Assembly: GCF_016811915.1 (NCBI RefSeq)
Contig: NZ_CP069127.1
Span: 5,342,501 to 5,406,500, forward strand
From: Brevibacillus choshinensis
GTDB taxonomy: Bacteria; Bacillota; Bacilli; Brevibacillales; Brevibacillaceae
Direction of reading: 5' to 3'
DNA length: 64,000 bases
Shown here piece by piece: positions 1 through 64,000 of this stretch. Positions within the stretch are counted from its first letter, which is position 1; each line of letters opens with the position of its first letter. The notes beneath the pieces were generated by a model. It ran no database searches. It was not told where the DNA came from and was given only the letters and a program-made list of their open reading frames with translations. The position numbers and the translations under genes are program-made.

Positions 1-9
1 TGGGTTCGC

Positions 10-1134
10 TTAGTTTTTCACCAAGAGTACGTCTTCTACGGAAGCATAAGGCAGGTTGTGAGCGTCCGCAACTGCTTTGTAGCTTACTTTGCCGTCGATT
101 ACGTTTACGCCTTTTGCCAGCGCTTTGTTGTCGCGAATCGCTTGCGCATAGCCTTTGTTTGCCAGTTGAACAGCGTACGGTACAGTCACGTTGGTCAGAG
201 CCAGCGTGGAAGTACGAGCGACAGCTCCCGGCATGTTTGCTACAGCGTAGTGGATCACGCCATGTTTTTCATACGTAGGGTTGTCGTGAGTAGTGATGCG
301 GTCTACCGTCTCGATCGAGCCGCCTTGGTCGATCGCTACGTCTACGATCACGGAGCCTGGCGCCATTTCTTTTACCATGTCCTCTGTTACGAGACGAGGA
401 GCACGAGCGCCTGGGATCAGCACAGCACCTACGAGCAGGTCCGCTTTCTTCACTGCATTTGCGATGTTGAAGGAGTTGGAGATCAGCGTTTGCACGCGAC
501 CTTGGAACAGGTCATCCAACTGGCGCAGACGATCTGCGTTTACATCGAGGATCGTTACGTTTGCACCGAGACCGAGCGCCATTTTCGCTGCGTTTGTACC
601 TACGATACCGCCGCCGATTACGACAACTTCGCCTTTCGGAACGCCAGGTACGCCACCGAGCAGAACGCCTTTTCCGCCGTATTGCTTTTCGAGGAATTGG
701 GCACCGATTTGCACGGACATGCGGCCCGCAACTTCAGACATTGGCATCAGCAGCGGCAGTGCGCCATTGTCGAGCTGGATCGTTTCATATGCGATGGCTA
801 CTACTTTTTTCTCCATCAGAGCGCGAGTGAGCTCAGGCTCTGGAGCCAGGTGCAGGTAAGTAAAGAGAATCTGACCTTCACGGAAATAGCCGTACTCGGA
901 AGGAAGCGGTTCCTTCACTTTCATGACCATGTCTGCAGCCCAAGCCTCTGCTGCACTGTCTACGATTTTTGCGCCTTGTGCCGCATAGTCCTCATTGGTA
1001 AAGTTGCTGCCTTTTCCAGCATTGTTTTCTACAACGACGCTGTGACCGTTCTGTACGAGAGCTGCCACGCCTGCAGGAGTGATGGCAACGCGGTTTTCGT
1101 TATTTTTAATTTCTTTTGGAATCCCAACGATCAT
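10..1134 (-). CDS. ald: Alanine dehydrogenase
   Basis: NAD-dependent L-alanine dehydrogenase, 374 residues, the usual family length, reversibly converting alanine to pyruvate and ammonia in the cytoplasm. The N-terminus [17 protein letters not shown] is the family hallmark. Catalytic residues are visible as K74 (KVKEP) and H95 (TYLHLA), with the nucleotide-binding GGGIVG near residue 173 and VDVAIDQGG near residue 270. The start is fixed by GAGGAGG just upstream (1145-1151 on the reverse strand); an in-frame extension of 16 codons is rejected. It lies downstream of and in the same direction as a PucR-type regulator resembling AdeR of Bacillus subtilis. A TACAAT -10 element is visible at 1181-1186. 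The stop is only 9 bases from the window edge, so its terminator lies outside. Confidence 0.96.
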
Positions 1135-1240
1135 GATAGGTAGTCCTCCTCGGAAACGCCGATTGATTAAGATTGGTATCATTGTACAGCGTTTTTTGCA
1201 TGCGTTTCCTTGGGGATTCCTTTAATCTTGCCGTCCTCTT

Positions 1241-1260
1241 GTTTGTGAAAATCCACAAAC
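1241..1260. promoter_or_regulatory. Palindrome upstream of ald (candidate AdeR-type site)
   Basis: Perfect 7-bp arms GTTTGTG and CACAAAC are separated by 6 bases. The site lies about 55 bp upstream of the ald -10 element (TACAAT, 1181-1186), and that promoter has a poor -35, which suits activation by an upstream-bound regulator. Inferred target of the adjacent PucR-family protein. Confidence 0.5.
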
Positions 1261-1273
1261 GAACTATTGTTCG
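1260..1273. promoter_or_regulatory. LexA/DinR-like box
   Basis: CGAAC-TATT-GTTCG is a perfect palindrome matching the half-sites of the Bacillus SOS box (CGAAC-N4-GTTCG). It overlaps the stop codon of the upstream regulator and touches the neighbouring palindrome. No SOS gene is adjacent, so it may instead be part of the ald control region or chance. Confidence 0.35.
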
Positions 1274-2499
1274 CTGTTTAACTTGGCCATTTTGAGCTCC
1301 AGATAAAGTGCGGCACGCTGGTTCATGTTCTCCAGATCGACCCGCATGATCTCTTCGATCCTTCGCAGCCGGTAGCTGAGCGTATTGATGTGAACGTGAA
1401 GCCGTTGCGCGGTTACATTGACCTTTCCCGCCGCGTCGAGGAACGTCTCCAGCGTCTCCAGCATGGCCGTCTGATTGTCGCGGTCGTACTGCCTCAGCTT
1501 TTCGATTCGCTCGTTGCGGTAGCCTTGCTCCTCTTCCCACTGCTTGACCTGGAGCAGGTAGCGGTAGATTCCCAGCTCGTGATATCCGTGGATACCCTCC
1601 GTTTCCCGCGGAAACAGCTTTTTGACCTTTACCGCATGGAGAGCCTCCCTGTAGCTTTTCACAATATCGGTGTACGTCTTGTACCCGACCCCGTAGCCTG
1701 CGGTAACCTGTCCTTCACTTACGTGCGTCTCCAGCTTTTCCAGCGAATCAGCAAGAAAATGCTCGACTTTCCGCAGCAAGACATCGCTTGAATCTTTTTT
1801 GGACTCCATCAGTCCGATCAACAGGATGATTTGTGAGCCATCCACCACCCAGGACAGCTTGTCGCGCATCAGCAAGGGATACAGATACTGGTCCAGCCTC
1901 GCCCCCGGCGCCTCGACGATGCAAATCAGATAGGACGCGGGGAGCTGCATCTGCAAGCTGTCAGCTTTTTGCCGGATCGCCGTCTCGCTGTTGTGGTTGC
2001 CGAGCAACAGCTCCCACAGAAACTCTTTGCGGCGCTGCTCCTCTGCCTTTCGCTTGCCCTGCCGCTGCATGAGCCTGGCGACAGCCGCACGAGCTGCCTG
2101 CTTCAGGATCTCGTCATCGTCTGCTGAGATCGGACGGTTTACCTCCTGCGCCCAGATGTAGCCGAGCACATCTGCGCCCCGCCTGATCGCGATCGCCACC
2201 CTCTTGCCCAGCCCGATTTCGTCCTTTGCCGGTACATGGACAGGATCATCCTGCGTCAGAAGCGCCTGAAATACACCGTCCTTCCACAAGCGTGTCAGCA
2301 CTTTTTCCGGCACTCTCCGCCCCATGATCGTAGACCATCGTGCCTGATCCGTGCTCTCTCCATGCGAGCTGTACGCAATCAATTTATGGTCAGCATCTTC
2401 GATCGTGATGGGATTTTGCAGGAGCTCACCTATCACATCGGCCAGTTCATCGATATCCGCATGCTGGTACTGCTGAAAAAAATTCGGTTGTAGAGACAA
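1264..2499 (-). CDS. PucR/CdaR-family transcriptional regulator, AdeR-like
   Basis: Regulator of 411 residues. The N-terminal third is a GAF/XylR-like sensory region, the middle is a GGDEF-like CdaR region, and the C-terminus carries the PucR helix-turn-helix (about residues 340-400), with the typical stretch TAQRLHVHINTLSYRLRRIE. In Bacillus subtilis the homologous AdeR sits next to ald and activates it; the same arrangement here makes alanine dehydrogenase the likely target. A GTG three codons upstream lies inside the ribosome site GAGGTG, so the TTG at 2497-2499, 6 bases downstream of it, is preferred. The palindromes at 1241-1273 are candidate binding sites. Confidence 0.85.
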   Translation of the reverse strand: MSLQPNFFQQYQHADIDELADVIGELLQNPITIEDADHKLIAYSSHGESTDQARWSTIMGRRVPEKVLTRLWKDGVFQALLTQDDPVHVPAKDEIGLGKRVAIAIRRGADVLGYIWAQEVNRPISADDDEILKQAARAAVARLMQRQGKRKAEEQRRKEFLWELLLGNHNSETAIRQKADSLQMQLPASYLICIVEAPGARLDQYLYPLLMRDKLSWVVDGSQIILLIGLMESKKDSSDVLLRKVEHFLADSLEKLETHVSEGQVTAGYGVGYKTYTDIVKSYREALHAVKVKKLFPRETEGIHGYHELGIYRYLLQVKQWEEEQGYRNERIEKLRQYDRDNQTAMLETLETFLDAAGKVNVTAQRLHVHINTLSYRLRRIEEIMRVDLENMNQRAALYLELKMAKLNSEQ

Positions 2500-2557
2500 G
2501 AGTCCCACCTCAAATACGATAGATGATAGCGAGGGGCATACGAGCCTCTCATGCCTT

Positions 2558-3097
2558 TTAATTCGAATTCACACAAAGAAACCTGACTCTCTGCGGCGTA
2601 CGGTTATGCCAGTTGTGAGGCGTGGAAGAGTCCATGTGAATGCTGTCGCCCGGGTAGAGATCATGCTCCTCGTCTCCCAGCAATAAAGTAAGGACACCTT
2701 CCAGCACATACACAAACTCCTGTCCTTTGTGCGCGAACGGTGCACCTTTTTCATCATATGGCAAAAGCGTAACCAGCTTCGGCTCCATAGCGGAATGGGC
2801 CAGATCGCCCGACAAGTCTTCGTAGATAAACGGAGACAAATGGGAACGGGTTGGCTCATTACTCCCTCGGCGCAGCGTCGTTTTGGGCTGAGCAGGCTCA
2901 TCCGCGAAGAAGTAGCTGGGACTTACCTCTAGCGCCTCCGAAATTTTCTTCAGCGACTCCAGCGTGATCGATGATTTTCCTCGTTCCACCTGAGACAAAA
3001 AGCTTATGGATAGTTCCGTTTTTTCAGATATCTGCTTGAGTGTCTTTTTTTTGCCGACACGCAAGGCCTTGATGAGTTTTCCCAAGTTTGTGTCCAT
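2558..3097 (-). CDS. XRE-family regulator with cupin domain
   Basis: Regulator of 179 residues with an N-terminal lambda-repressor-type helix-turn-helix (residues 5-60, including LKQISEKTELSISFLSQVERG) and a C-terminal cupin_2 barrel (about residues 105-175, with FVYVLEGVLTLLLGDEEHDLYPGD and an HNWHN metal/ligand-side motif). Such proteins usually repress adjacent amino-acid or polyamine transport and catabolism genes, and the cupin senses a small molecule. It is divergent from an MHS transporter and an ornithine-cyclodeaminase-like gene, the probable targets, and a 19-bp palindrome lies between them. The start MDTNLGKLIKAL is chosen by homology; the ribosome site (GAGGT) is weak. Confidence 0.85.
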   Translation of the reverse strand: MDTNLGKLIKALRVGKKKTLKQISEKTELSISFLSQVERGKSSITLESLKKISEALEVSPSYFFADEPAQPKTTLRRGSNEPTRSHLSPFIYEDLSGDLAHSAMEPKLVTLLPYDEKGAPFAHKGQEFVYVLEGVLTLLLGDEEHDLYPGDSIHMDSSTPHNWHNRTPQRVRFLCVNSN

Positions 3098-3220
3098 CAG
3101 CAATACCTCGAAATAGCAGGATAGCTCTATCATACCCTTTGGCAGTCAAAGGTGCAAAGCATTCGCCCACCTCCTCTTGATGGAGGAGAAGGCTGTCATC
3201 AGACTCGACATTTTTAACTA

Positions 3221-3249
3221 TTGCTACAATTTAGATTCCATTTTATAAT
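3221..3249 (+). promoter_or_regulatory. Candidate sigma-A promoter for the MHS transporter operon
   Basis: TTGCTA (3221-3226) and TATAAT (3244-3249) are separated by 17 bases, about 170 bp upstream of the transporter start. A second weaker -10 (TAAAAT, 3295-3300) abuts the palindrome at 3299. The intergenic stretch 3098-3421 holds no gene. Confidence 0.5.
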
Positions 3250-3298
3250 CTGTACTAATCACCTACGATCTTTCATCTCGCTTTTATTATCCCTTAAA

Positions 3299-3317
3299 AT
3301 TGAAGTAACACTTCAAT
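3299..3317. promoter_or_regulatory. Palindromic operator, probably for the XRE-cupin regulator
   Basis: ATTGAAGTAACACTTCAAT has perfect 8-bp arms (ATTGAAGT / ACTTCAAT) around AAC. It lies in the divergent region between the XRE-cupin gene and the MHS transporter, on top of a TAAAAT -10-like element, a position that would allow repression of the transporter operon. The link to the regulator is inferred. Confidence 0.55.
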
Positions 3318-3421
3318 CAAATCATGTAAGGTCCTTGATCTGGAAAGGAAGTGACCCACCTCTACACGCACCTCATGAAGCAGCCGTCGATCTACATTCT
3401 CAAAGGAGGAAACCTTGTACG

Positions 3422-4720
3422 ATGAACCCAAACCCAACGGTAGTTTCCAAACAGGTACAATCAAAAGCGCTGGTTGCCAGCTTGATCGGCAGTTCCATTG
3501 AATGGTTTGACTTTTTCCTATACGGAACGATGGCTTCCCTCGTCTTTAACAAGCTCTTCTTTCCATCTACCGACCCGACCGTAGGCTTACTGCTCTCCTA
3601 TCTTTCATTTGGGTTGCCTTTCTTTATCCGTCCTCTGGGCGGTGTGATCTTTAGCCACATCGGCGATAAGATCGGACGAAAAAAGACGCTCGTGCTGACC
3701 TTGTCCCTCATGGGTGGCGCCACTGTATTGATCGGGCTTTTGCCTGACTACGGCACCATCGGGGTATGGGCCCCCATCCTGCTCGTCCTGATGCGGCTGA
3801 TTCAAGGTCTGGGGATCGGCGGAGAGTGGGGAGGCGCTCTCCTTCTTGCAGTCGAATACTCCGACAAGGGCAAACGCGGTTTCTTTGGCAGCATTCCCCA
3901 AATGGGCGTTACCATCGGGATGCTCCTGGGTACCCTGGCGATTTCTCTCATGAGCGCGCTCCCCGACGATCAATTCATGTCATGGGGCTGGAGAATTCCT
4001 TTCCTCTTGAGTGCGGCACTTGTTTTTATCGGTCTGTGGATTCGCAATGGCATCAATGAAACACCTGCCTTCCAGGCTGCAAAAGAAAGCGGCAACATCG
4101 CCAGCGTTCCGATCGTGGACACGTTCCGTTACCATTGGAAATCGGTACTGATTGCCGTTGGCGCCAAGTTCGTGGAAACAGGGCCGTTTTACATCTTTTC
4201 GACCTTTATCATTGCGTACGCCACCAAGTATTTGGAGTACGACCGCGTGACTGCTCTGAATGCGGTGACCATCGCCACACTGATCACTACCATCATGATC
4301 CCGTACATGGGCAAGCTCTCCGACAAGATCGGACGCAAACCGTTGTACATCGGCGGCACGATCGCCATCATCCTGTTTGCTTTCCCTTACTTCTATCTGC
4401 TGTCTCTGAAATCGGCCCTGTGGCTGACGGTTGCTACCGTAATCGGCCTTGGCATCCTTTGGGCACCTGTCACTGCCGTATTGGGCACGATGTTTTCAGA
4501 GATATTCAGTACAAACGTACGCTACACGGGCGTCACAGTCGGCTACCAGCTGGGGGCTGCGCTCGCAGGCGGTACGGCGCCTTTGATCGCGACTGCCTTA
4601 CTTGGCGCCTTTCACTCTTGGATTCCGGTCGCCCTGTATATTGTGCTAACAGGAGTCATTTCCCTGATCGCCATCTCTGCGACCAAGGAAACCAAAGACT
4701 TGAATCTGGAGGAATCATAA
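3422..4720 (+). CDS. MFS transporter, metabolite:H+ symporter (MHS) family
   Basis: Integral membrane symporter of 432 residues with about 12 membrane segments. It carries the MHS signatures SSIEWFDFFLYG near the N-terminus, GDKIGRKKTL in the loop between TM2 and TM3, and GIGGEWGGA in TM4; a second GRKP loop (KIGRKPLYIGG) follows TM8. The family includes ProP, ShiA, KgtP and citrate carriers, so a small organic acid, amino acid or betaine is the likely substrate. It is preceded by an AAAGGAGG site with a rather long 12-base gap to the ATG. It is followed after 28 bases by an ornithine-cyclodeaminase-like gene, which suggests uptake plus metabolism of an amino-acid-like substrate under the divergent XRE-cupin regulator. 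Confidence 0.88.
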   Translation: MNPNPTVVSKQVQSKALVASLIGSSIEWFDFFLYGTMASLVFNKLFFPSTDPTVGLLLSYLSFGLPFFIRPLGGVIFSHIGDKIGRKKTLVLTLSLMGGATVLIGLLPDYGTIGVWAPILLVLMRLIQGLGIGGEWGGALLLAVEYSDKGKRGFFGSIPQMGVTIGMLLGTLAISLMSALPDDQFMSWGWRIPFLLSAALVFIGLWIRNGINETPAFQAAKESGNIASVPIVDTFRYHWKSVLIAVGAKFVETGPFYIFSTFIIAYATKYLEYDRVTALNAVTIATLITTIMIPYMGKLSDKIGRKPLYIGGTIAIILFAFPYFYLLSLKSALWLTVATVIGLGILWAPVTAVLGTMFSEIFSTNVRYTGVTVGYQLGAALAGGTAPLIATALLGAFHSWIPVALYIVLTGVISLIAISATKETKDLNLEES

Positions 4721-4748
4721 CGCCAGAAAAACAGAAAGGAAGGATCAC

Positions 4749-5738
4749 ATGCTAGTTTTGAACCGGGAGGAAATCCAACGTATCTATACCATGAGAGATT
4801 GCTTGCGCGATGTAGAGCAAGTATTCCGTGATCATATGGAAGGACATGTGGTGACACCCGTTCGTACAGCCATTGATCATCCGAAATACGGAGCGACCAG
4901 CTTGTACATGCCTTCGTATCTGGAATCCGACGATTACGTAGCGGTGAAGATCATCAGCATTTTCCCTGAAAACCATACCCACGGAATCAAGGCCCTCCAG
5001 AGTGTCATTCTTTTGACGGAGGCCAAAACTGGCCAGCACGTCGCGATGATGGATGCCAGTCTGCTGACGATCATGCGCACAGGGGCAAGCTCCGGAGTCG
5101 CGACGAAATATCTGGCCAAGGAAGATGCGGCTTGCTGCGCAGTGCTCGGCTGCGGTGCCCAGTCACTGGGGCAAATTCAGGCCGTAATGGAAGTTCGCGA
5201 CCTGACGCAGATCATCCTGTACAATCGCACGCGGGCAAGGGCGGAGGAACTAAAGGAAACCCTTCTTGCGCAATACCCTGATTGGCGCGGAGAGATTCGA
5301 GTCGCAGAAGACGCGAATGAAGCAGCCGAGATCGCGGATATCGTGATCTGCAGTACAAAAGCGACAACTCCCCTTTTTGACGGTGCACGTCTGAAAGCCG
5401 GCGCGCACATCAACGCGATCGGCGCCTTCCTCCCTCATATGCAGGAGGTCGATCTGACGGCCCTGCGACGCAGCAGCAAAATCGTGGTCGATACCGAGGA
5501 AGGCGCCCTGCATGAAGCGGGCGATCTGCTCATCCCCGCGAGCAAAGGGGAGTGGAGCTTTGATGAGCTCTACGGCGAGCTGGGTGAAATCGTGACGGGC
5601 AAAAAGGCTGGCCGAGAGCATGCCGATGAAATCACGCTCTACAAGTCTGTGGGGATCGCGTACCTGGATACTGCCGTGGCAAAGAGCGTCTACGAACGCG
5701 CACTGGCCGCTGGAGTAGGCACAAGCATCCGCTTGTAG
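4749..5738 (+). CDS. Ornithine cyclodeaminase / mu-crystallin family protein
   Basis: Protein of 329 residues, the normal length for the OCD/mu-crystallin family. Visible features are the substrate-binding YMPSYL and KIISIFPEN region, the GASSGVATKYLAKEDA segment, the Rossmann loop VLGCGAQSLGQ (about residues 130-140) and the DTEEGALHEAGDL motif. Members deaminate ornithine to proline, reduce ketimines, or act as imine reductases or alanine dehydrogenases, and the exact reaction cannot be told from sequence. It follows the MHS transporter by 28 bases and probably shares its promoter. The start has a good AAGGAAGG site. Confidence 0.85.
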   Translation: MLVLNREEIQRIYTMRDCLRDVEQVFRDHMEGHVVTPVRTAIDHPKYGATSLYMPSYLESDDYVAVKIISIFPENHTHGIKALQSVILLTEAKTGQHVAMMDASLLTIMRTGASSGVATKYLAKEDAACCAVLGCGAQSLGQIQAVMEVRDLTQIILYNRTRARAEELKETLLAQYPDWRGEIRVAEDANEAAEIADIVICSTKATTPLFDGARLKAGAHINAIGAFLPHMQEVDLTALRRSSKIVVDTEEGALHEAGDLLIPASKGEWSFDELYGELGEIVTGKKAGREHADEITLYKSVGIAYLDTAVAKSVYERALAAGVGTSIRL

Positions 5739-5746
5739 CTATCCCG

Positions 5747-5787
5747 CAAAAAAACAAGACCGCCATTCCTCTTTGGGATCGGCGGTC
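5747..5787 (-). terminator. Rho-independent terminator of cheY
   Basis: Stem GACCGCC (5758-5764) / GGCGGTC (5781-5787). On the reverse strand it is followed by TTG and a run of seven T (5748-5754). It also sits just beyond the OCD-like gene and may block convergent transcription. Confidence 0.8.
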
Positions 5788-5799
5788 GAATCATTTCAC

Positions 5800-6153
5800 C
5801 TATAGAATTCGGTGGATGGCATCGAGGATCTGCTCTTTCTGAAAGGGTTTGACGACAAAGTCACGGGCGCCCTTTTTCATGGCTTCCAGTACCTTTTGCC
5901 GATGACCGATTGCAGAACAGATCAGCACCTTCGCATTGCCATCGTAATCCAAAATCTCTTCCATCGCGTCGATTCCGTGCATCTCGGGCATGGTGATATC
6001 CATCGTCACGATGTCAGGCTTGAGCAGCTTGTATTTTTCAATTGCCTCCAACCCGTTGCTAGCCTCGCCACAAATCTCGTGTTGTCCACCCACCATGTCA
6101 GTCAGCATGCGTCTTGTGAAGGCAGCATCGTCAACAATCAGCACTCGGGCCAT
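5800..6153 (-). CDS. cheY: Chemotaxis response regulator CheY-like
   Basis: Single receiver domain of 117 residues with no output domain. The acidic pocket VDDAAFTRRM, the phosphoacceptor in VTMDITMPEMHG (about D52), the switch serine in LICSAIG and the lysine in VVKPF are all present. The sequence closely follows Bacillus subtilis CheY (TMDITMPEM, KPF), which when phosphorylated binds the flagellar switch. The gene is monocistronic and isolated from any che/fla operon, so it could be a paralogue serving another kinase. Two Spo0A-type boxes lie 90-120 bp upstream. Confidence 0.85.
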   Translation of the reverse strand: MARVLIVDDAAFTRRMLTDMVGGQHEICGEASNGLEAIEKYKLLKPDIVTMDITMPEMHGIDAMEEILDYDGNAKVLICSAIGHRQKVLEAMKKGARDFVVKPFQKEQILDAIHRIL

Positions 6154-6243
6154 GATGTCCTATCCCCTCGCTTCAATACTCACATCTTCTTTCTACTTTT
6201 GCAGAAATGGCTGCGCTTGTCCACGAGAGAAAATGACTTCTTT

Positions 6244-6270
6244 TGTCGAACCTGACTGCAAGTTGTCGAA
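6244..6270 (+). promoter_or_regulatory. Tandem Spo0A-type boxes
   Basis: Two exact TGTCGAA heptamers at 6244-6250 and 6264-6270, in the same orientation and 20 bp apart, about two helical turns. The first lies in TTTGTCGAA, the full 0A-box consensus. They are upstream of cheY (start 6153) and downstream of the small gene ending at 6313. Confidence 0.5.
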
Positions 6271-6312
6271 CTCTTTCAAAAACATTCAGATTCCCTTTTG
6301 GAGAGAGGGCTT

Positions 6313-6519
6313 CTACCAGATTTTCGGAGGGATAAATCCGATATGGTGGATGACATGCCCTGTGGCTTCTCCTTCGGCATGACCTACCGCTTCGCTCATC
6401 GCCTGCGGGCTGTCCGGTTTCGGATGCGGAGTCGTCTCGCCAATCTCGGGCATGTCTACCTGTCTTACTTCGTCGGGAATCTCCGTCTGCGGCATTTCCT
6501 CAATCTGTGCATGATCCAT
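6313..6519 (-). CDS. Small acidic, proline-rich protein of unknown function
   Basis: A 68-residue protein rich in Glu, Pro, His and Met (for example QTEIPDEVRQVDMPEIGETT), with no signal peptide, membrane segment or cysteine. Composition suggests a disordered chain. The gene call rests on a strong AAAGGAGGAG site 7-8 bases upstream of the ATG. No family is recognised. It is divergent from the His/Gln-rich gene at 6681 and in the same direction as cheY. It may be lineage-restricted. Confidence 0.55.
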   Translation of the reverse strand: MDHAQIEEMPQTEIPDEVRQVDMPEIGETTPHPKPDSPQAMSEAVGHAEGEATGHVIHHIGFIPPKIW

Positions 6520-6680
6520 ATTCCATTCTCCTCCTTTTTCTTAAAAAGCTTATTTTCTTATCCTGCCCCAGTGTCATCTCAGCATTCTTCCGTATGTTCC
6601 TCTTGCGGTTGGACATACTTTGAAGGGAGCTCTGAACCCATTTGTTATGAAAAAACCGCATGTTCTGGAGGAGATGCAGA

Positions 6681-7034
6681 ATGCATACACGTCAACACCA
6701 CGAGCTGGCTTTCGCTCATCAACAGCACGCACAAATGCACCGCTACCACGCTGATGCTCATCATCAGCAAGCCATGTTCCACCAACAGCAAGCCACGTTC
6801 CATCAAAACCAGCTCACCAACCAAGGCGCTTACAACGAAAAGACAACCGCCTTCAACAACCAAGTATCTCCCGCCGCTCTGATCTATCAGGGCCACGTTT
6901 CTCCACAAGCGATGCAATCGCTGAATCAATTCTCCAATCCGTACCAGCAATCCAATCCGAACATGCCTGTGTCCCCGCGGACCGCGCATACGACAGACAA
7001 TCAGAACGCTTGGAACCGTGGCACCCAATTTTAA
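6681..7034 (+). CDS. Histidine/glutamine-rich small protein, unknown function
   Basis: A 117-residue protein whose first half is dominated by His, Gln and Ala (HHQQAMFHQQQATFHQNQ), with an imperfect repeat of the type FHQQQA. The second half is Asn/Gln/Ser/Pro-rich. There is no signal peptide, membrane segment or cysteine. The GGAGGAG site 7 bases before the ATG and a strong terminator immediately after the stop make this a real monocistronic gene. The composition would allow metal binding or a role in a spore coat or other protein layer, but neither is shown by the sequence. Confidence 0.75.
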   Translation: MHTRQHHELAFAHQQHAQMHRYHADAHHQQAMFHQQQATFHQNQLTNQGAYNEKTTAFNNQVSPAALIYQGHVSPQAMQSLNQFSNPYQQSNPNMPVSPRTAHTTDNQNAWNRGTQF

Positions 7035-7046
7035 TAAGAGAAACAA

Positions 7047-7085
7047 AGACCCGCGTATTCGTACGCGGGTTTCCTCTTTTTTTCA
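7047..7085 (+). terminator. Rho-independent terminator with TTCG tetraloop
   Basis: Perfect 9-bp stem ACCCGCGTA / TACGCGGGT (7049-7070) closed by TTCG and followed by a T-rich tract. It ends the His/Gln-rich gene. Confidence 0.88.
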
Positions 7086-7163
7086 GCAGGATTTTTCCTT
7101 CCTTTATAGAAGTTTGTTCAATTGCTGTTATTTTTCTTTTCCTAAGCACTGGAGGAATCATCC

Positions 7164-8171
7164 ATGCCCAAACTGCACCCATTCCCCGCCCTTTTTGCTG
7201 GTTTGGTCGCTGGGTTACTATTGCTCATTACGAGTCAATTTCTCATCAGCATGACTCATCTGAACGCTATTAACGAACGTGGACATTCAACAGACAAGCT
7301 CAGGGTCGCTTTGCTCCTCGAAGGGCCTACATACGATCAAGGCTGGAACAGCAGCGCGCTTGAGAGCTTGAAAGAGCTCCAGCAGCGTTATGGCTTCTCG
7401 CTGGAGGTCGCCAACAATCTCAAGCCCGATCAAGTAAAGGCAGCGGCCACCAAGTATGCAGCCAACGATTACGACCTCATTCTCGGTCACGGCGTGATCT
7501 TTTCCGAACCCTTTACGCAAGTGGCAAGGTCTTATCCGAATACGCGCTTTGTCTCCTTTAACGGCGAAGCTCCTTATCCCAATCAGACCACGATTCGCTA
7601 CGACATGAAGCCGGCAGGTTTTCTGGTGGGCACGCTGGCAGCGAAAATGACCCGCTCGGGAAAAGTCGGCTACATCCTCGTCGACAAGCCGCCTGAATTC
7701 GCCCAAGTCAAAGGGTTTCAGGAGGGCGTACGAAAGGCCTCGCCAAAGGCGGAGGTCATCATCGGGAAAGTTCCGGACTTCAACGACATCGAGAACGCTG
7801 TTCGCACGACCCGAGAAATGATTGCCCGTGGCGTCGATGTCATTTATACGACGGGAGACAGCTTCAATCTGGGGGTCATCACGGAAGCGCAGCGATCCAA
7901 GGTCTACACCATCGGGTATATCGCAGACCAGCGCTTCATCGCTCCGGATTACGTGCTCGTCTCGATGCTGCAGGATGTGCGCCAATGCTACCGCATCATC
8001 ATGGAGCAATTCATGCAAAACAAGCTTCCTAGCGGGAAAGTCATGTACGGCTTGGGAGAAGGCGTCAATCGGCTCAGCCCCTTTGGCCCCATGGTTCCCC
8101 AAAAGATTCGTGAAGAAATCGACAAGGAGTTGAAACTGTTGCTTCAACACCCTGTTTCATTTGGAGGATAG
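7164..8171 (+). CDS. Membrane-anchored BMP/PnrA-type substrate-binding protein (Med-like)
   Basis: A 335-residue protein with one N-terminal hydrophobic segment (about residues 8-31) and no lipobox cysteine, followed by a BMP/PnrA periplasmic-binding fold (LRVALLLEGPTYDQGWNSSALESL; DLILGHGVIFSEPF; GKVGYILVDKPPEF). BMP lipoproteins bind nucleosides for ABC import, but no permease or ATPase gene is near. The arrangement resembles Med of Bacillus subtilis, a membrane-tethered BMP homologue that affects competence. Its stop is 5 bases before a sensor kinase gene, so it more likely supplies ligand sensing to that kinase than transport. RBS GGAGG. Confidence 0.8.
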   Translation: MPKLHPFPALFAGLVAGLLLLITSQFLISMTHLNAINERGHSTDKLRVALLLEGPTYDQGWNSSALESLKELQQRYGFSLEVANNLKPDQVKAAATKYAANDYDLILGHGVIFSEPFTQVARSYPNTRFVSFNGEAPYPNQTTIRYDMKPAGFLVGTLAAKMTRSGKVGYILVDKPPEFAQVKGFQEGVRKASPKAEVIIGKVPDFNDIENAVRTTREMIARGVDVIYTTGDSFNLGVITEAQRSKVYTIGYIADQRFIAPDYVLVSMLQDVRQCYRIIMEQFMQNKLPSGKVMYGLGEGVNRLSPFGPMVPQKIREEIDKELKLLLQHPVSFGG

Positions 8172-8176
8172 TCCGT

Positions 8177-9991
8177 ATGTCAGTCTTTTCGAACCTCGGA
8201 TTCCAGAAAAAAATGATGCTCAGCTATCTCGTGATGATGCTGCTGATCGGCTGCGTGACGAGCTTGTTCAGCTACCAGATGACGAAAGTCACTTCGGACG
8301 AGATGCATTTGACGCAAAATATCTTGCCGCAGACGAGTGCCCTCTTGGAGGTCAAAAATCAGATTTACACGAAAACCTACTCGCTCAAGACCTATACGCT
8401 CACCCGCGACCAATCGTACCTGGATGATTACTACACCAATCTGATCGATACGTCGCGCTTTGCGGGCATCCCGCAGACGGAGGAAAACAGCGGGCTCTTC
8501 ACGATCATCGAGTCGATCTCCCAGCTGGATTTTCTCTTTTTGAACAAAATCAACCCGCTGCTCAAAGCTGACAATGTTCCAGCCGTCAGCTACGTCCTCT
8601 CCCACGAGGTTCAGCCGCTGATCGATCAGCTCGAACGGGATCTTTCCTTTTCCCTGAACCAGCTGGAGTACAAGACCAACAAAGAGTTCCAGAGCACGAA
8701 TGAGAGTATCAAGGTCTCTCTGATCCTGACCTATTCGGTCTCCGTCGCCTCCATTCTCTTTGGCATATTTTTCACCTTTTACTTCCGCAACCAGCTGCTG
8801 CGCCCTATCCAGTCCCTGATGCAGCAGGTCCGGGAAGTATCCAGAGGAACGTTTGGGCAGCAGATCGTCTACAACCATCAGGACGAGTTTTCGGAGCTGG
8901 CAGCCGAAATTAACAAGATGTCCACGAATATCGCCACCCTGTTTGCCCAGGATAAAGCCCAGCGTCAGGTCTTGATTGAGGAAAGAAACGTCCGGGAACA
9001 AATTCTCAACTCTCTTCCTGTCGGCATCATTACAAGGCCGTATGTGTCTGTGGATGTCCATGTGAACCGGCTGGCGAAGCATCTCGTGAAGCTGGATGCC
9101 AAAGGCTACCCGGTGGTGAAGTCTGGTACGTGGGAAGGCGGCGGGGATGCCCAGTGGTTTGTGAACCGGAAAATGACTTTGCTGAAGCAAGACGATACTC
9201 CCTTTACCGCTCTGGTCTCCTACATCCCGCTGCATAATCATCAGCACGAAAATGAAACTGGCTGGATGGTAGCCCTTCTGGATATTACGGAGCAGGAACA
9301 GGTGCAGGAATACTTGAATCAATCGGAAAAACTGGCCATGGTCGGTCAGCTGGCAGCCGGTGCGGCCCACGAAATCCGCAATCCACTGGCGGTCATTTAC
9401 GGCTTCATCCAGCTGCTTCAGCAGCAGCTGTCCGATCAGGAGCAGCAGCGTCACTATTTACCGCTCATCCTGCAGGAAATCGAGCGTGTCAATCAAATCG
9501 TCACGGAGCTGTTGATGCTGTCCAAGCCTTCTATGCCCAACTACCGCAATGTCCGGCTTGCAGATGTATTCCATTCGATTTTGCCATTGATGAAAGCCGA
9601 AGCCCTGCTCCACGGAATCGAAATCATCGACCGCTGCGATTCCGACACCCGTATTCATGTGGATGTGGAGCAGCTGAAGCAGATTCTTCTCAACCTGATG
9701 AAAAACAGCGTTGAAGCCATGAAAGAAGGCGGCATTCTCACTGTCGAGAGCCGCCTGGATGAAAAATATGTACACCTGCATGTGCGGGATACCGGTGAAG
9801 GCATTTCCCCCGAATACCTCGTCCGCATTTTTGACCCGTTCTTCTCGCTGAAAGAAGAAGGAACCGGGCTCGGCTTGCCAATCTCACGAAGAATGGTAGA
9901 AAACCACGGAGGAGATATTCAAGTGAACAGCAAGCTGGGAGAAGGAACCGAGATCATCATCTCACTGCCCCTCCAGCCCCATTTGCTCTGA
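8177..9991 (+). CDS. Membrane sensor histidine kinase
   Basis: A 604-residue kinase with TM1 (about residues 13-31), an extracytoplasmic four-helix-type sensor (32-180), TM2 (181-203), HAMP (205-260), a degenerate PAS-like region (265-375), HisKA with phosphoacceptor H398 (AAHEIRNPLAV), and HATPase_c (N-box N506 in LLNLMKNSVEAM, DTGEGI, GTGLGLPI). The catalytic half resembles sporulation and KinB/KinD-type kinases of Bacillales. No response regulator is adjacent. It is co-transcribed with the BMP-like gene. Its 3' end overlaps the convergent hydrolase gene by 35 bp. Confidence 0.9.
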   Translation: MSVFSNLGFQKKMMLSYLVMMLLIGCVTSLFSYQMTKVTSDEMHLTQNILPQTSALLEVKNQIYTKTYSLKTYTLTRDQSYLDDYYTNLIDTSRFAGIPQTEENSGLFTIIESISQLDFLFLNKINPLLKADNVPAVSYVLSHEVQPLIDQLERDLSFSLNQLEYKTNKEFQSTNESIKVSLILTYSVSVASILFGIFFTFYFRNQLLRPIQSLMQQVREVSRGTFGQQIVYNHQDEFSELAAEINKMSTNIATLFAQDKAQRQVLIEERNVREQILNSLPVGIITRPYVSVDVHVNRLAKHLVKLDAKGYPVVKSGTWEGGGDAQWFVNRKMTLLKQDDTPFTALVSYIPLHNHQHENETGWMVALLDITEQEQVQEYLNQSEKLAMVGQLAAGAAHEIRNPLAVIYGFIQLLQQQLSDQEQQRHYLPLILQEIERVNQIVTELLMLSKPSMPNYRNVRLADVFHSILPLMKAEALLHGIEIIDRCDSDTRIHVDVEQLKQILLNLMKNSVEAMKEGGILTVESRLDEKYVHLHVRDTGEGISPEYLVRIFDPFFSLKEEGTGLGLPISRRMVENHGGDIQVNSKLGEGTEIIISLPLQPHLL

Positions 9992-10805
9992 TACCCTCCA
10001 CTCCCTCCAGCAAGCGACTTTTGCTCTCCTGGCCTTTTTCATCCAGCCAGGCAAACATGCGACGGGTATAGTTTTCCATATCGGTTCCCTGAAACAAGTG
10101 GCTGGCCCCCTCCGCCAGCCACATTTCATGGGGCAGACCTGCCTCGCGGAGTGCCTTCTCCAGCCTGTACGCGTGTTCGACCCCTACATTTTCATCGGCC
10201 GTTCCATGGATAATCAGAACGGGGCACGTGATTTCCCCGATCCGATACAGCGGCGTGCGCTCGCGGTAAGCCTCCACCTGTTTTCCTGGATGACCGACTA
10301 TCCGGCGAAGCATGCGGCGCAAATCCACTCGTTCCTCGTAGGTTAAAAAGAGGTCGCTTACCCCGCTCCACACGACAGCCGCGAGCACTCCCCTGCATTC
10401 CATCGCCGCAAATAACGCCATGATCCCCCCTCGGGAAAATCCAAAGACGCTGATTCGCTCACGGTCGACTTCGGGCATTTGGAGGAGCAGGTCGTACGCC
10501 GCAAACACGTCGTGGCGATCAGCTCCCCCGAATTCATCCCGGCCTTCCCCGCCCTCGTTGCCACGATAATGAGGAGCGAGTACGACATAGCCAAAGGCAG
10601 CCATCTGACTGATGCGCTCGGGCTTCACCTGCCCGACTCCCCTGATGCCTCCGCGGCAGTACAACAGCGCGGGCAAGATTTTTTTCTGTTTCAAGTCCTC
10701 TTCCGGTATCGCCAGCGCAGCCTTGACGAGCAGACCCTGGCTGTAATAACTGACTGTATAGAGCAAGACGCCCGGAACGACAGACTCTTCCGGTGTGATA
10801 GTCAT
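9957..10805 (-). CDS. Alpha/beta hydrolase (prolyl-oligopeptidase / dienelactone hydrolase type)
   Basis: A 282-residue cytoplasmic hydrolase. The nucleophile elbow GFSRGG lies near residue 128, the acid in HGTADENV and the histidine in GASHLF, giving a full Ser-Asp-His triad. The oxyanion region RGGIRG and PHYRGNEGG are typical of S9-type acyl-peptide hydrolases and X-Pro-like esterases. The ATG overlaps the stop of the upstream LysR gene (TGATG), which implies translational coupling. The end overlaps the sensor kinase gene tail-to-tail by 35 bp. The substrate is unknown. Confidence 0.85.
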   Translation of the reverse strand: MTITPEESVVPGVLLYTVSYYSQGLLVKAALAIPEEDLKQKKILPALLYCRGGIRGVGQVKPERISQMAAFGYVVLAPHYRGNEGGEGRDEFGGADRHDVFAAYDLLLQMPEVDRERISVFGFSRGGIMALFAAMECRGVLAAVVWSGVSDLFLTYEERVDLRRMLRRIVGHPGKQVEAYRERTPLYRIGEITCPVLIIHGTADENVGVEHAYRLEKALREAGLPHEMWLAEGASHLFQGTDMENYTRRMFAWLDEKGQESKSRLLEGVEGIRANGAGGAVR

Positions 10806-11689
10806 CAGATCCCTCCTCCCTCGCTGGTGACACTCTGTATCCATTGCTCCATCGCCCGTGACAGCCACTTCTTTTTGTGATAGACCACCTGAATCGAAAA
10901 GGGCGGTTTGCCGGTATGAAACGGGACTGCTGCCAGGGAAGCCTCCTTCATCTCCCTTTCGACAGCCATACGGGGCAACAGCGCAATTCCCAGACCGCAG
11001 CGCACACACTGCTTGATCGCTTCGGGATTGCTGAACTGGCAGGCAATCCTGTGTGCGACCCCTTCCTCCCGCAGCGTCTCCATTAGCATCCCCCGATACG
11101 TGCAGCCTTCTTCCGTCACGATGAGAGATTCGCCTTGCAGGTCGCGTACAGTGATCGCACTGGCAGATGACAGACGATGATCGTGCGGCATGACAATGAC
11201 GAGCTCTTCCTGCCGAACGACACGCACGACCAGATCCTCATCGGTGCAAAGCCGATCGAAAATAAACCCGATGTCCACTTCGCCCTCTTTGAGCTGCGCG
11301 AGGATGGCCGCCTCACTCCCCGTTTGAAGAACCAAGTCCGCCTCCGCATAGGATTGACGGAAATTCTGCAAATGGGGCGGGAGATAAAAAGCAGCCAGCG
11401 TATCGATGGTCGCAATGCGGATCGGCCCCGTAATTTCACGGCTCACGGCTTCTTTCGATTCACCGTAGAGCCGAATCAATTCCTTGGCATATGGCAGCAA
11501 AACCTCCCCAGCTTGTGTCAGTCGCAGCTTTCTGCCAAAGCGTTCGAACAATGGCGCTCCGTACGACTGCTCCAGCTTTTGCATCTGAGCTGTTACCGTA
11601 GGCTGTGCATATCCCAGCTCTTCCGCCGCCCGCGTAAAGCTGCCCCATCTGGCAACTTCACGGAAGGTATGCAGATAGACCAGCTCCAT
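10805..11689 (-). CDS. LysR-family transcriptional regulator
   Basis: A 294-residue LTTR. The N-terminal winged HTH (MELVYLHTFREVARWGSFTRAAEELGYAQPTVTAQMQKLE, split here only for description) covers residues 1-60; the effector-binding domain occupies about 90-290. The start is set by GGGAGG upstream. It is translationally coupled to the downstream hydrolase and divergent from the rhodanese gene. Both are plausible targets. An AGTGT-AATG-ACACT palindrome lies between at 11710-11723. Confidence 0.88.
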   Translation of the reverse strand: MELVYLHTFREVARWGSFTRAAEELGYAQPTVTAQMQKLEQSYGAPLFERFGRKLRLTQAGEVLLPYAKELIRLYGESKEAVSREITGPIRIATIDTLAAFYLPPHLQNFRQSYAEADLVLQTGSEAAILAQLKEGEVDIGFIFDRLCTDEDLVVRVVRQEELVIVMPHDHRLSSASAITVRDLQGESLIVTEEGCTYRGMLMETLREEGVAHRIACQFSNPEAIKQCVRCGLGIALLPRMAVEREMKEASLAAVPFHTGKPPFSIQVVYHKKKWLSRAMEQWIQSVTSEGGGI

Positions 11690-11709
11690 TTGAAAGCCTC
11701 CCATAGAAA

Positions 11710-11723
11710 AGTGTAATGACACT
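11710..11723. promoter_or_regulatory. Short palindrome in the LysR-rhodanese divergent region
   Basis: AGTGT-AATG-ACACT, perfect 5-bp arms, 21 bases upstream of the LysR start. A possible autoregulatory site; short enough to be chance. Confidence 0.25.
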
Positions 11724-11803
11724 CATCAATTAGTATAGATAACTCTGATGTTAAATCCCATGCTACCCTAGATTCATCCCAATCCACAAGGAGGAATCTT
11801 CCA

Positions 11804-12223
11804 ATGTCACTTGTTCTGCAAACACCTGCCGCTCTTCCCCAGCAAGCAGCCAATCATTTCCTCAACAGGCTTTCCGTTGAAACCGATGTCTCCGATGTAT
11901 GGAGCGATATCCAAAACGGTGTAAGCGATTTTTTGCTCATCGACGTCCGCAGCGAATCGGCTTATCAGGAGGCTCATCTTCCGGGAGCTCTGTCCCTTCC
12001 CCATCCGAGCATCTGCGAAGAATCCACCACTATGCTAGATTCCGAAAAGCTGATCGTCGTTTACTGCTGGAGCCCTGCCTGCAACGGGGCCACCAAGGGT
12101 GCCGCCAAGCTCGCTGCCCTCGGTTTTCGCGTCAAGGAAATGCTGGGCGGTATCGAATACTGGCGCCGGGAAGGCCACCCCGTCGAAGGCCGGTTGGGAG
12201 CAGCTGCTCCGCTGATCGGATAA
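11804..12223 (+). CDS. Rhodanese-like domain protein
   Basis: A 139-residue single rhodanese domain. DFLLIDVRSESAYQEAHLPGALSLPHP is the N-terminal rhodanese signature; the active-site loop is in VVYCWSPACNGATKGA, with the cysteine before NGATKG as candidate persulfide carrier and a second cysteine five residues upstream. It likely transfers sulfane sulfur in the cytoplasm. It is monocistronic, divergent from a LysR regulator and closed by a strong terminator. Confidence 0.88.
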   Translation: MSLVLQTPAALPQQAANHFLNRLSVETDVSDVWSDIQNGVSDFLLIDVRSESAYQEAHLPGALSLPHPSICEESTTMLDSEKLIVVYCWSPACNGATKGAAKLAALGFRVKEMLGGIEYWRREGHPVEGRLGAAAPLIG

Positions 12224-12236
12224 TGCAGGCCAATAG

Positions 12237-12268
12237 AAAAAGGACGGGTCAATTGATCCCGTCCTTTT
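12237..12268. terminator. Bidirectional terminator
   Basis: An 11-bp stem AAAAGGACGGG / CCCGTCCTTTT (12238-12268) with a nearly self-complementary loop. It lies between the convergent rhodanese and S1-domain genes, with a U-tract in both directions. Confidence 0.88.
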
Positions 12269-12290
12269 ACGTATACCGTTATCGCAAGGC

Positions 12291-12704
12291 TTAGTAGCCG
12301 CGTTTTGCGTTCTTTTTGTTGATCGTCGCAAGGTTCTCTTCGCTATGCTTCATCCATTTTTTGAGTTTGTCCTCGAAGGATGCTCCGGTATCTCGTTTTG
12401 CATTTCCTCCGCGGTCGCCCCCACGATATCCACCACCACGGCGCTCTTCACGTTCCGGACGCTCAGGCGCTGGGAGTGCGGCGCGAACCGAAAGCGAGAT
12501 TTTGCCTGCATCATCAATGGAGAGAACTTTCACTTTTACTTGTGCTCCAACGGCAAAGTGATCATTGATATCCTTTACAAAACCGTTTGCTACTTGGGAA
12601 ATGTGGACCAGCCCCTGCTCGGTTTCGCTGACTGCTACGAACATCCCAAACGGTTTAATCGCTGTCACTTTTCCCTCGATGATGCTTCCCACTTGTACTG
12701 CCAT
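12291..12704 (-). CDS. S1 RNA-binding domain protein (general stress protein 13 / YugI type)
   Basis: A 137-residue protein. A single S1 OB-fold spans residues 1-72 (VGSIIEGKVTAIKPFGMFVAV; GLVHISQVANGFVKDI; VKVKVLSIDDAGKISLSVRA). An RGG-like linker (about residues 80-105) is followed by a basic helix (FEDKLKKWMKHSEENLATINKK). It resembles ribosome-associated YugI/GSP13. The start is fixed by AAAAGGAG; an upstream in-frame extension lacks a ribosome site. Monocistronic. Confidence 0.9.
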   Translation of the reverse strand: MAVQVGSIIEGKVTAIKPFGMFVAVSETEQGLVHISQVANGFVKDINDHFAVGAQVKVKVLSIDDAGKISLSVRAALPAPERPEREERRGGGYRGGDRGGNAKRDTGASFEDKLKKWMKHSEENLATINKKNAKRGY

Positions 12705-12855
12705 CCAGTTTGCACTCCTTTTATCATTTCCGAAAAATGGTGAGAACCTCAACCAGAAGCCTCATTCTCCTAGTATAGCAGAGAAAATCAAATACTGAAA
12801 AGCCTATTCTTTCTCCGCAAACACATAGCCTCTGAGAGGCTCGGCACCGTTTCTA

Positions 12856-13350
12856 TTATGACACGGATTTTCTGGAATACAAGTAGACAATCATTACCAC
12901 CAAGAGCATGCTCAATGAACCGGAGGCATCCAGCAGCACATCGCCGACCATTCCCGTGCGGTCCGGCGTGAATGTCTGGTGCCATTCATCGAGCACCGCT
13001 GCCAGCAGACTGAAAAAAGCGCTCCACGGCAAGGCGACGGCAAAGGATAGGCGATGGCGAAAAACCCGGTAAAAGCTGAGGGCCAGCAGGGCGAAAACGG
13101 AGAAATGGGTGGCTTTGCGCAGGAGAAATTCCAGAACCCCCCCAATCCCTTTTTCCTCCACACTGATTTCCTTGCCGGCATACTGGAACGACCAGTCCGC
13201 CATCCGATCTCCCAAATTGCTCTGATCCGCAATCTCGGACAACGTCCCTCGCATGTCTTGCTTGTAGTACGGCGTCGATGACGATATGAACAGCCCGACG
13301 AGGATGCCGGCCAGCAATATATAGTCAAAGAGCTTGATGTATCGGCGCAC
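12856..13350 (-). CDS. VanZ-like family membrane protein
   Basis: A 164-residue protein with about four membrane segments. The VanZ hallmarks are present: KATHFSVFALLALSFYR in the second helix and DEWHQTFTPDRTGMVGDVLLDASG in the third/fourth. VanZ proteins confer low-level teicoplanin tolerance in enterococci, but most chromosomal homologues have no known function. GTG start after GGAGGAG. Confidence 0.88.
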   Translation of the reverse strand: MRRYIKLFDYILLAGILVGLFISSSTPYYKQDMRGTLSEIADQSNLGDRMADWSFQYAGKEISVEEKGIGGVLEFLLRKATHFSVFALLALSFYRVFRHRLSFAVALPWSAFFSLLAAVLDEWHQTFTPDRTGMVGDVLLDASGSLSMLLVVMIVYLYSRKSVS

Positions 13351-13412
13351 TTCGGTCTCCTCCCTTGATCACTGCCTCTCTCCTTATCTTACATGAGAAT
13401 GGACGGAAAACG

Positions 13413-13448
13413 GAGAAAACCGACGCCAACCTATTGGTTAGCGTCGGT
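13413..13448 (-). terminator. Terminator overlapping the RND gene stop
   Basis: Stem ACCGACGC (13419-13426) / GCGTCGGT (13441-13448) with an inner AACC/GGTT. On the reverse strand it is followed by TTTTCTCC. The stop codon of the RND gene (13431-13433) lies in the loop. Confidence 0.75.
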
Positions 13449-16400
13449 AGCATGTGCGGATAACGGAAGGAAGTCTTCCTCGGACAAGTCATTTCTAGCA
13501 GGTTCATCAGGCTCACGCTTGTCGTAGCGCTGTTCCCATCTGCGTTGCTTGAGCCATTGCTTCCGCTCCCTCGCATCCCGCTTGCGGACTCTGTCGTTTT
13601 CCCACCAGATTCGTATACGGTCCAGCACGATGGGAAGGGAGAGCTCTCCTTTGGTCGCTTGCGCCCATTCAGCTGCGTGATGCATGCCCGGTATCAGCAC
13701 AATCGCGGCAAAGGCACCGAGCAAAGTGCCAAACAGAAGTGTACTGGCAAAGGAGGCAAACGGGTCTACTCCAGTCGTCCATCCGAAGGCAAGGGGCACG
13801 CTCGCCAGCAAAACCGAGGCAAAGACCGTGACCTGAGTCGCAAACGCTCGTCCAAAACCCAAACGGACAGACTCCCAGATCGAATTCTTCTCTCGTTCAT
13901 CCCTGGCCGCAAACAGGTCGTCCAGCAGCACCAACGCTTGCTGCAGCAGTACGGCGCCGGCTCCCATCATGCCGTAAAAAGCCATTCCGTTCATCGGACG
14001 ATCCATGATCAGCATGCCCACCATGACGCTCCCTGACAACACGGGCAAGATCAGCAGCGCCAAAAGTCCGTCACGGGTCCTGCCCAGCAAGAGCAGACTT
14101 GCCAAAAGAACGGTGGCAAAGAGCCCTGCCACTGCAAGCACACGCCCGCTCCAATCCACTTTGTCCGTCTGTTCCTCCTTCAGCTTTTTCAGCTCATCGG
14201 CATTCAGGACGGAATATCCTTCTGGAATCGTCATCGTTTTTTGCATCCGCAAAGGCAAGACGTAGGAAAGCGAATCAATCCGCCCCGCATCCCGAACGGC
14301 ACTGCTGACTGTGAAGACGTACAGGCCGTCTTCGCGCTGATAAACAAGCGGCGCCTGCCCGATCTGCCAATCGACGAGTTCGCCCAGCCGAACCTTTCCG
14401 GCCGGCGTGCGAATCAAGATATTCTTCACCTGATCAGGATGCTCCATCCACTTGTCCGGAAAGCGCACCACGACAGGAACACTCTGCTCGTTCCAGTAAA
14501 CGCTTCCCGCTGTTTTTTCCCCCAGGTAGCTCTCCAGCTGCGTTTTGATCTGGGCTTCGGATACCCGGTAGCGTGCCAGCATGTCCGCTTTGGGGCGAAT
14601 CTCAATGATCGTATCGACCGATTCGGCACCGATTCTTTCATCCGTAACGATCTCGTTGCCGTCTTCATCGCGTGACGTGTATTTTTGCAGCTGGTTCAGC
14701 ACTTCCTGTGCAATCCCCTGTGTGGTGAGCAAGGAAGGTCCCTTCACGGTAAATTCCAATCGGGTCTTCACATCATCACTGACGACAAAGGCGAACGGGT
14801 CTGTCCCCGGGATGTCACGGAGCAGCTTGTCCAGTTCCTTTTCCAGATTCGTGAGCGTCATCGTCCAGTCGTATCTGTCTGCGAGCTTCAAATGCAAGGA
14901 CAGTCGTTCCTTGGACGCCACCGTGTACACGTCTTGAATTTCAGCGAGCCCTCGAAGACGCTCGTCAGCGATTTGCGACGCCCGCATTGCTTCGTCGATC
15001 GTGCTTCCCTGCACCATTTCCAGAGACAGCGTCTTATCATTGGTCGTCAACTCGCCGTAGTCATCTACCAGCACAAACGAATGCAGCAAGACAACCATCA
15101 TCAGAGAAGCGACGAGGGTGATTCCATAAGGCAAATACCCCTGCTTCACGAGGCGCTCCCACCGTTTCCAAGCATAGCGTGTCGCCACCCCCGGCGTGCG
15201 GGCTTCGCGTTCGGTTCCGACAGCGAGCCACATCCCAGCCAGTACCGGTGTGATGAAGCCGTAGACGAGAAGGAGCGCTACCGTCCCCCATAAAAGGACG
15301 GGCCATGCATCGTACAGCACGATCCTGTCCGCTGCTTCCAGGAAATCCGTCATCATCAGGCCGAACCAGCAAGCCGCTGCGATCACAATCGCGAGCAGCA
15401 GTGGCTTCATCAGCTTCCACGACTCCTGCAAAGCAAGCAGGAAGTCGATAGCCCCGCGTCGCTGCAAGCGGTGAAACAGCGCTGCCCCTGCTCCCGTATA
15501 CATCAGGCATAAGACGATGAGCGGGCCGATAGAGGTGTACGTCAGCGCCACATCGGTGAGCCACATGCCCCCCAATGTACAGCCAGCCGCCATGACAACA
15601 GCCAGTAACGAAAGCAGCGACATGCCCACGCGTCTCGTACGCATGAAAAGGAACACCGCACACAAGGCGGATGCCAGCACCGCTAACAAGGACAGCTGCC
15701 AGACTGCACCCGCAAGCGGCCCTGCCTGGTCATCAAACAGATCGATCCTGTATTTGCCGCCAGCTGCTTCGTTCAGTTCCCGAATCGCATCGGCAGCTTG
15801 GGTCCGCAGGGAAGGGACCTGTCCCACATCTGCAGCTACCAGCGTGATTCCTACTGCAGGCGATCCGTGATAGACACTCACTTCATCCCCTTTGCTGCCT
15901 CGCAAATCGCGGATGTCTGCCAATGTTTTCAGCGTGACGTATCCCTGATCTGTAGTGATCAGCTGCTTGCCCAATCCCTGCGGTCCTTCCGACATGCTGG
16001 ACCACAAAAAGGAAGCCCGATCTTTGTTTTGACCCACGGAGCCCAGTTCTTCGCCCGGCACGTCACCAGGGAGCTGGTCGAGCACGTCACCTGGTGTCAG
16101 ACCGTATGCGAGCAGCATGGACGGGCGAAACAGAATCTCTACCTTTTTCTGAACGGAACGGTCATCGATTTCTACCTGCGCGACACCCGGCAGGCTGATC
16201 AGCTTTTCATAGACCGTGTAATGAGCGACATCGGATAAGGTCTGTACATCGTTTCCGTACAGCAGATAAAAGCCGACTCGATTATCCTTCAGGTTGTCCT
16301 GACTGATGCTCCACTCCTTGACCGGAAGCTGCTTCGTCACTTCCGCCAGCTTCTTTTCCAGGCGCTCCTTGTAATCGGACCCGATGCGCTCGGTCGTCTC

Positions 16401-16679
16401 TACTGTGACGGATGCCGAGCCAGGCCGGGATTCAGATGTAATCGTCAGAGCATCACCGACAGCACGGACCGACTCCTCTACCGGCCGAGTAATGGTCTCG
16501 TCGATCTTGCCGGTAGTCAGTCCGGGAACGGCTAGATGGATCGTATAGACTGGAACCGGCCGATCGGGGAATGTGGTGACGTCCATCCGCAGCACAGCGC
16601 CGATCCCCAGCAGGAAGCAAGCAATCGCCAAGAGACGGGCCAAGGAAGGAATGATGGAAACAAACGACCGATTATTCAT
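13431..16679 (-). CDS. RND-family efflux permease, divergent
   Basis: A 1082-residue membrane protein with RND architecture: TM1, a large porter loop (about 35-325), TMs 2-6, TM7, a second loop (about 545-860), then TMs 8-12 and a basic cytoplasmic tail (about 1030-1082). Porter-domain motifs such as VEESVRAVGDALTITSES and GVAQVEIDDRSVQKKVEI match the HAE1/AcrB family. In TM4 the DD pair of the usual GLVVDDAIVVVEN is not seen; the equivalent stretch is LCLMYTGAGAALFHRL (about residues 388-403). In TM10 a glutamine pair stands where the Lys-Asn is expected (LLQQALVLLDDL). It is translationally coupled to the upstream adaptor gene (8-bp overlap). Confidence 0.85.
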   Translation of the reverse strand: MNNRSFVSIIPSLARLLAIACFLLGIGAVLRMDVTTFPDRPVPVYTIHLAVPGLTTGKIDETITRPVEESVRAVGDALTITSESRPGSASVTVETTERIGSDYKERLEKKLAEVTKQLPVKEWSISQDNLKDNRVGFYLLYGNDVQTLSDVAHYTVYEKLISLPGVAQVEIDDRSVQKKVEILFRPSMLLAYGLTPGDVLDQLPGDVPGEELGSVGQNKDRASFLWSSMSEGPQGLGKQLITTDQGYVTLKTLADIRDLRGSKGDEVSVYHGSPAVGITLVAADVGQVPSLRTQAADAIRELNEAAGGKYRIDLFDDQAGPLAGAVWQLSLLAVLASALCAVFLFMRTRRVGMSLLSLLAVVMAAGCTLGGMWLTDVALTYTSIGPLIVLCLMYTGAGAALFHRLQRRGAIDFLLALQESWKLMKPLLLAIVIAAACWFGLMMTDFLEAADRIVLYDAWPVLLWGTVALLLVYGFITPVLAGMWLAVGTEREARTPGVATRYAWKRWERLVKQGYLPYGITLVASLMMVVLLHSFVLVDDYGELTTNDKTLSLEMVQGSTIDEAMRASQIADERLRGLAEIQDVYTVASKERLSLHLKLADRYDWTMTLTNLEKELDKLLRDIPGTDPFAFVVSDDVKTRLEFTVKGPSLLTTQGIAQEVLNQLQKYTSRDEDGNEIVTDERIGAESVDTIIEIRPKADMLARYRVSEAQIKTQLESYLGEKTAGSVYWNEQSVPVVVRFPDKWMEHPDQVKNILIRTPAGKVRLGELVDWQIGQAPLVYQREDGLYVFTVSSAVRDAGRIDSLSYVLPLRMQKTMTIPEGYSVLNADELKKLKEEQTDKVDWSGRVLAVAGLFATVLLASLLLLGRTRDGLLALLILPVLSGSVMVGMLIMDRPMNGMAFYGMMGAGAVLLQQALVLLDDLFAARDEREKNSIWESVRLGFGRAFATQVTVFASVLLASVPLAFGWTTGVDPFASFASTLLFGTLLGAFAAIVLIPGMHHAAEWAQATKGELSLPIVLDRIRIWWENDRVRKRDARERKQWLKQRRWEQRYDKREPDEPARNDLSEEDFLPLSAHATDANQ

Positions 16680-17910
16680 CAGCCACCTTCACCGCCTCGC
16701 CATCTACCAGGTAAGAAAGGCCTGAACCTACGATCTGATCGCCGACCTCTAGCCCTTCCACCACTTCGTAGAACGTTCCATGGATCGCTCCTAGTTTGAT
16801 CGGAGTCTTTTCCACCGTATTGTCGTTAATTTTCAAGACGTAGTTTTCCTCTTCGGATATTCCCACGCTGCTGACTGGCACGAGTGCGACATCCTTTGCA
16901 TCGAGTGCATACCGGCAGGTGACGGTCATGCCGCCTTTCCAGTTGACCTCGCTTCCCGTGACGGTCACCTCCACCGGATAGGAGCCCAATCCTTGGTCCA
17001 TGACAGGCGAGACGAACGTTACTTTCCCCTCTGCCTGACTGCCATCGGGCGCTTTTACCGTGACGACGGCACCTGGCTTCCAGCTGCCGATCTGCTCGCT
17101 CTCTACCTGCAGCTTGACCAGCCATTGCGATGTATCGACGAGACGGATGACTTCGCTGCCCGGTCCCGTTTGCTCGGACTCGGCCTGCGGGATGGCAGCC
17201 ACAACACCGGAAAAGGGAGCCGTAAGCACGGCATCAGCGGCTTCCTGCCTTGCACGGGTCAGCTCCACGTTGGCCTGCTGCACTTGGGCGTTGGCCTCCT
17301 CCACATCCAGGCGATCCGCTCCCTTGAGCAATTTGCCGTACGCGATTTCCACCTCCTGCAAATCCAGCTTGGCCTGCCGCTCTGCCAGGGCGAGCCTGTC
17401 CAGCTCGTCCTTGGAGATCGCACCGCCTGCGTACAGCACCTTGGCTTGTGCATGCTCCTGTTCTGCTTTCGCTGCAGTCTGCTTCGCCTTTTCCACCTGC
17501 AGCTTTTGCGTCTGCAATTCGTGGGTTTCGGGTCCCTGTGCGGCTTTGCTGCGGCGAATATTCGCACTCGCCACTTGCCCCTGCGCGGCATGGATTCCTT
17601 GCTGCAAAGCGGCTGCGTCCAAGGTAGCGAGCGTTTGACCCGCTTTTACAGCTGCCCCTTTTTGCACCAAAATCCGGGCGATCTTACCTGATGCCCCAAA
17701 AGACAGGGCCAGCTCCTGACGCGGTGCCACGATACCGGATACCTCCATCGCCAAGGCATCCTGATTTTGTTCCACCGTATAGGCGTTGACCGTTTTCACC
17801 TTGATCACGGTTTCCTCTTCGTTTTTCTTCAATTGGGCGATTTCACTGTCCAGCTTTTCGCAGCCTGTGAGAAGCATGGCCACTAATGAGAGGCTGATCC
17901 ATTTTTTCAT
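16672..17910 (-). CDS. RND efflux adaptor subunit (membrane fusion lipoprotein)
   Basis: A 412-residue lipoprotein: signal peptide with lipobox LLTGC (about residue 17), biotinyl-lipoyl-like half (IARILVQKGAAVKAGQTLATLD), a long coiled-coil hairpin (about 115-215), the second lipoyl half (AVLTAPFSGVVAAI), then beta-barrel and membrane-proximal domains. It links the RND permease to the cell envelope. A GTG three codons upstream is too close to the AGGAG site, so the ATG at 17908-17910 is preferred. First gene of a two-gene operon. Confidence 0.88.
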   Translation of the reverse strand: MKKWISLSLVAMLLTGCEKLDSEIAQLKKNEEETVIKVKTVNAYTVEQNQDALAMEVSGIVAPRQELALSFGASGKIARILVQKGAAVKAGQTLATLDAAALQQGIHAAQGQVASANIRRSKAAQGPETHELQTQKLQVEKAKQTAAKAEQEHAQAKVLYAGGAISKDELDRLALAERQAKLDLQEVEIAYGKLLKGADRLDVEEANAQVQQANVELTRARQEAADAVLTAPFSGVVAAIPQAESEQTGPGSEVIRLVDTSQWLVKLQVESEQIGSWKPGAVVTVKAPDGSQAEGKVTFVSPVMDQGLGSYPVEVTVTGSEVNWKGGMTVTCRYALDAKDVALVPVSSVGISEEENYVLKINDNTVEKTPIKLGAIHGTFYEVVEGLEVGDQIVGSGLSYLVDGEAVKVADE

Positions 17911-18223
17911 ACCATACACTCCTGCAGAGCACCATTATTTCGCCGCATCTTTCTTCCAAATAAGAATAATAATTGGCAAAATATATTTTACAGAAAAAAC
18001 ACACTAGTTGTATCACTTTTCAGTCATTTTTTATATTTTTTTATTATCGCGTCTAAGTGCCTTCTCTGACGGTTATTTCGAGTATTCCAACCTTTTCGTC
18101 ACTTTTTTGTAACTCGAATCCTGTATGATAAAAGAAAGCGGTTTACTTACATCCTGGCGCTCTGGATTGTTAGCGCTTTCCTTTAGCTTTTTACGTCATT
18201 TTTTCACGGTGGGAGTGATCGAC
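17911..18223. other. AT-rich divergent intergenic region
   Basis: About 313 bases with no gene, containing the promoters of the RND adaptor (reverse) and scoA (forward). A TATGAT -10-like hexamer at 18124-18129 has no good -35. One cre-like sequence is listed separately. No other structure was recognised. Confidence 0.6.
18168..18181 (+). promoter_or_regulatory. cre-like site upstream of scoA
   Basis: TGTTAGCGCTTTCC matches the CcpA consensus TGWAANCGNTNWCA with two mismatches, about 45 bp before the scoA start. Weak candidate. Confidence 0.25.
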
Positions 18224-18916
18224 ATGGCAAAAATTTTTACCTCTTACACAGACATCGTAGCCGATATCCACGATGGTGCAACTTTGCTGGTGGGCGGATT
18301 CGGACTCGTAGGGATTCCTGAAAATCTGATCATCGCCTTGCGTGACAAGGGAGTAGGCAATCTCACAGTCGTTTCCAACAACTGCGGGGTAGACGACTGG
18401 GGTCTCGGTCTGTTGCTGCGCGAAAAGCAGATCAAAAAAATGATCTCCTCTTATGTCGGCGAAAACAAGGAATTCGAACGTCAATTCCTCTCAGGCGAGC
18501 TTGCGGTCGAGCTGACTCCGCAAGGTACGCTGGCTGAGCGTGTCCGTGCAGGCGGTGCCGGAATCCCTGCTTTTTATACACCTGCAGGCGTAGGAACGCC
18601 GATCGCAGAAGGCCGCGAGACTCGCGTCTTCAATGGCAAGGAGTACTTGCTGGAGGAAGGCATCACAGGCGATTTCGCGCTGATCAAAGCGTGGAAAGCG
18701 GATAAAATGGGAAACCTCGTGTTCCGCAAGACTGCCCAAAACTTCAACCCAATGATGGCGGCAGCCGGCAAAATCACGATTGTGGAAGTCGAAGAAATCG
18801 TGGAAGCAGGCGAGCTGGATCCAGAACATATTCATACACCGAGCGTCTATGTACAACGCATCATTCAAGCGCCTTCGTTTGAAAAACGAATCGAGCGCCG
18901 TACGGTCCGCTCCTAA
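18224..18916 (+). CDS. scoA: 3-oxoacid CoA-transferase subunit A
   Basis: A 230-residue alpha subunit of succinyl-CoA:3-ketoacid (or acetoacetate) CoA-transferase. [19 protein letters not shown] is the subunit A signature; [25 protein letters not shown] follows. With subunit B it moves CoA between succinyl-CoA and a 3-oxoacid. An upstream in-frame extension of 33 codons is rejected because a GGGAG site precedes the ATG at 18224. Subunit B starts 42 bases after its stop. Whether acetoacetate or 3-oxoadipate is the natural substrate cannot be decided. Confidence 0.92.
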
Positions 18917-18958
18917 TTGTAACGGGAATATTCGGCCATTCATAAGGAGGAAACAGAT

Positions 18959-19615
18959 ATGTCGCTGACACGTGAACAAATCGCCACTCGTGCTGCTCAG
19001 GAGATCGAGGACGGCTTTTATGTGAATCTGGGAATCGGGATGCCTACACTGGTCGCCAACTACATCCCGGAAGGAAAAACGGTCGTCCTGCAATCCGAGA
19101 ACGGCCTCTTGGGAATCGGTCCTTATCCGACTGAGGAGGAGCTCGATGCTGACCTGATCAATGCGGGTAAAGAAACGGTCACTGCGATTCCGGGCGCGGC
19201 TTACTTCTCCAGCGCCGAGTCCTTTGCCATGATTCGCGGCGGACACATCGATCTCGCCATTCTCGGTGCGATGGAAGTATCCGCACAGGGCGATCTGGCC
19301 AACTGGATGATTCCGGGCAAAATGGTGAAAGGCATGGGCGGTGCGATGGATCTGGTTCATGGCGCTAAAAAGATCGTCGTCATCATGGACCACGTCAACA
19401 AGCACGGAGAGACCAAAATCTTGAACGAGTGCGCTCTCCCTCTCACTGGGAAGCAGGTCGTGAACCGCATCATCACCGATCGAGCTGTACTCGATGTCAC
19501 TCCTGAGGGCCTCGTGCTCGTAGAAGTGGCGGAAGGCTATACTGCTGAAGATATTCAGGCGTGCACACAGCCCAAGCTGATTGTCTCTCCTGAGCTCAAA
19601 ACGATCGGATTGTAA
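18959..19615 (+). CDS. scoB: 3-oxoacid CoA-transferase subunit B
   Basis: A 218-residue beta subunit. The catalytic glutamate is E47 in [14 protein letters not shown] (SENG signature), and the oxyanion/glycine-rich [29 protein letters not shown] follows. Strong AAGGAGGAAA site. It forms the scoAB operon with subunit A, ended by the terminator at 19686. It may feed acetoacetyl-CoA or beta-ketoadipyl-CoA to thiolases such as those at the right end of the window. Confidence 0.93.
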
Positions 19616-19685
19616 GCTTCACCTACTCCGTTTTGGCTGTATGCCGAGAATGGGTGAAAAAACATAATAATTTACGAACAAAGAA

Positions 19686-19735
19686 ACAGCGGCGGACTAG
19701 GACTGAAAAAGTCGTAGACTGCCGCTGTCTTTTTA
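19686..19735 (+). terminator. Terminator of scoAB
   Basis: Stem ACAGCGGC (19686-19693) / GCCGCTGT (19721-19728), with nested complementarity in the loop, followed by CTTTTTATT. Confidence 0.85.
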
Positions 19736-19779
19736 TTGTACCTGCGCTTCCCGCTGGTTGAAGCCCTACCCTCTTGCGG

Positions 19780-20196
19780 CTAGGCAACAGGTCTGTTCCC
19801 CTGAATTTGGTTCCACATGGTTACCATGTCGATCCAGCCGCGATGCTCCGTGATCAAGCCGTCCGCAACGCGATATTGACGGTAGAGCGTGACATCAATC
19901 TGATTGCCGGTAGGCGCGGTTCCAAAGAACATGCCTTGATGCGTCCCTTTCACTGTCATTCTTACGAGTACTTTATCTCCTTGTCCGATGATCTCCTCTA
20001 CCTCGTAGCGTTTATCGGGAAATGCATCCATGATCTTTGCAGCGAACGTTTTCAGCCCGTCCTTGGACTGGTAAGAGAGCTCTACATAATCATCGGACAG
20101 AAATCGATCTGCACAATCCCACTCACTTCGATTCCAGAATGCCTCGATAAACGCGCTCACTGTTTCCATATTGCTCTGTTCCAGCGATTTCATCAT
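19780..20196 (-). CDS. NTF2-like (SnoaL-type) ester cyclase family protein, paralogue 1
   Basis: A 138-residue single NTF2-like fold. The N-terminal helix MKSLEQSNMETVSAFIEAFWNRSEWD leads to YEVEEIIGQGDKVLVRMTVKGTHQGMFFGTAPTGNQIDVTLYRQYRVADGLITEHRGWID, the SnoaL/polyketide-cyclase pattern. Such domains bind small hydrophobic ligands and may isomerise or hydrolyse them; the specific role is unknown. Three consecutive ATG codons follow GGAG; the middle one is taken. It is the downstream copy of a tandem pair, 57 bases after paralogue 2. Confidence 0.75.
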   Translation of the reverse strand: MMKSLEQSNMETVSAFIEAFWNRSEWDCADRFLSDDYVELSYQSKDGLKTFAAKIMDAFPDKRYEVEEIIGQGDKVLVRMTVKGTHQGMFFGTAPTGNQIDVTLYRQYRVADGLITEHRGWIDMVTMWNQIQGNRPVA

Positions 20197-20253
20197 CATC
20201 CATCTCCTCATGAATTCGTAGCGGGTACAGGACCTAGCGTTTCTTGCGGGAAG

Positions 20254-20601
20254 CTATGAAGCTTGAATTTGAGGGAGGAGCGTGGCCGTATCGAACCAGC
20301 CGCGGTGTTCGGCGATGGTGCCATCAATGACGCGAAATTCACGGAATTGCGTCGCACACACGGCTTTGCCGGTAGGGGCATTTCCTGCAAACTCTCCTGA
20401 ATGGACAGCCGTCATGAAAATTCTCGCGATGACTTTCTCTCCCTGGACCAGGATTTCATCTACCGAATAGCGCCGATCCGTAAATGCAGCTGCGATTTGC
20501 GGGGCAAAAAATTGATCGGTCTGATCCAGAATGCTCTGATTGGCCGCGTCCTCGATAAATCCGGTCACGATTTCCACATTCGCTTGTTCCAGCGTTTTCA
20601 T
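20254..20601 (-). CDS. NTF2-like (SnoaL-type) family protein, paralogue 2
   Basis: A 115-residue paralogue of the gene at 19780, with the same blocks (MKTLEQANVEIVTGFIE; YSVDEILVQGEKVIARIFMTAVHSGEFAGNAPTGK; FREFRVIDGTIAEHRGWFDTATL) but a shorter middle. The first ATG touches the GGGAG, so the ATG at 20599-20601 is used. An operator-like sequence at 20744 matches those at the reductase/ArsR promoter, so this pair may share that control. Its function is unknown. Confidence 0.72.
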   Translation of the reverse strand: MKTLEQANVEIVTGFIEDAANQSILDQTDQFFAPQIAAAFTDRRYSVDEILVQGEKVIARIFMTAVHSGEFAGNAPTGKAVCATQFREFRVIDGTIAEHRGWFDTATLLPQIQAS

Positions 20602-20626
20602 ATGAACCATCTCCCTTTCGTTTTTA

Positions 20627-20656
20627 GGGACCCCATCATTTCATACGCGGGACCCC
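20627..20656. repeat. Short direct repeat
   Basis: GGGACCCC occurs at 20627-20634 and 20649-20656, 22 bases apart, just upstream of paralogue 2. Each copy is followed by a CATC-like stretch. No function known. Confidence 0.4.
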
Positions 20657-20685
20657 TCATCCTTTGGTGAAGAATGGAGCCCTTC

Positions 20686-20710
20686 ACGTGGCAAGCATTC
20701 TCCGCCACGT
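20686..20710. repeat. Inverted repeat between the reductase and NTF2-like genes
   Basis: ACGTGGC (20686-20692) and GCCACGT (20704-20710) with an 11-base loop. No T-tract, so a hairpin of uncertain role rather than a clear terminator. Confidence 0.4.
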
Positions 20711-20743
20711 CTGTCTCTGATGCTCGCAGCTTTCCAAAGAAAC

Positions 20744-20759
20744 GTTACCTTTTAGTCAC
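20744..20759. promoter_or_regulatory. Operator-like site, third copy of the ArsR-AHSA1 motif
   Basis: Read on the reverse strand, GTGACTAAAAGGTAAC is identical at 14 of 16 positions to the site at 21432-21447. It lies between the reductase stop and the NTF2-like paralogue 2, in its upstream region. Confidence 0.5.
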
Positions 20760-20785
20760 CTTTTAAAGAAAAAAATGAGGCTGCT

Positions 20786-21343
20786 CTATTCGTTTGCCAC
20801 CGTGGCAGTGGCAGCAAGCTTCCGTGTCAGGTTCACGAAGCTGTCGACTCCATTCCGAACCCTGCTGCTCACTTCTTCATCTACTGGTCTGCCATCGGAA
20901 CCAAATGAGTGGGAACCGGATCCGATCGATATCCACTCCGAGCAATTGATTCCGTGCAAATTGCGTACGATCGACTGCAAATGCGTCAGCGAGCTTACCC
21001 CGAGCGGACCGCCTGCGGAGCTTACCGAAAGCACAGCCTTGCCTGCTACCTGGCCTGCGGTTACATAGTCCAAGGCGTTTTTAAGCGCTCCAGATAGGGA
21101 TCCATGGTATTCCGGGGTAGCCAGGATCAATCCGTCCCCATCTGCGATTGCTTCCAATACGTGTCGGACGTTCGGATGAAACTCCCAATTGTCGGGGGAG
21201 AATAGCGGGAGCTGCAGCTGTGCCAAATCGATAAATGCGACCGAAATGTCCTGGGCCTTCAAAAGGCTTTCCACGTACCTCAGAAGGGACGTGCTCGTTG
21301 CGTTTGCGCGGTTGCTTCCCGCGATCAAGGTTACTTTCATCAT
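20786..21343 (-). CDS. NADPH-dependent FMN reductase
   Basis: A 185-residue flavodoxin-like reductase. The FMN phosphate loop is in LIAGSNRANATSTSLLRYV, and the isoalloxazine contact is in ATPEYHGSLSGALKNALDY, typical of the SsuE/azoreductase (YhdA, ArsH-like) group. It probably reduces FMN, azo compounds or quinones with NADPH in the cytoplasm. The start is an ATG pair after AAAGGTG. The promoter TTGACA-N18-TATTAT contains a palindrome filling the spacer. It is divergent from the ArsR-AHSA1 regulator. Confidence 0.85.
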   Translation of the reverse strand: MMKVTLIAGSNRANATSTSLLRYVESLLKAQDISVAFIDLAQLQLPLFSPDNWEFHPNVRHVLEAIADGDGLILATPEYHGSLSGALKNALDYVTAGQVAGKAVLSVSSAGGPLGVSSLTHLQSIVRNLHGINCSEWISIGSGSHSFGSDGRPVDEEVSSRVRNGVDSFVNLTRKLAATATVANE

Positions 21344-21431
21344 AACATCACCTTTCACTTCCAAATGGTTGGCTGTGGCTCGATTGCTCTGCTTGGCCTC
21401 GACTGACAAGAGAATCGGTTTGTGCTAATAT

Positions 21432-21447
21432 GTGACTAATAGGTCAC
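21432..21447. promoter_or_regulatory. Operator-like palindrome (copy 1) in the divergent region
   Basis: GTGAC-TAATAG-GTCAC. It shares the pattern GT.AC.AA...GT.AC with the palindrome at 21465-21484 and lies just past the expected start point of the reductase transcript. Confidence 0.5.
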
Positions 21448-21459
21448 TTGAACAATTTC

Positions 21460-21489
21460 ATAATACGTTACCAAATAGTAACGTGTCAA
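21460..21489 (-). promoter_or_regulatory. Sigma-A promoter of the FMN reductase gene
   Basis: Reverse strand: TTGACA (21489-21484), 18-base spacer, TATTAT (21465-21460). The best promoter match in this region. Confidence 0.7.
21465..21484. promoter_or_regulatory. Operator-like palindrome (copy 2) inside the promoter spacer
   Basis: ACGTTAC-CAAATA-GTAACGT, perfect 7-bp arms, spanning exactly the stretch between the -35 and -10 of the reductase promoter. Binding here would block polymerase. Confidence 0.6.
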
Positions 21490-21535
21490 GGGGTTCTAAA
21501 CCACTTCATCCAATTTTGGGAAGGAGGTGTTTCGC

Positions 21536-22300
21536 TTGGAAAATGACATATTCAAGGCCCTCGCGGATCCCAGCCGCCGCAAGCTTTTGGATCTGCTCCA
21601 CGCCGCAGACGGGCGAACGCTGAATGATCTGTGTGCGCCGCTCGATATGTCCAGATTTGGCGTCATGAAGCATCTGAATATACTCGAAGAAGCCGGACTC
21701 ATCACCACCAGAAAAGTAGGTCGTGAAAAACTGCATTACTTGAACGCCGTGCCTATCCGACAAATTTATGAGCGATGGGTGAGTAAATACGCCGAGCCTT
21801 GGGTGCTCGAATTAACCACTCTTCAAAACGAACTGGAGCGTGAAACGAATATGCAAAACAAGCCCCGCAATGTAAACCGGATTGCCATTAAAGCAAAGCC
21901 TGAACAAGTGTGGCAGGCCATTACGGATCCTGCCAAGACGTCGAAGTTTTGGTTCAATTGCTCCATCCGATCCACCTGGGAAATCGATGCGCCATTCGAG
22001 CTTTGGGGCGAAAATGAGAAGAAAGCGGAAGGAACCATTCTCGACATGGATCCCCCGAATAAACTCGTGATGAGCTGGCGCTTTCTCTCATTCCCGGGCA
22101 CGGAAAGCGATACGATGTCGCGCATTACCTGGGAGATCGGTTCACATGCAGAGTTTCAGGGAGTGACCCTCGTTACGGTCGTGCATGATGAATTCGAACA
22201 GGCTCCAGGCACCGCAGCTATTCTGGAAAACGGCTTGCCGATCGTCCTCTCCGGCATGAAGACGTTTCTGGAGACCGGGGAGATGCTCGCTGAAAAGTAA
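21536..22300 (+). CDS. ArsR-family regulator fused to an AHSA1/SRPBCC domain
   Basis: A 254-residue fusion. Residues 1-90 are an ArsR winged HTH (IFKALADPSRRKLLDLLHAADGRTLNDLCAPLDMSRFGVMKHLNILEEAGLI). Residues about 105-250 are an AHSA1-type START-like barrel (VNRIAIKAKPEQVWQAITDPAKTSKFWFNCSI), which usually forms a hydrophobic ligand cavity. No metal-binding cysteine pair of classical ArsR is seen, so the barrel is the likely sensor. An upstream GTG lies within the AAGGAGGTG site; the TTG at 21536, 6 bases downstream, is the likely start. It is divergent from the FMN reductase, its probable target. Confidence 0.85.
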   Translation: MENDIFKALADPSRRKLLDLLHAADGRTLNDLCAPLDMSRFGVMKHLNILEEAGLITTRKVGREKLHYLNAVPIRQIYERWVSKYAEPWVLELTTLQNELERETNMQNKPRNVNRIAIKAKPEQVWQAITDPAKTSKFWFNCSIRSTWEIDAPFELWGENEKKAEGTILDMDPPNKLVMSWRFLSFPGTESDTMSRITWEIGSHAEFQGVTLVTVVHDEFEQAPGTAAILENGLPIVLSGMKTFLETGEMLAEK

Positions 22301-22345
22301 AAAGCGCCTTGCGGTGATCTGGCGGAGCGGCACTCTCCCGTTTAC

Positions 22346-22390
22346 GAAAAGCAAACAGTCGCTCCAGGAAAGAGCGGTCGTTTGCTTTTC
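22346..22390 (+). terminator. Terminator after the ArsR-AHSA1 gene
   Basis: Stem GAAAAGCAAAC (22346-22356) / GTTTGCTTTTC (22380-22390) with inner CGCTC/GAGCG pairing. The U-tract is short and partly inside the stem. Confidence 0.65.
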
Positions 22391-22475
22391 ATCATGCGCG
22401 CGTAGTCAAGTCGCTTCTCCCCCGCTTCCGGTATATAATACGTAGACAAACAAAAATCCGCATGCGAGGCGATAC

Positions 22476-23186
22476 ATGATGAAAGAAACAGTCGGTTGTC
22501 TCCTTATTCATGGATTTGCCGGAGACATCAACGATATCCTGCCCTTGGCCAGACGACTGCGAGAAGAGGGCTACCACGTTGAATGCCCCACGCTGGAAGG
22601 ACACGGCACGACACGTCGCCAAATGGCAAAGAGCACACGCCACGACTGGCTGCGCTCTGCTGAGGAAGCTTATAAACGTCTGAAGATGCGAGCGGATTCG
22701 ATCGTGGTCATCGGATTCTCCATGGGGGGACTCCTCGCCTTTCACCTCACCACGAATTACCCGGTGGAGCTCCTGATCACCTTGAACACGCCCTACAAGT
22801 ATTGGGATGTAAAGCAAGCCATGAGTTACCTGCGAGAAGACTTCCCTACCCACTCCCGCCGCTACATACAAGGCATCGGGCGAATTCCCCTCAGCAGCAT
22901 GGTGCAGTTCCGGCGGCTTTTAGAGGAGACCAAACCGCTTCTGCCCAAGATCACCACACCCTACCTGCTGCTTCAAGCCCGACTTGACGACACCGTGCAC
23001 GCGGTCAGTGCTGAAATACTGGCATCCAGTGTAGATGCTGCGGCTACCCCGCAAATCAGCTGGTACGAGCACTCCAATCACATGATTCTGCACGGGCCGG
23101 ACAAGGAAGAAGCAATCCAGTACGTCATGGAAAAAATCAAAGAACACTACGCTTCCTATGCCACTGCTGCTGAGCTCCCCAACTAA
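22476..23186 (+). CDS. Alpha/beta hydrolase, carboxylesterase (Est30-like)
   Basis: A 236-residue esterase. GCLLIHGFAGDINDI holds the oxyanion hole; the nucleophile is in VVIGFSMGGLLAF (about S86), the acid in QARLDDTVH, and the histidine in YEHSNHMILHG. Length and motifs match the Geobacillus Est30 monoglyceride lipase/carboxylesterase group. It likely hydrolyses short-chain esters in the cytoplasm. Its 3' end overlaps the convergent MFS gene by 50 bp. Confidence 0.88.
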   Translation: MMKETVGCLLIHGFAGDINDILPLARRLREEGYHVECPTLEGHGTTRRQMAKSTRHDWLRSAEEAYKRLKMRADSIVVIGFSMGGLLAFHLTTNYPVELLITLNTPYKYWDVKQAMSYLREDFPTHSRRYIQGIGRIPLSSMVQFRRLLEETKPLLPKITTPYLLLQARLDDTVHAVSAEILASSVDAAATPQISWYEHSNHMILHGPDKEEAIQYVMEKIKEHYASYATAAELPN

Positions 23187-24348
23187 TGGCGAGCAGCAGC
23201 ATGACAGCTGCAATCGCTACGTATGCCACATCCATTCCCAGACGACCATCGATCCAAAAGGCAAGCAGCGGTCCCAGAGCAGCTCCTACATCGGTCACAA
23301 CCGAGTAGAGCGTCATCAGGGCCGTACTGTTTGCCTGCCTGGTCGCTTCATCGGCTGCCAGCGTATCCATGACGGTGGTCAAGACCGTCGCAGTCCACTG
23401 AATGCCCAGCAGGATGCAGAGCCAGATCCAATAGGATACAGGTGCCTGCAATGCGCCAAATAAAATGGCTGCTGCCAATAGCGCCCAGATGAAGATCCGT
23501 TTCCTGCCGTACCTGTCCGACAGCCTGCCAAACCATGGTGCTGCCCATGGCTCCCAGCTCCATCGTAATCCCTGAACGAGGCTCGCCATGACGGCAGCCC
23601 CTATGATCAACCCTCCCACTTCAACCACTGGCTCCCGAATTTCGATGAGCCTGCTCAGCGTGGACGCAAACATCCCTTGATAGACCATCGCCACGATCAG
23701 AGCCGTTGCCATCGTAGCCCATACGCTTTTTTGCTTCCAAAAGCTGATCGCAATCTTGTCCATGTCTGTGTAAACGTGGCGCTTCTGGAACGAAGGTCGT
23801 ATGAAAAGAAACACCAAAACCAGTGCGGGCAAAGAAAAGCACCCCAATAGAAAAGCAGTGGGAGCCAGTCCATACACGGAGGCGAGCAGCGCCCCAGCGA
23901 GCATTCCCCCCAAGCTCCCCAAGCGATACAAGCCATTGTACAAGCCCATCAGCTGTCCGCGATCGTGCTCCTGTGACACGGACACAATCAACGAATACGC
24001 TCCCAATCTCAGAAATGTCCACGCAATCCCCCATATGCTGCGCATGAAAAGCCATAGCCAAAATCCTTGAAACCCGTACGACACCGTCGTGATGAACGCG
24101 AGAATGACGGCGACCACCAGCCCGATCCTTCCCCCTGTCCGTTCGTACCATTTCCCCACCAACGGTCCGAGTGGCACGCGGACCAAACGGTTGATGGAGA
24201 GAAGAATGCCCACTTCCCATAGGGAGGACAAGCCAGCTTCCTGCCAATAGATCGGCAGCACGATGTACAGCATGGAATCTCCCAACAAACAAAAGGCAGT
24301 TACCAGAGCAACTGCAACGACCTGTGTCTTCCCCTTTATCTCTCTCAT
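23137..24348 (-). CDS. MFS transporter (drug-efflux type)
   Basis: A 403-residue protein with about 12 membrane segments. The TM2-TM3 loop VRVPLGPLVGKWYERTGGR and the TM8-TM9 loop APWFGRLSDRYGRKRIF show the MFS motif A pattern. It resembles drug:H+ antiporters of the DHA1 group. The start is set by AAAGGAG; an upstream in-frame ATG-like codon lacks this. It is divergent from a LysR regulator whose gene starts 120 bases away. Substrate unknown. Confidence 0.83.
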   Translation of the reverse strand: MREIKGKTQVVAVALVTAFCLLGDSMLYIVLPIYWQEAGLSSLWEVGILLSINRLVRVPLGPLVGKWYERTGGRIGLVVAVILAFITTVSYGFQGFWLWLFMRSIWGIAWTFLRLGAYSLIVSVSQEHDRGQLMGLYNGLYRLGSLGGMLAGALLASVYGLAPTAFLLGCFSLPALVLVFLFIRPSFQKRHVYTDMDKIAISFWKQKSVWATMATALIVAMVYQGMFASTLSRLIEIREPVVEVGGLIIGAAVMASLVQGLRWSWEPWAAPWFGRLSDRYGRKRIFIWALLAAAILFGALQAPVSYWIWLCILLGIQWTATVLTTVMDTLAADEATRQANSTALMTLYSVVTDVGAALGPLLAFWIDGRLGMDVAYVAIAAVMLLLAISWGAQQQWHRKRSVL

Positions 24349-24467
24349 GATTTTCTCCTTTGCCTGCTTCACGTTTCTATGCTATACACAGTACAAAGGT
24401 GTCCCCCGGTTTTCCAATACATCTTTCTGACGGATTCATAAGCAATCGTGATGAATGGAGAATGACT

Positions 24468-25361
24468 ATGAACCTGCACGCCCTTCGAATCTTTATCGAA
24501 GTTGCGCGAAGAGGCAGTGTGACAGCTGCTGCCGACGCTCTTTCGATCAGCCAGCCTGCTGTTAGCGCCCAAATTCGCAAGCTGGAGCACGAGCTGGCTA
24601 TTCCTCTGGTCGCACCAGATGGGCGCGGCATTTCCCTGACAGCGGAAGGCACGTTCCTTTTTGAACAGGCGCGCCGAATTTACGATTGGGAAAAGGAGAT
24701 TGAATGGCAGCTCGCGGAAATGAAGGAAGGAACAAAAGGACAATTGCGCCTCACTTCCACGTTTCTCCCCTCTCATTATCTGGTCCCGAAGTGGCTCGCA
24801 AGCTACAAGCAGAACTACCCTCAGGTGGAAGTAGACATCCGCACGGGCAACTCACAAAAGTCGATCGAGCGGCTGCTGCGCTGTGAAGCCGATCTCGCCA
24901 TCATTACCAATGAAGTGTGGAAGGATCTGCCCTTTCATCGCATTCACCTGATGGATGTCAACTTCCTGTTTATCGTTCCGCCGAGCCATCCATTTGCTGG
25001 ACAGGACATTCCTCTGGAACAGCTGGTTCAGGAGCCCTTCTTGCTGCGGGAGCCAGGCAGCTCGACGCGTGAAAAGCTGTTTTCTCTCTGCCTTGAGCAC
25101 CAAGTCCAGCCTCCGCAAATTGGCCTTCAGTACCACGGGCTGTTCGAATCCATCCAATCCGTGCGGGCCGGCTATGGCACCATGCTCGCTCCGGCATTGG
25201 CTGTCACCGAGCTCATTGCTCGCGGCGAGGTCGGCCACGTGACCGTCCCCGGGGTTGATATCAAGCGGCCATTGTATTTGTGCTTGCGAACGGATATGAG
25301 TGAACAGCGTCCTGTCATCAAACGATTTGCCGAGATGGTTTTGCAGAGCTGTCAGACATGA
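24468..25361 (+). CDS. LysR-family transcriptional regulator
   Basis: A 297-residue LTTR with the HTH at residues 1-60 (MNLHALRIFIEVARRGSVTAAADALSISQPAVSAQIRKLE in outline) and an effector domain of the CysB/LrhA fold (QLRLTSTFLPSHYLVPKWLASYKQNYPQVEVDI). GGAG lies 7 bases before the ATG. It is divergent from the MFS exporter, a likely target. The inducer is unknown. Confidence 0.88.
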   Translation: MNLHALRIFIEVARRGSVTAAADALSISQPAVSAQIRKLEHELAIPLVAPDGRGISLTAEGTFLFEQARRIYDWEKEIEWQLAEMKEGTKGQLRLTSTFLPSHYLVPKWLASYKQNYPQVEVDIRTGNSQKSIERLLRCEADLAIITNEVWKDLPFHRIHLMDVNFLFIVPPSHPFAGQDIPLEQLVQEPFLLREPGSSTREKLFSLCLEHQVQPPQIGLQYHGLFESIQSVRAGYGTMLAPALAVTELIARGEVGHVTVPGVDIKRPLYLCLRTDMSEQRPVIKRFAEMVLQSCQT

Positions 25362-25385
25362 GCGTGGCGGAGCCTTAGCTGCACC

Positions 25386-25415
25386 AAAAAAAGCCCAATC
25401 CGATTCGGATGGGCT
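25386..25415 (-). terminator. Terminator of purU
   Basis: Stem AGCCC-A-ATCCG / CGGAT-GGGCT (25392-25415). On the reverse strand it is followed directly by seven T. It may also help end the convergent LysR gene. Confidence 0.82.
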
Positions 25416-25428
25416 CTTCTCTGCTTTT

Positions 25429-26331
25429 TTAAGGGAACACAATTGTTTTGTTGCCGTATACCAGCACGCGGTCTTCCAAATGCCAGCCTACAGCGCGAGC
25501 GAGCACAGTGCGCTCCACCTGGCGTCCCAGCTGCTTCAGTGTTTCCACATCTTCCTGGTGGGTCACACGCTGTACGTCCTGTTCGATGATCGGGCCTGCA
25601 TCCAGCTCTTCTGTCACATAGTGGGCCGTCGCACCGATCAGCTTCACACCGCGGCGGTACGCCTGCTCATATGGCTTCGCTCCCACGAATGCCGGGAGGA
25701 ACGAATGGTGGATGTTGATGATTCGCATCGCGTAATCTTCCAGGAAGCGCGGCGAGAGGATCTGCATGTAACGCGCCAGCACGATGACATCGGCACCTGC
25801 TTCAGAGACAGCAGCGATTTGCTCCTCTTCGGCCTGCGGTTTGTTTTCCTTTGTCACCGGAATGCAGTGATACGGAATGCCAAACGATTCGACCGTTTCC
25901 TTCATGTCCGGATGATTGCTGATCACGACGGAAATATCCGCATACAGCTCTCCGGACTTCCAGCGCCACAGCAGCTCCAGGAGACAGTGGTCTTCCTTGG
26001 ATACAAAGATGGCCACCTTTTTGCGCTTGCTCGCCTGAACCAGGGAATATTCCATGTCAAAGCTCGCAGCAATCGGTCTGAATGCCTCCCTGATGACTTC
26101 GCAGCGCTCTTCCAAATTCGTCAATTCAAATTCAATCCGCATGAAAAAGCGGCCGGTTTCCGGATCGGTGGTGTACTGGTCGGACTGGACGATGTTGGCC
26201 CCTTGCTGGTACAGGAAATGGGAAATCGCCGCTACGATTCCAGGACGGTCTGGACAAGAAATGAGCATGCGGGCACGATTCTTGTATTTCTCCGTGTATG
26301 CCTGCCATTCTCTCTCTGATAAACGATACAT
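25429..26331 (-). CDS. purU: Formyltetrahydrofolate deformylase
   Basis: A 300-residue protein, exactly the usual PurU size. An N-terminal ACT domain (about residues 20-95, [32 protein letters not shown]) is followed by a formyltransferase-like hydrolase domain. The active-site stretch [17 protein letters not shown] and the aspartate in [13 protein letters not shown] are intact. It releases formate from 10-formyl-THF to balance one-carbon pools. An upstream ATG forms part of the GGAGGAG ribosome site, so the ATG at 26329-26331 is used. Monocistronic. Confidence 0.95.
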
Positions 26332-26459
26332 GTTCTTTCTCTCCTCCATGGTTTGCAGCAAAAAGTTGTTTGCAATTATACCATTCCCTGAAGCATTTTC
26401 CATACCAAAATCGACCTATCACCGTTCACTGATCGATAAAATTTTTATTTACAGCGAAA

Positions 26460-27137
26460 CTATTCTTCTTTATACCCGATCCCATTCATCAAAATATCGA
26501 CAGTGAGATCGATCTGTTGTTCATCGCTATGCTTGCGGAAATCATCCGGGTCCAAAACCTGACGGAACAGCACCAAGCCGAGCATAGAGGACAGCAGTGC
26601 CCGAAAGACGGCTTCTGTAGGAAGCGGACGCAATTCCTTTGCGATGATTTTGTCTTCGATCAGCTTTTGCACGATTCCTTTGATATCGGCAAACACAGTG
26701 GCGATCAGGGCTTCTCTTATCTCATCGTGAAAGAACGCTTCCTGCAGCAGGATCCGGATGGTTCTCTCATTGGTGATGATCATATCCAGACGGTTGCGGT
26801 ACAGCTCCGTGGCGATCTCATGGAAAGGCTTTTTCGCCTGCTCCCGGAAAATTTCACGGACATCCTTCAAGATAAACGGACCTGCAAATTTGACGAGCAC
26901 CGGAGCCACCACCGCCAGCAAGATATCCTTTTTGGATTTGTAGTGGCGAAAGATGGTGCCCTCGGCGACCCCTGCTTCCTTGGCAATCTCAGCGGTAGAG
27001 CTCGCATGAAATCCCTTTTCGGCAAAGAGCTTGATGGACGCCCGCAGAATGCTCCGCTGCTTTTCCGTCATCTCACTCTCGTCCTTCAGCTCCTCTACAT
27101 ATTGCAACAGGCCCTCTTCCAATGATGGCTTGTTCAT
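26460..27137 (-). CDS. TetR-family regulator of the ABC exporter operon
   Basis: A 225-residue TetR protein. The HTH spans about residues 28-75 (ILRASIKLFAEKGFHASSTAEIAKEAGVAEGTIFRHYKSKKDIL); the rest is an all-helical ligand domain. It is the last gene of the HlyD-ATPase-permease operon (18 bases after the permease stop), which suggests autoregulation of the whole operon. The architecture parallels the E. coli ybhGFSR-cecR locus. Two GAGTGATCACTC-like palindromes upstream of the first gene are candidate operators. Confidence 0.87.
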   Translation of the reverse strand: MNKPSLEEGLLQYVEELKDESEMTEKQRSILRASIKLFAEKGFHASSTAEIAKEAGVAEGTIFRHYKSKKDILLAVVAPVLVKFAGPFILKDVREIFREQAKKPFHEIATELYRNRLDMIITNERTIRILLQEAFFHDEIREALIATVFADIKGIVQKLIEDKIIAKELRPLPTEAVFRALLSSMLGLVLFRQVLDPDDFRKHSDEQQIDLTVDILMNGIGYKEE

Positions 27138-27155
27138 CGTTTTTCATACGCTCCT

Positions 27156-28295
27156 CTATTCAATCTTTTTGCGGAAACGCAGCATCGAGACGGTCAGGAT
27201 CGCCAGACAAAAAATCCCCATCCCCATCGCATCCTTCCACAAGGCAGACAGATCCACGGCTTTTAAAAAGATGCCCCGCAGGATTTCCAAAAAATAGGTC
27301 AGCGGGACCAGCCCACCCAACCATTGTATCACGAGCGGCATCGATTCGCGTGGGAACATGAAGCCGGATAACAGCACGCTCGGCAGGATGAACGCAAAGG
27401 CTATCTGCATGGCCTGAAGCTGTGTCTTTGCGATCGTCGAAATGAAGATCCCGAGAATCAGGGTCGTGATGAGAAACAGGACAGAGAGGCTCACGAGAAG
27501 CGATATGCTCCCTTTTACCGGAACGCCAAACCAGAGGGTACCGACGAGCAGCACGAGGCAAAAGGAAAAGAGGCCGATCCCGACGTAGGGCGTGATTTTC
27601 CCGAGCATCAGCTCCAGCGGCCTGATCGGCGTCACGATGAGCTGCTCCATCGTCCCCCGCTCTTTTTCGCGCACGAGCGAAAAGGCGGTGAGGATCATCG
27701 TTACGTTCTGCATGATCAGGCCGATCAATCCCGGAATGTTAAACACGATGCTCTCCATGTTGGGATTGAACAAGACTCGTGTATCGAGCTCTAGCGGCAA
27801 TTCCAGCTCACCCATGCCTTCTTTTTGCAAGCGCGTCTCTTGCAGAGCGATTGAGCGGTTCTGGACGATCAGCTGGGCATTGGAGGTCGCAGTACGGGCG
27901 ATGTTGGGATCGGAGCCGTCGACCAGCAGCTGCACATTGGCCTGCTCATTTCGATCGCGCTTGCGGGCATAGTCGGGAGGAATCACCAGCGCGACACTGA
28001 TCGTACCATCATCCAGCATGGACTCGATGTCACCGTAGCCACTCGCATGTGCGGCAACCTCAAAAAACTGCGTATTGGTAAACTGATCGACCAGCTCCCG
28101 GCTATAGGCAGTCGAGCTCTGATCCCATACCGCCATTTTGATATGGTTCACATCCGTATTCACAGCATAGCCAAACAAAAACAGCATCATCAGCGGCATG
28201 ACGAGAGCGATTGCCAGACTCGGACGGTCCCGCTTGATCTGGATCACTTCTTTTTTCACCACGGACCAATAGCGCCCCCAGACGAAACGCTTCAT
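27156..28295 (-). CDS. ABC-2 type exporter permease (YbhR/YbhS-like)
   Basis: A 379-residue permease with one N-terminal membrane segment (LAIALVMPLMMLFLFGYAVN), a large extracytoplasmic domain (about 50-190), then five C-terminal segments. NIPGLIGLIMQNVTMILTAFSLVREKERGTMEQLIVTPIRPLELMLGK is the ABC-2 signature region. Its ATG overlaps the ATPase stop (4-bp overlap), so it forms a complex with that ATPase. It probably exports drugs or other amphiphiles. Confidence 0.87.
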   Translation of the reverse strand: MKRFVWGRYWSVVKKEVIQIKRDRPSLAIALVMPLMMLFLFGYAVNTDVNHIKMAVWDQSSTAYSRELVDQFTNTQFFEVAAHASGYGDIESMLDDGTISVALVIPPDYARKRDRNEQANVQLLVDGSDPNIARTATSNAQLIVQNRSIALQETRLQKEGMGELELPLELDTRVLFNPNMESIVFNIPGLIGLIMQNVTMILTAFSLVREKERGTMEQLIVTPIRPLELMLGKITPYVGIGLFSFCLVLLVGTLWFGVPVKGSISLLVSLSVLFLITTLILGIFISTIAKTQLQAMQIAFAFILPSVLLSGFMFPRESMPLVIQWLGGLVPLTYFLEILRGIFLKAVDLSALWKDAMGMGIFCLAILTVSMLRFRKKIE

Positions 28296-29059
28296 CGGCC
28301 CTCCCCCCTTTTTCCGGCCTCACCCAACCGGGCCTCTTCCTGTTTGACCAGATCGATAAACACATCCTCCAGATTTTGCGCCCCCATGCGACGGATGAGC
28401 TCCTGCGGCGTCCCTTGTGCCAGCAGATTTCCGAAAAAGATAAAGCCGATCCAATCGCAGGTCTGCGCCTCATCCATGTAGTGGGTGGTGACGAGCACCG
28501 TGATGCCTTGCCCAGCCAGCTCGTGAATGACATCCCAAAAGATTCGCCTCGATACGGGGTCTACCCCTGCCGTCGGTTCGTCCAGAATCAGCAGCTCCGG
28601 CTTGTGCAAAAGGGCACAGGAGAGTGCCAGGCGCTGCTTCCATCCCCCGGAGAGGGAGCCCGCGATCTGCTTTTCTCTGCCCGTCAGCCCTGCCATTTCG
28701 ATCAGCTCTGCCTTTCTCTGCTTTCTTTCCGCCGCGTTCAGTTGATAGACACCGGCGTAAAAGTCGAGGTTTTCTTCAACCGTCAAATCCTCATAAAGAC
28801 TGAACTTCTGAGACATGTAGCCGATTCGCTGCTTGATTTCCTCACTTTGTGTCATGACATCCAGTCCGAGAACCATGCCGCTGCCAGAGGTCGGCGCTAA
28901 AAGGCCGCACAGCATCCGGATCGTCGTAGACTTGCCTGAGCCATTAGGTCCGAGAAAGCCGTAAATGGAGCCTTTGGGCACATTCAATGTCAGGCTGTTG
29001 ACCGCGATCCGATCCCCGAATCGCTTCGTCAGCTGATTGCAGGAGATAGCGGATATCAT
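28292..29059 (-). CDS. ABC exporter ATPase
   Basis: A 255-residue nucleotide-binding subunit. Walker A GPNGSGKST (about residues 39-47), Q-loop YMSQKFSLY, signature LSGGWKQRLAL and Walker B LLILDEPTAGVDP are complete, with the H-loop in VTTHYMDEA. DrrA/YbhF-type. It overlaps its neighbours on both sides by 4 bp, consistent with a translationally coupled operon. Confidence 0.93.
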   Translation of the reverse strand: MISAISCNQLTKRFGDRIAVNSLTLNVPKGSIYGFLGPNGSGKSTTIRMLCGLLAPTSGSGMVLGLDVMTQSEEIKQRIGYMSQKFSLYEDLTVEENLDFYAGVYQLNAAERKQRKAELIEMAGLTGREKQIAGSLSGGWKQRLALSCALLHKPELLILDEPTAGVDPVSRRIFWDVIHELAGQGITVLVTTHYMDEAQTCDWIGFIFFGNLLAQGTPQELIRRMGAQNLEDVFIDLVKQEEARLGEAGKRGEGR

Positions 29060-30252
29060 CGTCCTTCCCCCTCGGCTGGCGAAGACAGAATGACATCCGC
29101 AGGCATGCCGGGCTTGATTTTGCCCTGACCGTCCGTGATCTCGATCGTGACGGCAAAGACAAGCTTGGTTCGTTCGTCCGGCGTTTGCACATTTTTCGGA
29201 GTGAACTCTGCCTTCTCGGATAGAAAGGTGACTTTCCCTGTAAAGGTTTCTCCTGGATACGCGTCGACCTGAATGCCCACTACCTGACCCGTCTGCACCC
29301 GGTTTAACTGGGCTTCAGGGATGTACACCTTGAGCTTGAGCCGATCTGCCTTCATCATCGTGAACAGATTGGCCCCCGTCTTGGCTACTTCGCCCTGCTC
29401 GATCGACCTGCGCAGCAGAATGCCGTCTGCAGGCGCCGTGATTTTCGTCTTCTCCAGCTGCAGCATCGCCTGATCCAGCTTGGCCTGCGCTTGCTGCTGC
29501 GCGGCCAGGAGAGCGCGAATCGTATAGCCCGTGCTTCCTTCCTTCAGCAAATCCAAATCCGCTGCAGCTCCTGCTTGCTGGGCCTGAGCTGTTCCCGCCT
29601 GGGCGACTGCGGCTGCCACCTCTCCCTGAGATGTGACGTACTGTGCTTCTGCTGCAGCCACTTGCGCCTCCAGCTGATTCACCTGCGTCATGGCCTGACT
29701 GACGAGCTCCTGCTGTGTCTCATAATCCTTTTGGGAAATGGCTCCCTGCAGAAACAGGGCTCGGGTCTCCGCCAATCGGTTTTGCTGGTAGGCGAGGGTG
29801 CGCTGTGCTCCCTGCAATTGGGACTGGGCCTGCTCACGCTGCTCCCTCGCCTTGCTGATCCCTGCCTCGGCCTGCAGCTTCCGGGCTTGCGCCATACGGA
29901 TATTCGCATCTGCCTGCTGGACCGCAGCGATTCCTTTTTCAATGGAGGAGTCACGCGAGCCTGCCTTCGCTTCCTCCAAGCGGGCTGTCGCCTGCTCCCA
30001 TGCGGCTTTTGCCTCCGCGACATTGATCTGGTAGCTGCGAGTGTCCAGCGCGGCTAACTCCTGGCCCGCTTTTACAGTCATCCCTTCCTCCCCATGCACT
30101 TCTGTAACCATGCCGCCGACTTCTGCGACGATGGGCCACTCCTCCGCTTCGATGGTTCCCGATAGTGACGGCTCCTGCTGAGAGAACCCGGCACAACCTG
30201 TTAAGGTGAACACCATTCCAGCGATCAAACCAAAAACACAGATGCGTTTCAT
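29056..30252 (-). CDS. HlyD-family adaptor lipoprotein of the ABC exporter
   Basis: A 398-residue protein: signal peptide with lipobox TLTGC (Cys about residue 20), a lipoyl half (VAEVGGMVTEVHGEEGMTVKAGQELAALD), a long Ala/Gln-rich coiled coil (about 75-250), the second lipoyl half (TAPADGILLRRSIEQGEVAKTGANLF) and a beta-barrel. YbhG/EmrA-like. It is the first gene of the operon, with its own promoter and two TetR-type palindromes upstream. Confidence 0.88.
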   Translation of the reverse strand: MKRICVFGLIAGMVFTLTGCAGFSQQEPSLSGTIEAEEWPIVAEVGGMVTEVHGEEGMTVKAGQELAALDTRSYQINVAEAKAAWEQATARLEEAKAGSRDSSIEKGIAAVQQADANIRMAQARKLQAEAGISKAREQREQAQSQLQGAQRTLAYQQNRLAETRALFLQGAISQKDYETQQELVSQAMTQVNQLEAQVAAAEAQYVTSQGEVAAAVAQAGTAQAQQAGAAADLDLLKEGSTGYTIRALLAAQQQAQAKLDQAMLQLEKTKITAPADGILLRRSIEQGEVAKTGANLFTMMKADRLKLKVYIPEAQLNRVQTGQVVGIQVDAYPGETFTGKVTFLSEKAEFTPKNVQTPDERTKLVFAVTIEITDGQGKIKPGMPADVILSSPAEGEGR

Positions 30253-30278
30253 ACCATCACCTCTAAAATGAAATAATG

Positions 30279-30293
30279 TGAGTAATCACTCTC
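30279..30293. promoter_or_regulatory. TetR-type operator copy 1
   Basis: GAGT-AATC-ACTC core within TGTGAGTAATCACTCTC, 27-40 bp upstream of the HlyD start. Same half-site as the palindrome at 30372. Confidence 0.5.
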
Positions 30294-30371
30294 TTTTAAT
30301 GTCAAAAAAATACCAGCTTTCTGCTGATTCCGATACGGATGGATAAATTCAAATATCGTTCATAAATGAAA

Positions 30372-30389
30372 AGTGAGTGATCACTCGCT
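30372..30389. promoter_or_regulatory. TetR-type operator copy 2
   Basis: AGTGAGTGATCACTCGCT contains the perfect 12-bp palindrome GAGTGATCACTC. It lies just downstream of the predicted start point of the exporter promoter (-10 at 30399-30404), a classical repression position. Confidence 0.65.
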
Positions 30390-30398
30390 CTCACTGTG

Positions 30399-30428
30399 AT
30401 TATATGCTCCCGTTCGAAAAAATGTAAA
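30399..30428 (-). promoter_or_regulatory. Sigma-A promoter of the ABC exporter operon
   Basis: Reverse strand: TTTACA (30428-30423), 18-base spacer, consensus TATAAT (30404-30399). Confidence 0.7.
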
Positions 30429-30470
30429 TCATTTTTTCTGCTCGTTTCGGGATTACCCTGCCAAATGCAA

Positions 30471-30497
30471 AGACTGCCACGCTACGTGCGGCAGTCT
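30471..30497 (-). terminator. Terminator-like hairpin after the UMP kinase gene
   Basis: AGACTGCC (30471-30478) / GGCAGTCT (30490-30497), 8-bp stem with extra pairing in the loop. On the reverse strand followed by TTGCATTTGG, only a weak U-tract. Confidence 0.6.
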
Positions 30498-30533
30498 CCG
30501 TCGGTCCTTCCTTGCAGGCTTTTTCTCTTCCCT

Positions 30534-31268
30534 TTATTTCAGAACAGCCTCCACATCGCGGGTAATATAGGTTCCGACCTGCTCTCCCTGACAAATTCGG
30601 ATCATCGCACCTGGCTGGTCGAAGTTGAATACGTGCAGCGGCAGCCCGTGATCGCGGGCCAGGATCATCGCAGACTGGTCCATCACCTTCAAATCTTTCC
30701 GTATCACCTCGTCGAAGGAAAGCGCCGTGTACTGCTTGGCGGATGCATCCTTTCGAGGATCGGCAGTGAAGACGCCATCTACCCCATGCTTGGCAACCAG
30801 AAGCGCGTCTACCTCTACCTCGAGTGCGCGTTGGACGGCAGGATAGTCAGTCGTCACGTAGGGCTGCCCGTTCCCCCCTGCAAATATGACCACGTAGCCC
30901 TTTTCCAGGTGATGCACGGCCCGTAGTCGGATGTACGGCTCCGCTACGGCATTGATCGGAACAGCAGTCATGACGCGAACTTCCCGGTTGACTCTTGCTT
31001 TGAGCACGCCACGCAGCATCAAGCTGTTGATGACCGTTGCCAATGTCCCGATATTATCCGCCTCCACCCGTTCGATTCCCCACAGGTCTGCCATGCTCCC
31101 GCGGAAAATGTTGCCCCCGCCGATGACGATGGCGACTTCGACACCTTGATTCAAAAGCGCCAGGATTTCACCGGCGATGTTTTCCAGCTGCTCCGGACTA
31201 AAGCCAAAGCCGTTGTCACCCGCGACGGCTCCCCCACTCAATTTGACCAAGACTCGCTTGTAGCGCAT
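30534..31268 (-). CDS. pyrH: UMP kinase (PyrH-type), monocistronic
   Basis: A 244-residue amino-acid-kinase-fold protein of normal PyrH length. KLSGGAVAG (usually KLSGEALAG), IVIGGGNIFRGSMADLWGIERVEADNIGTLATVIN, AEPYIRLRAVHHLEKGYVVIFAGGNGQPYVTTD and VDGVFTADPRKD follow bacterial UMP kinase closely. It phosphorylates UMP to UDP. In most Bacillales pyrH lies between tsf and frr; here it stands alone, so this may be a second, diverged copy. A long in-frame extension upstream has no ribosome site. Confidence 0.82.
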   Translation of the reverse strand: MRYKRVLVKLSGGAVAGDNGFGFSPEQLENIAGEILALLNQGVEVAIVIGGGNIFRGSMADLWGIERVEADNIGTLATVINSLMLRGVLKARVNREVRVMTAVPINAVAEPYIRLRAVHHLEKGYVVIFAGGNGQPYVTTDYPAVQRALEVEVDALLVAKHGVDGVFTADPRKDASAKQYTALSFDEVIRKDLKVMDQSAMILARDHGLPLHVFNFDQPGAMIRICQGEQVGTYITRDVEAVLK

Positions 31269-31383
31269 GCTGCCACTCCTCTCCCATTTTAAAAGTGTAC
31301 GGGTTCGCTTGGGGCCGCCAAGCATTGTACCCAACGGGCAAAAGCCTCGCTTTGCTGCACTCATGCTGTATCCTTGTCTGTAC

Positions 31384-31419
31384 AAAAAAAGAACGAAAGC
31401 CAAAATCGCTCTCGTTCTT
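31384..31419 (-). terminator. Terminator of the DUF402 gene
   Basis: A 12-bp stem with one mismatch (31389-31400 / 31408-31419, AAGAACGA arms), followed on the reverse strand by a T run (31384-31390). Confidence 0.85.
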
Positions 31420-31508
31420 CAGGTCAAAGGAATGAGACAGGCCAACCGACGCTGTTTTTTGCATAGCCTGCCCTCCCTTTTTCATCCATTCCAAAACTCT
31501 CCATTATT

Positions 31509-32027
31509 TTACGCAAAGAAGTTTGGAAAGTCAAAAGCATCCCGCTTGCCAGCCAAAATTTCAGTCATGAGACGATCGGCAACCTCACAGGCGAAGCGGT
31601 GTTCTTCTGCACTGATCATTCCCTTTTGCATGGCCTCATCCAGTTCATCCTGATCCAGCAGGTACACACGGTCATCGGGCAAGACGACGATGTCCAGATA
31701 AAGGTCGTCGTACCAAAGATGACCGTTTTCATCCTTCCCGTGGCCTTTGCAAATGTCGATGTACCACTGTACCGTATTCCCCAGTTCGTCCAGCATTTTG
31801 GTCACCGCATATGGTTTCCCATGAGGAAAATATTGCAAATAGACATACCCGCGGTCACCCACGCAAAGCATCTTTCCACCGACCGGCATATACGCCGGAT
31901 CACTGACCTCGTCCAACGTCAAGCGAACGGCATAGCCGGTAAAAGACAACGCTTCTACCCATTTTTCCTGATAGCCCAGCCGTTTGACTCGCCTCCAGCC
32001 AGGACGGTCTGCACGTTTTCGCTTCAT
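31509..32027 (-). CDS. DUF402 family nucleoside di/triphosphate phosphatase-like protein
   Basis: A 172-residue DUF402 protein. YMPVGGKMLCVGDRGYVYLQYFPHGKPYAVTKMLDE and QWYIDICKGHG...WYDDLYLDIVVLPDDRVYLLDQDELDEAM carry the conserved metal-binding acidic residues and the YxD motif. Characterised relatives (Staphylococcus Ntdp, Streptomyces FomD) are Mn/Mg-dependent nucleotide phosphatases. GGAG site before the ATG. Monocistronic. Confidence 0.85.
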   Translation of the reverse strand: MKRKRADRPGWRRVKRLGYQEKWVEALSFTGYAVRLTLDEVSDPAYMPVGGKMLCVGDRGYVYLQYFPHGKPYAVTKMLDELGNTVQWYIDICKGHGKDENGHLWYDDLYLDIVVLPDDRVYLLDQDELDEAMQKGMISAEEHRFACEVADRLMTEILAGKRDAFDFPNFFA

Positions 32028-32152
32028 GGCCCGTTCTCCTCATCGTTAGCCTCTTCCTTGGAAGGTATGTAAGCTTCGTCCAAAGCTCGGCAAGCAAGCT
32101 TTCTCCATTTCACTCTACCACGAATTGGATCTTTTTGTCAGATGTGAAGAAA

Positions 32153-32176
32153 GACATGTCAGCCAAACGACATGTC
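32153..32176 (-). terminator. Hairpin after the APC permease gene
   Basis: Two copies of the self-complementary octamer GACATGTC (32153-32160 and 32169-32176) can pair across an 8-base loop. On the reverse strand followed by TTTCTTC. Terminator-like; it could also be a tandem protein-binding site. Confidence 0.5.
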
Positions 32177-32187
32177 GGTTCGATGGA

Positions 32188-33609
32188 TTAACGCCCGCGG
32201 GAGCTTTCCTTCTGCAAATGACTGTGCCTACGCCCATAAAGAAAATAGACGAAGGTCCCGACTATGAGCCAGCCGATAAATCCAAGCTTGGTTACCAATG
32301 GCAGGCTGTAGACCAGATACCCGCAGAACACCACGGCAAGGATCGGCACCAGGGGCACGAGGGGTACACGAAAAGCCCGTTGCAGCCCTGGATTCGTATT
32401 GCGCAGGACGACGACACCGATGGACACGAGAATAAAGGCAAACAGCGTCCCGATGTTGGTCAGCTCCGCCAGTTTGCTCAAAGGCAAGAGACCACTGAAA
32501 ATGGCCACCAATATCCCTACGATCAAGGTGCTTTTGCGCGGAACCTGCGTTTCTTTGTGCACCTGTGAAAAGATGGGGGGCAGCAAGCCATCGCGGCTAA
32601 TGGCAAAAAACAACCGAGCCTGGCCATACATCATGACCAACAGCACGGTTGTAATCCCCACGATCGCTCCCAGTGAAATAAATCCCGCCACCCAATCCTG
32701 CTTGACGTAGGACAGTGCAAACGCCACTGGATTTTTGACGTTCAGCATTTCATAGGGAACGATTCCCGTCAGGGTCAGGGAGACTGCAATGTAGAGAACC
32801 GTACAGATCAAGAGGGAAGCGATAATTCCGATCGGCATATCACGCTGGGGATTGCGAACCTCTTCTGCTGCTGTCGATACCGCATCGAACCCGATGAAAG
32901 CGAAGAACACAGTCGCTGCCCCTGTCGCTACCCCTGCAAATCCAAATGGCATGAAAGGGCTCCAATTCTCAGGCTTGACGTAGCCGATTCCGACAGCGAG
33001 AAACAAAAGAACGACGATCAGTTTGATGAACACCATGACGGTATTCAAACGGGCGGATTCGCGCGTTCCTTTCATCAAGAGCAAGGTAATGACAAAAATA
33101 ATGACGACCGCCGGCATATCAATAATCGTTCCTTTGGAGGCGTCGAATGCGCTGGTGAGGGCGACGGGCAGCGTAATGCCGAACCCTTCCAACAGTCCTT
33201 GGGCGTAACCCGACCATCCGCTCGCCACGGCTGCTGCCGCGACCCCGTATTCCAAGATCAAGTCCCACCCGATCATCCAGGCGACCAGCTCCCCAAACGC
33301 AGCATAGCTGTACGTATAGGCGCTGCCGGAAACAGGGACAGTCGATGCAAATTCTGCATAGCACAGGGCTGCAAAGACGCACGCCAGTCCGGACAGGACG
33401 AAGGAAAGCACCAGTGCTGGACCCGCGTGGACAGCGGCCGCCACACCGGTCAAAACAAAAATGCCTGTTCCAACGATGGCTCCGATCCCGAGCATGGTCA
33501 AATCAAACGCGCTCAAGGACTTTTTCAGGGAGCCCGACTTGCTCTCTGATTGCCTAAGCAGCTCTTCTATTGCCTTTTTTCGCAGTAATTGCTGACGTAA
33601 TGACATCAT
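32188..33609 (-). CDS. APC-family amino acid permease (cationic amino acid transporter type)
   Basis: A 473-residue permease with about 12 membrane segments. LTMLGIGAIVGTGIFVLTG is the TM1 substrate-binding helix; AFIGFDAVSTAAEEVRNPQRDMPIGI is the TM6 signature of the CAT (YfnA-like) group. It takes up amino acids by proton or sodium symport. Two adjacent ATGs follow GGAGGGA; the first is used here, while an upstream TTG overlaps the ribosome site. Monocistronic. Confidence 0.9.
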   Translation of the reverse strand: MMSLRQQLLRKKAIEELLRQSESKSGSLKKSLSAFDLTMLGIGAIVGTGIFVLTGVAAAVHAGPALVLSFVLSGLACVFAALCYAEFASTVPVSGSAYTYSYAAFGELVAWMIGWDLILEYGVAAAAVASGWSGYAQGLLEGFGITLPVALTSAFDASKGTIIDMPAVVIIFVITLLLMKGTRESARLNTVMVFIKLIVVLLFLAVGIGYVKPENWSPFMPFGFAGVATGAATVFFAFIGFDAVSTAAEEVRNPQRDMPIGIIASLLICTVLYIAVSLTLTGIVPYEMLNVKNPVAFALSYVKQDWVAGFISLGAIVGITTVLLVMMYGQARLFFAISRDGLLPPIFSQVHKETQVPRKSTLIVGILVAIFSGLLPLSKLAELTNIGTLFAFILVSIGVVVLRNTNPGLQRAFRVPLVPLVPILAVVFCGYLVYSLPLVTKLGFIGWLIVGTFVYFLYGRRHSHLQKESSRGR

Positions 33610-33712
33610 GACTCCCTCCAATGGCGGCCCGTCTTTCTATTTTTCCAGTGATAGAAAAACAGTTGAAGTTTGAGCTGTTACAGGGGAATTTATGCATCAC
33701 TGGAAAGCACCA

Positions 33713-33746
33713 GCAAAAAACGCTGATCCCATTACGGACCAGCGTT
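33713..33746 (-). terminator. Terminator of the sbcDC-addBA operon
   Basis: Arms AACGCTG (33719-33725) / CAGCGTT (33740-33746) plus TCC/GGA inside. On the reverse strand followed by TTTT. Confidence 0.75.
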
Positions 33747-33767
33747 TCGTTATTTTCTTTATTTCCT

Positions 33768-36700
33768 TTACAAACGAACGGCTGCACCGCCTGCGAGCAA
33801 ATACAGATAACGATCGATTTCCTGGTCCGTCTTGAGGATTTGCTGGATCGCCCGAACGTATAGCTTGATTTGCCCTTCGTAGCGCTTCGTGATCTCTTCG
33901 ATGACGGCAGGGGAAGGCTCTTTGCCCATCCAGTCCGTTTTGAAATCAATCAGGGTCAAGCGTCCATCATGATCCTCCAGCAGGCAGTCAATCACGCCCT
34001 GAACAATCACCTGCTCACTCGAGTCCTCTCCAAGCTCAGGCTCCACTTCATGTGCCGGTATCGCCATGGTAAATGGCAGCTCGCGATGCACCACTTTTGC
34101 CTGCTTCATTTTCAAGCCCAATGGATCTGCGAAGAATCGAGCGATCTGACCTGCATCCACCGCTCCGAGCTGTTCCTCAGTCAAAAAGCGGCGTGCAGCC
34201 AAATTCGCCAGTTGCTCACGAATGTCAGCCTCGTCGAGTGGCCGGTTCAGGTCGAGATGCTGCATCAGCAAGTGAGTGATGGTCCCTTTTTCGGCCCCAG
34301 TCAATTTGCTTGGCTTCTGCTCTGTCAAAAACTTCGGCTTTTCCGTAATGGAAGGCAGAACAACCGTCGTGCCACCCTTACCCGTACGAGCCTGCCGCTT
34401 CAGCTCACTGACACTCCACTTGGCAGGGACGCGCGAAGCTGCCGGATGGGGATCTCTCCATCCCAATATGCTCTCGATTTTCTCGCGCTGTTCGTCATCC
34501 TTCGGTCGCTCGCTGATTTCTTCCCGCCGGCTCATGCGTTCCCATAAAGATGCATCGTCCGTATCAGCGTTGGTTTGTTCCCGCAGCTCTTCCGCCTGAT
34601 GGAAGTGGAAGGACCACAGCGAATCGTCCGGGATGGATCTCACATGGACCGTCTCTCCTGCCCCGCACTCCTGCGGATAAGCTCTGAGTAATCCCGCTGC
34701 CGGATGACGCAGCAGCGCTCTGCCGACCCAATCCAAGTAGCCCTTTGCCTGAATCAAATCTTCGTCACTCAGGCGCTCCTTGTCCCCTTGTCTTCCCCAA
34801 TCAGTGACGCTCTTTGCCAAATCCTTGGCAGAGCCGACCATGATCAGCTTCTCGCGTGCGCGCGTCAACGCTACGTAAAGAACCCGCATTTCCTCGGCGA
34901 GCATGTCCCGGCGAAGCTGCTGGCGTATGCCCAGGGCAGCGAGGCTGGGGTAGCGCAGCTGAAGCGCCGGATCGAATGCCATCGGACCGAATCCCAAGTC
35001 TTTGTGCAGCAAAAATTGGCTTTTGAGATCCATCGTATTGAACTGCTTGCCCATTCCCGCCACAAACACGACCGGGAACTCCAGCCCTTTACTCTTATGG
35101 ATTGTCATGATGCGAACGACATCTTCGTTTTCCCCCATCGTCCGCGCTTCGCCCAGATCATTGCCCGCTTCCTGGAGGCGATCGACGAATCGGAGAAAAC
35201 GGAACAGTCCACGATAAGAGCCCGCTTCATACTGCCGTGCCCGATCGTACAGCGCGCGCAGGTTAGCCTGGCGCTGCTGGCCATTCTCCAGTGCCGCCAC
35301 ATAGTCCAGATAGCCTGTCTCTCGGTACAGCACAGACAGCAGCTCGGACAGAGCACCGCGCCTAGCCTGCGTCCGCCACTCGCGCAGACGGGAGAAGAAG
35401 TAGCGCAGCCTTCGCTCCCAGCCCTCTCCTGCGGGCTGCTCTTCCGCAAACTGTACGACCGCCTGATGAAACGGGCCGGACGCGTACTGGATGCGAATCT
35501 GTGCCAGATTCTCTTCTCTCAAACCAACGATAGGAGAGCGAAGAACGGCAGCCAGCGGAATATCCTGCAGCGGATTGTCGATCACACGCAGCAGGGAGAG
35601 CATCGTCTCCACTTCGGTTGCACTGAAATAGCCGGCCGTTTGCTCCGCGTACACCGGGATACCCGCCTCGCGCAGCTCCTCCTGCATGGTTTCTCCCCAG
35701 CCGGAGGTAGCTCGCAGCAAAATGACGATGTCGCGGTAAGCCAGCGGGCGAAGACCTCCTGCTTTCTTGTCAAAGACGAGCAGCGGAGCCTCTCCCTCTC
35801 CAGGCTCCATCCAGCTGCGAATGCGTTTGGCGATCAGACGCGCCTCCAGCTGGGCGACACTGGCTTCTTCCGCATTTTCAGCGTTGCCGTCAGGGATACC
35901 GGCCCCCTCCGCCTCGTCATTTCCATCTGTCACCGTCGCGGCTTCTCCGTCGGTTTTGCTTCCCTTCCTGTCGATCAGATGGACTTCGGCCTGCAGCCTT
36001 CCTTCCTCCGCATCAGGATAGGAAGCCCGGTGAATCAGCTCGGCTGACGGGTCGTAATCGATCTCCCCTACGCCCGGTGACATGATTTGGCGAAACAGGA
36101 AGTTGACGGCGTCCACCACTTCCCGTCTGCTGCGGAAATTGGCAGCCAGATCAATGCGCAGTCCTGGCGGCTCCACGCCCTCATCCCAATCACCGCCCTC
36201 CCCTTCCTTCTGGTAGGTGAGGTACTTCTCCAGGAACAGCTTTGGCTCCGCCAGACGGAAACGGTAAATACTCTGCTTCACGTCCCCTACCATAAAGCGG
36301 TTCGCCACTCCGTTGATCGCTACATCGCGTGACACCATCCGCAGCAGTGTTTCCTGCACCAAATTGATATCCTGATACTCATCGACCAGCACCTCTGCAA
36401 ATTGCTCCCGCAGCTGCAGGGAGACCTCCGACGGCATCATCGCACCGTCCTCCCGCTTCTCCGTCAAAACACGCAGGGCGAGGTGCTCCAGGTCGCCAAA
36501 GTCGACGATGGAGCGGGACCTCTTCTCCTTTTGGAACGCCTCCGCAAACGCCGTTACCAGTCGGGAGAGGGTATTCATGTATGGCCCCAATGCGCGAAGG
36601 TCAGACACGTACTGATCGGCAGACATGGAGAAATACTGCTCGGAAAGCTCGCCCAATGTCTTTTTCACGCCGTTGCGCAAGTCTTGCACTTGCTCCTTGA

Positions 36701-37604
36701 TTCCCGCATCCGTCCCTTTGACAGGGGGCAGTTTTGCAAACGAGACGAGGCTTACCGCCAGCGTGGCAGCATCCCACCCCTTTCGGCAGGCGTAGCTTGC
36801 TCGCTTGAGCGCATCCGCCTCCGCTTCGAGCAGGGGCAAGTAAGCTGCAGGACCCTCCGGTGAAGACGCGAGATTGATGGCACGGCGCAGTTTGCCTTCC
36901 ATCCCCGCCAGCTCCAATTCAAGCGAGCGGAGGATGCTGCGTGCCCACGCAAGTCCGTCGAGCCCTTCACGACCTGCCGCAGCAAACATGTCTGCCGCTT
37001 CCTGCAGCCAGTACTCCGGCTCGGGATGACTGCGGGAAAACTCATACAGCTTCAAGATCAGGGACGCCAGAATTTGATCGTCCTGACCGTCCAGCATGAT
37101 ATCGGCAAGCGCATGGAAGTCAGAGTCGTCTTCGTACCAGCTCTCGAGCTGTTCCTCGAGGACGTCCTGCCGAAGCAGCTCGCCTTCCAGCTGGTCGGCG
37201 ATGCGAAAATCGGGATCAAGCTCAATCAGATAGTAGTACTGCCGCAATATCCCCAAGCAAAACGAATGCAGCGTCGTAATCGTCGCACGCTGGAGCAAGG
37301 CAAGCTGCCTGCGCAGATGAGCAGAATGCGGCTCTTCCTTCAGCGCCTTGCGCAGAGCATCGCCGATCCGGTGCCGCATTTCTGCCGCAGCCGCATTGGT
37401 AAAGGTCACGACGAGGAGCTGATCGACGCCGATCGGTTCTGTCTCATCCATGATTCGTCGAATGATCCGCTCTACAAGAACAGATGTCTTCCCCGAACCG
37501 GCAGCGGCCGCCACGAGCAGATTGCTGCCGCGCTGGGTAATCGCCTGCCACTGTTCATCCGTCCATTGCTCAGGCTTGGCCTGCATGATCTGTTGCGTCG
37601 TCAC
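33768..37604 (-). CDS. addA: ATP-dependent helicase/nuclease subunit A
   Basis: A 1278-residue UvrD-like helicase fused to a RecB nuclease. Walker A AAAAGSGKTSVLVERI (about residue 35), helicase motif EVLVDEYQDINLVQ, motif VI YVALTRAREKL, and C-terminal nuclease motif LTLIDFKTDW with catalytic Asp and Lys. With AddB it resects double-strand breaks and responds to Chi. The GTG start lies 35 bp inside the end of addB. Last gene of sbcDC-addBA. Confidence 0.97.
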   Translation of the reverse strand: MTTQQIMQAKPEQWTDEQWQAITQRGSNLLVAAAAGSGKTSVLVERIIRRIMDETEPIGVDQLLVVTFTNAAAAEMRHRIGDALRKALKEEPHSAHLRRQLALLQRATITTLHSFCLGILRQYYYLIELDPDFRIADQLEGELLRQDVLEEQLESWYEDDSDFHALADIMLDGQDDQILASLILKLYEFSRSHPEPEYWLQEAADMFAAAGREGLDGLAWARSILRSLELELAGMEGKLRRAINLASSPEGPAAYLPLLEAEADALKRASYACRKGWDAATLAVSLVSFAKLPPVKGTDAGIKEQVQDLRNGVKKTLGELSEQYFSMSADQYVSDLRALGPYMNTLSRLVTAFAEAFQKEKRSRSIVDFGDLEHLALRVLTEKREDGAMMPSEVSLQLREQFAEVLVDEYQDINLVQETLLRMVSRDVAINGVANRFMVGDVKQSIYRFRLAEPKLFLEKYLTYQKEGEGGDWDEGVEPPGLRIDLAANFRSRREVVDAVNFLFRQIMSPGVGEIDYDPSAELIHRASYPDAEEGRLQAEVHLIDRKGSKTDGEAATVTDGNDEAEGAGIPDGNAENAEEASVAQLEARLIAKRIRSWMEPGEGEAPLLVFDKKAGGLRPLAYRDIVILLRATSGWGETMQEELREAGIPVYAEQTAGYFSATEVETMLSLLRVIDNPLQDIPLAAVLRSPIVGLREENLAQIRIQYASGPFHQAVVQFAEEQPAGEGWERRLRYFFSRLREWRTQARRGALSELLSVLYRETGYLDYVAALENGQQRQANLRALYDRARQYEAGSYRGLFRFLRFVDRLQEAGNDLGEARTMGENEDVVRIMTIHKSKGLEFPVVFVAGMGKQFNTMDLKSQFLLHKDLGFGPMAFDPALQLRYPSLAALGIRQQLRRDMLAEEMRVLYVALTRAREKLIMVGSAKDLAKSVTDWGRQGDKERLSDEDLIQAKGYLDWVGRALLRHPAAGLLRAYPQECGAGETVHVRSIPDDSLWSFHFHQAEELREQTNADTDDASLWERMSRREEISERPKDDEQREKIESILGWRDPHPAASRVPAKWSVSELKRQARTGKGGTTVVLPSITEKPKFLTEQKPSKLTGAEKGTITHLLMQHLDLNRPLDEADIREQLANLAARRFLTEEQLGAVDAGQIARFFADPLGLKMKQAKVVHRELPFTMAIPAHEVEPELGEDSSEQVIVQGVIDCLLEDHDGRLTLIDFKTDWMGKEPSPAVIEEITKRYEGQIKLYVRAIQQILKTDQEIDRYLYLLAGGAAVRL

Positions 37605-40600
37605 TTAGCATCCCCTCCTCTCCTGTCAGCTGCTGTTCAAGCATGCTCCAGATTTGCTTATTGTTCCACTTCGTCAATTGACGGTGCTGATTGCCGCCTG
37701 TCTCACCGTCAAATTGGCATACCGGCTTGTAGGAGCAATAGTCGCATGCAGTCATCGTACCGTTTGAATACGGATCGATGTGAATGGCCCCGTTGGTCAT
37801 CCGCGTGCTGATTTCTTTCACCGTATCGCGCACATACGTCGTCAGCGCGTGAAACTGCTCGGCAGTAGCTACAGATGAACGCGACGAAAGCGTGCCGTCT
37901 TTTTTCAGCTCAAAAGGAACCAACTCGGATGCGCCTTGCTCGACCTGTGCATCCATCATCCGCGCCAGCTCCGGATCAGCGAGCATTAGCCCTTTCATCC
38001 GCAGGCGCTTGGCCCTCTCTCGTGCTGCCTCATCCGAGGACAGGAGCCGCTTTGCCGTCACGAACGGGTCAGCCACCTGGTAATAGAAGACCCCGCCCAT
38101 CTCAGCCTGTTTTCCCAGCCATTCTTCTGCATTGGCAACCACGACATCGAGGTAAACCAACAGCTGCAGATTTAGGCCGTTCCAGACATCGGAAAGCTGA
38201 AGCTGCTTGGGACTTGATTTGTAGTCGATCACGCGCAGATAAGGCACATCCTCATCAAGAGATTGGTCCACCCTGTCAATCCGCCCGATCAATTGCAGGT
38301 CCACGCCATTTTCCAGCTGGAGGGCCAGTCCTGGCAGATCGCCGCTCGGTCCAAAGGAAACCTCCAGGCCAACCGGAGCAAAACGACTTCGCTTGGCGTG
38401 CTCCCCGAGGACGTAGATGGCCCTGCCGACTGCCCGCTTCAGCTTGCCGGACAGATAGCGATAGCGCGCCGTCCGTGTCAAAATGCTGCTCCGCGTCGCG
38501 GGAACGAGTTCTTCGACGACATCGCTCGCGAGCTGCATGCTGTTTGCCTCCGTCAGCTTGCCCCACTCGAGATGTTCCTCGTTCATCTTTTCCACAGCCC
38601 GCTTCATGGACGCGTGGAAAAGCTCGCCCACATCAAAACGCTCGAGCTTGTACAACGTGCGCTCGGCCAGTCTGAGGCCATGGGACGAAAAGTGAGAAAA
38701 CGGACAGGACTGAAAGCGCTCCAGTCTGGATACGCTCATCTTCAGCTGCTTCCCATACAAACCGAGGCTCGTTTCGTATCCCAGCTCAGACGGCAAGTTG
38801 GTGTAGCGCAGTCCGGACAACAGCCACTTCTCCCGCGCCGCATCCGTGGAGGAACGGATGAACCAGTCGTATGCTTCCCACCAGAAAACCGGCAGCTCTC
38901 CTGTTTTTTTCATCGCCCGCAAGAGCGTCAGCAGATGGCTGAACACACGCCTCGGATGCCCCAGCAAAAAGGCATCGGTCTCTGGTTCACCCGTCGGCTC
39001 GTTATGGAAAAACTGATGCGGGATATCCGGCAGCACTTCCTTCACCCGCGAAAAAACGGAGGATGGGAGCAAAGCAGCCCCTTCATGGTCCGCCAAAGCG
39101 CAGCTCAGCATCAAGCGCTCCGACGGCCTCGTCATCGCCTGATACAGCAAATACGGCTCCGCCATCAGGCGCTGCTTTGCGCTTGGAGCAAGCTCCACAC
39201 CCATTTCCGCGAGACGCTCGCGCTCTGCTTCGTCCAGAATGCCGTCTTCTTTGGGGCGCAGCGGGATGACGCCTTCGTTTACCCCGAGTACGAACAAAGC
39301 CTTGACGTCAGGCTGACGCGAACGCTCCATCGAACCGATCAGCACCTGATCCAACGCCGGAGGGACGAGCCCGAGCTCGATCGTCTCAAGGCCTGTATCC
39401 AGAATCCGAGCGTACGTCGCCAGATCCATCGTTTCTTCTCCCATGACCTCTACGACTTGATCCATCAGCTCGATGAGGCCCGTCCACAGCTGGCCATGCA
39501 CCTGTGCTGCATCCAAATCTCCCGCCTCTTCCGCCATTCGCTGCCAACGCTCCAGCTTGCTGGGCACGTCCAGAGAGAGGAGCAGATTGTACAAAGCAGC
39601 AGTCATGGCTCTGACATTCTTTCCTGTCGCCTGCTTCATCTCTTTTTCAAAGGCAAGCAGTGGCGCTCCGTATTTGCGGCGCAAAGAATCGACGGCCGCA
39701 TCCTCTTCGGCTCCTGCTGCACCCCGAAAATGCCAGGCCGAATCGTCTGCCCACTGCGATCCATAGACACCGTGTGCCAGCACGTAGTTCTCCAGTTGAT
39801 CGACTTCTCTTCGCGTCATCGCATCGTCCAGAATGTCTACGGCGAACAAATCTGTCTTCAGGCAGCGGAACACCGCATCGTAACGCCACTTGGTCACAAT
39901 CACCTCGAGCGCCGAACGTACAAGCTCCACCAATGGGTGATGCAGGACGGTGCGCTTTTGATCGAGGAAATGCGGAATGCCGTAGTCCGTAAAGATCGTG
40001 CTGATCTCATCCGCGTACGTCCCGATTTCCCTAAGCAAAATCGCCATGTCCTTCCAGCGGTACCCCTCTTCGCGTGCGAGCTTTACGATGTGAAGCGCGA
40101 CGGCCTCCACCTCCGCGCGCCTGTTGGCAGCCGTCAGCAGGGACACCTCTCCCATCCGCAGCGGCTTCGGTGCGGCTCCCGGATCGCCCCACTGAAAATA
40201 GGTCTGCTCCATTTGACCGAGCCAAGGACTGTTTGCAAAGCGGATCGAATCATTCAACAGCAGCGGCGGCTCGATTCGGACACCTGACTCCCTGGCCATC
40301 AGCTCCAGCGCCTGATACGTACCCAAGGTCGGGTGGAACAGCCCCAATTCATCGACCGAGGCATGTCGTTCCGCCGGGTCGAGTGTGAGGGCAATCGTCA
40401 CTTTCCGGGCATGAATCATCAATTGCTCGATCAGGCGCAGCTCCTGGTTCGTAAACCCGGTAAAGCCGTCGATGAAAATTTCCGAGCGCTTGATATACGC
40501 AGAGTCTGGAACCATCACAGCCACACGGTTCAGGATGTCGTCAGCATCGCAATAACCTTCGGACAAATACTCTTCGTAGGCGGCCATGATCAGCCGCAAA

Positions 40601-41067
40601 TCATTGATCTTCTGATTCAGGTTTGCACTGCCCCACTCCAGATTTTCCGAGTGGGCCAGTGTCACTCCGTACGATTTGAATTCGCTGATCAGGCGTCCCA
40701 GCTGGGAAGCAAAGCCGGGCTGCATGGCAGAGCGCGTGAACATTTGCAGCTCTTCCTTATGGCGCTCCAGCAGCATGCGCAGCACCATGTGCTTTCCCAA
40801 ATCATCGACGGGAATCAGCGTCAAGTCTCCCAGCTCCTGCAGCAAGCGATGACCCAGCCTGCCGAAGCTGAGCACCTGCGTGCCGATTACCCCGTTCAGT
40901 CCCGGCAATGTCGCCAAGGCGTATTCCTCTTGAAAGCTGGCTTGCTCCGGAACGAGCAGAATCATCGGTGTCCCCAACGGATCGACTTTCAGGCGCTCGT
41001 GCATCTGCTGGTGAATCGCTGTCGTTTTCCCCGTCCCTGCTCGTCCCAGCACAAATTGAACGGCCAT
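37570..41067 (-). CDS. addB: ATP-dependent helicase/nuclease subunit B
   Basis: A 1165-residue partner of AddA. Walker A GRAGTGKT near residue 8, an inactivated helicase core thought to recognise Chi, and a C-terminal nuclease (VIDYKSS) with four cysteines placed for a 4Fe-4S cluster: one in FQSCPF (about 788) and three in CDYCSYKPVC (about 1108, 1111, 1117). These positions match the known AddB cluster. Overlaps addA by 35 bp; starts 16 bases after sbcC. Confidence 0.97.
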   Translation of the reverse strand: MAVQFVLGRAGTGKTTAIHQQMHERLKVDPLGTPMILLVPEQASFQEEYALATLPGLNGVIGTQVLSFGRLGHRLLQELGDLTLIPVDDLGKHMVLRMLLERHKEELQMFTRSAMQPGFASQLGRLISEFKSYGVTLAHSENLEWGSANLNQKINDLRLIMAAYEEYLSEGYCDADDILNRVAVMVPDSAYIKRSEIFIDGFTGFTNQELRLIEQLMIHARKVTIALTLDPAERHASVDELGLFHPTLGTYQALELMARESGVRIEPPLLLNDSIRFANSPWLGQMEQTYFQWGDPGAAPKPLRMGEVSLLTAANRRAEVEAVALHIVKLAREEGYRWKDMAILLREIGTYADEISTIFTDYGIPHFLDQKRTVLHHPLVELVRSALEVIVTKWRYDAVFRCLKTDLFAVDILDDAMTRREVDQLENYVLAHGVYGSQWADDSAWHFRGAAGAEEDAAVDSLRRKYGAPLLAFEKEMKQATGKNVRAMTAALYNLLLSLDVPSKLERWQRMAEEAGDLDAAQVHGQLWTGLIELMDQVVEVMGEETMDLATYARILDTGLETIELGLVPPALDQVLIGSMERSRQPDVKALFVLGVNEGVIPLRPKEDGILDEAERERLAEMGVELAPSAKQRLMAEPYLLYQAMTRPSERLMLSCALADHEGAALLPSSVFSRVKEVLPDIPHQFFHNEPTGEPETDAFLLGHPRRVFSHLLTLLRAMKKTGELPVFWWEAYDWFIRSSTDAAREKWLLSGLRYTNLPSELGYETSLGLYGKQLKMSVSRLERFQSCPFSHFSSHGLRLAERTLYKLERFDVGELFHASMKRAVEKMNEEHLEWGKLTEANSMQLASDVVEELVPATRSSILTRTARYRYLSGKLKRAVGRAIYVLGEHAKRSRFAPVGLEVSFGPSGDLPGLALQLENGVDLQLIGRIDRVDQSLDEDVPYLRVIDYKSSPKQLQLSDVWNGLNLQLLVYLDVVVANAEEWLGKQAEMGGVFYYQVADPFVTAKRLLSSDEAARERAKRLRMKGLMLADPELARMMDAQVEQGASELVPFELKKDGTLSSRSSVATAEQFHALTTYVRDTVKEISTRMTNGAIHIDPYSNGTMTACDYCSYKPVCQFDGETGGNQHRQLTKWNNKQIWSMLEQQLTGEEGMLSDDATDHAGQA

Positions 41068-41082
41068 ATTTCTCTCTCCTCG

Positions 41083-44000
41083 CTATTCCATTTCCAGATG
41101 AAGCTTGCTTCCCGCTCCCATCGGCTCAGCCGGAGTGACCACCAGCCTGCGCGGCATCCGCACGCGGATTTCCGGTACGTGGCTGATGACCCCGATCGTG
41201 AAGTCGTCCATCCGCAGTCGTTCCAGTGCGTCCATGACCACCTCCAGCAGCTCGGGGTCAAGCGTCCCAAATCCTTCATCGAGGAAGAAGAACTCCAGGC
41301 GTCCCCCGCGCATTTGAATCTCCATGGACAGGGCAAGTGCCAGTGACAAGGAAGTCAGGAATGTTTCCCCGCCAGACAAGGTACTGACAGGACGACGCAT
41401 TCCGCCTGCTGCCTCATCCCGCAGAACGAATTCGCCCTCGTCACCGATTTCCAGTGCGTAGCGGTTGGCGGTCATCTTTTTCAGATGATACGAAGCATCC
41501 CGCGCGATGGAGGCCAATTTTTCTTCGGCGATGAATTGGACGAATGCCTTGGCTTCGAACAGCTTTTTCAGCTCCTCGAGACGGCTTTGCTCATCCTGCT
41601 GTTCTTCCAGCTCTTTTTGCAGCGCAAGCCATTTCTCGTGGTTGCCCTCCATCCGGTCTACTTGCTCCTTGGCTACCGCGACCTGCTTTTGCACCTCCTG
41701 GAAGTTTTGCTCCCAGGCCTCCCACTCTTGCCGCGCCAGCATGAACTCTTCGGCTGTAATCGAGCGTCCATCCAGCGACTGCACCAGTCGTTCCTCGTCA
41801 TAGCGTAGCTGGTCGCGCGCTTTGTCATAGGCTTCAACCAACTGGACGGCTTCCTGCAGCTGACCAAGCTCGGCATACAGCTGGCGCACCTGCTCCACAT
41901 TCTCCATACCGCTCTCTAGTAAAGCGTGCTGCAGGGCTTCATGCGCTTCTGAGCGTTGACGTGTCAGGACAGCAAAAGCCTCCGTATGCTTGACCAGATT
42001 GTTCTGAACGGACTCTCGGACAGCAGCTGATTGCGTTCGCTTCTCTTCTGCATCAGCCACCGCCTGGCGCAGGCTTGCCAATGCTTCCTCAACCTGCTGC
42101 AGCCGCTCGCGGGCAGGCTGTCCACCCGTTCGTTCCAGCCACTGCACGTGCTTTTGCTCCCACATCCGTTTGCGGTCGCTGAGCTTTTCTCCGACAGCGC
42201 TCTCCCGCAGCTTCCATTCGCTGCGACGTGCCTTTGCAGTGTCACATTGTGCCATAAGGGTCCCGCGCAGCTGCTCTTTTTCTGCTCGGATGCTTTGCAA
42301 TCCAGCCATTTGGCGATCTCGTCTGCCGATTTCTTCGTAGCTTCCGTCGATTTCGTCGATGAGCATGTCTTTGCGTTTGGCATCCAGCTCTTCCGCAGCA
42401 CGCTGGAGCTTCTCTTCGGCCAGCTGCAGACGTTTTTTCCCTTCCGCAATGGATTGGTCCAATTGCTCCATGATCAAGGTACTGCGCTCCAAAAGGCGCT
42501 TTTGTCCCGCTTCTTCCTCGCGAAGCACCTCGATTTGCTGCGCCAGCTTTTCCCGCTGCTCTCTTTGACGCTCCCGCTCGGCCTGTTTTGCCGCGAGCTC
42601 TTTTTCTTCGCGCTGGTAGATACCCAACAGCTCATCAAACGAATCAACCGCCCAAGTTTCCCCGTATCCGCTGCACTCTTTTTTGAGTGCATCCAGGCGT
42701 GCCAGCAGAGATTCCCGCTCTTGTTTCAGCGCAGTCAGACGTTCTTCCAAAGAGGATTGCTCCCCTTTGGCGGTGAGCAACGCTTCCTTCGCCAAGCGTG
42801 CCTGACGCTCTGCCTCGCGCAGGGCTTCCTCCGCCGCCTTGCTGCGGGAGCGGAGCTCGTCCCCCTCCGAACGCACTTCCTCCTGTCCTGGGTGCTGCAC
42901 ATCCCCGCTCTTGTGGTGTGTGGCGCCGCATACCGGGCACTCCTCGCCGTCCACCAGCCGTTCGCGCAAATAGCGGGCCATATTTTCCTGCTGCCAGCGA
43001 TCCAACGTCTCGCGCAGCTCATTGAACAGCGTCTGCTGCTCGGCAGCCACCGACTCTTTGGCGTCGCTCTCCGCTTGCAAGTCTTTCCAGCGTGATTCTG
43101 CCTGCTTTTGCTCTCCGCCAAATCGCTCCCACTTTTCCTGCCAGTCCGCTTTTTGCTGCAAAAGCTCCCGCCACTGGCGCCCGATCTGCTTCATGTCATT
43201 CAATACCGTCCGGGCATGCTCCCACTCGCTATCGGTGAGAACCGGCTGAGCATCCGGGGCTGCCAGCTGCTGCTTGGCCGTTTCCAGTCGCTGCGCACTC
43301 GCCTCCCACGCCACTCGCTGCTGCTGCGCCTGTTTTGCGGCTTCTTGCAGCTGCTGCTCTGCCGCTGTCACTTCATCCGCGAGCTCCTGGCGCTTTGCAC
43401 GCTCTCGCTCCCACTGCTGCTTGGCTTCCCTGGCAGCGGATACCTGATCACGCCACTCGGGAGTGACGGCAGCCTGTTTCATCTGCTCGTCGAGTCGCTT
43501 CCACTCCTGCTCCCAGACTTGCAGCGCTTCTTCATCCCGTGCCAGCTGTTCTTCCGTTTGGGTCAGGGCAGCTGCTATTTCGCTGCGTTCACGCTCCAGA
43601 CTCGTCCACTCTTCGCGGATCTGGGCCAGCTCCGCCTCCCATTCCTCCGCTTGGGCCAGCCTGCCTTTTTGCAGCGCCAAATCCGGCTCCTGGGACAGCA
43701 GCACCGACTGGGCACTCCGATATTCCAGCTCAGCAGCCTCCACCATGACGCGGGCGCTCTCCTGCTCCTCACGGCTGCGCTCGACCGCCTGACCTGTTGC
43801 CAGCCACTCCTGCTCCAATCGCTCCCACTGCTGCACAAGCGGCCACAGTCGTACGCTTGACTCCCAGCCGCGAATGCGCGTTTTCCACAACTCGATTTCA
43901 GGCTGACGGGCAGTGTAGTCCTGCAGCTGCTCCCGGACGCGAGCGAGCTCCTGCTGCCACTGGTACAGCTGCTCCATCGTCTTGAGCTTGCCTGACAGCT

Positions 44001-44733
44001 CCAGCTTTTGCTGGACGTATTCCTGTTCCTTCTGCGCCGCCTCGGCCCACGTCTGCCTTGCCGCCGCAAGCGCTTCGTATCCGGCATCTCCCAGAGCCGC
44101 AGCCTCCAGCTGCAAGCGATGCATTTGCTCCTTTGCCTGCTCCAATGCATGTCGAACGCGCTCACTCAGTTTCTCGCCGTATATATGTAAGCGGAACATC
44201 CTTTGCAGCATTTCATTGCGTTCGCTTCCTTTGAGCGTCAGGAACCGGGAAAATTGCCCTTGCGGCAGTACCACCGCACGAGTAAAATCTTGCAAGGTCA
44301 GCCCAATCAGTGACTCGATCGCTGCGGTAGCCATCGTCGCCTTGGACTCCAGCACCACATCCGGCTCTCCCGTCAATGCTCCCGATTGAATGAGGCGAAC
44401 CTCCGGCTGACGTTTGTTCCCCTTTTTATCCAGACCGAATTCACGCTCTACCGTGTATTGCTTGCGATCGTCACCTTTCCCCAGCTCAAACGTGAAAGAA
44501 ACAAAAACCCGCTGTTCCAGCTGATTGAGCACTTCCTTGGGATGGTTGCCTCCCCCGAGGCGAACCACTTGACCGTAGAGCGCAAGCGTAATCGCGTCCA
44601 AAATGGTGGACTTTCCGCTTCCCGTGGGACCGAATATCCCGAACAGTCCGGCCTGGCAAAGCATTTCGAAATCGACTTCCTGCAATTCGCGGTAGCTGTG
44701 CATTCCAGACAGCTTTAATCTGATCGGTCTCAC
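41083..44733 (-). CDS. sbcC: Exonuclease subunit SbcC
   Basis: A 1216-residue SMC-like ATPase. Walker A GIFGPTGSGKST at the N-terminus, very long Glu/Gln/Arg-rich coiled coils, a zinc hook CPVCG near residue 597, and the C-terminal signature STLSGGETFL with Walker B FFLDEGFGTLD. With SbcD it cleaves hairpins and protein-blocked DNA ends. The GTG start overlaps the sbcD stop (GTGA). Confidence 0.96.
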   Translation of the reverse strand: MRPIRLKLSGMHSYRELQEVDFEMLCQAGLFGIFGPTGSGKSTILDAITLALYGQVVRLGGGNHPKEVLNQLEQRVFVSFTFELGKGDDRKQYTVEREFGLDKKGNKRQPEVRLIQSGALTGEPDVVLESKATMATAAIESLIGLTLQDFTRAVVLPQGQFSRFLTLKGSERNEMLQRMFRLHIYGEKLSERVRHALEQAKEQMHRLQLEAAALGDAGYEALAAARQTWAEAAQKEQEYVQQKLELSGKLKTMEQLYQWQQELARVREQLQDYTARQPEIELWKTRIRGWESSVRLWPLVQQWERLEQEWLATGQAVERSREEQESARVMVEAAELEYRSAQSVLLSQEPDLALQKGRLAQAEEWEAELAQIREEWTSLERERSEIAAALTQTEEQLARDEEALQVWEQEWKRLDEQMKQAAVTPEWRDQVSAAREAKQQWERERAKRQELADEVTAAEQQLQEAAKQAQQQRVAWEASAQRLETAKQQLAAPDAQPVLTDSEWEHARTVLNDMKQIGRQWRELLQQKADWQEKWERFGGEQKQAESRWKDLQAESDAKESVAAEQQTLFNELRETLDRWQQENMARYLRERLVDGEECPVCGATHHKSGDVQHPGQEEVRSEGDELRSRSKAAEEALREAERQARLAKEALLTAKGEQSSLEERLTALKQERESLLARLDALKKECSGYGETWAVDSFDELLGIYQREEKELAAKQAERERQREQREKLAQQIEVLREEEAGQKRLLERSTLIMEQLDQSIAEGKKRLQLAEEKLQRAAEELDAKRKDMLIDEIDGSYEEIGRRDRQMAGLQSIRAEKEQLRGTLMAQCDTAKARRSEWKLRESAVGEKLSDRKRMWEQKHVQWLERTGGQPARERLQQVEEALASLRQAVADAEEKRTQSAAVRESVQNNLVKHTEAFAVLTRQRSEAHEALQHALLESGMENVEQVRQLYAELGQLQEAVQLVEAYDKARDQLRYDEERLVQSLDGRSITAEEFMLARQEWEAWEQNFQEVQKQVAVAKEQVDRMEGNHEKWLALQKELEEQQDEQSRLEELKKLFEAKAFVQFIAEEKLASIARDASYHLKKMTANRYALEIGDEGEFVLRDEAAGGMRRPVSTLSGGETFLTSLSLALALSMEIQMRGGRLEFFFLDEGFGTLDPELLEVVMDALERLRMDDFTIGVISHVPEIRVRMPRRLVVTPAEPMGAGSKLHLEME

Positions 44734-45974
44734 TGCGCTTCCTCCTCTCCCCCGGTTTCCGCAAGCAAGCGCTCAAACATCGCAACCAAGCGATCATCCG
44801 GCTGGGCTCCCCGCTTTCTCTCGTAAAAGCGGCGGAACAGCTGATCCGGTGTCAGCTCTGCCAGCTCCACACGCTCGTCACGCTCATCCTTCTCTTGGTC
44901 ATCCCGCACGACTACACGCTGAATCTTGAGGAAATCATCACTCAATTTTCGCAAACGCTGAAATTCTGCCGGGTCGATCACGTCAGACACATGCAGCTCC
45001 AGATCGATCCACGCCCCTGCGTCTCTGCCCTCCGAAAGCCAGCGCTCCACCTGCTCGATCCCTTCCGTCGCCTTCCAGCGGGCCAATGGACGACCGCTCG
45101 TCAAATAAATGATCTCTTCCTTGACCTCCGCGCCCGGCACCACATCGACCAGCACCACGGCCTTGCTCTGCCCGGCCTCGGAAAAGCTGTACGATAAAGG
45201 GGAGCCGCTATAGCGAACCAACGGCTTGTCCCTCAGCTTTTGCAGCCGGTGCAGATGTCCGAGCGCCACATAGTCGGCCTTCTCTGGGAACGCGAGCGGA
45301 GAAACGGTCATGGCCCCGCCAATCTGAATCGGCCGCTCCGAATCCGTCTCAAGTCCGCCCATGACAAACAGATGGCTCGTCACGAGATTGACCGTATCGT
45401 CGCGGAAATGGACGGACAGCTCCTCAAAAAGCGCAGCGATCCGCTCAGAAAAAGCCAGCTGCATATGTTCCTGTGAGAAGCTCTCGGAAAGCAGCTCCTT
45501 CAAACGGGATTCGGATGGATACGGCAGCGCCAGCACGACAGCATGGTGCTCGCAGCCCGGAACAGACAGCTCCAGCCAGGATGGCCCTCCAGCGACGATC
45601 CGCACCCGATCCTCCGAAGTCTCCTCAGGTGTAAGCGGAGATTCCTTTGGAAGCCCCAGCAATACAATGCCATGCTTGGTGGCAAGTGGCGCTGCTGCCC
45701 TGACCCGCTCCGGCTGGTCGTGGTTTCCTGCGATTACAATTACCCCGCGCGTGCCTTCGGAAGAAAGTCGCTCCAAGGCTTCGTAAAACAGCTCCTCTGC
45801 CCATGCAGGCGGGTTGACGGAATCGTATACGTCGCCTGCGATCAGCACCAGATCGACGCTTTTCTCGTCCGCAATCCGGCACAGCTCGTCCACGAATGCC
45901 GCTTGCTCGATCCGGCGATCCCGACCTTCCAGCTGGCGCCCAAAATGCCAGTCGGCCGTATGTAATATGCGCAT
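44730..45974 (-). CDS. sbcD: Exonuclease subunit SbcD
   Basis: A 414-residue Mre11-family nuclease. Metal-binding motifs are complete: D and H in HTADWHFG, AGDVYD, AGNHDQPERV, THLFVMGG and LGHLHRLQ. Two ATGs upstream lie too close to GAGAGG, so the start MRILHTADWHFG is used. First gene of the four-gene repair operon sbcD-sbcC-addB-addA, all overlapping or closely spaced. Confidence 0.96.
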   Translation of the reverse strand: MRILHTADWHFGRQLEGRDRRIEQAAFVDELCRIADEKSVDLVLIAGDVYDSVNPPAWAEELFYEALERLSSEGTRGVIVIAGNHDQPERVRAAAPLATKHGIVLLGLPKESPLTPEETSEDRVRIVAGGPSWLELSVPGCEHHAVVLALPYPSESRLKELLSESFSQEHMQLAFSERIAALFEELSVHFRDDTVNLVTSHLFVMGGLETDSERPIQIGGAMTVSPLAFPEKADYVALGHLHRLQKLRDKPLVRYSGSPLSYSFSEAGQSKAVVLVDVVPGAEVKEEIIYLTSGRPLARWKATEGIEQVERWLSEGRDAGAWIDLELHVSDVIDPAEFQRLRKLSDDFLKIQRVVVRDDQEKDERDERVELAELTPDQLFRRFYERKRGAQPDDRLVAMFERLLAETGGEEEAQ

Positions 45975-46138
45975 GCCCATCATCCTCTCATCACGATCAT
46001 GTGTTTGCTTTTCATTGTAACAAAAGACAGAGGCAAGCGCGGTTGAAATTTACTCCACTTGGCGGGTAACTTTTGGCGTATTCCAGCGTCTACTTACTAT
46101 CGCTTCCATTGCATCCTATCCCGGAAAGGAGCACACGC

Positions 46139-46960
46139 ATGATCCAGTACGCCAATGAACGCGTCACCGTTTTTCAAAGCGCATTGTTTCAAACCACATC
46201 CACTGTCATTTCGCTGGACGAACTTCTCATCATCGTGGACCCCAACTGGCTTCCCCATGAAATCCGTGAGATTCAGGAGCACGTCCAGTCCATTCGGGGG
46301 AACAAAGAGCTCTATCTGTTGTTTACCCATGGTGATTTTGACCACATCATCGGCTACCGCGCCTTTCCTGATGCCAAAACGATCGGAAGCATCGGCCTTC
46401 AAAACCATCCCAAAAAGGAGTACAAGCTCCATCTGATTCACGATTTCGATGCCACCTATTATTGTACGAGAAATTATCCAATCGAGTTTCCCGAGCTGGA
46501 TGTCGTGGTGACGGAAGATGGACAGCAGCTGAAACTCGGCTCGTCTACCCTGCACTTTTACCTTGCCCCTGGTCACTCCGCAGACGGGTTGTTTACCGTT
46601 GTCGACTCGATCGGCCTTTTCGTAGCAGGCGACTATCTCTCTGATTTTGAGCTTCCGTTCATTTATGACAGCGCAAAAAGCTACAAGCAGACCATCCAGC
46701 AATCCCTGCAAATCATCGACGACCATCAGATCAAGCTGCTCGTTCCCGGTCATGGCCTGACCACGGACAGTCAGCCGGAGATGAAGCGACGGGCTTTGGT
46801 GGCCTTGGATCACCTGGAGCGATTGACGCAGGCCGTCCTCGCGGAAGACGAGGCTGCAATCGCGAGCATCGAAGTTGAGCATGCCTTCTTCTCTCCGACC
46901 ACGCAGGAATCGCACAAAGAAAACGTCCGTATCATTCGCAGTGAGTATCTGGGCAAGTGA
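46139..46960 (+). CDS. Metallo-beta-lactamase-fold hydrolase
   Basis: A 273-residue MBL-fold protein. The metal motif reads THGDFDH (HxDxDH, Asp replacing the second His of HxHxDH); PGHSADG, VAGDYLSD and VPGHGLTTD supply the remaining ligands. The substrate is not evident. GGAAAGGAG precedes the ATG; an upstream in-frame extension is rejected. Divergent from sbcD and followed by a bidirectional terminator. Confidence 0.82.
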   Translation: MIQYANERVTVFQSALFQTTSTVISLDELLIIVDPNWLPHEIREIQEHVQSIRGNKELYLLFTHGDFDHIIGYRAFPDAKTIGSIGLQNHPKKEYKLHLIHDFDATYYCTRNYPIEFPELDVVVTEDGQQLKLGSSTLHFYLAPGHSADGLFTVVDSIGLFVAGDYLSDFELPFIYDSAKSYKQTIQQSLQIIDDHQIKLLVPGHGLTTDSQPEMKRRALVALDHLERLTQAVLAEDEAAIASIEVEHAFFSPTTQESHKENVRIIRSEYLGK

Positions 46961-46968
46961 AGAAACAG

Positions 46969-47005
46969 AAAAGCCGCCTACCCTTTCTCGGGGCAAGCGG
47001 CTTTT
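46969..47005. terminator. Bidirectional terminator
   Basis: A 9-bp stem AAAAGCCGC (46969-46977) / GCGGCTTTT (46997-47005) between the convergent MBL and ctaA genes. Confidence 0.87.
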
Positions 47006-47011
47006 TGCGCG

Positions 47012-47926
47012 TTATTTTCTCGACTTGTCTAATCGAGGGGATTTCACCGACTGCAGGCACATGTAGCAGATGACTCCAAACAAGATCGTAATGATCATCG
47101 AGTGCAGGAGTGTCGCGTACAGATGCAGCTGGAACAAGACCACGAAGCCGCCGCTGAAAACCTGCAGGACAACCAGCGCAAAAGCGATGATGCTGGCTCC
47201 GTACAAATCACGGCGCGTTTCTTTGAAGTGCTTGACCGCGTAGATCAGATTCAGCAAGAGCAAGATCAAGAGCAGCATGGCGCCGAGTCTGTGCACAAAC
47301 TGGATGCCTACTTGACCGGACAGCTCCGGAATCAGCCGTCCCTGGCACAGCGGCCAATCCGTGCAAGCCATGCTGGAACCCGTGTGCCGCACGTATGCAC
47401 CCAGGTATACGACGCCATACGCGTAAACGGACACGCCCCAGATCCAGTTGCGGAAGCCTTTCGATGCAGTCGACTGCACCATGCCCTCCATTCTGTCCCT
47501 CTGAAGGACGAATCCCGTCAGCAGAAACACTCCGGTAAATGCCAGCAAGGAGAAGCCGAAGTGAAGAGCGAGAACGGCCGAGGATTGCGGCCAGATGACG
47601 GCCGATGCTCCGAGAATCGACTCCAGTACGATAAAGAAAAAACCGAACAGAGCCAAATTGCGAACTTCCTTGTTGCCTCGATAATAGCGCCAGCACAGCA
47701 CGGAGAAAAGAATCACAATGATGCCGGCGATACCTGTAATCAAGCGATGCGTATATTCAATGATCGAAGCCAAGGTATACTCCGGGACCCATTTGCCATT
47801 GCAAAGCGGCCAGTCATTTCCGCATCCCAGACCGGAATCCGTTTTGGTCACAAGCGACCCGGCAACCATAACGATAAACATGACGAGAGTAGCGATAACG
47901 GCGAGAGGTTTCAGCCATTTTTCCAT
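47012..47926 (-). CDS. ctaA: Haem A synthase
   Basis: A 304-residue protein with eight membrane segments that oxidises haem O to haem A for aa3/caa3 oxidase. The extracytoplasmic cysteine pair CGNDWPLC (about 35-42), the second loop CTDWPLC, and haem-ligand histidines in EYTHRLITG, LALHFGFSL, QFVHRLGA and TLLHSMI are all visible. A 19-residue shorter start (MEKWLKPL) is chosen, with an AGGGTG site. Last in the ctaG-ctaM-ctaB-ctaA series. Confidence 0.95.
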   Translation of the reverse strand: MEKWLKPLAVIATLVMFIVMVAGSLVTKTDSGLGCGNDWPLCNGKWVPEYTLASIIEYTHRLITGIAGIIVILFSVLCWRYYRGNKEVRNLALFGFFFIVLESILGASAVIWPQSSAVLALHFGFSLLAFTGVFLLTGFVLQRDRMEGMVQSTASKGFRNWIWGVSVYAYGVVYLGAYVRHTGSSMACTDWPLCQGRLIPELSGQVGIQFVHRLGAMLLLILLLLNLIYAVKHFKETRRDLYGASIIAFALVVLQVFSGGFVVLFQLHLYATLLHSMIITILFGVICYMCLQSVKSPRLDKSRK

Positions 47927-48007
47927 AGTGAATACACCCTGTTTCCTGTGAGGATAGAGGTCCTTTATCCTAGACCCCATGCGTCGTGTCCCCTCTTACG
48001 ATAATGA

Positions 48008-48034
48008 AACATCCCCTGCTAAGCAAGGGATGTT
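48008..48034 (-). terminator. Hairpin between ctaB and ctaA
   Basis: AACATCCC (48008-48015) / GGGATGTT (48027-48034) with extra TGCT/AGCA pairing. On the reverse strand followed by TCATTATC, so the U-tract is poor. A weak terminator, attenuator or processing site. Confidence 0.45.
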
Positions 48035-48061
48035 CCGTGAACATTTAGTGAGTGTTTCGTG

Positions 48062-48997
48062 TCAATAATGGTACACCATTGTGCTGATGACGACAGACGC
48101 ACAGAAGACGGTCAGATAAAGAATGGAATAGCCGAAAAGCTTGCGTGCCCATGCGAGGTCGTCCTTGGCACGGAAGCCTTGGAACAACAGCACCATGTAC
48201 ACGAGACCCATGATCCCCATCACGATCAGGTAGACGTAGCCTACGCTGCCGTGAATAAAGAGCAAGAGGGACGCCGGGAATAATACAGAACCCCAAAGCA
48301 CCATTTGGCGCTTTGTTTCTGCGAAGCCTTTGACTACTGGTAGCATTGGCAAATTCCCTGCTCGGTACTCTTCCGTTTTCAGCATAGCCAGCGCCAAGAA
48401 GTGCGGCGGCTGCCACAGGAACAGAATCAGGAACAACAGCCATGCTGCCGGATCCATGTTATTCGTGACGGCTACCCAGCCAATGACGGGCGGAGCAGCA
48501 CCGGAAATACCGCCAATAACGGTATTGAGTGTCGTCACACGCTTCAGTGGCGTGTAGATCAACACGTAGAAAATGTGACCGATCAATCCCCATACAGCTG
48601 CCAGCGGGTTCGCAAAGACAGCGAGAACGGCCAATCCAGCCAAAAGCAGCCCAATCCCTACGAGCAAAGCGTTACGAGGGGAAATACGCCCTGTCGCTAC
48701 TGCGCGGTTTTTGGTGCGCTTCATTTTCATATCCAGTTCACGATCATAAAAGTTGTTCAACGCCGCACCCGACATGATCACCAAAGCGGTGCCAAGCATG
48801 GTGAGGATAGCTAATTTCCAGTCTGGAAAACCGTAAGATGCCAACCATAAAGCCGCAAATGTCGTCATCAGGTTGGACATGGTAATACCAGGCTTCGTCA
48901 GTTGTACGTAGTCGCGCCAGGTTGCCTGTTCTACCGGTTGTGCCTGCAAGGCAGTATCGGCATCGAGCGATTCCTGCATTGTTACTTGCTGGTCCAC
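48062..48997 (-). CDS. ctaB: Protohaem IX farnesyltransferase (haem O synthase)
   Basis: A 311-residue UbiA-family membrane enzyme that adds a farnesyl group to haem B. The prenyl diphosphate motif is NNFYDRELDMKMKRTKNR (about 97-114); nine membrane segments. The GTG start is used, 8 bases after GGAGG; the overlapping ATG is out of frame. It lies about 110 bases after the DUF420 gene and 135 before ctaA. Confidence 0.95.
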   Translation of the reverse strand: MDQQVTMQESLDADTALQAQPVEQATWRDYVQLTKPGITMSNLMTTFAALWLASYGFPDWKLAILTMLGTALVIMSGAALNNFYDRELDMKMKRTKNRAVATGRISPRNALLVGIGLLLAGLAVLAVFANPLAAVWGLIGHIFYVLIYTPLKRVTTLNTVIGGISGAAPPVIGWVAVTNNMDPAAWLLFLILFLWQPPHFLALAMLKTEEYRAGNLPMLPVVKGFAETKRQMVLWGSVLFPASLLLFIHGSVGYVYLIVMGIMGLVYMVLLFQGFRAKDDLAWARKLFGYSILYLTVFCASVVISTMVYHY

Positions 48998-49109
48998 ATT
49001 TTGTACCTCCTGTCTGAATCTATCTGAACATCCGAATTCGCAATTGACAAACTATCTTTCATTGTAGGCAATATTCGCGAAGCAAGTCAACTTCAAAGAG
49101 GGCTTTCCA

Positions 49110-49568
49110 TTACCATCCAAAGATGACGTCGAGGACACCCGCCGTCTCCCCACCAGGGTAAATCAGATACAAAAGCGTGTACACGGTTGCGCCTGTAATG
49201 GCCGTAACGAACCAGACAATCGACGTCCACGGACCAATCTTTCTATGCTTGGCAAATTCTTTCTTGTATGCGAACCGAAGAGTAATCAGCCCCATCACTC
49301 CGCCTACGGTCGCCAATACGATATGGAAGATCAGGAACGTCTGATAGATCGGTTTGAGACTATCGGGCCCGCCGAAATGCGTATTCCCTACGAAAGCAGT
49401 GCGTGATACGTAAGTAACGAAGAAGATCGTCGCACAAATGGCGGCCCACTTCATGATTTTCATATGTTTTTCTATTTGTCGCTTTGCAATCGCATACCAG
49501 CCAAACGCGACCAAGATGCCGCTAATGACGATAAACGAAGTGCTGATCGTAGGCAACAAAATGGACAT
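49110..49568 (-). CDS. ctaM: DUF420 family membrane protein (CtaM/YozB-like oxidase assembly factor)
   Basis: A 152-residue protein with four membrane segments. VSRTAFVGNTHFGGP, IYQTFLIFHIVLATVGGVMGLITLRFAYKKEF and KHRKIGPWTSIVWFVTAITGATVYTLLYLIYP hold the conserved histidines of DUF420. In Staphylococcus aureus the homologue CtaM is needed to assemble the QoxB oxidase. It lies between ctaG and ctaB, fitting that role. Confidence 0.85.
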   Translation of the reverse strand: MSILLPTISTSFIVISGILVAFGWYAIAKRQIEKHMKIMKWAAICATIFFVTYVSRTAFVGNTHFGGPDSLKPIYQTFLIFHIVLATVGGVMGLITLRFAYKKEFAKHRKIGPWTSIVWFVTAITGATVYTLLYLIYPGGETAGVLDVIFGW

Positions 49569-49601
49569 TTCCTACACCTCATTCACGTTTTCTTTCTCTT
49601 T

Positions 49602-50498
49602 TTACACGCCGCCTTCTTCTGTGGCAGGCGTCTTCATCAAAATGGGCGCAGGCTGCTGATCCATTGGCAAATCGTCCTGCTTCTCCTGTTTATACCAGTT
49701 ATAGAAGACATAGGCAAGCACCGAGCCGTACACAAGCTCCTGAACAAGCTTCATGATGATACCGCCCAGCCGTTGGTCACTGAAGGTGTTCAAGCTCTCA
49801 AAAAGCTGAGGCGCCTGCATGTAAGTGGCATACAGCGGATTCTCGGCAAAGATGATCAGCGCACACGCAGGTGTGATCAATACGCCATTGGCAAAGATGT
49901 ACGCGAGCTTCTTTAATCCCGCCAGCTGTTTTTGATTGTCCGAGAGCGGACTCACAATCGGCCACCACATGGAAAACGCAGTGAGCAGCAATACGACATG
50001 ATAGACGGACATCCATTCATGGTTGAGAGCAGCTGCATCAAAGATGAATGGAATATGGTAGAACGAGAACAGTGTATTGAACAGCAGGGCCGCCACCAAC
50101 GGCTGCGTCATAATCCGCAACAGGGTTTTCAGCCATTTCGGTTGGAAGATCCGAGCCCAGAGCCACTCAGGTACTGCCAAGAGTACGAGCGGTGGCAAGG
50201 CAAAGTACAAAATCGACTGTTGCAGCATGTGAAGACTAAACAGGTAATGATGGCCGTAATAACTGATGGGACTCCCTTGTGCTGCATAAAACAAGATCAA
50301 CGCAAAGACAAACAAGATTTTTTGTTTGGTGGTCGCCGGCGTTGCACGGTCGAACCTCTGGTGAAACGGACCTGTCATCAAAAAATAGGCAATAGCAAAG
50401 AGCAAGGTCAACAGCATTACATCCGGACTCCACAAGTCGGAAAATGATGCGCCCCCTGCGCCTGATGACACGCCTTGCAGGTGGTTGTGACTATCCAT
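49602..50498 (-). CDS. ctaG: Cytochrome c oxidase assembly factor CtaG
   Basis: A 298-residue membrane protein of the caa3_CtaG family with about seven membrane segments (SPDVMLLTLLFAIAYFLMTGPFHQRF; SYYGHHYLFSLHMLQQSILYFALPPLVLLAVPEWLW). It helps assemble caa3 oxidase, probably the copper site. First gene of the ctaG-ctaM-ctaB-ctaA run. ctaCDEF, often adjacent in Bacillus, is absent from this window. Confidence 0.92.
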   Translation of the reverse strand: MDSHNHLQGVSSGAGGASFSDLWSPDVMLLTLLFAIAYFLMTGPFHQRFDRATPATTKQKILFVFALILFYAAQGSPISYYGHHYLFSLHMLQQSILYFALPPLVLLAVPEWLWARIFQPKWLKTLLRIMTQPLVAALLFNTLFSFYHIPFIFDAAALNHEWMSVYHVVLLLTAFSMWWPIVSPLSDNQKQLAGLKKLAYIFANGVLITPACALIIFAENPLYATYMQAPQLFESLNTFSDQRLGGIIMKLVQELVYGSVLAYVFYNWYKQEKQDDLPMDQQPAPILMKTPATEEGGV

Positions 50499-50545
50499 GA
50501 ATATCCTCCCTTCATACTAGAAAGGGTGCCCTCTATACATTCTCC

Positions 50546-50565
50546 ATTATACCGTTGAACCAACG
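50546..50565 (-). promoter_or_regulatory. ctaG -10 element with adjacent palindrome
   Basis: Reverse-strand TATAAT (50551-50546) is abutted by CGTTG-AAC-CAACG (50553-50565) where the promoter spacer should be. No good -35 is seen, so control by a regulator is possible. Confidence 0.35.
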
Positions 50566-50751
50566 TTCTTTCCCGGTCAAAAATGAACAAAGTGTTGACA
50601 GTTTAACCTCTTGAACTCTACTACCTTTCGACCGCACTCATAGGTACCTGTGCCATAGAGTCCATCTACCTGGCTGCCACTCCCTGCGCCACCTGAATAG
50701 AGGGTTTATGTTGTATCTTCATGGGTGCAAAGGTGGAAATCGAACTGTCCG

Positions 50752-50800
50752 AAATAAAAAAAGAAGCGTCAATGGACATTGCGTTGTCCTTTGACGCTTC
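50752..50800 (-). terminator. Terminator of the paaABCD-ALDH transcript
   Basis: Stem GAAGCGTCAA (50763-50772) / TTGACGCTTC (50791-50800) with a further GGACA/TGTCC pairing. On the reverse strand followed by TTTTTTTATTT. Confidence 0.9.
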
Positions 50801-50825
50801 TCCCTCAAGAAGAAACTACCTCTTA

Positions 50826-52268
50826 TTACAATCCAAACGAAACGAACTTCGTTTCCAGATACTCATCCATTCCAAAGTGACCGCCTTCGCGTCCGATTCC
50901 GCTTTCCTTGAAACCGCCGAATGGCGCTTGGGTCTGGGTTGGCGAGCCGTCGTTGATGCCGACGATGCCGTATTCCAGCTGCTCAGCCATGCGGAAGCAG
51001 CGCTGGTTGTCACGGGTGAAGACATAGGCTGCCAGACCGTAGCGAGTATTGTTGGCTTGTTTGACTACTTCTGCTTCGTCCGTGAAGCGTACAATTGGCA
51101 CAACTGGACCAAACGTTTCTTCATAGGCGATCTTCATTTCGTCTGTCACATCTGTGATGACAGTCGGCTCGCAGTAGAAGCCTTTGGCGTAATCGCCTTC
51201 CGTCATGCGCACTCCGCCGTGCACCACTTTGCCGCCTTTGCCTTTTGCGTCTTCGATGTGCTCCAGAACCTTGTTCAGCGCACGCTCATTGACGAGCGGA
51301 CCGATCTCCGTTTCTTTTTGGCGCCCATCCCCTACTTTTGCCTTTTTCAGTCTCTCTACCAGCTTTTCCGTGAATGCATCCGCTACTTCCTCGTGCACGT
51401 ACAAACGGTTGGTGCAAATGCACATCTGACCGGAGTTGCGGAACTTACTTTCAAACAGTCCTTTTACCGCCGCGTCCAGATCAGCATCCTGGAAAACGAT
51501 GAACGGCGCGTGGCCGCCAAGCTCCATGCTGACGCGCTTGACTTGCTTCGCTGCGCCTTCCATGAGCAGCTTGCCCACGCGAGTGGACCCGGTAAAGCCG
51601 ATTTTGCTCAGCTTTGGATTCTCTACGAATTCTTTTCCGATTTCTTCTGGCATCCCGACTACGAGGTTTACGACTCCTTTCGGGAAACCAGCCTGTTCGA
51701 TCAGTTCAAAGAGACGAATCGCGGAGAGCGGCGTGCTCTCTGCCGGCTTCAGCACCACTGTGCAGCCTGCCGCCAGCGCAGGAGCGATTTTGCGCGCCAC
51801 CATGTTGACCGGGAAGTTCCATGGCGTGATCGCACCTACGACACCAACGGGCTGACGCAGGACCATGATCCGTTTGTTCGCCACGGAGGATGGGATGGTT
51901 TCCCCGTAGACGCGCTTGGCCTCTTCCGCGTACCAGACGAAGTTGTCAGCAGCACCCAACACTTCCCCTTTGGCTTCCCCGATCGGTTTTCCCATCTCGG
52001 CGGAAATGATGCCAGCCAACTCGTCGCGGCTGTTTTTCACCAGCTCGGACAGCGTGTACAAGTACTTGGAGCGTTCACGTGCGGTCAGGCGAGACCAGCT
52101 GCCGAATGCTTCATGTGCAGCGTCGATTGCTTTTTTCGCTTCGCGGTCATCCCCGAAAGCGGCGGATCCGACGGTTTCCCCGGTTGCAGGGTTGATAATC
52201 TGAATCGTTTCCCCGCTCTCAGCCGATACCCATTCCCCATTGATATACATTTGCTTGATCTCTCCCAT
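50826..52268 (-). CDS. NAD(P)-dependent aldehyde dehydrogenase, succinate-semialdehyde dehydrogenase (GabD) type
   Basis: A 480-residue ALDH. PWNFPVNMVARKIAPALAAGCTVVLKPAESTP, the catalytic glutamate in SMELGGHAPFIVF, and the nucleophilic cysteine in NSGQMCICTNRLYVH (about C282) are intact. By sequence it groups with succinate-semialdehyde dehydrogenases. It begins 22 bases after paaD and ends with the cluster terminator, so a role on the semialdehyde formed after ring opening in phenylacetate degradation is plausible. The ATG at 52266-52268 follows AGGAG; an ATG six codons upstream has no such site. Confidence 0.9.
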   Translation of the reverse strand: MGEIKQMYINGEWVSAESGETIQIINPATGETVGSAAFGDDREAKKAIDAAHEAFGSWSRLTARERSKYLYTLSELVKNSRDELAGIISAEMGKPIGEAKGEVLGAADNFVWYAEEAKRVYGETIPSSVANKRIMVLRQPVGVVGAITPWNFPVNMVARKIAPALAAGCTVVLKPAESTPLSAIRLFELIEQAGFPKGVVNLVVGMPEEIGKEFVENPKLSKIGFTGSTRVGKLLMEGAAKQVKRVSMELGGHAPFIVFQDADLDAAVKGLFESKFRNSGQMCICTNRLYVHEEVADAFTEKLVERLKKAKVGDGRQKETEIGPLVNERALNKVLEHIEDAKGKGGKVVHGGVRMTEGDYAKGFYCEPTVITDVTDEMKIAYEETFGPVVPIVRFTDEAEVVKQANNTRYGLAAYVFTRDNQRCFRMAEQLEYGIVGINDGSPTQTQAPFGGFKESGIGREGGHFGMDEYLETKFVSFGL

Positions 52269-52290
52269 GACACTCGCTCCTCTCATTCTC

Positions 52291-52794
52291 TCAATAGATC
52301 GGTTTTAGAGCTTCAAACGGATTCTTGCAGTGCCTGCAGTACAAAATGCTGCGACAGGCGGCAGGTCCAAACAGGTTTTCCAGCTGCGTATAAGGAGAAT
52401 TGCAGTAAGGGCAAGCCACTTCCCACTCATCCCCCGGCTTATGTCCAAGCGGCGGCGGCGCAATCCCGAAGCTGCGCAGCTTATCCCGCGCTTCCACGGC
52501 GATGCGGTCCGAGGTCCATTGTGGATCGTAGACGAAGCGGACTTGCACTTCGTCGATCCCTTCCCCTTCCACCAGCTTTTCCGTGATGTTTTTCTTCATG
52601 ATTTCCAGTGCAGGACAGCCTACAAAGGTAGGAAGCACTTCCACGTGGGCGACCCCTGATTCAACCCGAACTTTGTGAATCATGCCCATTTCCACCATGC
52701 TGATCACCGGGATCTCCGGATCTTTCACATCTTGCAGCAGTTCCCAGCATGCCGCTTCTTGCTCGCTAAGCCCATCCACATTCTCGCGCGTCAT
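52291..52794 (-). CDS. paaD: 1,2-phenylacetyl-CoA epoxidase subunit PaaD
   Basis: A 167-residue protein. An N-terminal MIP18/DUF59-like domain (LLQDVKDPEIPVISMVEMGMIHKVRV; PTFVGCPALEIMKKNI) is followed by a zinc-ribbon-like tail with CPYCNSPY and CRSILYCRHCKNPFE. PaaD is thought to support Fe-S or diiron maturation of the epoxidase. Start after GGGGGG. Fourth gene of paaABCD. Confidence 0.93.
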   Translation of the reverse strand: MTRENVDGLSEQEAACWELLQDVKDPEIPVISMVEMGMIHKVRVESGVAHVEVLPTFVGCPALEIMKKNITEKLVEGEGIDEVQVRFVYDPQWTSDRIAVEARDKLRSFGIAPPPLGHKPGDEWEVACPYCNSPYTQLENLFGPAACRSILYCRHCKNPFEALKPIY

Positions 52795-52832
52795 GCAGAT
52801 CCCCCCCATGTTTGTGCTCGTTAGTCGTTTCC

Positions 52833-53666
52833 TTACCAGCCTGCTGCCGGATCGATGCGATACACTTCAGAAAGAGTCGCCAATGCTTGCTCCAGTTCAG
52901 GAGTGTGCTCACCTGCGCGACCGCGTATTGCAGCTGTGCCTGGCTCACCCGGCCAGCTTAAGCCTGCGTTTTGAAAGATTTTTTTTGTATGATTGAGCCA
53001 TTTCTGGCGGAGCAGATCTTCTCCCGCAATCAAGCCAAAGCGGGCGATGTTGTCCGCGTTAAGTCCCAGATCGCTGAGCTCCCCTGCATCCTGCCATACT
53101 TTTGCGATGGCTGCTTCCAATCGATTGCGAGCCTCTGGCGTGCTGTTGGCGAGCTGCTTCAGCCATACCTGCCAGTGCATCAGGTGGTAGCGATGCTCCG
53201 TCAGCATCTTCCGGCTGATCAGCGCGAGCGGCTGGTAGGAGGACTGCTGCAGAGCCTCGAGACGGACTTGCTTATGTAGACCGTACACATAGCTGCGGAC
53301 GATTGCATAAGCCCAGTCATAGTGCGGGTTGTCGTTGTATTCTCCCTCACCGTTTTTCCGCTCGACGAGAATGGCATTGCGAAACGCCGCAGACTCCCGA
53401 AGCTGTGCAATGTCGTCCGCTTTGCCAAGTCCGAGCGCCTCGAGCATTTCGTAGTACATGACCGCGTGGCCCATCATATCCTGCGACATGGAGGAGAACG
53501 CTACGTCTTCTTCAATATGCGGTGCGAGACCGAGCCATTCCGATCCGCGATAGGCCAGAATGAAATCGTCATCCGCAAGCTGGAAGAGCAGATCAGCCAA
53601 GGCTTGCGCATACTCCTGATTTTGCAGTGCCTGTTCAACGTTTTCTACGTGTAGTGCTTCACCCAT
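52833..53666 (-). CDS. paaC: 1,2-phenylacetyl-CoA epoxidase subunit PaaC
   Basis: A 277-residue structural subunit with a ferritin-like helical bundle. LADDDFILAYRGSEWLGLAPHIEEDVAFSSMSQDMMGHAVMYYEML and HRYHLMHWQVWLKQL are typical PaaC blocks. It forms the core of the epoxidase with PaaA. A long in-frame extension upstream is rejected because GGAGGAAGG directly precedes the ATG at 53666. Confidence 0.94.
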   Translation of the reverse strand: MGEALHVENVEQALQNQEYAQALADLLFQLADDDFILAYRGSEWLGLAPHIEEDVAFSSMSQDMMGHAVMYYEMLEALGLGKADDIAQLRESAAFRNAILVERKNGEGEYNDNPHYDWAYAIVRSYVYGLHKQVRLEALQQSSYQPLALISRKMLTEHRYHLMHWQVWLKQLANSTPEARNRLEAAIAKVWQDAGELSDLGLNADNIARFGLIAGEDLLRQKWLNHTKKIFQNAGLSWPGEPGTAAIRGRAGEHTPELEQALATLSEVYRIDPAAGW

Positions 53667-53682
53667 GGTCCCTTCCTCCTTC

Positions 53683-54024
53683 TCAGCTGCCACTCCCGGT
53701 GTTTTGCTGTGCTTCGTACTCTTCTTTGTGGCGTCGCCATCTTCCCTGCAGATCCCCATAACCTTTTGTTTCCCGATAGCTTTTGTTGTCGATGCGCTCC
53801 AGGAATGGCCGCTCCTCCGGCGGCAAGCCCGTGATGTCATCGCGCTTCACGACCCACAGGTTGAAGCAAGGCTCTCGGCGCAGGAAGTTTTCCCGCGCCA
53901 TCGTCAGGGCAACCTCGGCATTCGGCGCAAGCAGGCTGAATTGATGGACGAACGGAGCGCTTACGTTCTTTTGACTGAACACTTCGTAGATGAAAAAGTT
54001 CTCGCTCTTTGTTTGGTTGCTCAT
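53683..54024 (-). CDS. paaB: 1,2-phenylacetyl-CoA epoxidase subunit PaaB
   Basis: A 113-residue PaaB family protein (FFIYEVFSQKNVSAPFVHQFSLLAPNAEVALTMARENFLRREPCFNLWVV). PaaB bridges heterodimers of PaaA and PaaC. A GTG three codons upstream overlaps AGGTG, so the ATG is used. It starts 10 bases past paaA. Confidence 0.94.
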   Translation of the reverse strand: MSNQTKSENFFIYEVFSQKNVSAPFVHQFSLLAPNAEVALTMARENFLRREPCFNLWVVKRDDITGLPPEERPFLERIDNKSYRETKGYGDLQGRWRRHKEEYEAQQNTGSGS

Positions 54025-54033
54025 GTCATTCAC

Positions 54034-55002
54034 CTACCCTACTTGGCGGCCGTACGACAGGATCGCGTCGCGCACCCATTTGGTTTCTTCATAGGACATT
54101 TCACGCAGCTGCAGGCGATGGGCGGAACGTGGGCCCTTGCCTTTGACAATCCCTTTGAACTCTTCCCAGTCCGGCTGCTGGTACACCCACATATCCTGTG
54201 CCTCATCGAAGTGGATCGTGTCATCCGGAACGGTGAACCCGAGGTGGAAAATCCGCGGGAGGTATTTCTTCAGGAAGATTTGCCGCAGCTCTTCATTGGT
54301 TTGCGTACGAATCTTGTAGCGCATGTTCGAAGCCTGGTTGCTCGTGATGTTGCCATTCTCAGGCGGTCCGAAGAACATCAAAAGCGATGGCCACCAGCGA
54401 GTGATCGCTTCCTGCAGCATTTGACGCTGCTGTGGTGTTCCTTCCGCCAGCTCCAGGACGATGCTCTCGCCGTGCTGCGCATGGAATTTCTCTTCCGCAC
54501 AGATCCGGTGCAGGGCGCGTGCATAAGGCGCATAGGATGAATCCAGCGACATCGTTTGGGTGATGATCGCAGCGCCGTCTACCAGCCAGCCGATGACACC
54601 TGCATCCGCCCAGGTCGGTGCCTCCATATGAAAGACGTTGTGAAATTTCAAGCGTCCTGTGAACAAGTCTTGCATGATGTCCTCACGGGTTTTGCCCAGC
54701 GGTGCCATCAGGTCCTCAGCGACCCGCAAGAGCAGCTGGCCGTGACCCATCTCATCCTGTACCTTTGCCATGATCGCCAGCTTGCGGCGCAGTGTCGGCG
54801 CTTTCGGCACCCATTCCTTTTCCGGAAGCGCGCCCATGATCTCGCTGATGCCGTGCATCGAAATCAGCTTGATCAGCTGGTTGCGGTAATCGTCAGGCAT
54901 CCAATCATCCGCTTCGATTTTATCCCCGCGGTCGATACGCGCTAAAAACGCTTCCAATTTTGCATCTTCTGTCAAATCTGAACGTTCCATCGATGTTTGC
55001 AT
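54034..55002 (-). CDS. paaA: 1,2-phenylacetyl-CoA epoxidase catalytic subunit PaaA
   Basis: A 322-residue diiron oxygenase subunit. Iron-ligand regions are seen in AKVQDEMGHGQLLLRVAEDL and CAEEKFHAQHGESIV. It converts phenylacetyl-CoA to the 1,2-epoxide. Strong AAAGGAGG before the ATG. First gene of paaABCD; its upstream region carries an ACGTTAT-N6-ATAACGT palindrome and a cre site. No PaaE reductase gene lies next to it. Confidence 0.96.
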   Translation of the reverse strand: MQTSMERSDLTEDAKLEAFLARIDRGDKIEADDWMPDDYRNQLIKLISMHGISEIMGALPEKEWVPKAPTLRRKLAIMAKVQDEMGHGQLLLRVAEDLMAPLGKTREDIMQDLFTGRLKFHNVFHMEAPTWADAGVIGWLVDGAAIITQTMSLDSSYAPYARALHRICAEEKFHAQHGESIVLELAEGTPQQRQMLQEAITRWWPSLLMFFGPPENGNITSNQASNMRYKIRTQTNEELRQIFLKKYLPRIFHLGFTVPDDTIHFDEAQDMWVYQQPDWEEFKGIVKGKGPRSAHRLQLREMSYEETKWVRDAILSYGRQVG

Positions 55003-55064
55003 GGAGAACGACCTCCTTTTATATAGAACTTGTTTATCGCATTTTATTATAATACGTTTTTGTA

Positions 55065-55084
55065 ACGTTATAATAACATAACGT
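55065..55084. promoter_or_regulatory. Palindrome at the paaA promoter (candidate PaaX operator)
   Basis: ACGTTAT-AATAAC-ATAACGT with perfect 7-bp arms. It overlaps the -10 and spacer of the candidate paaA promoter. Another ACGTCAT half-site overlaps its right edge (55081-55087). The same half-site recurs upstream of paaX. Confidence 0.6.
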
Positions 55085-55099
55085 CATACGATATCGCAA
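55070..55099 (-). promoter_or_regulatory. Candidate paaA promoter
   Basis: Reverse strand: TTGCGA (55099-55094), 18-base spacer, TATTAT (55075-55070). A further TATAAT lies closer to the gene but has a poor -35. Confidence 0.4.
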
Positions 55100-55103
55100 T
55101 AGG

Positions 55104-55117
55104 TGGAAGCGTTTTCA
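55104..55117. promoter_or_regulatory. cre site (CcpA) upstream of paaA
   Basis: TGGAAGCGTTTTCA matches TGWAANCGNTNWCA at all but one fixed position. It sits just upstream of the paaA promoter, implying carbon catabolite control of the epoxidase genes. Confidence 0.6.
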
Positions 55118-55128
55118 ACCTCACCGAT

Positions 55129-55953
55129 TTATTCCATCCTGCCCGTAGATCCCGCGGCTTCCTTCAATTGCTCCGCCATCTGGCGCAGCTGCTGCATGAC
55201 GACATCCAGCTCCTGAAGCCGCGTCGACTGCTGCAGACTGTGATTCATCGTCTTCTCCAATTCGCCCGAAACGGTCCCTACCAGCCCGTTCATTTCGTCA
55301 AGGATGCGAAAGATGCCCTTGGCTGACGCCGAAGTCGACTGGGAAAGTCTCCGAATCTCCTCAGCCACGACAGAAAAGCCCCTTCCAGCCGTTCCTGCAC
55401 GCGCTGCTTCCAACACCGCATTTAACCCCAGCACATTGGAACGGGTGGAAATGTCCCGAATCAATTGGTTGATTTGCGAGGTCTCGGTGATTTTCAATTC
55501 CATCTGAACTGCCGTCTCCGATAAGGTATGACTGGCCAAAGCCAGTTCGTTCGCTTCTTTCGCCAGACTCTCCGTATGGCTCGCGATGTTTTCGAGCGCA
55601 TCGGTCACATTTTCTGCAAGTGCACGCAGGCGGTCTTCCTGGTCGGTCGTCACACCTGTTGCCAGACACCCGACTACTTGTCCATGTTCCACGATAGGAT
55701 AGCCCACCGCGATATAAGGAATGCCGTATACCTCCTTGCCGATCTTTCGGACTACCCTCCGATTTTCAGCAATGGCCGTCGCATTGATGCTGCCCGCGCG
55801 AAGCGGATCCCCCACCTTGATGCCCAGGTTCAAATCCGAGGCCGGATGGTAGGCCAAAAACTTCTCCCTGTCCGTGACGCCTACCATGCAATCAAACAGG
55901 AACGCTTTCTGCAATATCGGAGCTACCATCAAGAGACTGTTTAAGAGTGACAT
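55129..55953 (-). CDS. Soluble methyl-accepting chemotaxis-like protein (YfmS-like)
   Basis: A 274-residue protein without membrane segments. Residues 1-115 form a small sensor domain ([58 protein letters not shown]), resembling a PAS/CACHE fold. Residues about 120-260 are a short MCP signalling hairpin with tip [40 protein letters not shown]. Comparable in size to YfmS of Bacillus subtilis. It lies between the importer operon and paaABCD, so it may sense the same aromatic acid or its CoA thioester. RBS GGAGGG. Confidence 0.83.
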
Positions 55954-55983
55954 GCTTATTCCCTCCAAAGGGCTAGTACGAAA

Positions 55984-56028
55984 ACAGCCGTCCCTCCCGC
56001 AATTTCTTTTGCGGAAAGAACAGCCGTC
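55984..56028. repeat. Hairpin flanked by a direct repeat, after livK-like gene
   Basis: CCGCAA-TTTCTT-TTGCGG (55997-56014) is flanked by ACAGCCGTC at 55984-55992 and 56020-56028. No T-tract follows the hairpin on the reverse strand, so termination is uncertain. Confidence 0.4.
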
Positions 56029-56051
56029 GCACGATTCAGCCTTGTTGTTCT

Positions 56052-57269
56052 TTATTTGAGAATCTGAAATTTGCCATCCTTGACTTCGACCATGATCATG
56101 CTGTCCTCCGTGAGGCCGTTGTGGTCTTCCGCCGAGAAGACGAACTCTCCCGTTACCCCGACGTGTTTTACCTTCTCCAGCACTTCACCCAGCTTGGAAG
56201 CATCGCCGCCAGCCTGTTTGAGACCTTCGACCATCAGGTTCAAGCCATCGTAGCCATAGCCTGCAAAGCCATCCGGCTCCACATTGTAAGCCGCCTTGTA
56301 GCCATCCACGAACTTTTTGACGACGGCAGCCTGCGGATCGTTGGCATCGATCTGATCCGGCACCAGCAGTTTACCCGCTACCATCAGTACGCCGTTGCCA
56401 GCGTCTCCGACGAGCTCGAGGAATTTGCTATTGGCTGAGCCGTGGCTGCTGATGATTGGAATGCTGAAGTTCAGCTGCTTCGCCTCTTTTACAATCGTCG
56501 CAGGCCCAGGATTGGTTCCCGCTACGATCAGCGCCTGCGCATCTGTCCCTTTGATCTTGGTCAATTGGGAGCTCATGGACGGATCTTTGGTTCCGTACTT
56601 CTCTTCTGCTACGATCGTAATGCCGTATTCAGGAGCGTATTTCTTCAATTGCTGTGTCCATCCGCTGCCATACGGATTGCTGTCGTTGAGCATCGCAATC
56701 TTGGTAATGCCTTTTTCCTTCAGATATTTATAGATGCGCTTGGTTCCGTGAACGTCGGTATGCGGCGTTTTGAAGATACCCGCACGCACCGGATTCGTGA
56801 TCTGGTCAGCAGCTGCCATGGAGATCAGCGGAATCTTTTCAGCCTGGGAGAATTCTGCCATGCCGAGGGATGGACCGCTGCCGGAAGACCCGAGGACTGC
56901 CACGACCTTTTCTTTGGATACGAGCTTCTTGATCGCTTTGACTGCTTCCGTGTTATCCGATTTGTCATCTTCAAAGACGACTTCAACCGAACGTCCGTCC
57001 ACGCCGCCAGCGCCGTTGATTTCTTTTACGAGCATTTCCACCGCTTGCTTTTCTGGAACGCCGAGCGGGCTGTTCGGACCTGTCATGGAAAACACGGCGC
57101 CTATCTTGATCGGCTCTTTGCTGCCTGCTTCCGCCGCTTGTCCCGATGCGGCAGGTTGTCCTCCCCCCGCTTCAGCTGCAGGCTTGGCACCGCCTCCACA
57201 GGCGCTGAGCAAAACCATGGACGCCAGCGCAATCGGGTAAAGCCATTTGGTCTTTTGTCGTTTGTTCAT
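56052..57269 (-). CDS. ABC transporter substrate-binding lipoprotein (branched-chain amino acid / HAAT type)
   Basis: A 405-residue binding protein: signal peptide and lipobox LLSAC with C24, a disordered GGG/AAE-rich linker, then a type I periplasmic-binding fold ([52 protein letters not shown]). Related proteins bind leucine, urea, amides or aromatic acids. It ends the livHMGF-type operon and adjoins the chemoreceptor and paa genes, suggesting phenylacetate or a related acid. GAGGGGG before the ATG. Confidence 0.88.
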
Positions 57270-57312
57270 GGAAAAACCCCCTCGATTCGTTATTTCTTTG
57301 TCTGTGTTATTG

Positions 57313-58056
57313 TCAAACCGCTTCATGGGAATGTCCCAAATAGGCAGATTGCACGCGTGGATCGCTCTTGATCATCTCGGCTGTGCCTTCCAGCATGACG
57401 GTTCCCGTCGAGAGCACGTACGCTCTGTCTGAGATCGCCAGCGCCGCCCGGGCATTTTGCTCAACCAGCAGAACCGTCGTCCCCCACTGTGAGCGGATCT
57501 CCTGTACGATTGCCAGAATCTCTTTGGCAATCAGGGGAGCGAGGCCAAGCGAGGGCTCGTCCAAAAGCAGCAGCTGCGGTCGGGATAGCAAGGCCCTGCC
57601 GATCGCCAGCATCTGCTGCTGACCCCCTGACAGCGTTCCTCCGAGCTGCCATTTGCGCTCAGCCAGGATCGGGAAACGTTCGTACACCGTCGCCATTTCT
57701 TTGGCGATTTCTCGCTTGCTCGTCTTGGGCATCCGGTGAGAAGCCCCCAGCCACAGATTGTCTTCGACGGTCAGCGTGGAAAAGATCTGTCTGCGCTCGG
57801 GCACATGCGCCATCCCTCGCGTCACTACAAGCTCGGCCGGGACGCGGGTAATCTCCTGGTCCTTCAGCCACACCTTGCCATCTTTTGCTCCGTGCAGGCC
57901 GCATATGCAGTTCAGCAGAGTGGTCTTGCCAGCCCCGTTGGACCCGAGCAGCGATACGATCTCCCCTTCGTTTACCTTGAGGTCAATTCCGTGCAGCACT
58001 TCGACGGGGCCGTAACGCGCCCTCATGCTTTCTACACGCAATATTGCTTTTCCCAT
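57313..58056 (-). CDS. livF: HAAT-type ABC transporter ATPase LivF
   Basis: A 247-residue ATPase. Walker A GSNGAGKTT, signature LSGGQQQML, Walker B LLLLDEPSLGLAP, and the LivF-specific HVPERRQIFSTLTVEDNL. A long in-frame extension upstream is rejected; GGTGAGAGG-like sequence precedes the ATG at 58056. Starts 4 bases after livG ends. Confidence 0.93.
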   Translation of the reverse strand: MGKAILRVESMRARYGPVEVLHGIDLKVNEGEIVSLLGSNGAGKTTLLNCICGLHGAKDGKVWLKDQEITRVPAELVVTRGMAHVPERRQIFSTLTVEDNLWLGASHRMPKTSKREIAKEMATVYERFPILAERKWQLGGTLSGGQQQMLAIGRALLSRPQLLLLDEPSLGLAPLIAKEILAIVQEIRSQWGTTVLLVEQNARAALAISDRAYVLSTGTVMLEGTAEMIKSDPRVQSAYLGHSHEAV

Positions 58057-58060
58057 CCTC

Positions 58061-58843
58061 TCACCCCCGACTGTCTTCCTGTTCTTCTGTCCCCAGGTAA
58101 GCCGCAATGACACGCGGATTTTCCTGTATTTCGCGCGGGGTTCCTTCCGCAATCTTGCTGCCTTGATCGAGGACGACGATGCGATCGGCAATCGTCATGA
58201 TCATATCCATGTCATGCTCGACCAGCAGGATCGCCGTTCCGTTTTCGCGGATCTCCTGAAACATGCGGCTCATTTCCGCTGTCTCGGTATGATTCAAGCC
58301 AGCAGCAGGTTCATCGAGCAGCAGCAGCCTCGGCTCCGCGACCATCGCTCGGGCGATTTCCATCAGGCGAAGCTTACCGTAAGGCAGACTTCCCGCTTGC
58401 CACGCAGACAGCGATCCGAGTCCGACCTTTTCCAGCCATGCCCCTGCCCGCGCCTGCATGATTTGCTCTTCCCGACGCGCGCTCCCAAGACTCATCCCGC
58501 AAGAAAACAGGCTCGCTTTTGTCTTGGTATGCATGCCCACCATGACGTTTTCCAGGACGGTCATATCGTCAAAGGTTTGGAGGTTTTGAAAGGTTCGGGT
58601 GATCCCGCGTTTCGCGTATTCATAGCCAGGCACACGGCTCATCGGCTGATCGTCAAAGCGAATTTCCCCTTCCGATGGCGGGATGACTCCAGATACCATG
58701 TTGAGCACCGTGCTTTTTCCTGCACCGTTGGGGCCGATCAAGGCGAGGATTTCTCCCTGCCGCACCTGAAAATCGACGCGATTCACTGCGCGTACGCCGC
58801 CGAAATCGCGAGAAAGGTCTTGTACCTCTAGCAGAGTCGTCAT
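58061..58843 (-). CDS. livG: HAAT-type ABC transporter ATPase LivG
   Basis: A 260-residue ATPase. Walker A GPNGAGKST, ITRTFQNLQTFDDMTVLENVMVG (LivG hallmark), Walker B LLLLDEPAAGLNHTE and VEHDMDMIM. The signature region reads LPYGKLRLMEIARAM, as in LivG rather than LSGGQ. Overlaps livM by 4 bp. Confidence 0.94.
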   Translation of the reverse strand: MTTLLEVQDLSRDFGGVRAVNRVDFQVRQGEILALIGPNGAGKSTVLNMVSGVIPPSEGEIRFDDQPMSRVPGYEYAKRGITRTFQNLQTFDDMTVLENVMVGMHTKTKASLFSCGMSLGSARREEQIMQARAGAWLEKVGLGSLSAWQAGSLPYGKLRLMEIARAMVAEPRLLLLDEPAAGLNHTETAEMSRMFQEIRENGTAILLVEHDMDMIMTIADRIVVLDQGSKIAEGTPREIQENPRVIAAYLGTEEQEDSRG

Positions 58844-59853
58844 GTCGCCGCCTTCCCCTCCATTCGCTGCTCCGTTTTCGCCGGTGCTTTTTTCGCTTGC
58901 GCCTTTTCATACATCGAACGGATGCGCGGTACCAGTCCCTCTGGCATGAACATCACGATCAGCACCAAAATGGCACCGAACACGATGGTATCTACATCTC
59001 CCTGCAGTCCCGGCACCACTTCGCTCAGAAGGACAAGTCCCTCACTGATAAACCCGATGAGCAAAGCACCGATCAGTGCTCCCCAGATGCTCGTCATCCC
59101 GCCGATGACGACCATGGTCAAAAACTTGATCGACTCGTGCATGCCGAACGGCTGCGGATCGAGAATGCCCATGTAGTGTGCGTACAGACCGCCAGAGATT
59201 CCAGCGAACATGCCGCTGACGACAAACGCGTTTAGTTTGAATTTTCTAACATCCACTCCCATCGACGTCGCGGCAATCTCGCTCTTGTGAATCGCGCGGA
59301 AGGCCCGTCCGATCCGGGAGTGCATCAGGTTGAGCGAGAAGAGCAGCACACAGGTGACGATTCCCCAGATCAGGTAGTACATCGACAGCTCGCTGTCTCC
59401 GAAAAACGCGATCTTGGGAATGCTGATCATTCCGCTCGCACCGCCTGTGACCGGCTCCCACTCTGATATCCCGATCTGTACGATGTACCCAAACGCGAGG
59501 GTCGCCATCGCCAGATAGTAGCCCTGCAAGCCTGCGATCGCTCTCCCCAGGATAAAGGCGAACAATGCCGGAACAATGGCGGAGGCGATGAGCCCGAGCA
59601 GCGGTGTCAAACCGAACTTGGTGGTCAATACAGCGGATGTGTAAGCACCTATTCCCCAGAACGCTGCTTGTCCCAGAGAAATTTGCCCTGCGAGCCCCAT
59701 CACCAGACACAATCCGATGGAGACGATCGCATGGAGGCCGATGACAATCCCAACGGAGCGGTAGTATTCGTCCGGCATCACAAACGGAAAGAGAATCATA
59801 AGTGCCAAATAGATGCCGAGGCCCTTCCCCCATTTACCAAACAGTTGCTTCAT
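58840..59853 (-). CDS. livM: HAAT-type ABC transporter permease LivM
   Basis: A 337-residue permease with about ten membrane segments. GLAGQISLGQAAFWGIGAYTSAVL is the LivM signature; GASGMISIPKIAF and FRAIHKSEIAATSMGVDVRKFKLNAFVVSGMFAGISGGLYAHYMG follow. Two ATGs occur; the second (59851-59853) has better spacing from GGAGG. It overlaps the livH stop. A basic, Ala/Lys-rich tail ends the protein. Confidence 0.92.
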   Translation of the reverse strand: MKQLFGKWGKGLGIYLALMILFPFVMPDEYYRSVGIVIGLHAIVSIGLCLVMGLAGQISLGQAAFWGIGAYTSAVLTTKFGLTPLLGLIASAIVPALFAFILGRAIAGLQGYYLAMATLAFGYIVQIGISEWEPVTGGASGMISIPKIAFFGDSELSMYYLIWGIVTCVLLFSLNLMHSRIGRAFRAIHKSEIAATSMGVDVRKFKLNAFVVSGMFAGISGGLYAHYMGILDPQPFGMHESIKFLTMVVIGGMTSIWGALIGALLIGFISEGLVLLSEVVPGLQGDVDTIVFGAILVLIVMFMPEGLVPRIRSMYEKAQAKKAPAKTEQRMEGKAAT

Positions 59854-60731
59854 CATAGCCCTCCTTTCCCTACGCTGCGTTCTCCAAAAATGCCGGATGG
59901 CTTAACCAACAGCATGGCGATCAACACCAGAAACGCAATGGCATCTTTCATCCCGGAGCTGATGTAACCTGCCCCAAGCGACTCGACAATCCCGAGAATA
60001 AACGCGGCGACTGCTGCACCCAGCGGATTTCCCAGACCGCCCAGGATTGCTGCCGAAAACCCTTTGATGCCGAGCAACACTCCGATATCGTACGAGGTTA
60101 CACTGAGCGGTGCGATCACAATGCCGGCGATCGCTCCAGTCGCACCACTGATCCCAAAGGCGAGCATGCTCATCTTGGCCGGGCTGATTCCCATCAATCG
60201 CGCTGCCATCGGATTGACTGAGCAGGCGTTGATCTTTTTGCCGAGCATCGTTCTGTCCATCAGATACCACAGCAGGAACAGAATGATCAGGACGGCAGCT
60301 AAAATCCAGATGCTTTGCTGCGCGATGTTGACGCCTCCCAGTGAAATCGGCTGGTTGCTGGTGATCGGATCGAGTGCGTATGCATCCTTCCCCCAAATGA
60401 AGCTCGCCAGGCCGCGGATCAACGTAGAAATTCCGATCGTTAAGATGATCAAGCTGATCGGGCTCGCTTTCTTTACATAAGCAATTACATATCGCTGCAT
60501 CATGACCCCGATCAGCGTGACAATCAGGATCGCCAACAGAGCGGCCAGTGCGTACGGGACATTCATTCCGATCATGGCTACCGTGACCATTCCACCCAGC
60601 ATCAAAAATTCGCCCTGTGCCAGATTGATCACTTTGCTGACGTTGTAGATCGTGATGAATCCTACTGCGACGATGGCATAAATGCCGCCGCTGACCAAGC
60701 CATTCGCAACATACTGGAGCAATTCTGTCAT
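59853..60731 (-). CDS. livH: HAAT-type ABC transporter permease LivH
   Basis: A 292-residue permease with about eight membrane segments. LVSGGIYAIVAVGFITIYNVSKVINLAQGEFLMLGGMV is the LivH N-terminal signature; GISPAKMSMLAFGISGATGAIAGI and GIKGFSAAILGGLGNPLGA are the conserved cytoplasmic loops. First gene of livHMGF plus binding protein, with a cre site about 40 bp upstream. Confidence 0.93.
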   Translation of the reverse strand: MTELLQYVANGLVSGGIYAIVAVGFITIYNVSKVINLAQGEFLMLGGMVTVAMIGMNVPYALAALLAILIVTLIGVMMQRYVIAYVKKASPISLIILTIGISTLIRGLASFIWGKDAYALDPITSNQPISLGGVNIAQQSIWILAAVLIILFLLWYLMDRTMLGKKINACSVNPMAARLMGISPAKMSMLAFGISGATGAIAGIVIAPLSVTSYDIGVLLGIKGFSAAILGGLGNPLGAAVAAFILGIVESLGAGYISSGMKDAIAFLVLIAMLLVKPSGIFGERSVGKGGL

Positions 60732-60771
60732 GTTCGTGCTGTACCCCCTTTACCTTTCTGCCAATTACCAT

Positions 60772-60785
60772 TTAAAACGCTTACA
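60772..60785. promoter_or_regulatory. cre site (CcpA) upstream of livH
   Basis: Reverse strand TGTAAGCGTTTTAA; forward TTAAAACGCTTACA. Only one mismatch to TGWAANCGNTNWCA. About 40 bp before livH. Confidence 0.6.
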
Positions 60786-60818
60786 TTTTAATTAATGGAA
60801 AAATAAAAGAGAATGAAT

Positions 60819-60838
60819 GCCCTAGCTACTACTAGGGC
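60819..60838 (-). terminator. Terminator-like hairpin after paaX
   Basis: GCCCTAG (60819-60825) / CTAGGGC (60832-60838). On the reverse strand followed by ATTCATTCTCTTTTATTTTT, a T-rich but interrupted tract. Confidence 0.6.
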
Positions 60839-60861
60839 TGTTTCCTGTCTGGCTCACGCGC

Positions 60862-61689
60862 CTACTTTTCTGGCGCTGCTTCATACACGGTCTCAAAGAA
60901 TCGGACAGCCCCGGGATTCAGTAATTGATAATAGTTTTGGAAAAGCTCGTCTGCTTCTTTTCCCAGCCATAGCTGTGGCAACAATTCCTGAGGCAAATCA
61001 GGGTCGATGAACAAAAACTTCCGATACTGATGGACCAGCTTGGTTTTATTCACGAAGCAGAGGCTATCGGGAACTTCCTTGTTTTGGCGCACACTCTCTG
61101 CTAATTCTTCGTACTCCGTGCGGTATGTATCGATAAATTCTCTGTACTTGTCATTGATTTCGTCGATATTCCAGCATTTTTGTACCAGCTGCTTGGGATC
61201 GCTCCAGCCTGCATGCTCCGCCCAGAAAACTTCCACAAACTCCGTAATTTCCTGTGACTCCGTCAATTCCTTGATGGGATCAACCAAATTGTTGGGGCTG
61301 ATCCAGGTGCTCGTCGTCAGCATACCGAAGCCCATCCATCCAAGCTCTTTGCGCAGCTGATCACGCAGTGCTCTGCGCTCCTCCGGGATGTTGTAGCTCA
61401 CCATGCACCACTTGCCATCCCAGACACCTGTTTCCACCTTGTAGATCCTCGCTGCCGCCTCCTCCAGCCGTTTTTTGCCACGCTCGGAAACCGAATAAAA
61501 GCTGCGGTTCCCTACTTTCCGTGACTCCAGCCAGCCTTGGCGAAGCATCCGAGAAATCGCGGCGCGGACAGCTGGTTCTGACAATCCGAACTCTCCCATG
61601 AGCTTGGTCAGACTGCCAATCCAGATTTCACTGCCGTAATGACGGACATATTCACCATAAATTGTAAACAGCATGGATTGTGGCTTCAC
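60862..61689 (-). CDS. paaX: PaaX-family transcriptional repressor of phenylacetate genes
   Basis: A 275-residue regulator. The N-terminal winged HTH (LFTIYGEYVRHYGSEIWIGSLTKLMGEFGLSEPAVRAAISRMLRQGWL) and the central block VWDGKWCMVSYNIPEERRALRDQLRKELGWMGFG are diagnostic of PaaX, which is released from DNA by phenylacetyl-CoA. GTG start 9 bases after GGAGG. Its upstream region (61776-61827) contains four copies of the half-site also found at paaA, suggesting autoregulation. Confidence 0.93.
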   Translation of the reverse strand: MKPQSMLFTIYGEYVRHYGSEIWIGSLTKLMGEFGLSEPAVRAAISRMLRQGWLESRKVGNRSFYSVSERGKKRLEEAAARIYKVETGVWDGKWCMVSYNIPEERRALRDQLRKELGWMGFGMLTTSTWISPNNLVDPIKELTESQEITEFVEVFWAEHAGWSDPKQLVQKCWNIDEINDKYREFIDTYRTEYEELAESVRQNKEVPDSLCFVNKTKLVHQYRKFLFIDPDLPQELLPQLWLGKEADELFQNYYQLLNPGAVRFFETVYEAAPEK

Positions 61690-61775
61690 GTTTTTCTACC
61701 TCCAGATCGATTCATACCTATTCGCTGTGAAATTGTACCATAACTTTTGCATGCGCGTGAATCGACCCAGAACAT

Positions 61776-61827
61776 ATGACGCTATAATTATATAACGTTA
61801 TTCTTACGTCATTATATTAAAACGTTT
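61776..61827. promoter_or_regulatory. Cluster of ACGTYAT-type half-sites at the paaX promoter
   Basis: ATGACG (61776-61781), ATAACGTTAT (61792-61801, self-complementary), ACGTCAT (61806-61812) and ACGTTTA (61822-61828) lie over the -10, spacer and start region of the paaX promoter. Confidence 0.55.
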
Positions 61828-61839
61828 ATAAAGAGTCAA
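61811..61839 (-). promoter_or_regulatory. Sigma-A promoter of paaX
   Basis: Reverse strand: TTGACT (61839-61834), 17-base spacer, consensus TATAAT (61816-61811). It gives a leader of about 115 bases. Confidence 0.7.
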
Positions 61840-61840
61840 T

Positions 61841-62269
61841 TTATTCTGTCATATTTTTTTCCATTTCGTCGATTTCTGTCTGTAACTGCTGAAATCGCCG
61901 CTTCATTTCGTCCTTGTTAAAAATGGCTTGCGTGAACATGCCTACTCCCACTCGGTTGCGGGCGGTATCTGCCGTAACCTCGCAAATGACCCGCTTTTCG
62001 GTCACCTCCACGCAAACCGCGCGGAAGGTGACCTCTTGTCCAATGACGGCAGGACCGACGTGCTTGATATCAATGGCAAAGCCCGAGCCTTCCTCATGCT
62101 CGTCCAGATGGGGCACAAGGACGTAGCGGCCTGCTTTTTCCATGTAGTAAATCATACTGACGGTAGACATGACGGGGTGGATCACTTCCCCGTCAAAAAC
62201 AGGTACCATCTCTGGCGTTACCGTCACCGTGAATTCAGCTGTCGTGCCTGGCTGCAGCTCATCTTTCAA
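61841..62269 (-). CDS. FlK-like hotdog acyl-CoA thioesterase
   Basis: A 142-residue hotdog-fold thioesterase resembling fluoroacetyl-CoA thioesterase FlK. VIHPVMSTVSMIYYMEKAGRYVLVPHLDEHEEGSGFAIDIKHVGPAVIGQEV aligns with the FlK core, placing Thr, Glu and His at its catalytic triad. The TTG at 62267-62269 lies 8 bases after AGGAGG and is the likely start; upstream codons in frame lack a site. It follows the thiolase by 23 bases. In this cluster it may play the part of PaaI, freeing CoA from dead-end thioesters. Confidence 0.8.
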   Translation of the reverse strand: MKDELQPGTTAEFTVTVTPEMVPVFDGEVIHPVMSTVSMIYYMEKAGRYVLVPHLDEHEEGSGFAIDIKHVGPAVIGQEVTFRAVCVEVTEKRVICEVTADTARNRVGVGMFTQAIFNKDEMKRRFQQLQTEIDEMEKNMTE

Positions 62270-62292
62270 ATCGGTCACCTCCTGCAATCGAT

Positions 62293-63492
62293 TTATACCC
62301 GTTCGATGATCGTTGCAATCCCCTGTCCGACTCCAATGCACATCGCTGCCAAGCCATAGCGGGCACCGCGACGCTCCATTTCGTACAAGAGCGTAGTGAG
62401 GATGCGTGCCCCGCTTGCGCCGAGCGGATGTCCCAGCGCGATGGCTCCGCCGTTTACGTTTACGAGCTCAGGATTTACACCTAGCTCACGTACGCTGGCC
62501 ACGGCTTGAGCTGCAAAAGCCTCATTGAACTCAAACAGATCGATTTGATCAATCGTAAGCCCAGCCATCTTCAAGGCCTTGCGCGTCGCTGGTACCGGCC
62601 CGATCCCCATCACGGATGGATCGACACCTGCGACTGCGGAGGCAACAATGCGTGCGCGCGGCTTCAGTCCGGCTGCCAACGCCGCTTCCTGCTCCATGAT
62701 CAGCAAGGCGCTCGCACCGTCGTTGAGACCGCTGGAATTGCCGGCAGTCACGGTGCCATCTGTCTGGAAGGCCGGCTTCAGCTTCTGCAGCTGCTCCATC
62801 GACGTTTCCGGACGGGCGTGCTCATCACGGTCAAACAGCGTGACCTCCCCCTTGCGTCCACGCAGTTCCACAGGCACGATCTCCGCTTCCCAGTAGCCTT
62901 TTTCCAATGCTTTGGCATAGTTTTGCTGGCTGCGCAGGGCAAACTCATCCTGTGCTTCACGGCTGATGCCGTATTGCTCCGCCACTTTTTCCGCTGTCTC
63001 TCCCAGACTGATCGGCGGATACATCTCTTTCATCTTGTCATTGACCAGACGCCAACCCAGCGTCGTGTCCACCAGCTGCTGATTGCCTCGCTGAAAGGAA
63101 GTAGCCGGCTTCATCATGACCAGCGGGGAACGAGTCATGCTTTCCGTTCCGCCCGCAATGTAGGTCTGCCCAGCTCCAGCTTTGATCGCAAACGCACTCT
63201 GATTGACCGCTTCAAGTCCTGAGCCGCACAGTCGGTTCACCGTGACTCCAGGCACGTCAACAGGCACGCCAGCCAGCAGCAAGGACATGCGCGCCACGTT
63301 GCGGTTGTCTTCCCCCGCCTGGTTTGCGCAGCCAAAGATGACATCGTCGATACTCGCATGATCGATCGCATTGCGCTCCAGCAGCCTGGAAATGACGAGC
63401 GCACCCAAATCATCGGGGCGCACGTCTTTGAGGGCACCGCCAATACGGCCTATCGGTGTCCGCAGAGCATCTATAATTACAGGTGTATTCAT
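62293..63492 (-). CDS. Thiolase, 3-oxoadipyl-CoA / acetyl-CoA C-acyltransferase type
   Basis: A 399-residue degradative-type thiolase. The nucleophile is C89 (VNRLCGSGLEAV), with H355 (GHPLGASGA) and C385 (AAMCIGVGQG). FGCANQAGEDNRNVARM is typical of PcaF/PaaJ beta-ketoadipyl-CoA thiolases. It would perform the thiolytic steps that end phenylacetate degradation. It lies 29 bases after a second thiolase gene. Confidence 0.9.
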   Translation of the reverse strand: MNTPVIIDALRTPIGRIGGALKDVRPDDLGALVISRLLERNAIDHASIDDVIFGCANQAGEDNRNVARMSLLLAGVPVDVPGVTVNRLCGSGLEAVNQSAFAIKAGAGQTYIAGGTESMTRSPLVMMKPATSFQRGNQQLVDTTLGWRLVNDKMKEMYPPISLGETAEKVAEQYGISREAQDEFALRSQQNYAKALEKGYWEAEIVPVELRGRKGEVTLFDRDEHARPETSMEQLQKLKPAFQTDGTVTAGNSSGLNDGASALLIMEQEAALAAGLKPRARIVASAVAGVDPSVMGIGPVPATRKALKMAGLTIDQIDLFEFNEAFAAQAVASVRELGVNPELVNVNGGAIALGHPLGASGARILTTLLYEMERRGARYGLAAMCIGVGQGIATIIERV

Positions 63493-63521
63493 GTCTTCTC
63501 CTCCATCCTGTCCGCTGTCTT

Positions 63522-64000
63522 TTATTCGAATGCCTCAACCAAGGTAGCCAGTCCTTGACCGCCGCCAATGCACAAGGACACCACGCCGTAGCGCTGCTTG
63601 CGACGACGCAATTCATACAGGATGGTACCTGCCAGTCTCGCACCGCTTGCGCCGAGAGGGTGACCCAAAGCAATCGCTCCCCCGTTCACATTGGTCTTTT
63701 CCGGCGGCAAGCCGAGCTCGCGCATGCACGCGAGAGATTGGGAAGCAAACGCTTCGTTCAGCTCAAACAGGTCAATTTGGTCGATCGTCATGTCGGCTTC
63801 AGCCAGTAGTTTACGGATCGCTTCGACAGGTCCTATTCCCATGATGCGCGGATCTACTCCGGCAGTGGCGAAGTGCACGATGCGGCCCAGCGGCTTCAAA
63901 CCGAATTCATCCAGCTTTTGCTTGTTCATGAGCAGCAAGGCAGCCGCTCCATCATTGATCCCGGAAGAATTTCCTGCTGTCACACTGCCATTTTTGCGAA
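63522..64000 (-). CDS. Thiolase, second tandem copy, truncated by window edge
   Basis: The C-terminal 158 residues of a thiolase; the gene continues beyond the window, so the nucleophilic cysteine cannot be seen. [54 protein letters not shown] contains the catalytic His and second Cys. It differs from its neighbour enough to be a separate enzyme, for example acetyl-CoA acetyltransferase or 3-ketoacyl-CoA thiolase. Confidence 0.88.

Follow-up and report, generated by a model that had tools for sequence, protein, structure and literature searches.

The palindromic sites that surround an FMN reductase gene in Brevibacillus choshinensis look, on strong support from sequence comparison, like operators of the protein encoded beside them, a fusion of an ArsR-type DNA-binding domain with an AHSA1 domain. 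We analysed a window of 64,000 nucleotides, in which three sites of the common form GTNAC-N6-GTNAC accompany the genes for this regulator, the reductase and two SnoaL proteins (Table 1). The joint reading of promoter layout, conservation, co-variation with the recognition helix and linked genes makes it probable that the fusion protein is an autoregulated one-component repressor, with operators lodged in promoter spacers, that is released by a ligand in its pocket and governs a response of reduction, modification and export.

A first-pass annotation had placed three related sites at 20744-20759, 21432-21447 and 21465-21484, and a pattern search recovered all of them, the third at 21467-21482. 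Their shared form had been read as GT.AC....GT.AC, a gap of four bases that fits none of the three; the correct gap is six. With this gap there are four matches in the window against 0.19 expected, a number reached by none of 100 shuffled sequences. The four-base gap gives one match in the window, at 22163 within the regulator gene (0.25 expected), and was dropped in favour of the six-base form: its match at 42 of 45 Bacillota loci lies inside the regulator gene, not upstream, and overlaps codons of a conserved stretch of the protein. The third site is real, but the range assigned to it overran the operator by two bases at each end. Operators 1 and 2 are identical at 14 of 16 positions, as had been stated, when operator 1 is reverse-complemented; a repeat search found no repeats of length 14 or more.

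Table 1. Features of the window that bear on the predicted regulon. Figures in brackets after bit scores are cut-offs.
Feature	Position	Strand	Description
Fourth GTNAC-N6-GTNAC match	18098-18113		GTCACTYKTTTGTAACTC; before 3-oxoacid CoA-transferase operon
SnoaL (NTF2-like) protein 2	19780-20211	-	SnoaL 110.3 bits (28.4)
SnoaL (NTF2-like) protein 1	20254-20610	-	SnoaL 67 bits (28.4)
Operator 1	20744-20759	.	GTTACCTTTTAGTCAC; between FMN reductase stop and first SnoaL gene
NADPH-dependent FMN reductase	20786-21343	-	FMN_red PF03358 109.5 bits (24)
Probable regulator promoter	21403-21431	+	CTGACA-N17-TAATAT, TG before -10; 9/12 consensus
Operator 2	21432-21447	.	GTGACTAATAGGTCAC; directly after probable -10 of regulator, over expected transcription start
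FMN reductase promoter	21460-21489	-	TTGACA-N18-TATTAT; 11/12 consensus
Operator 3	21467-21482	.	GTTACCAAATAGTAAC; inside spacer of FMN reductase promoter
ArsR-AHSA1 fused regulator	21536-22300	+	Likely TTG start at 21536

The position of operator 3 relative to its promoter is exact. Together with one base on each side it makes up precisely the 18 bp between TTGACA and TATTAT, in agreement with the original description. The promoter assigned to the regulator is weak on its own, the region holding 6 promoter-like sites compared to 2.8 (sd 1.8) in shuffled sequence. Upstream of the regulator gene an in-frame GTG at 21527 overlaps a GGAGG. Operator 1 is found without a clear promoter. The RNA between the FMN reductase gene and operator 1 folds no better than shuffled sequences (z -0.49), so we claim no terminator there. 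Relatives have the same operator-promoter layout: among 126 sites, with both directions read, there are 55 cases in which TTGAC(A/G) starts exactly 7 bases ahead of the operator.

Conservation was examined in 80 relatives kept of 123, comprising 45 Bacillota and 35 from other phyla, obtained by a pattern-based scan with two peptide patterns. One of these patterns contains the recognition helix, so the helix is conserved in this set by selection of the sample and other helix types are under-sampled. The six-base-gap motif occurs within 200 bp upstream of the regulator in 44 of the 45 Bacillota loci and 34 of the 35 others (78/80), counts that carry the caveat of common descent among related intergenic sequences. 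Other gap lengths (2-5 and 7-10) were each found within the same 200 bp at two loci at most, and remote sequence (over 1 kb away upstream or over 0.8 kb away downstream), in sets of 307 kb and 232 kb, yielded 3 sites each. Position 3 of the half-site, which the search left unconstrained, is G or T in all 144 half-sites (72 distinct sites), and the following base is a pyrimidine in 133 of the 144. The motif is conserved with its genes across genera and phyla, whereas a lack of such conservation was one of the two outcomes that the first-pass annotation had named as refuting its proposal.

The two loci lacking a nearby site are L034 and L093. At L034 (3909-4010) a remnant of SnoaL 2 abuts the Paenibacillus macerans regulator, and the locus retains neither an operator nor an FMN reductase match; this would fit deletion of the promoter and operators. 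At L093 a pair of sites lies farther away, some 780 bp upstream and in front of a different open frame. In seven alphaproteobacterial loci (L079, L085, L091, L093, L094, L102 and L107) two operators abut head to tail with a 16-bp period. The second operator of L079 fills a TTGTCA-TATAAT spacer whose -35 element forms part of the first operator. Several of these tandem-operator loci have divergent genes for an MFS transporter or an alpha/beta-hydrolase.

We compared the recognition helix with the operator type in 102 regulators (L027 and L028, which are the same places as L069 and L070, were omitted; L078 has a site, its helix being unparsed). Helices with RFG are accompanied by GTNAC-N6-GTNAC in 80 of 82 cases, and the single RYA helix also has a GT-type site. 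Helices with RQ(S/G/A) are accompanied by a GT-type site in none of 13 cases and by GCA-N10-TGC in 12. The latter sequence is also found upstream of 5 of the 82 RFG regulators, so the pattern alone is not specific. Neither operator type was found upstream of the four regulators with RTA and the one with RSG.

A paralogue in the same genome (L017 1460-1500, G000:C1 at about 2.848 Mb) is an unfused ArsR with helix MTRQSVTKHL, followed by an AHSA1 match. Its upstream promoter reads TTGACA-TGCAGTCATTTGGTTGCA-TATAAT, the GCA-type palindrome filling the 18-bp spacer, and the layout is kept in the homologues of G007 (86%) and G001 (78%). Over all loci, under a lenient rule for the -10 element, the 18-bp spacer behind TTGAC(A/G) is occupied by 57 GT-type and 9 GCA-type instances. 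A tblastn search of plasmids, which was not seeded with the helix, returned 13 relatives, of which 11 were examined (H9 and H13 look like near-duplicates of H8 and H12); one has an RFG helix with a GT-type site, and ten are RQ-type without one. Split actinobacterial gene pairs with an RFG helix also have the GT-type operator, indicating that the operator follows the helix and not the fusion. Upstream of two other ArsR-like genes of this genome (L022 and L024), palindromes of the AGGAATATTCC type lie between TTGACA or TTTACA and TATATT; these may represent a third kind of operator arranged in the same way.

The 6.17-Mb genome contains 31 matches to GTNAC-N6-GTNAC. For the strict form GTKACYNWWNRGTMAC there are five: besides the three window sites, an EamA transporter gene at 1.468 Mb, 3.9 Mb from the window on the contig, has two in its promoter; the reversed control gave two. 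The genome-wide search that had been proposed as a check on the motif thus finds strict sites at two loci only, the window and EamA. The EamA promoter has the arrangement TTGACA-C-[operator]-A-TATATT, and another operator follows at a distance of 27 bp. When one mismatch is allowed there is no excess over the control in this genome (16 vs 39), so the genome-wide claim rests on the exact sites. The regulon had been described as compact, which does not hold: the strict motif also stands in this unlinked promoter and, in relatives, before other remote genes. The central part of the proposal, that three operators link the FMN reductase and SnoaL genes with the ArsR-AHSA1 regulator, is strongly supported by conservation across genera and phyla and by the co-variation of operator and helix.

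Of 60 genomes searched, four have a regulator match (E 1e-60 or better), that of the window included. In the other three (G001, G020 and G011) the regulator is divergent from the EamA gene, with two sites 27 bp apart; the EamA match of G020 is split into two pieces (L069). All four EamA orthologues have the paired sites, and no sites were found at the five other EamA homologues retrieved, among them paralogues in the regulator-bearing genomes G000 and G020. FMN reductase matches within the regulator loci L131-L133 have sites nearby, and a match in G038 (44% identical) has none nearby. Across 26 genomes of the genus, the four with the regulator have 11 strict sites, each located at a regulator or target locus, and the 22 without it have six, one each in six genomes (reversed control 23). 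In a FastTree phylogeny the window protein nests in a clade of Paenibacillus cassette regulators, apart from the other Brevibacillus-group regulators; support for the nodes nearest to it is modest (0.41-0.88). The EamA gene of this genome, in contrast, has its closest relative among those retrieved in G001 (75%). The simplest reading of these sequence relationships is that the genome acquired a cassette regulator, which now acts on the operators of an EamA gene already resident there.

The fourth match in the window was also weighed as a possible regulon member, but we discarded it. Its third position is C, and GTNAC-N6-GTNAC is found before 21 of 28 CoA-transferase loci (L197-L224) in the 26 genomes of the genus, 18 of the 21 being in genomes without the regulator. 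Its distribution identifies it as a different element, conserved in much of the genus.

The genes linked to the regulator are of consistent types. In the 45 Bacillota loci an FMN reductase gene lies on the strand opposite the regulator in 32, SnoaL 1 is present in 29 and SnoaL 2 in 30; arylamine N-acetyltransferase (NAT) and GDSL esterase genes are each found in 5, EamA in 3, an FAD amine-oxidase-like gene in 2, and a nitroreductase with another SnoaL in 3. Among the 24 relatives having both the FMN reductase and SnoaL 1 genes, 15 have a site between the two and 9 do not. Across relatives, sites precede FMN/azoreductase-like, SnoaL, EamA, NAT, nitroreductase, GDSL-esterase and FAD-oxidoreductase genes. 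The nearest solved relatives of the window's FMN reductase are azoreductases and FMN-dependent quinone reductases, B. subtilis YhdA among them (PDB 7f76, 7bx9, 3gfq, 1nni), the best stretches covering part of the protein only; it falls under the NCBIfam equivalog cut-offs for SsuE (60.5; 164.05), MsuE (45.7; 212.5) and ArsH (33.5; 292.25). The combination of reductase, N-acetyltransferase and exporter suggests detoxification of azo, nitro, quinone or aryl-amine compounds.

Similar genes are found at remote sites. In 18 genomes chosen from those of the Bacillota loci, the strict pattern occurs at 56 places compared to 14 for the reversed control. We examined 12 remote regions from 11 genomes (two in G075): seven precede homologues of regulator-linked genes, namely NAT in three (one 37% identical and partial), an FAD oxidoreductase in two, and FMN reductase-SnoaL with a further regulator match in two; the other five have no recognised linked gene. 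The two with a further regulator (L154 in Paenibacillus sp. P25 and L157 in Shimazuella alba) are in genomes that carry another ArsR-AHSA1 locus, where cross-talk on one operator type is possible.

In the regulator, a winged helix whose recognition helix is MSRFGVMKHL is joined by a long linker helix to a C-terminal helix-grip domain. The ArsR-type helix-turn-helix (HTH) domain exceeds the cut-offs of HTH_20 (47.5; 27), HTH_5 (30; 22) and NF033788 (61.8; 55), and residues 122-249 match Pfam AHSA1 at 59.1 bits (cut-off 22.1); the protein belongs with ArsR-AHSA1 (COG0640-COG3832) regulators, in which the AHSA1 domain is fused or adjacent. Sequence and conservation also place a palindrome with a 4-base centre, GTKACY-N4-RGTMAC, in its own promoter region. 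An AF2 model (mean pLDDT 82.1) has the same three parts, but at its pTM of 0.54 the arrangement of the two domains with respect to each other cannot be relied on. A search of solved structures by sequence with the whole regulator returned only chains of ArsR domains (11 sequences); the C-terminal domain matched solved structures by fold only, the matches being AHSA1-like structures, including CalU16 and DynU16, with Z of about 15-17. Ligand-responsive regulation is plausible from the presence of this helix-grip domain.

In the mechanism that we propose, the winged helix would bind as a dimer to the GTKACY-N4-RGTMAC palindromes and would repress rather than activate. At the FMN reductase promoter the operator would fill the 18-bp gap between -35 and -10, so that bound repressor should exclude RNA polymerase. 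Operator 2 would cover the start of the regulator's own transcript, resulting in autoregulation, operator 1 would control the SnoaL genes, and the two further operators of the same layout would control the unlinked EamA exporter. A hydrophobic, probably aromatic or quinone-like compound would fill the fused AHSA1 pocket and release the repressor, after which the cell would make enzymes that reduce and modify the compound and the means to export it.

The same regulon and operators could instead respond to electrophiles, quinones or oxidants through modification of Cys36, which lies just before the recognition helix, and not to a ligand in the AHSA1 pocket; we regard this as unlikely, although it is the strongest competitor. 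Of 42 aligned Bacillota regulators, 41 have Cys36 and 34 have Cys145, several RQ-type ArsRs have a Cys at the same place, and the targets are of FMN reductase and nitroreductase types. Cysteine modification has a precedent in the YodB/QsrR-type sensors: YodB and CatR of Bacillus subtilis and QsrR of Staphylococcus aureus are repressors of azoreductase/nitroreductase-type genes, gene types that resemble those found here, and their inducers are quinones and similar compounds. These are DUF24/MarR-type cysteine sensors without an AHSA1 domain, however, and their operators are different. Moreover, position 36 is Glu in 17 of 21 proteobacterial members (including one deltaproteobacterial MAG) and in all four actinobacterial ones, yet the operator is the same, and signalling through Cys36 would leave unexplained why the AHSA1 domain stays fused or adjacent.

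Somewhat less probable is that the AHSA1 domain acts as a scavenger or catalyst in the manner of CalC/CalU16, destroying or sequestering the compound, so that induction would follow its consumption and not simple reversible sensing. CalU16 and DynU16, from enediyne clusters, are near the top of the structural neighbours of the domain (Z 15.4 to 16.8). The likeness is that of a generic helix-grip at about 20% identity (19-22%), a shared fold shows no function, and unlike the regulator these proteins are not fused to an ArsR domain.

The remaining alternatives are far weaker. Metal-sensing proteins of the ArsR/CadC type have a Cys-pair metal motif near the recognition helix. The NCBIfam name of the regulator is metalloregulator ArsR/SmtB, but in 67 aligned members (of the 80 relatives, after dropping 10 split actinobacterial genes and 3 in which translation from the match start was interrupted) the HTH domain holds the single Cys36 with no second nearby Cys conserved. 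Other known metal sites are built from His, Asp or Glu; at least 90% of the aligned members have His49, His70 and His220, residues that are scattered. No metal gene is among the linked genes scanned, and a metal-responsive regulator is very improbable. It is similarly hard to credit that a different, general regulator uses the palindromes and that descent or chance has placed them beside ArsR-AHSA1 genes: the fourth window site demonstrates that similar palindromes can belong elsewhere, but across phyla a different ArsR recognition helix goes with a different operator sequence, and sister genomes without the regulator have few strict sites (6 in 22). A toxin-antitoxin-like module with ArsR as antitoxin and AHSA1 as toxin was predicted for ArsR-COG3832 pairs by Makarova 2009, which lists these widespread two-gene pairs as a candidate (PMC2701414); we give it hardly any weight here, for a type II system consists of two separate proteins and both domains are here in one open frame and one polypeptide, conserved operators stand at unlinked genes, and a Stenotrophomonas maltophilia COG3832-ArsR toxin candidate was without toxicity in kill-rescue tests (PMC7650669).

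ArsR repressors whose own promoters carry a palindrome are an already known kind of regulator. Rv2034, the ArsR of an ArsR-COG3832 operon in Mycobacterium tuberculosis, represses itself through a footprinted palindrome, CCGTAAGT-N4-ACTTACGG, and its authors conclude that it responds to signals other than metal ions (PMC3338718); the pair Rv2034-Rv2035 (ArsR with COG3832/polyketide_cyc2) is named in PMC3968373. The resemblance to the present system lies in an ArsR protein with an AHSA1-superfamily partner, autorepression (here predicted) and, in the promoter of the ArsR gene itself, a palindrome whose centre is 4 bases long. Unlike here, the two are separate genes, the half-site is different, Rv2034 activates other genes, and the examined portions of PMC3338718 describe no FMN reductase/SnoaL/EamA/NAT regulon. 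PMC2701414 proposes ArsR-COG3832 gene pairs as toxin-antitoxin-like or resistance modules and notes that metal-binding motifs are missing in this ArsR subfamily. Those pairs have the same two domains; in our case the domains are fused, we propose operators and targets, and the evidence points to a repressor, in contrast to the toxin-antitoxin proposal. AHA1 domains in ArsR-family members are mentioned in PMC2577659, and a Frankia survey reports ArsR-AHSA1 operons without a known link (PMC4531530). A full-text literature search, with most subscription journals outside it, found no operator or regulon for fused ArsR-AHSA1 proteins; within the literature searched, the operator, the helix code and the detoxification regulon appear to be new.

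A broader reading, which we advance tentatively and with less than even confidence, is that ArsR-AHSA1 proteins are a cross-phylum family of xenobiotic receptors that couple a START-type pocket to a winged helix and whose spacer operators can be read from the recognition helix (FG or YA specifying GTKACY, and Q(S/G/A) specifying GCA...). In Bacillota they would direct a reduce-acetylate-export programme (azoreductase/nitroreductase, arylamine N-acetyltransferase, EamA) against aromatic toxins, and in this genome a Paenibacillus-type cassette regulator would have taken over the operators of a resident EamA gene whose own regulator is missing.

ArsR-AHSA1 modules are widespread, and both toxin-antitoxin and antibiotic-resistance functions have been considered for them (PMC2701414, PMC7650669). 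The conserved operator, the relationship between helix and operator, and the consistent detoxification-type targets lead to directly testable predictions and make regulons readable from sequence in many genomes. They also suggest that these proteins may be a new source of biosensors for aromatic compounds.
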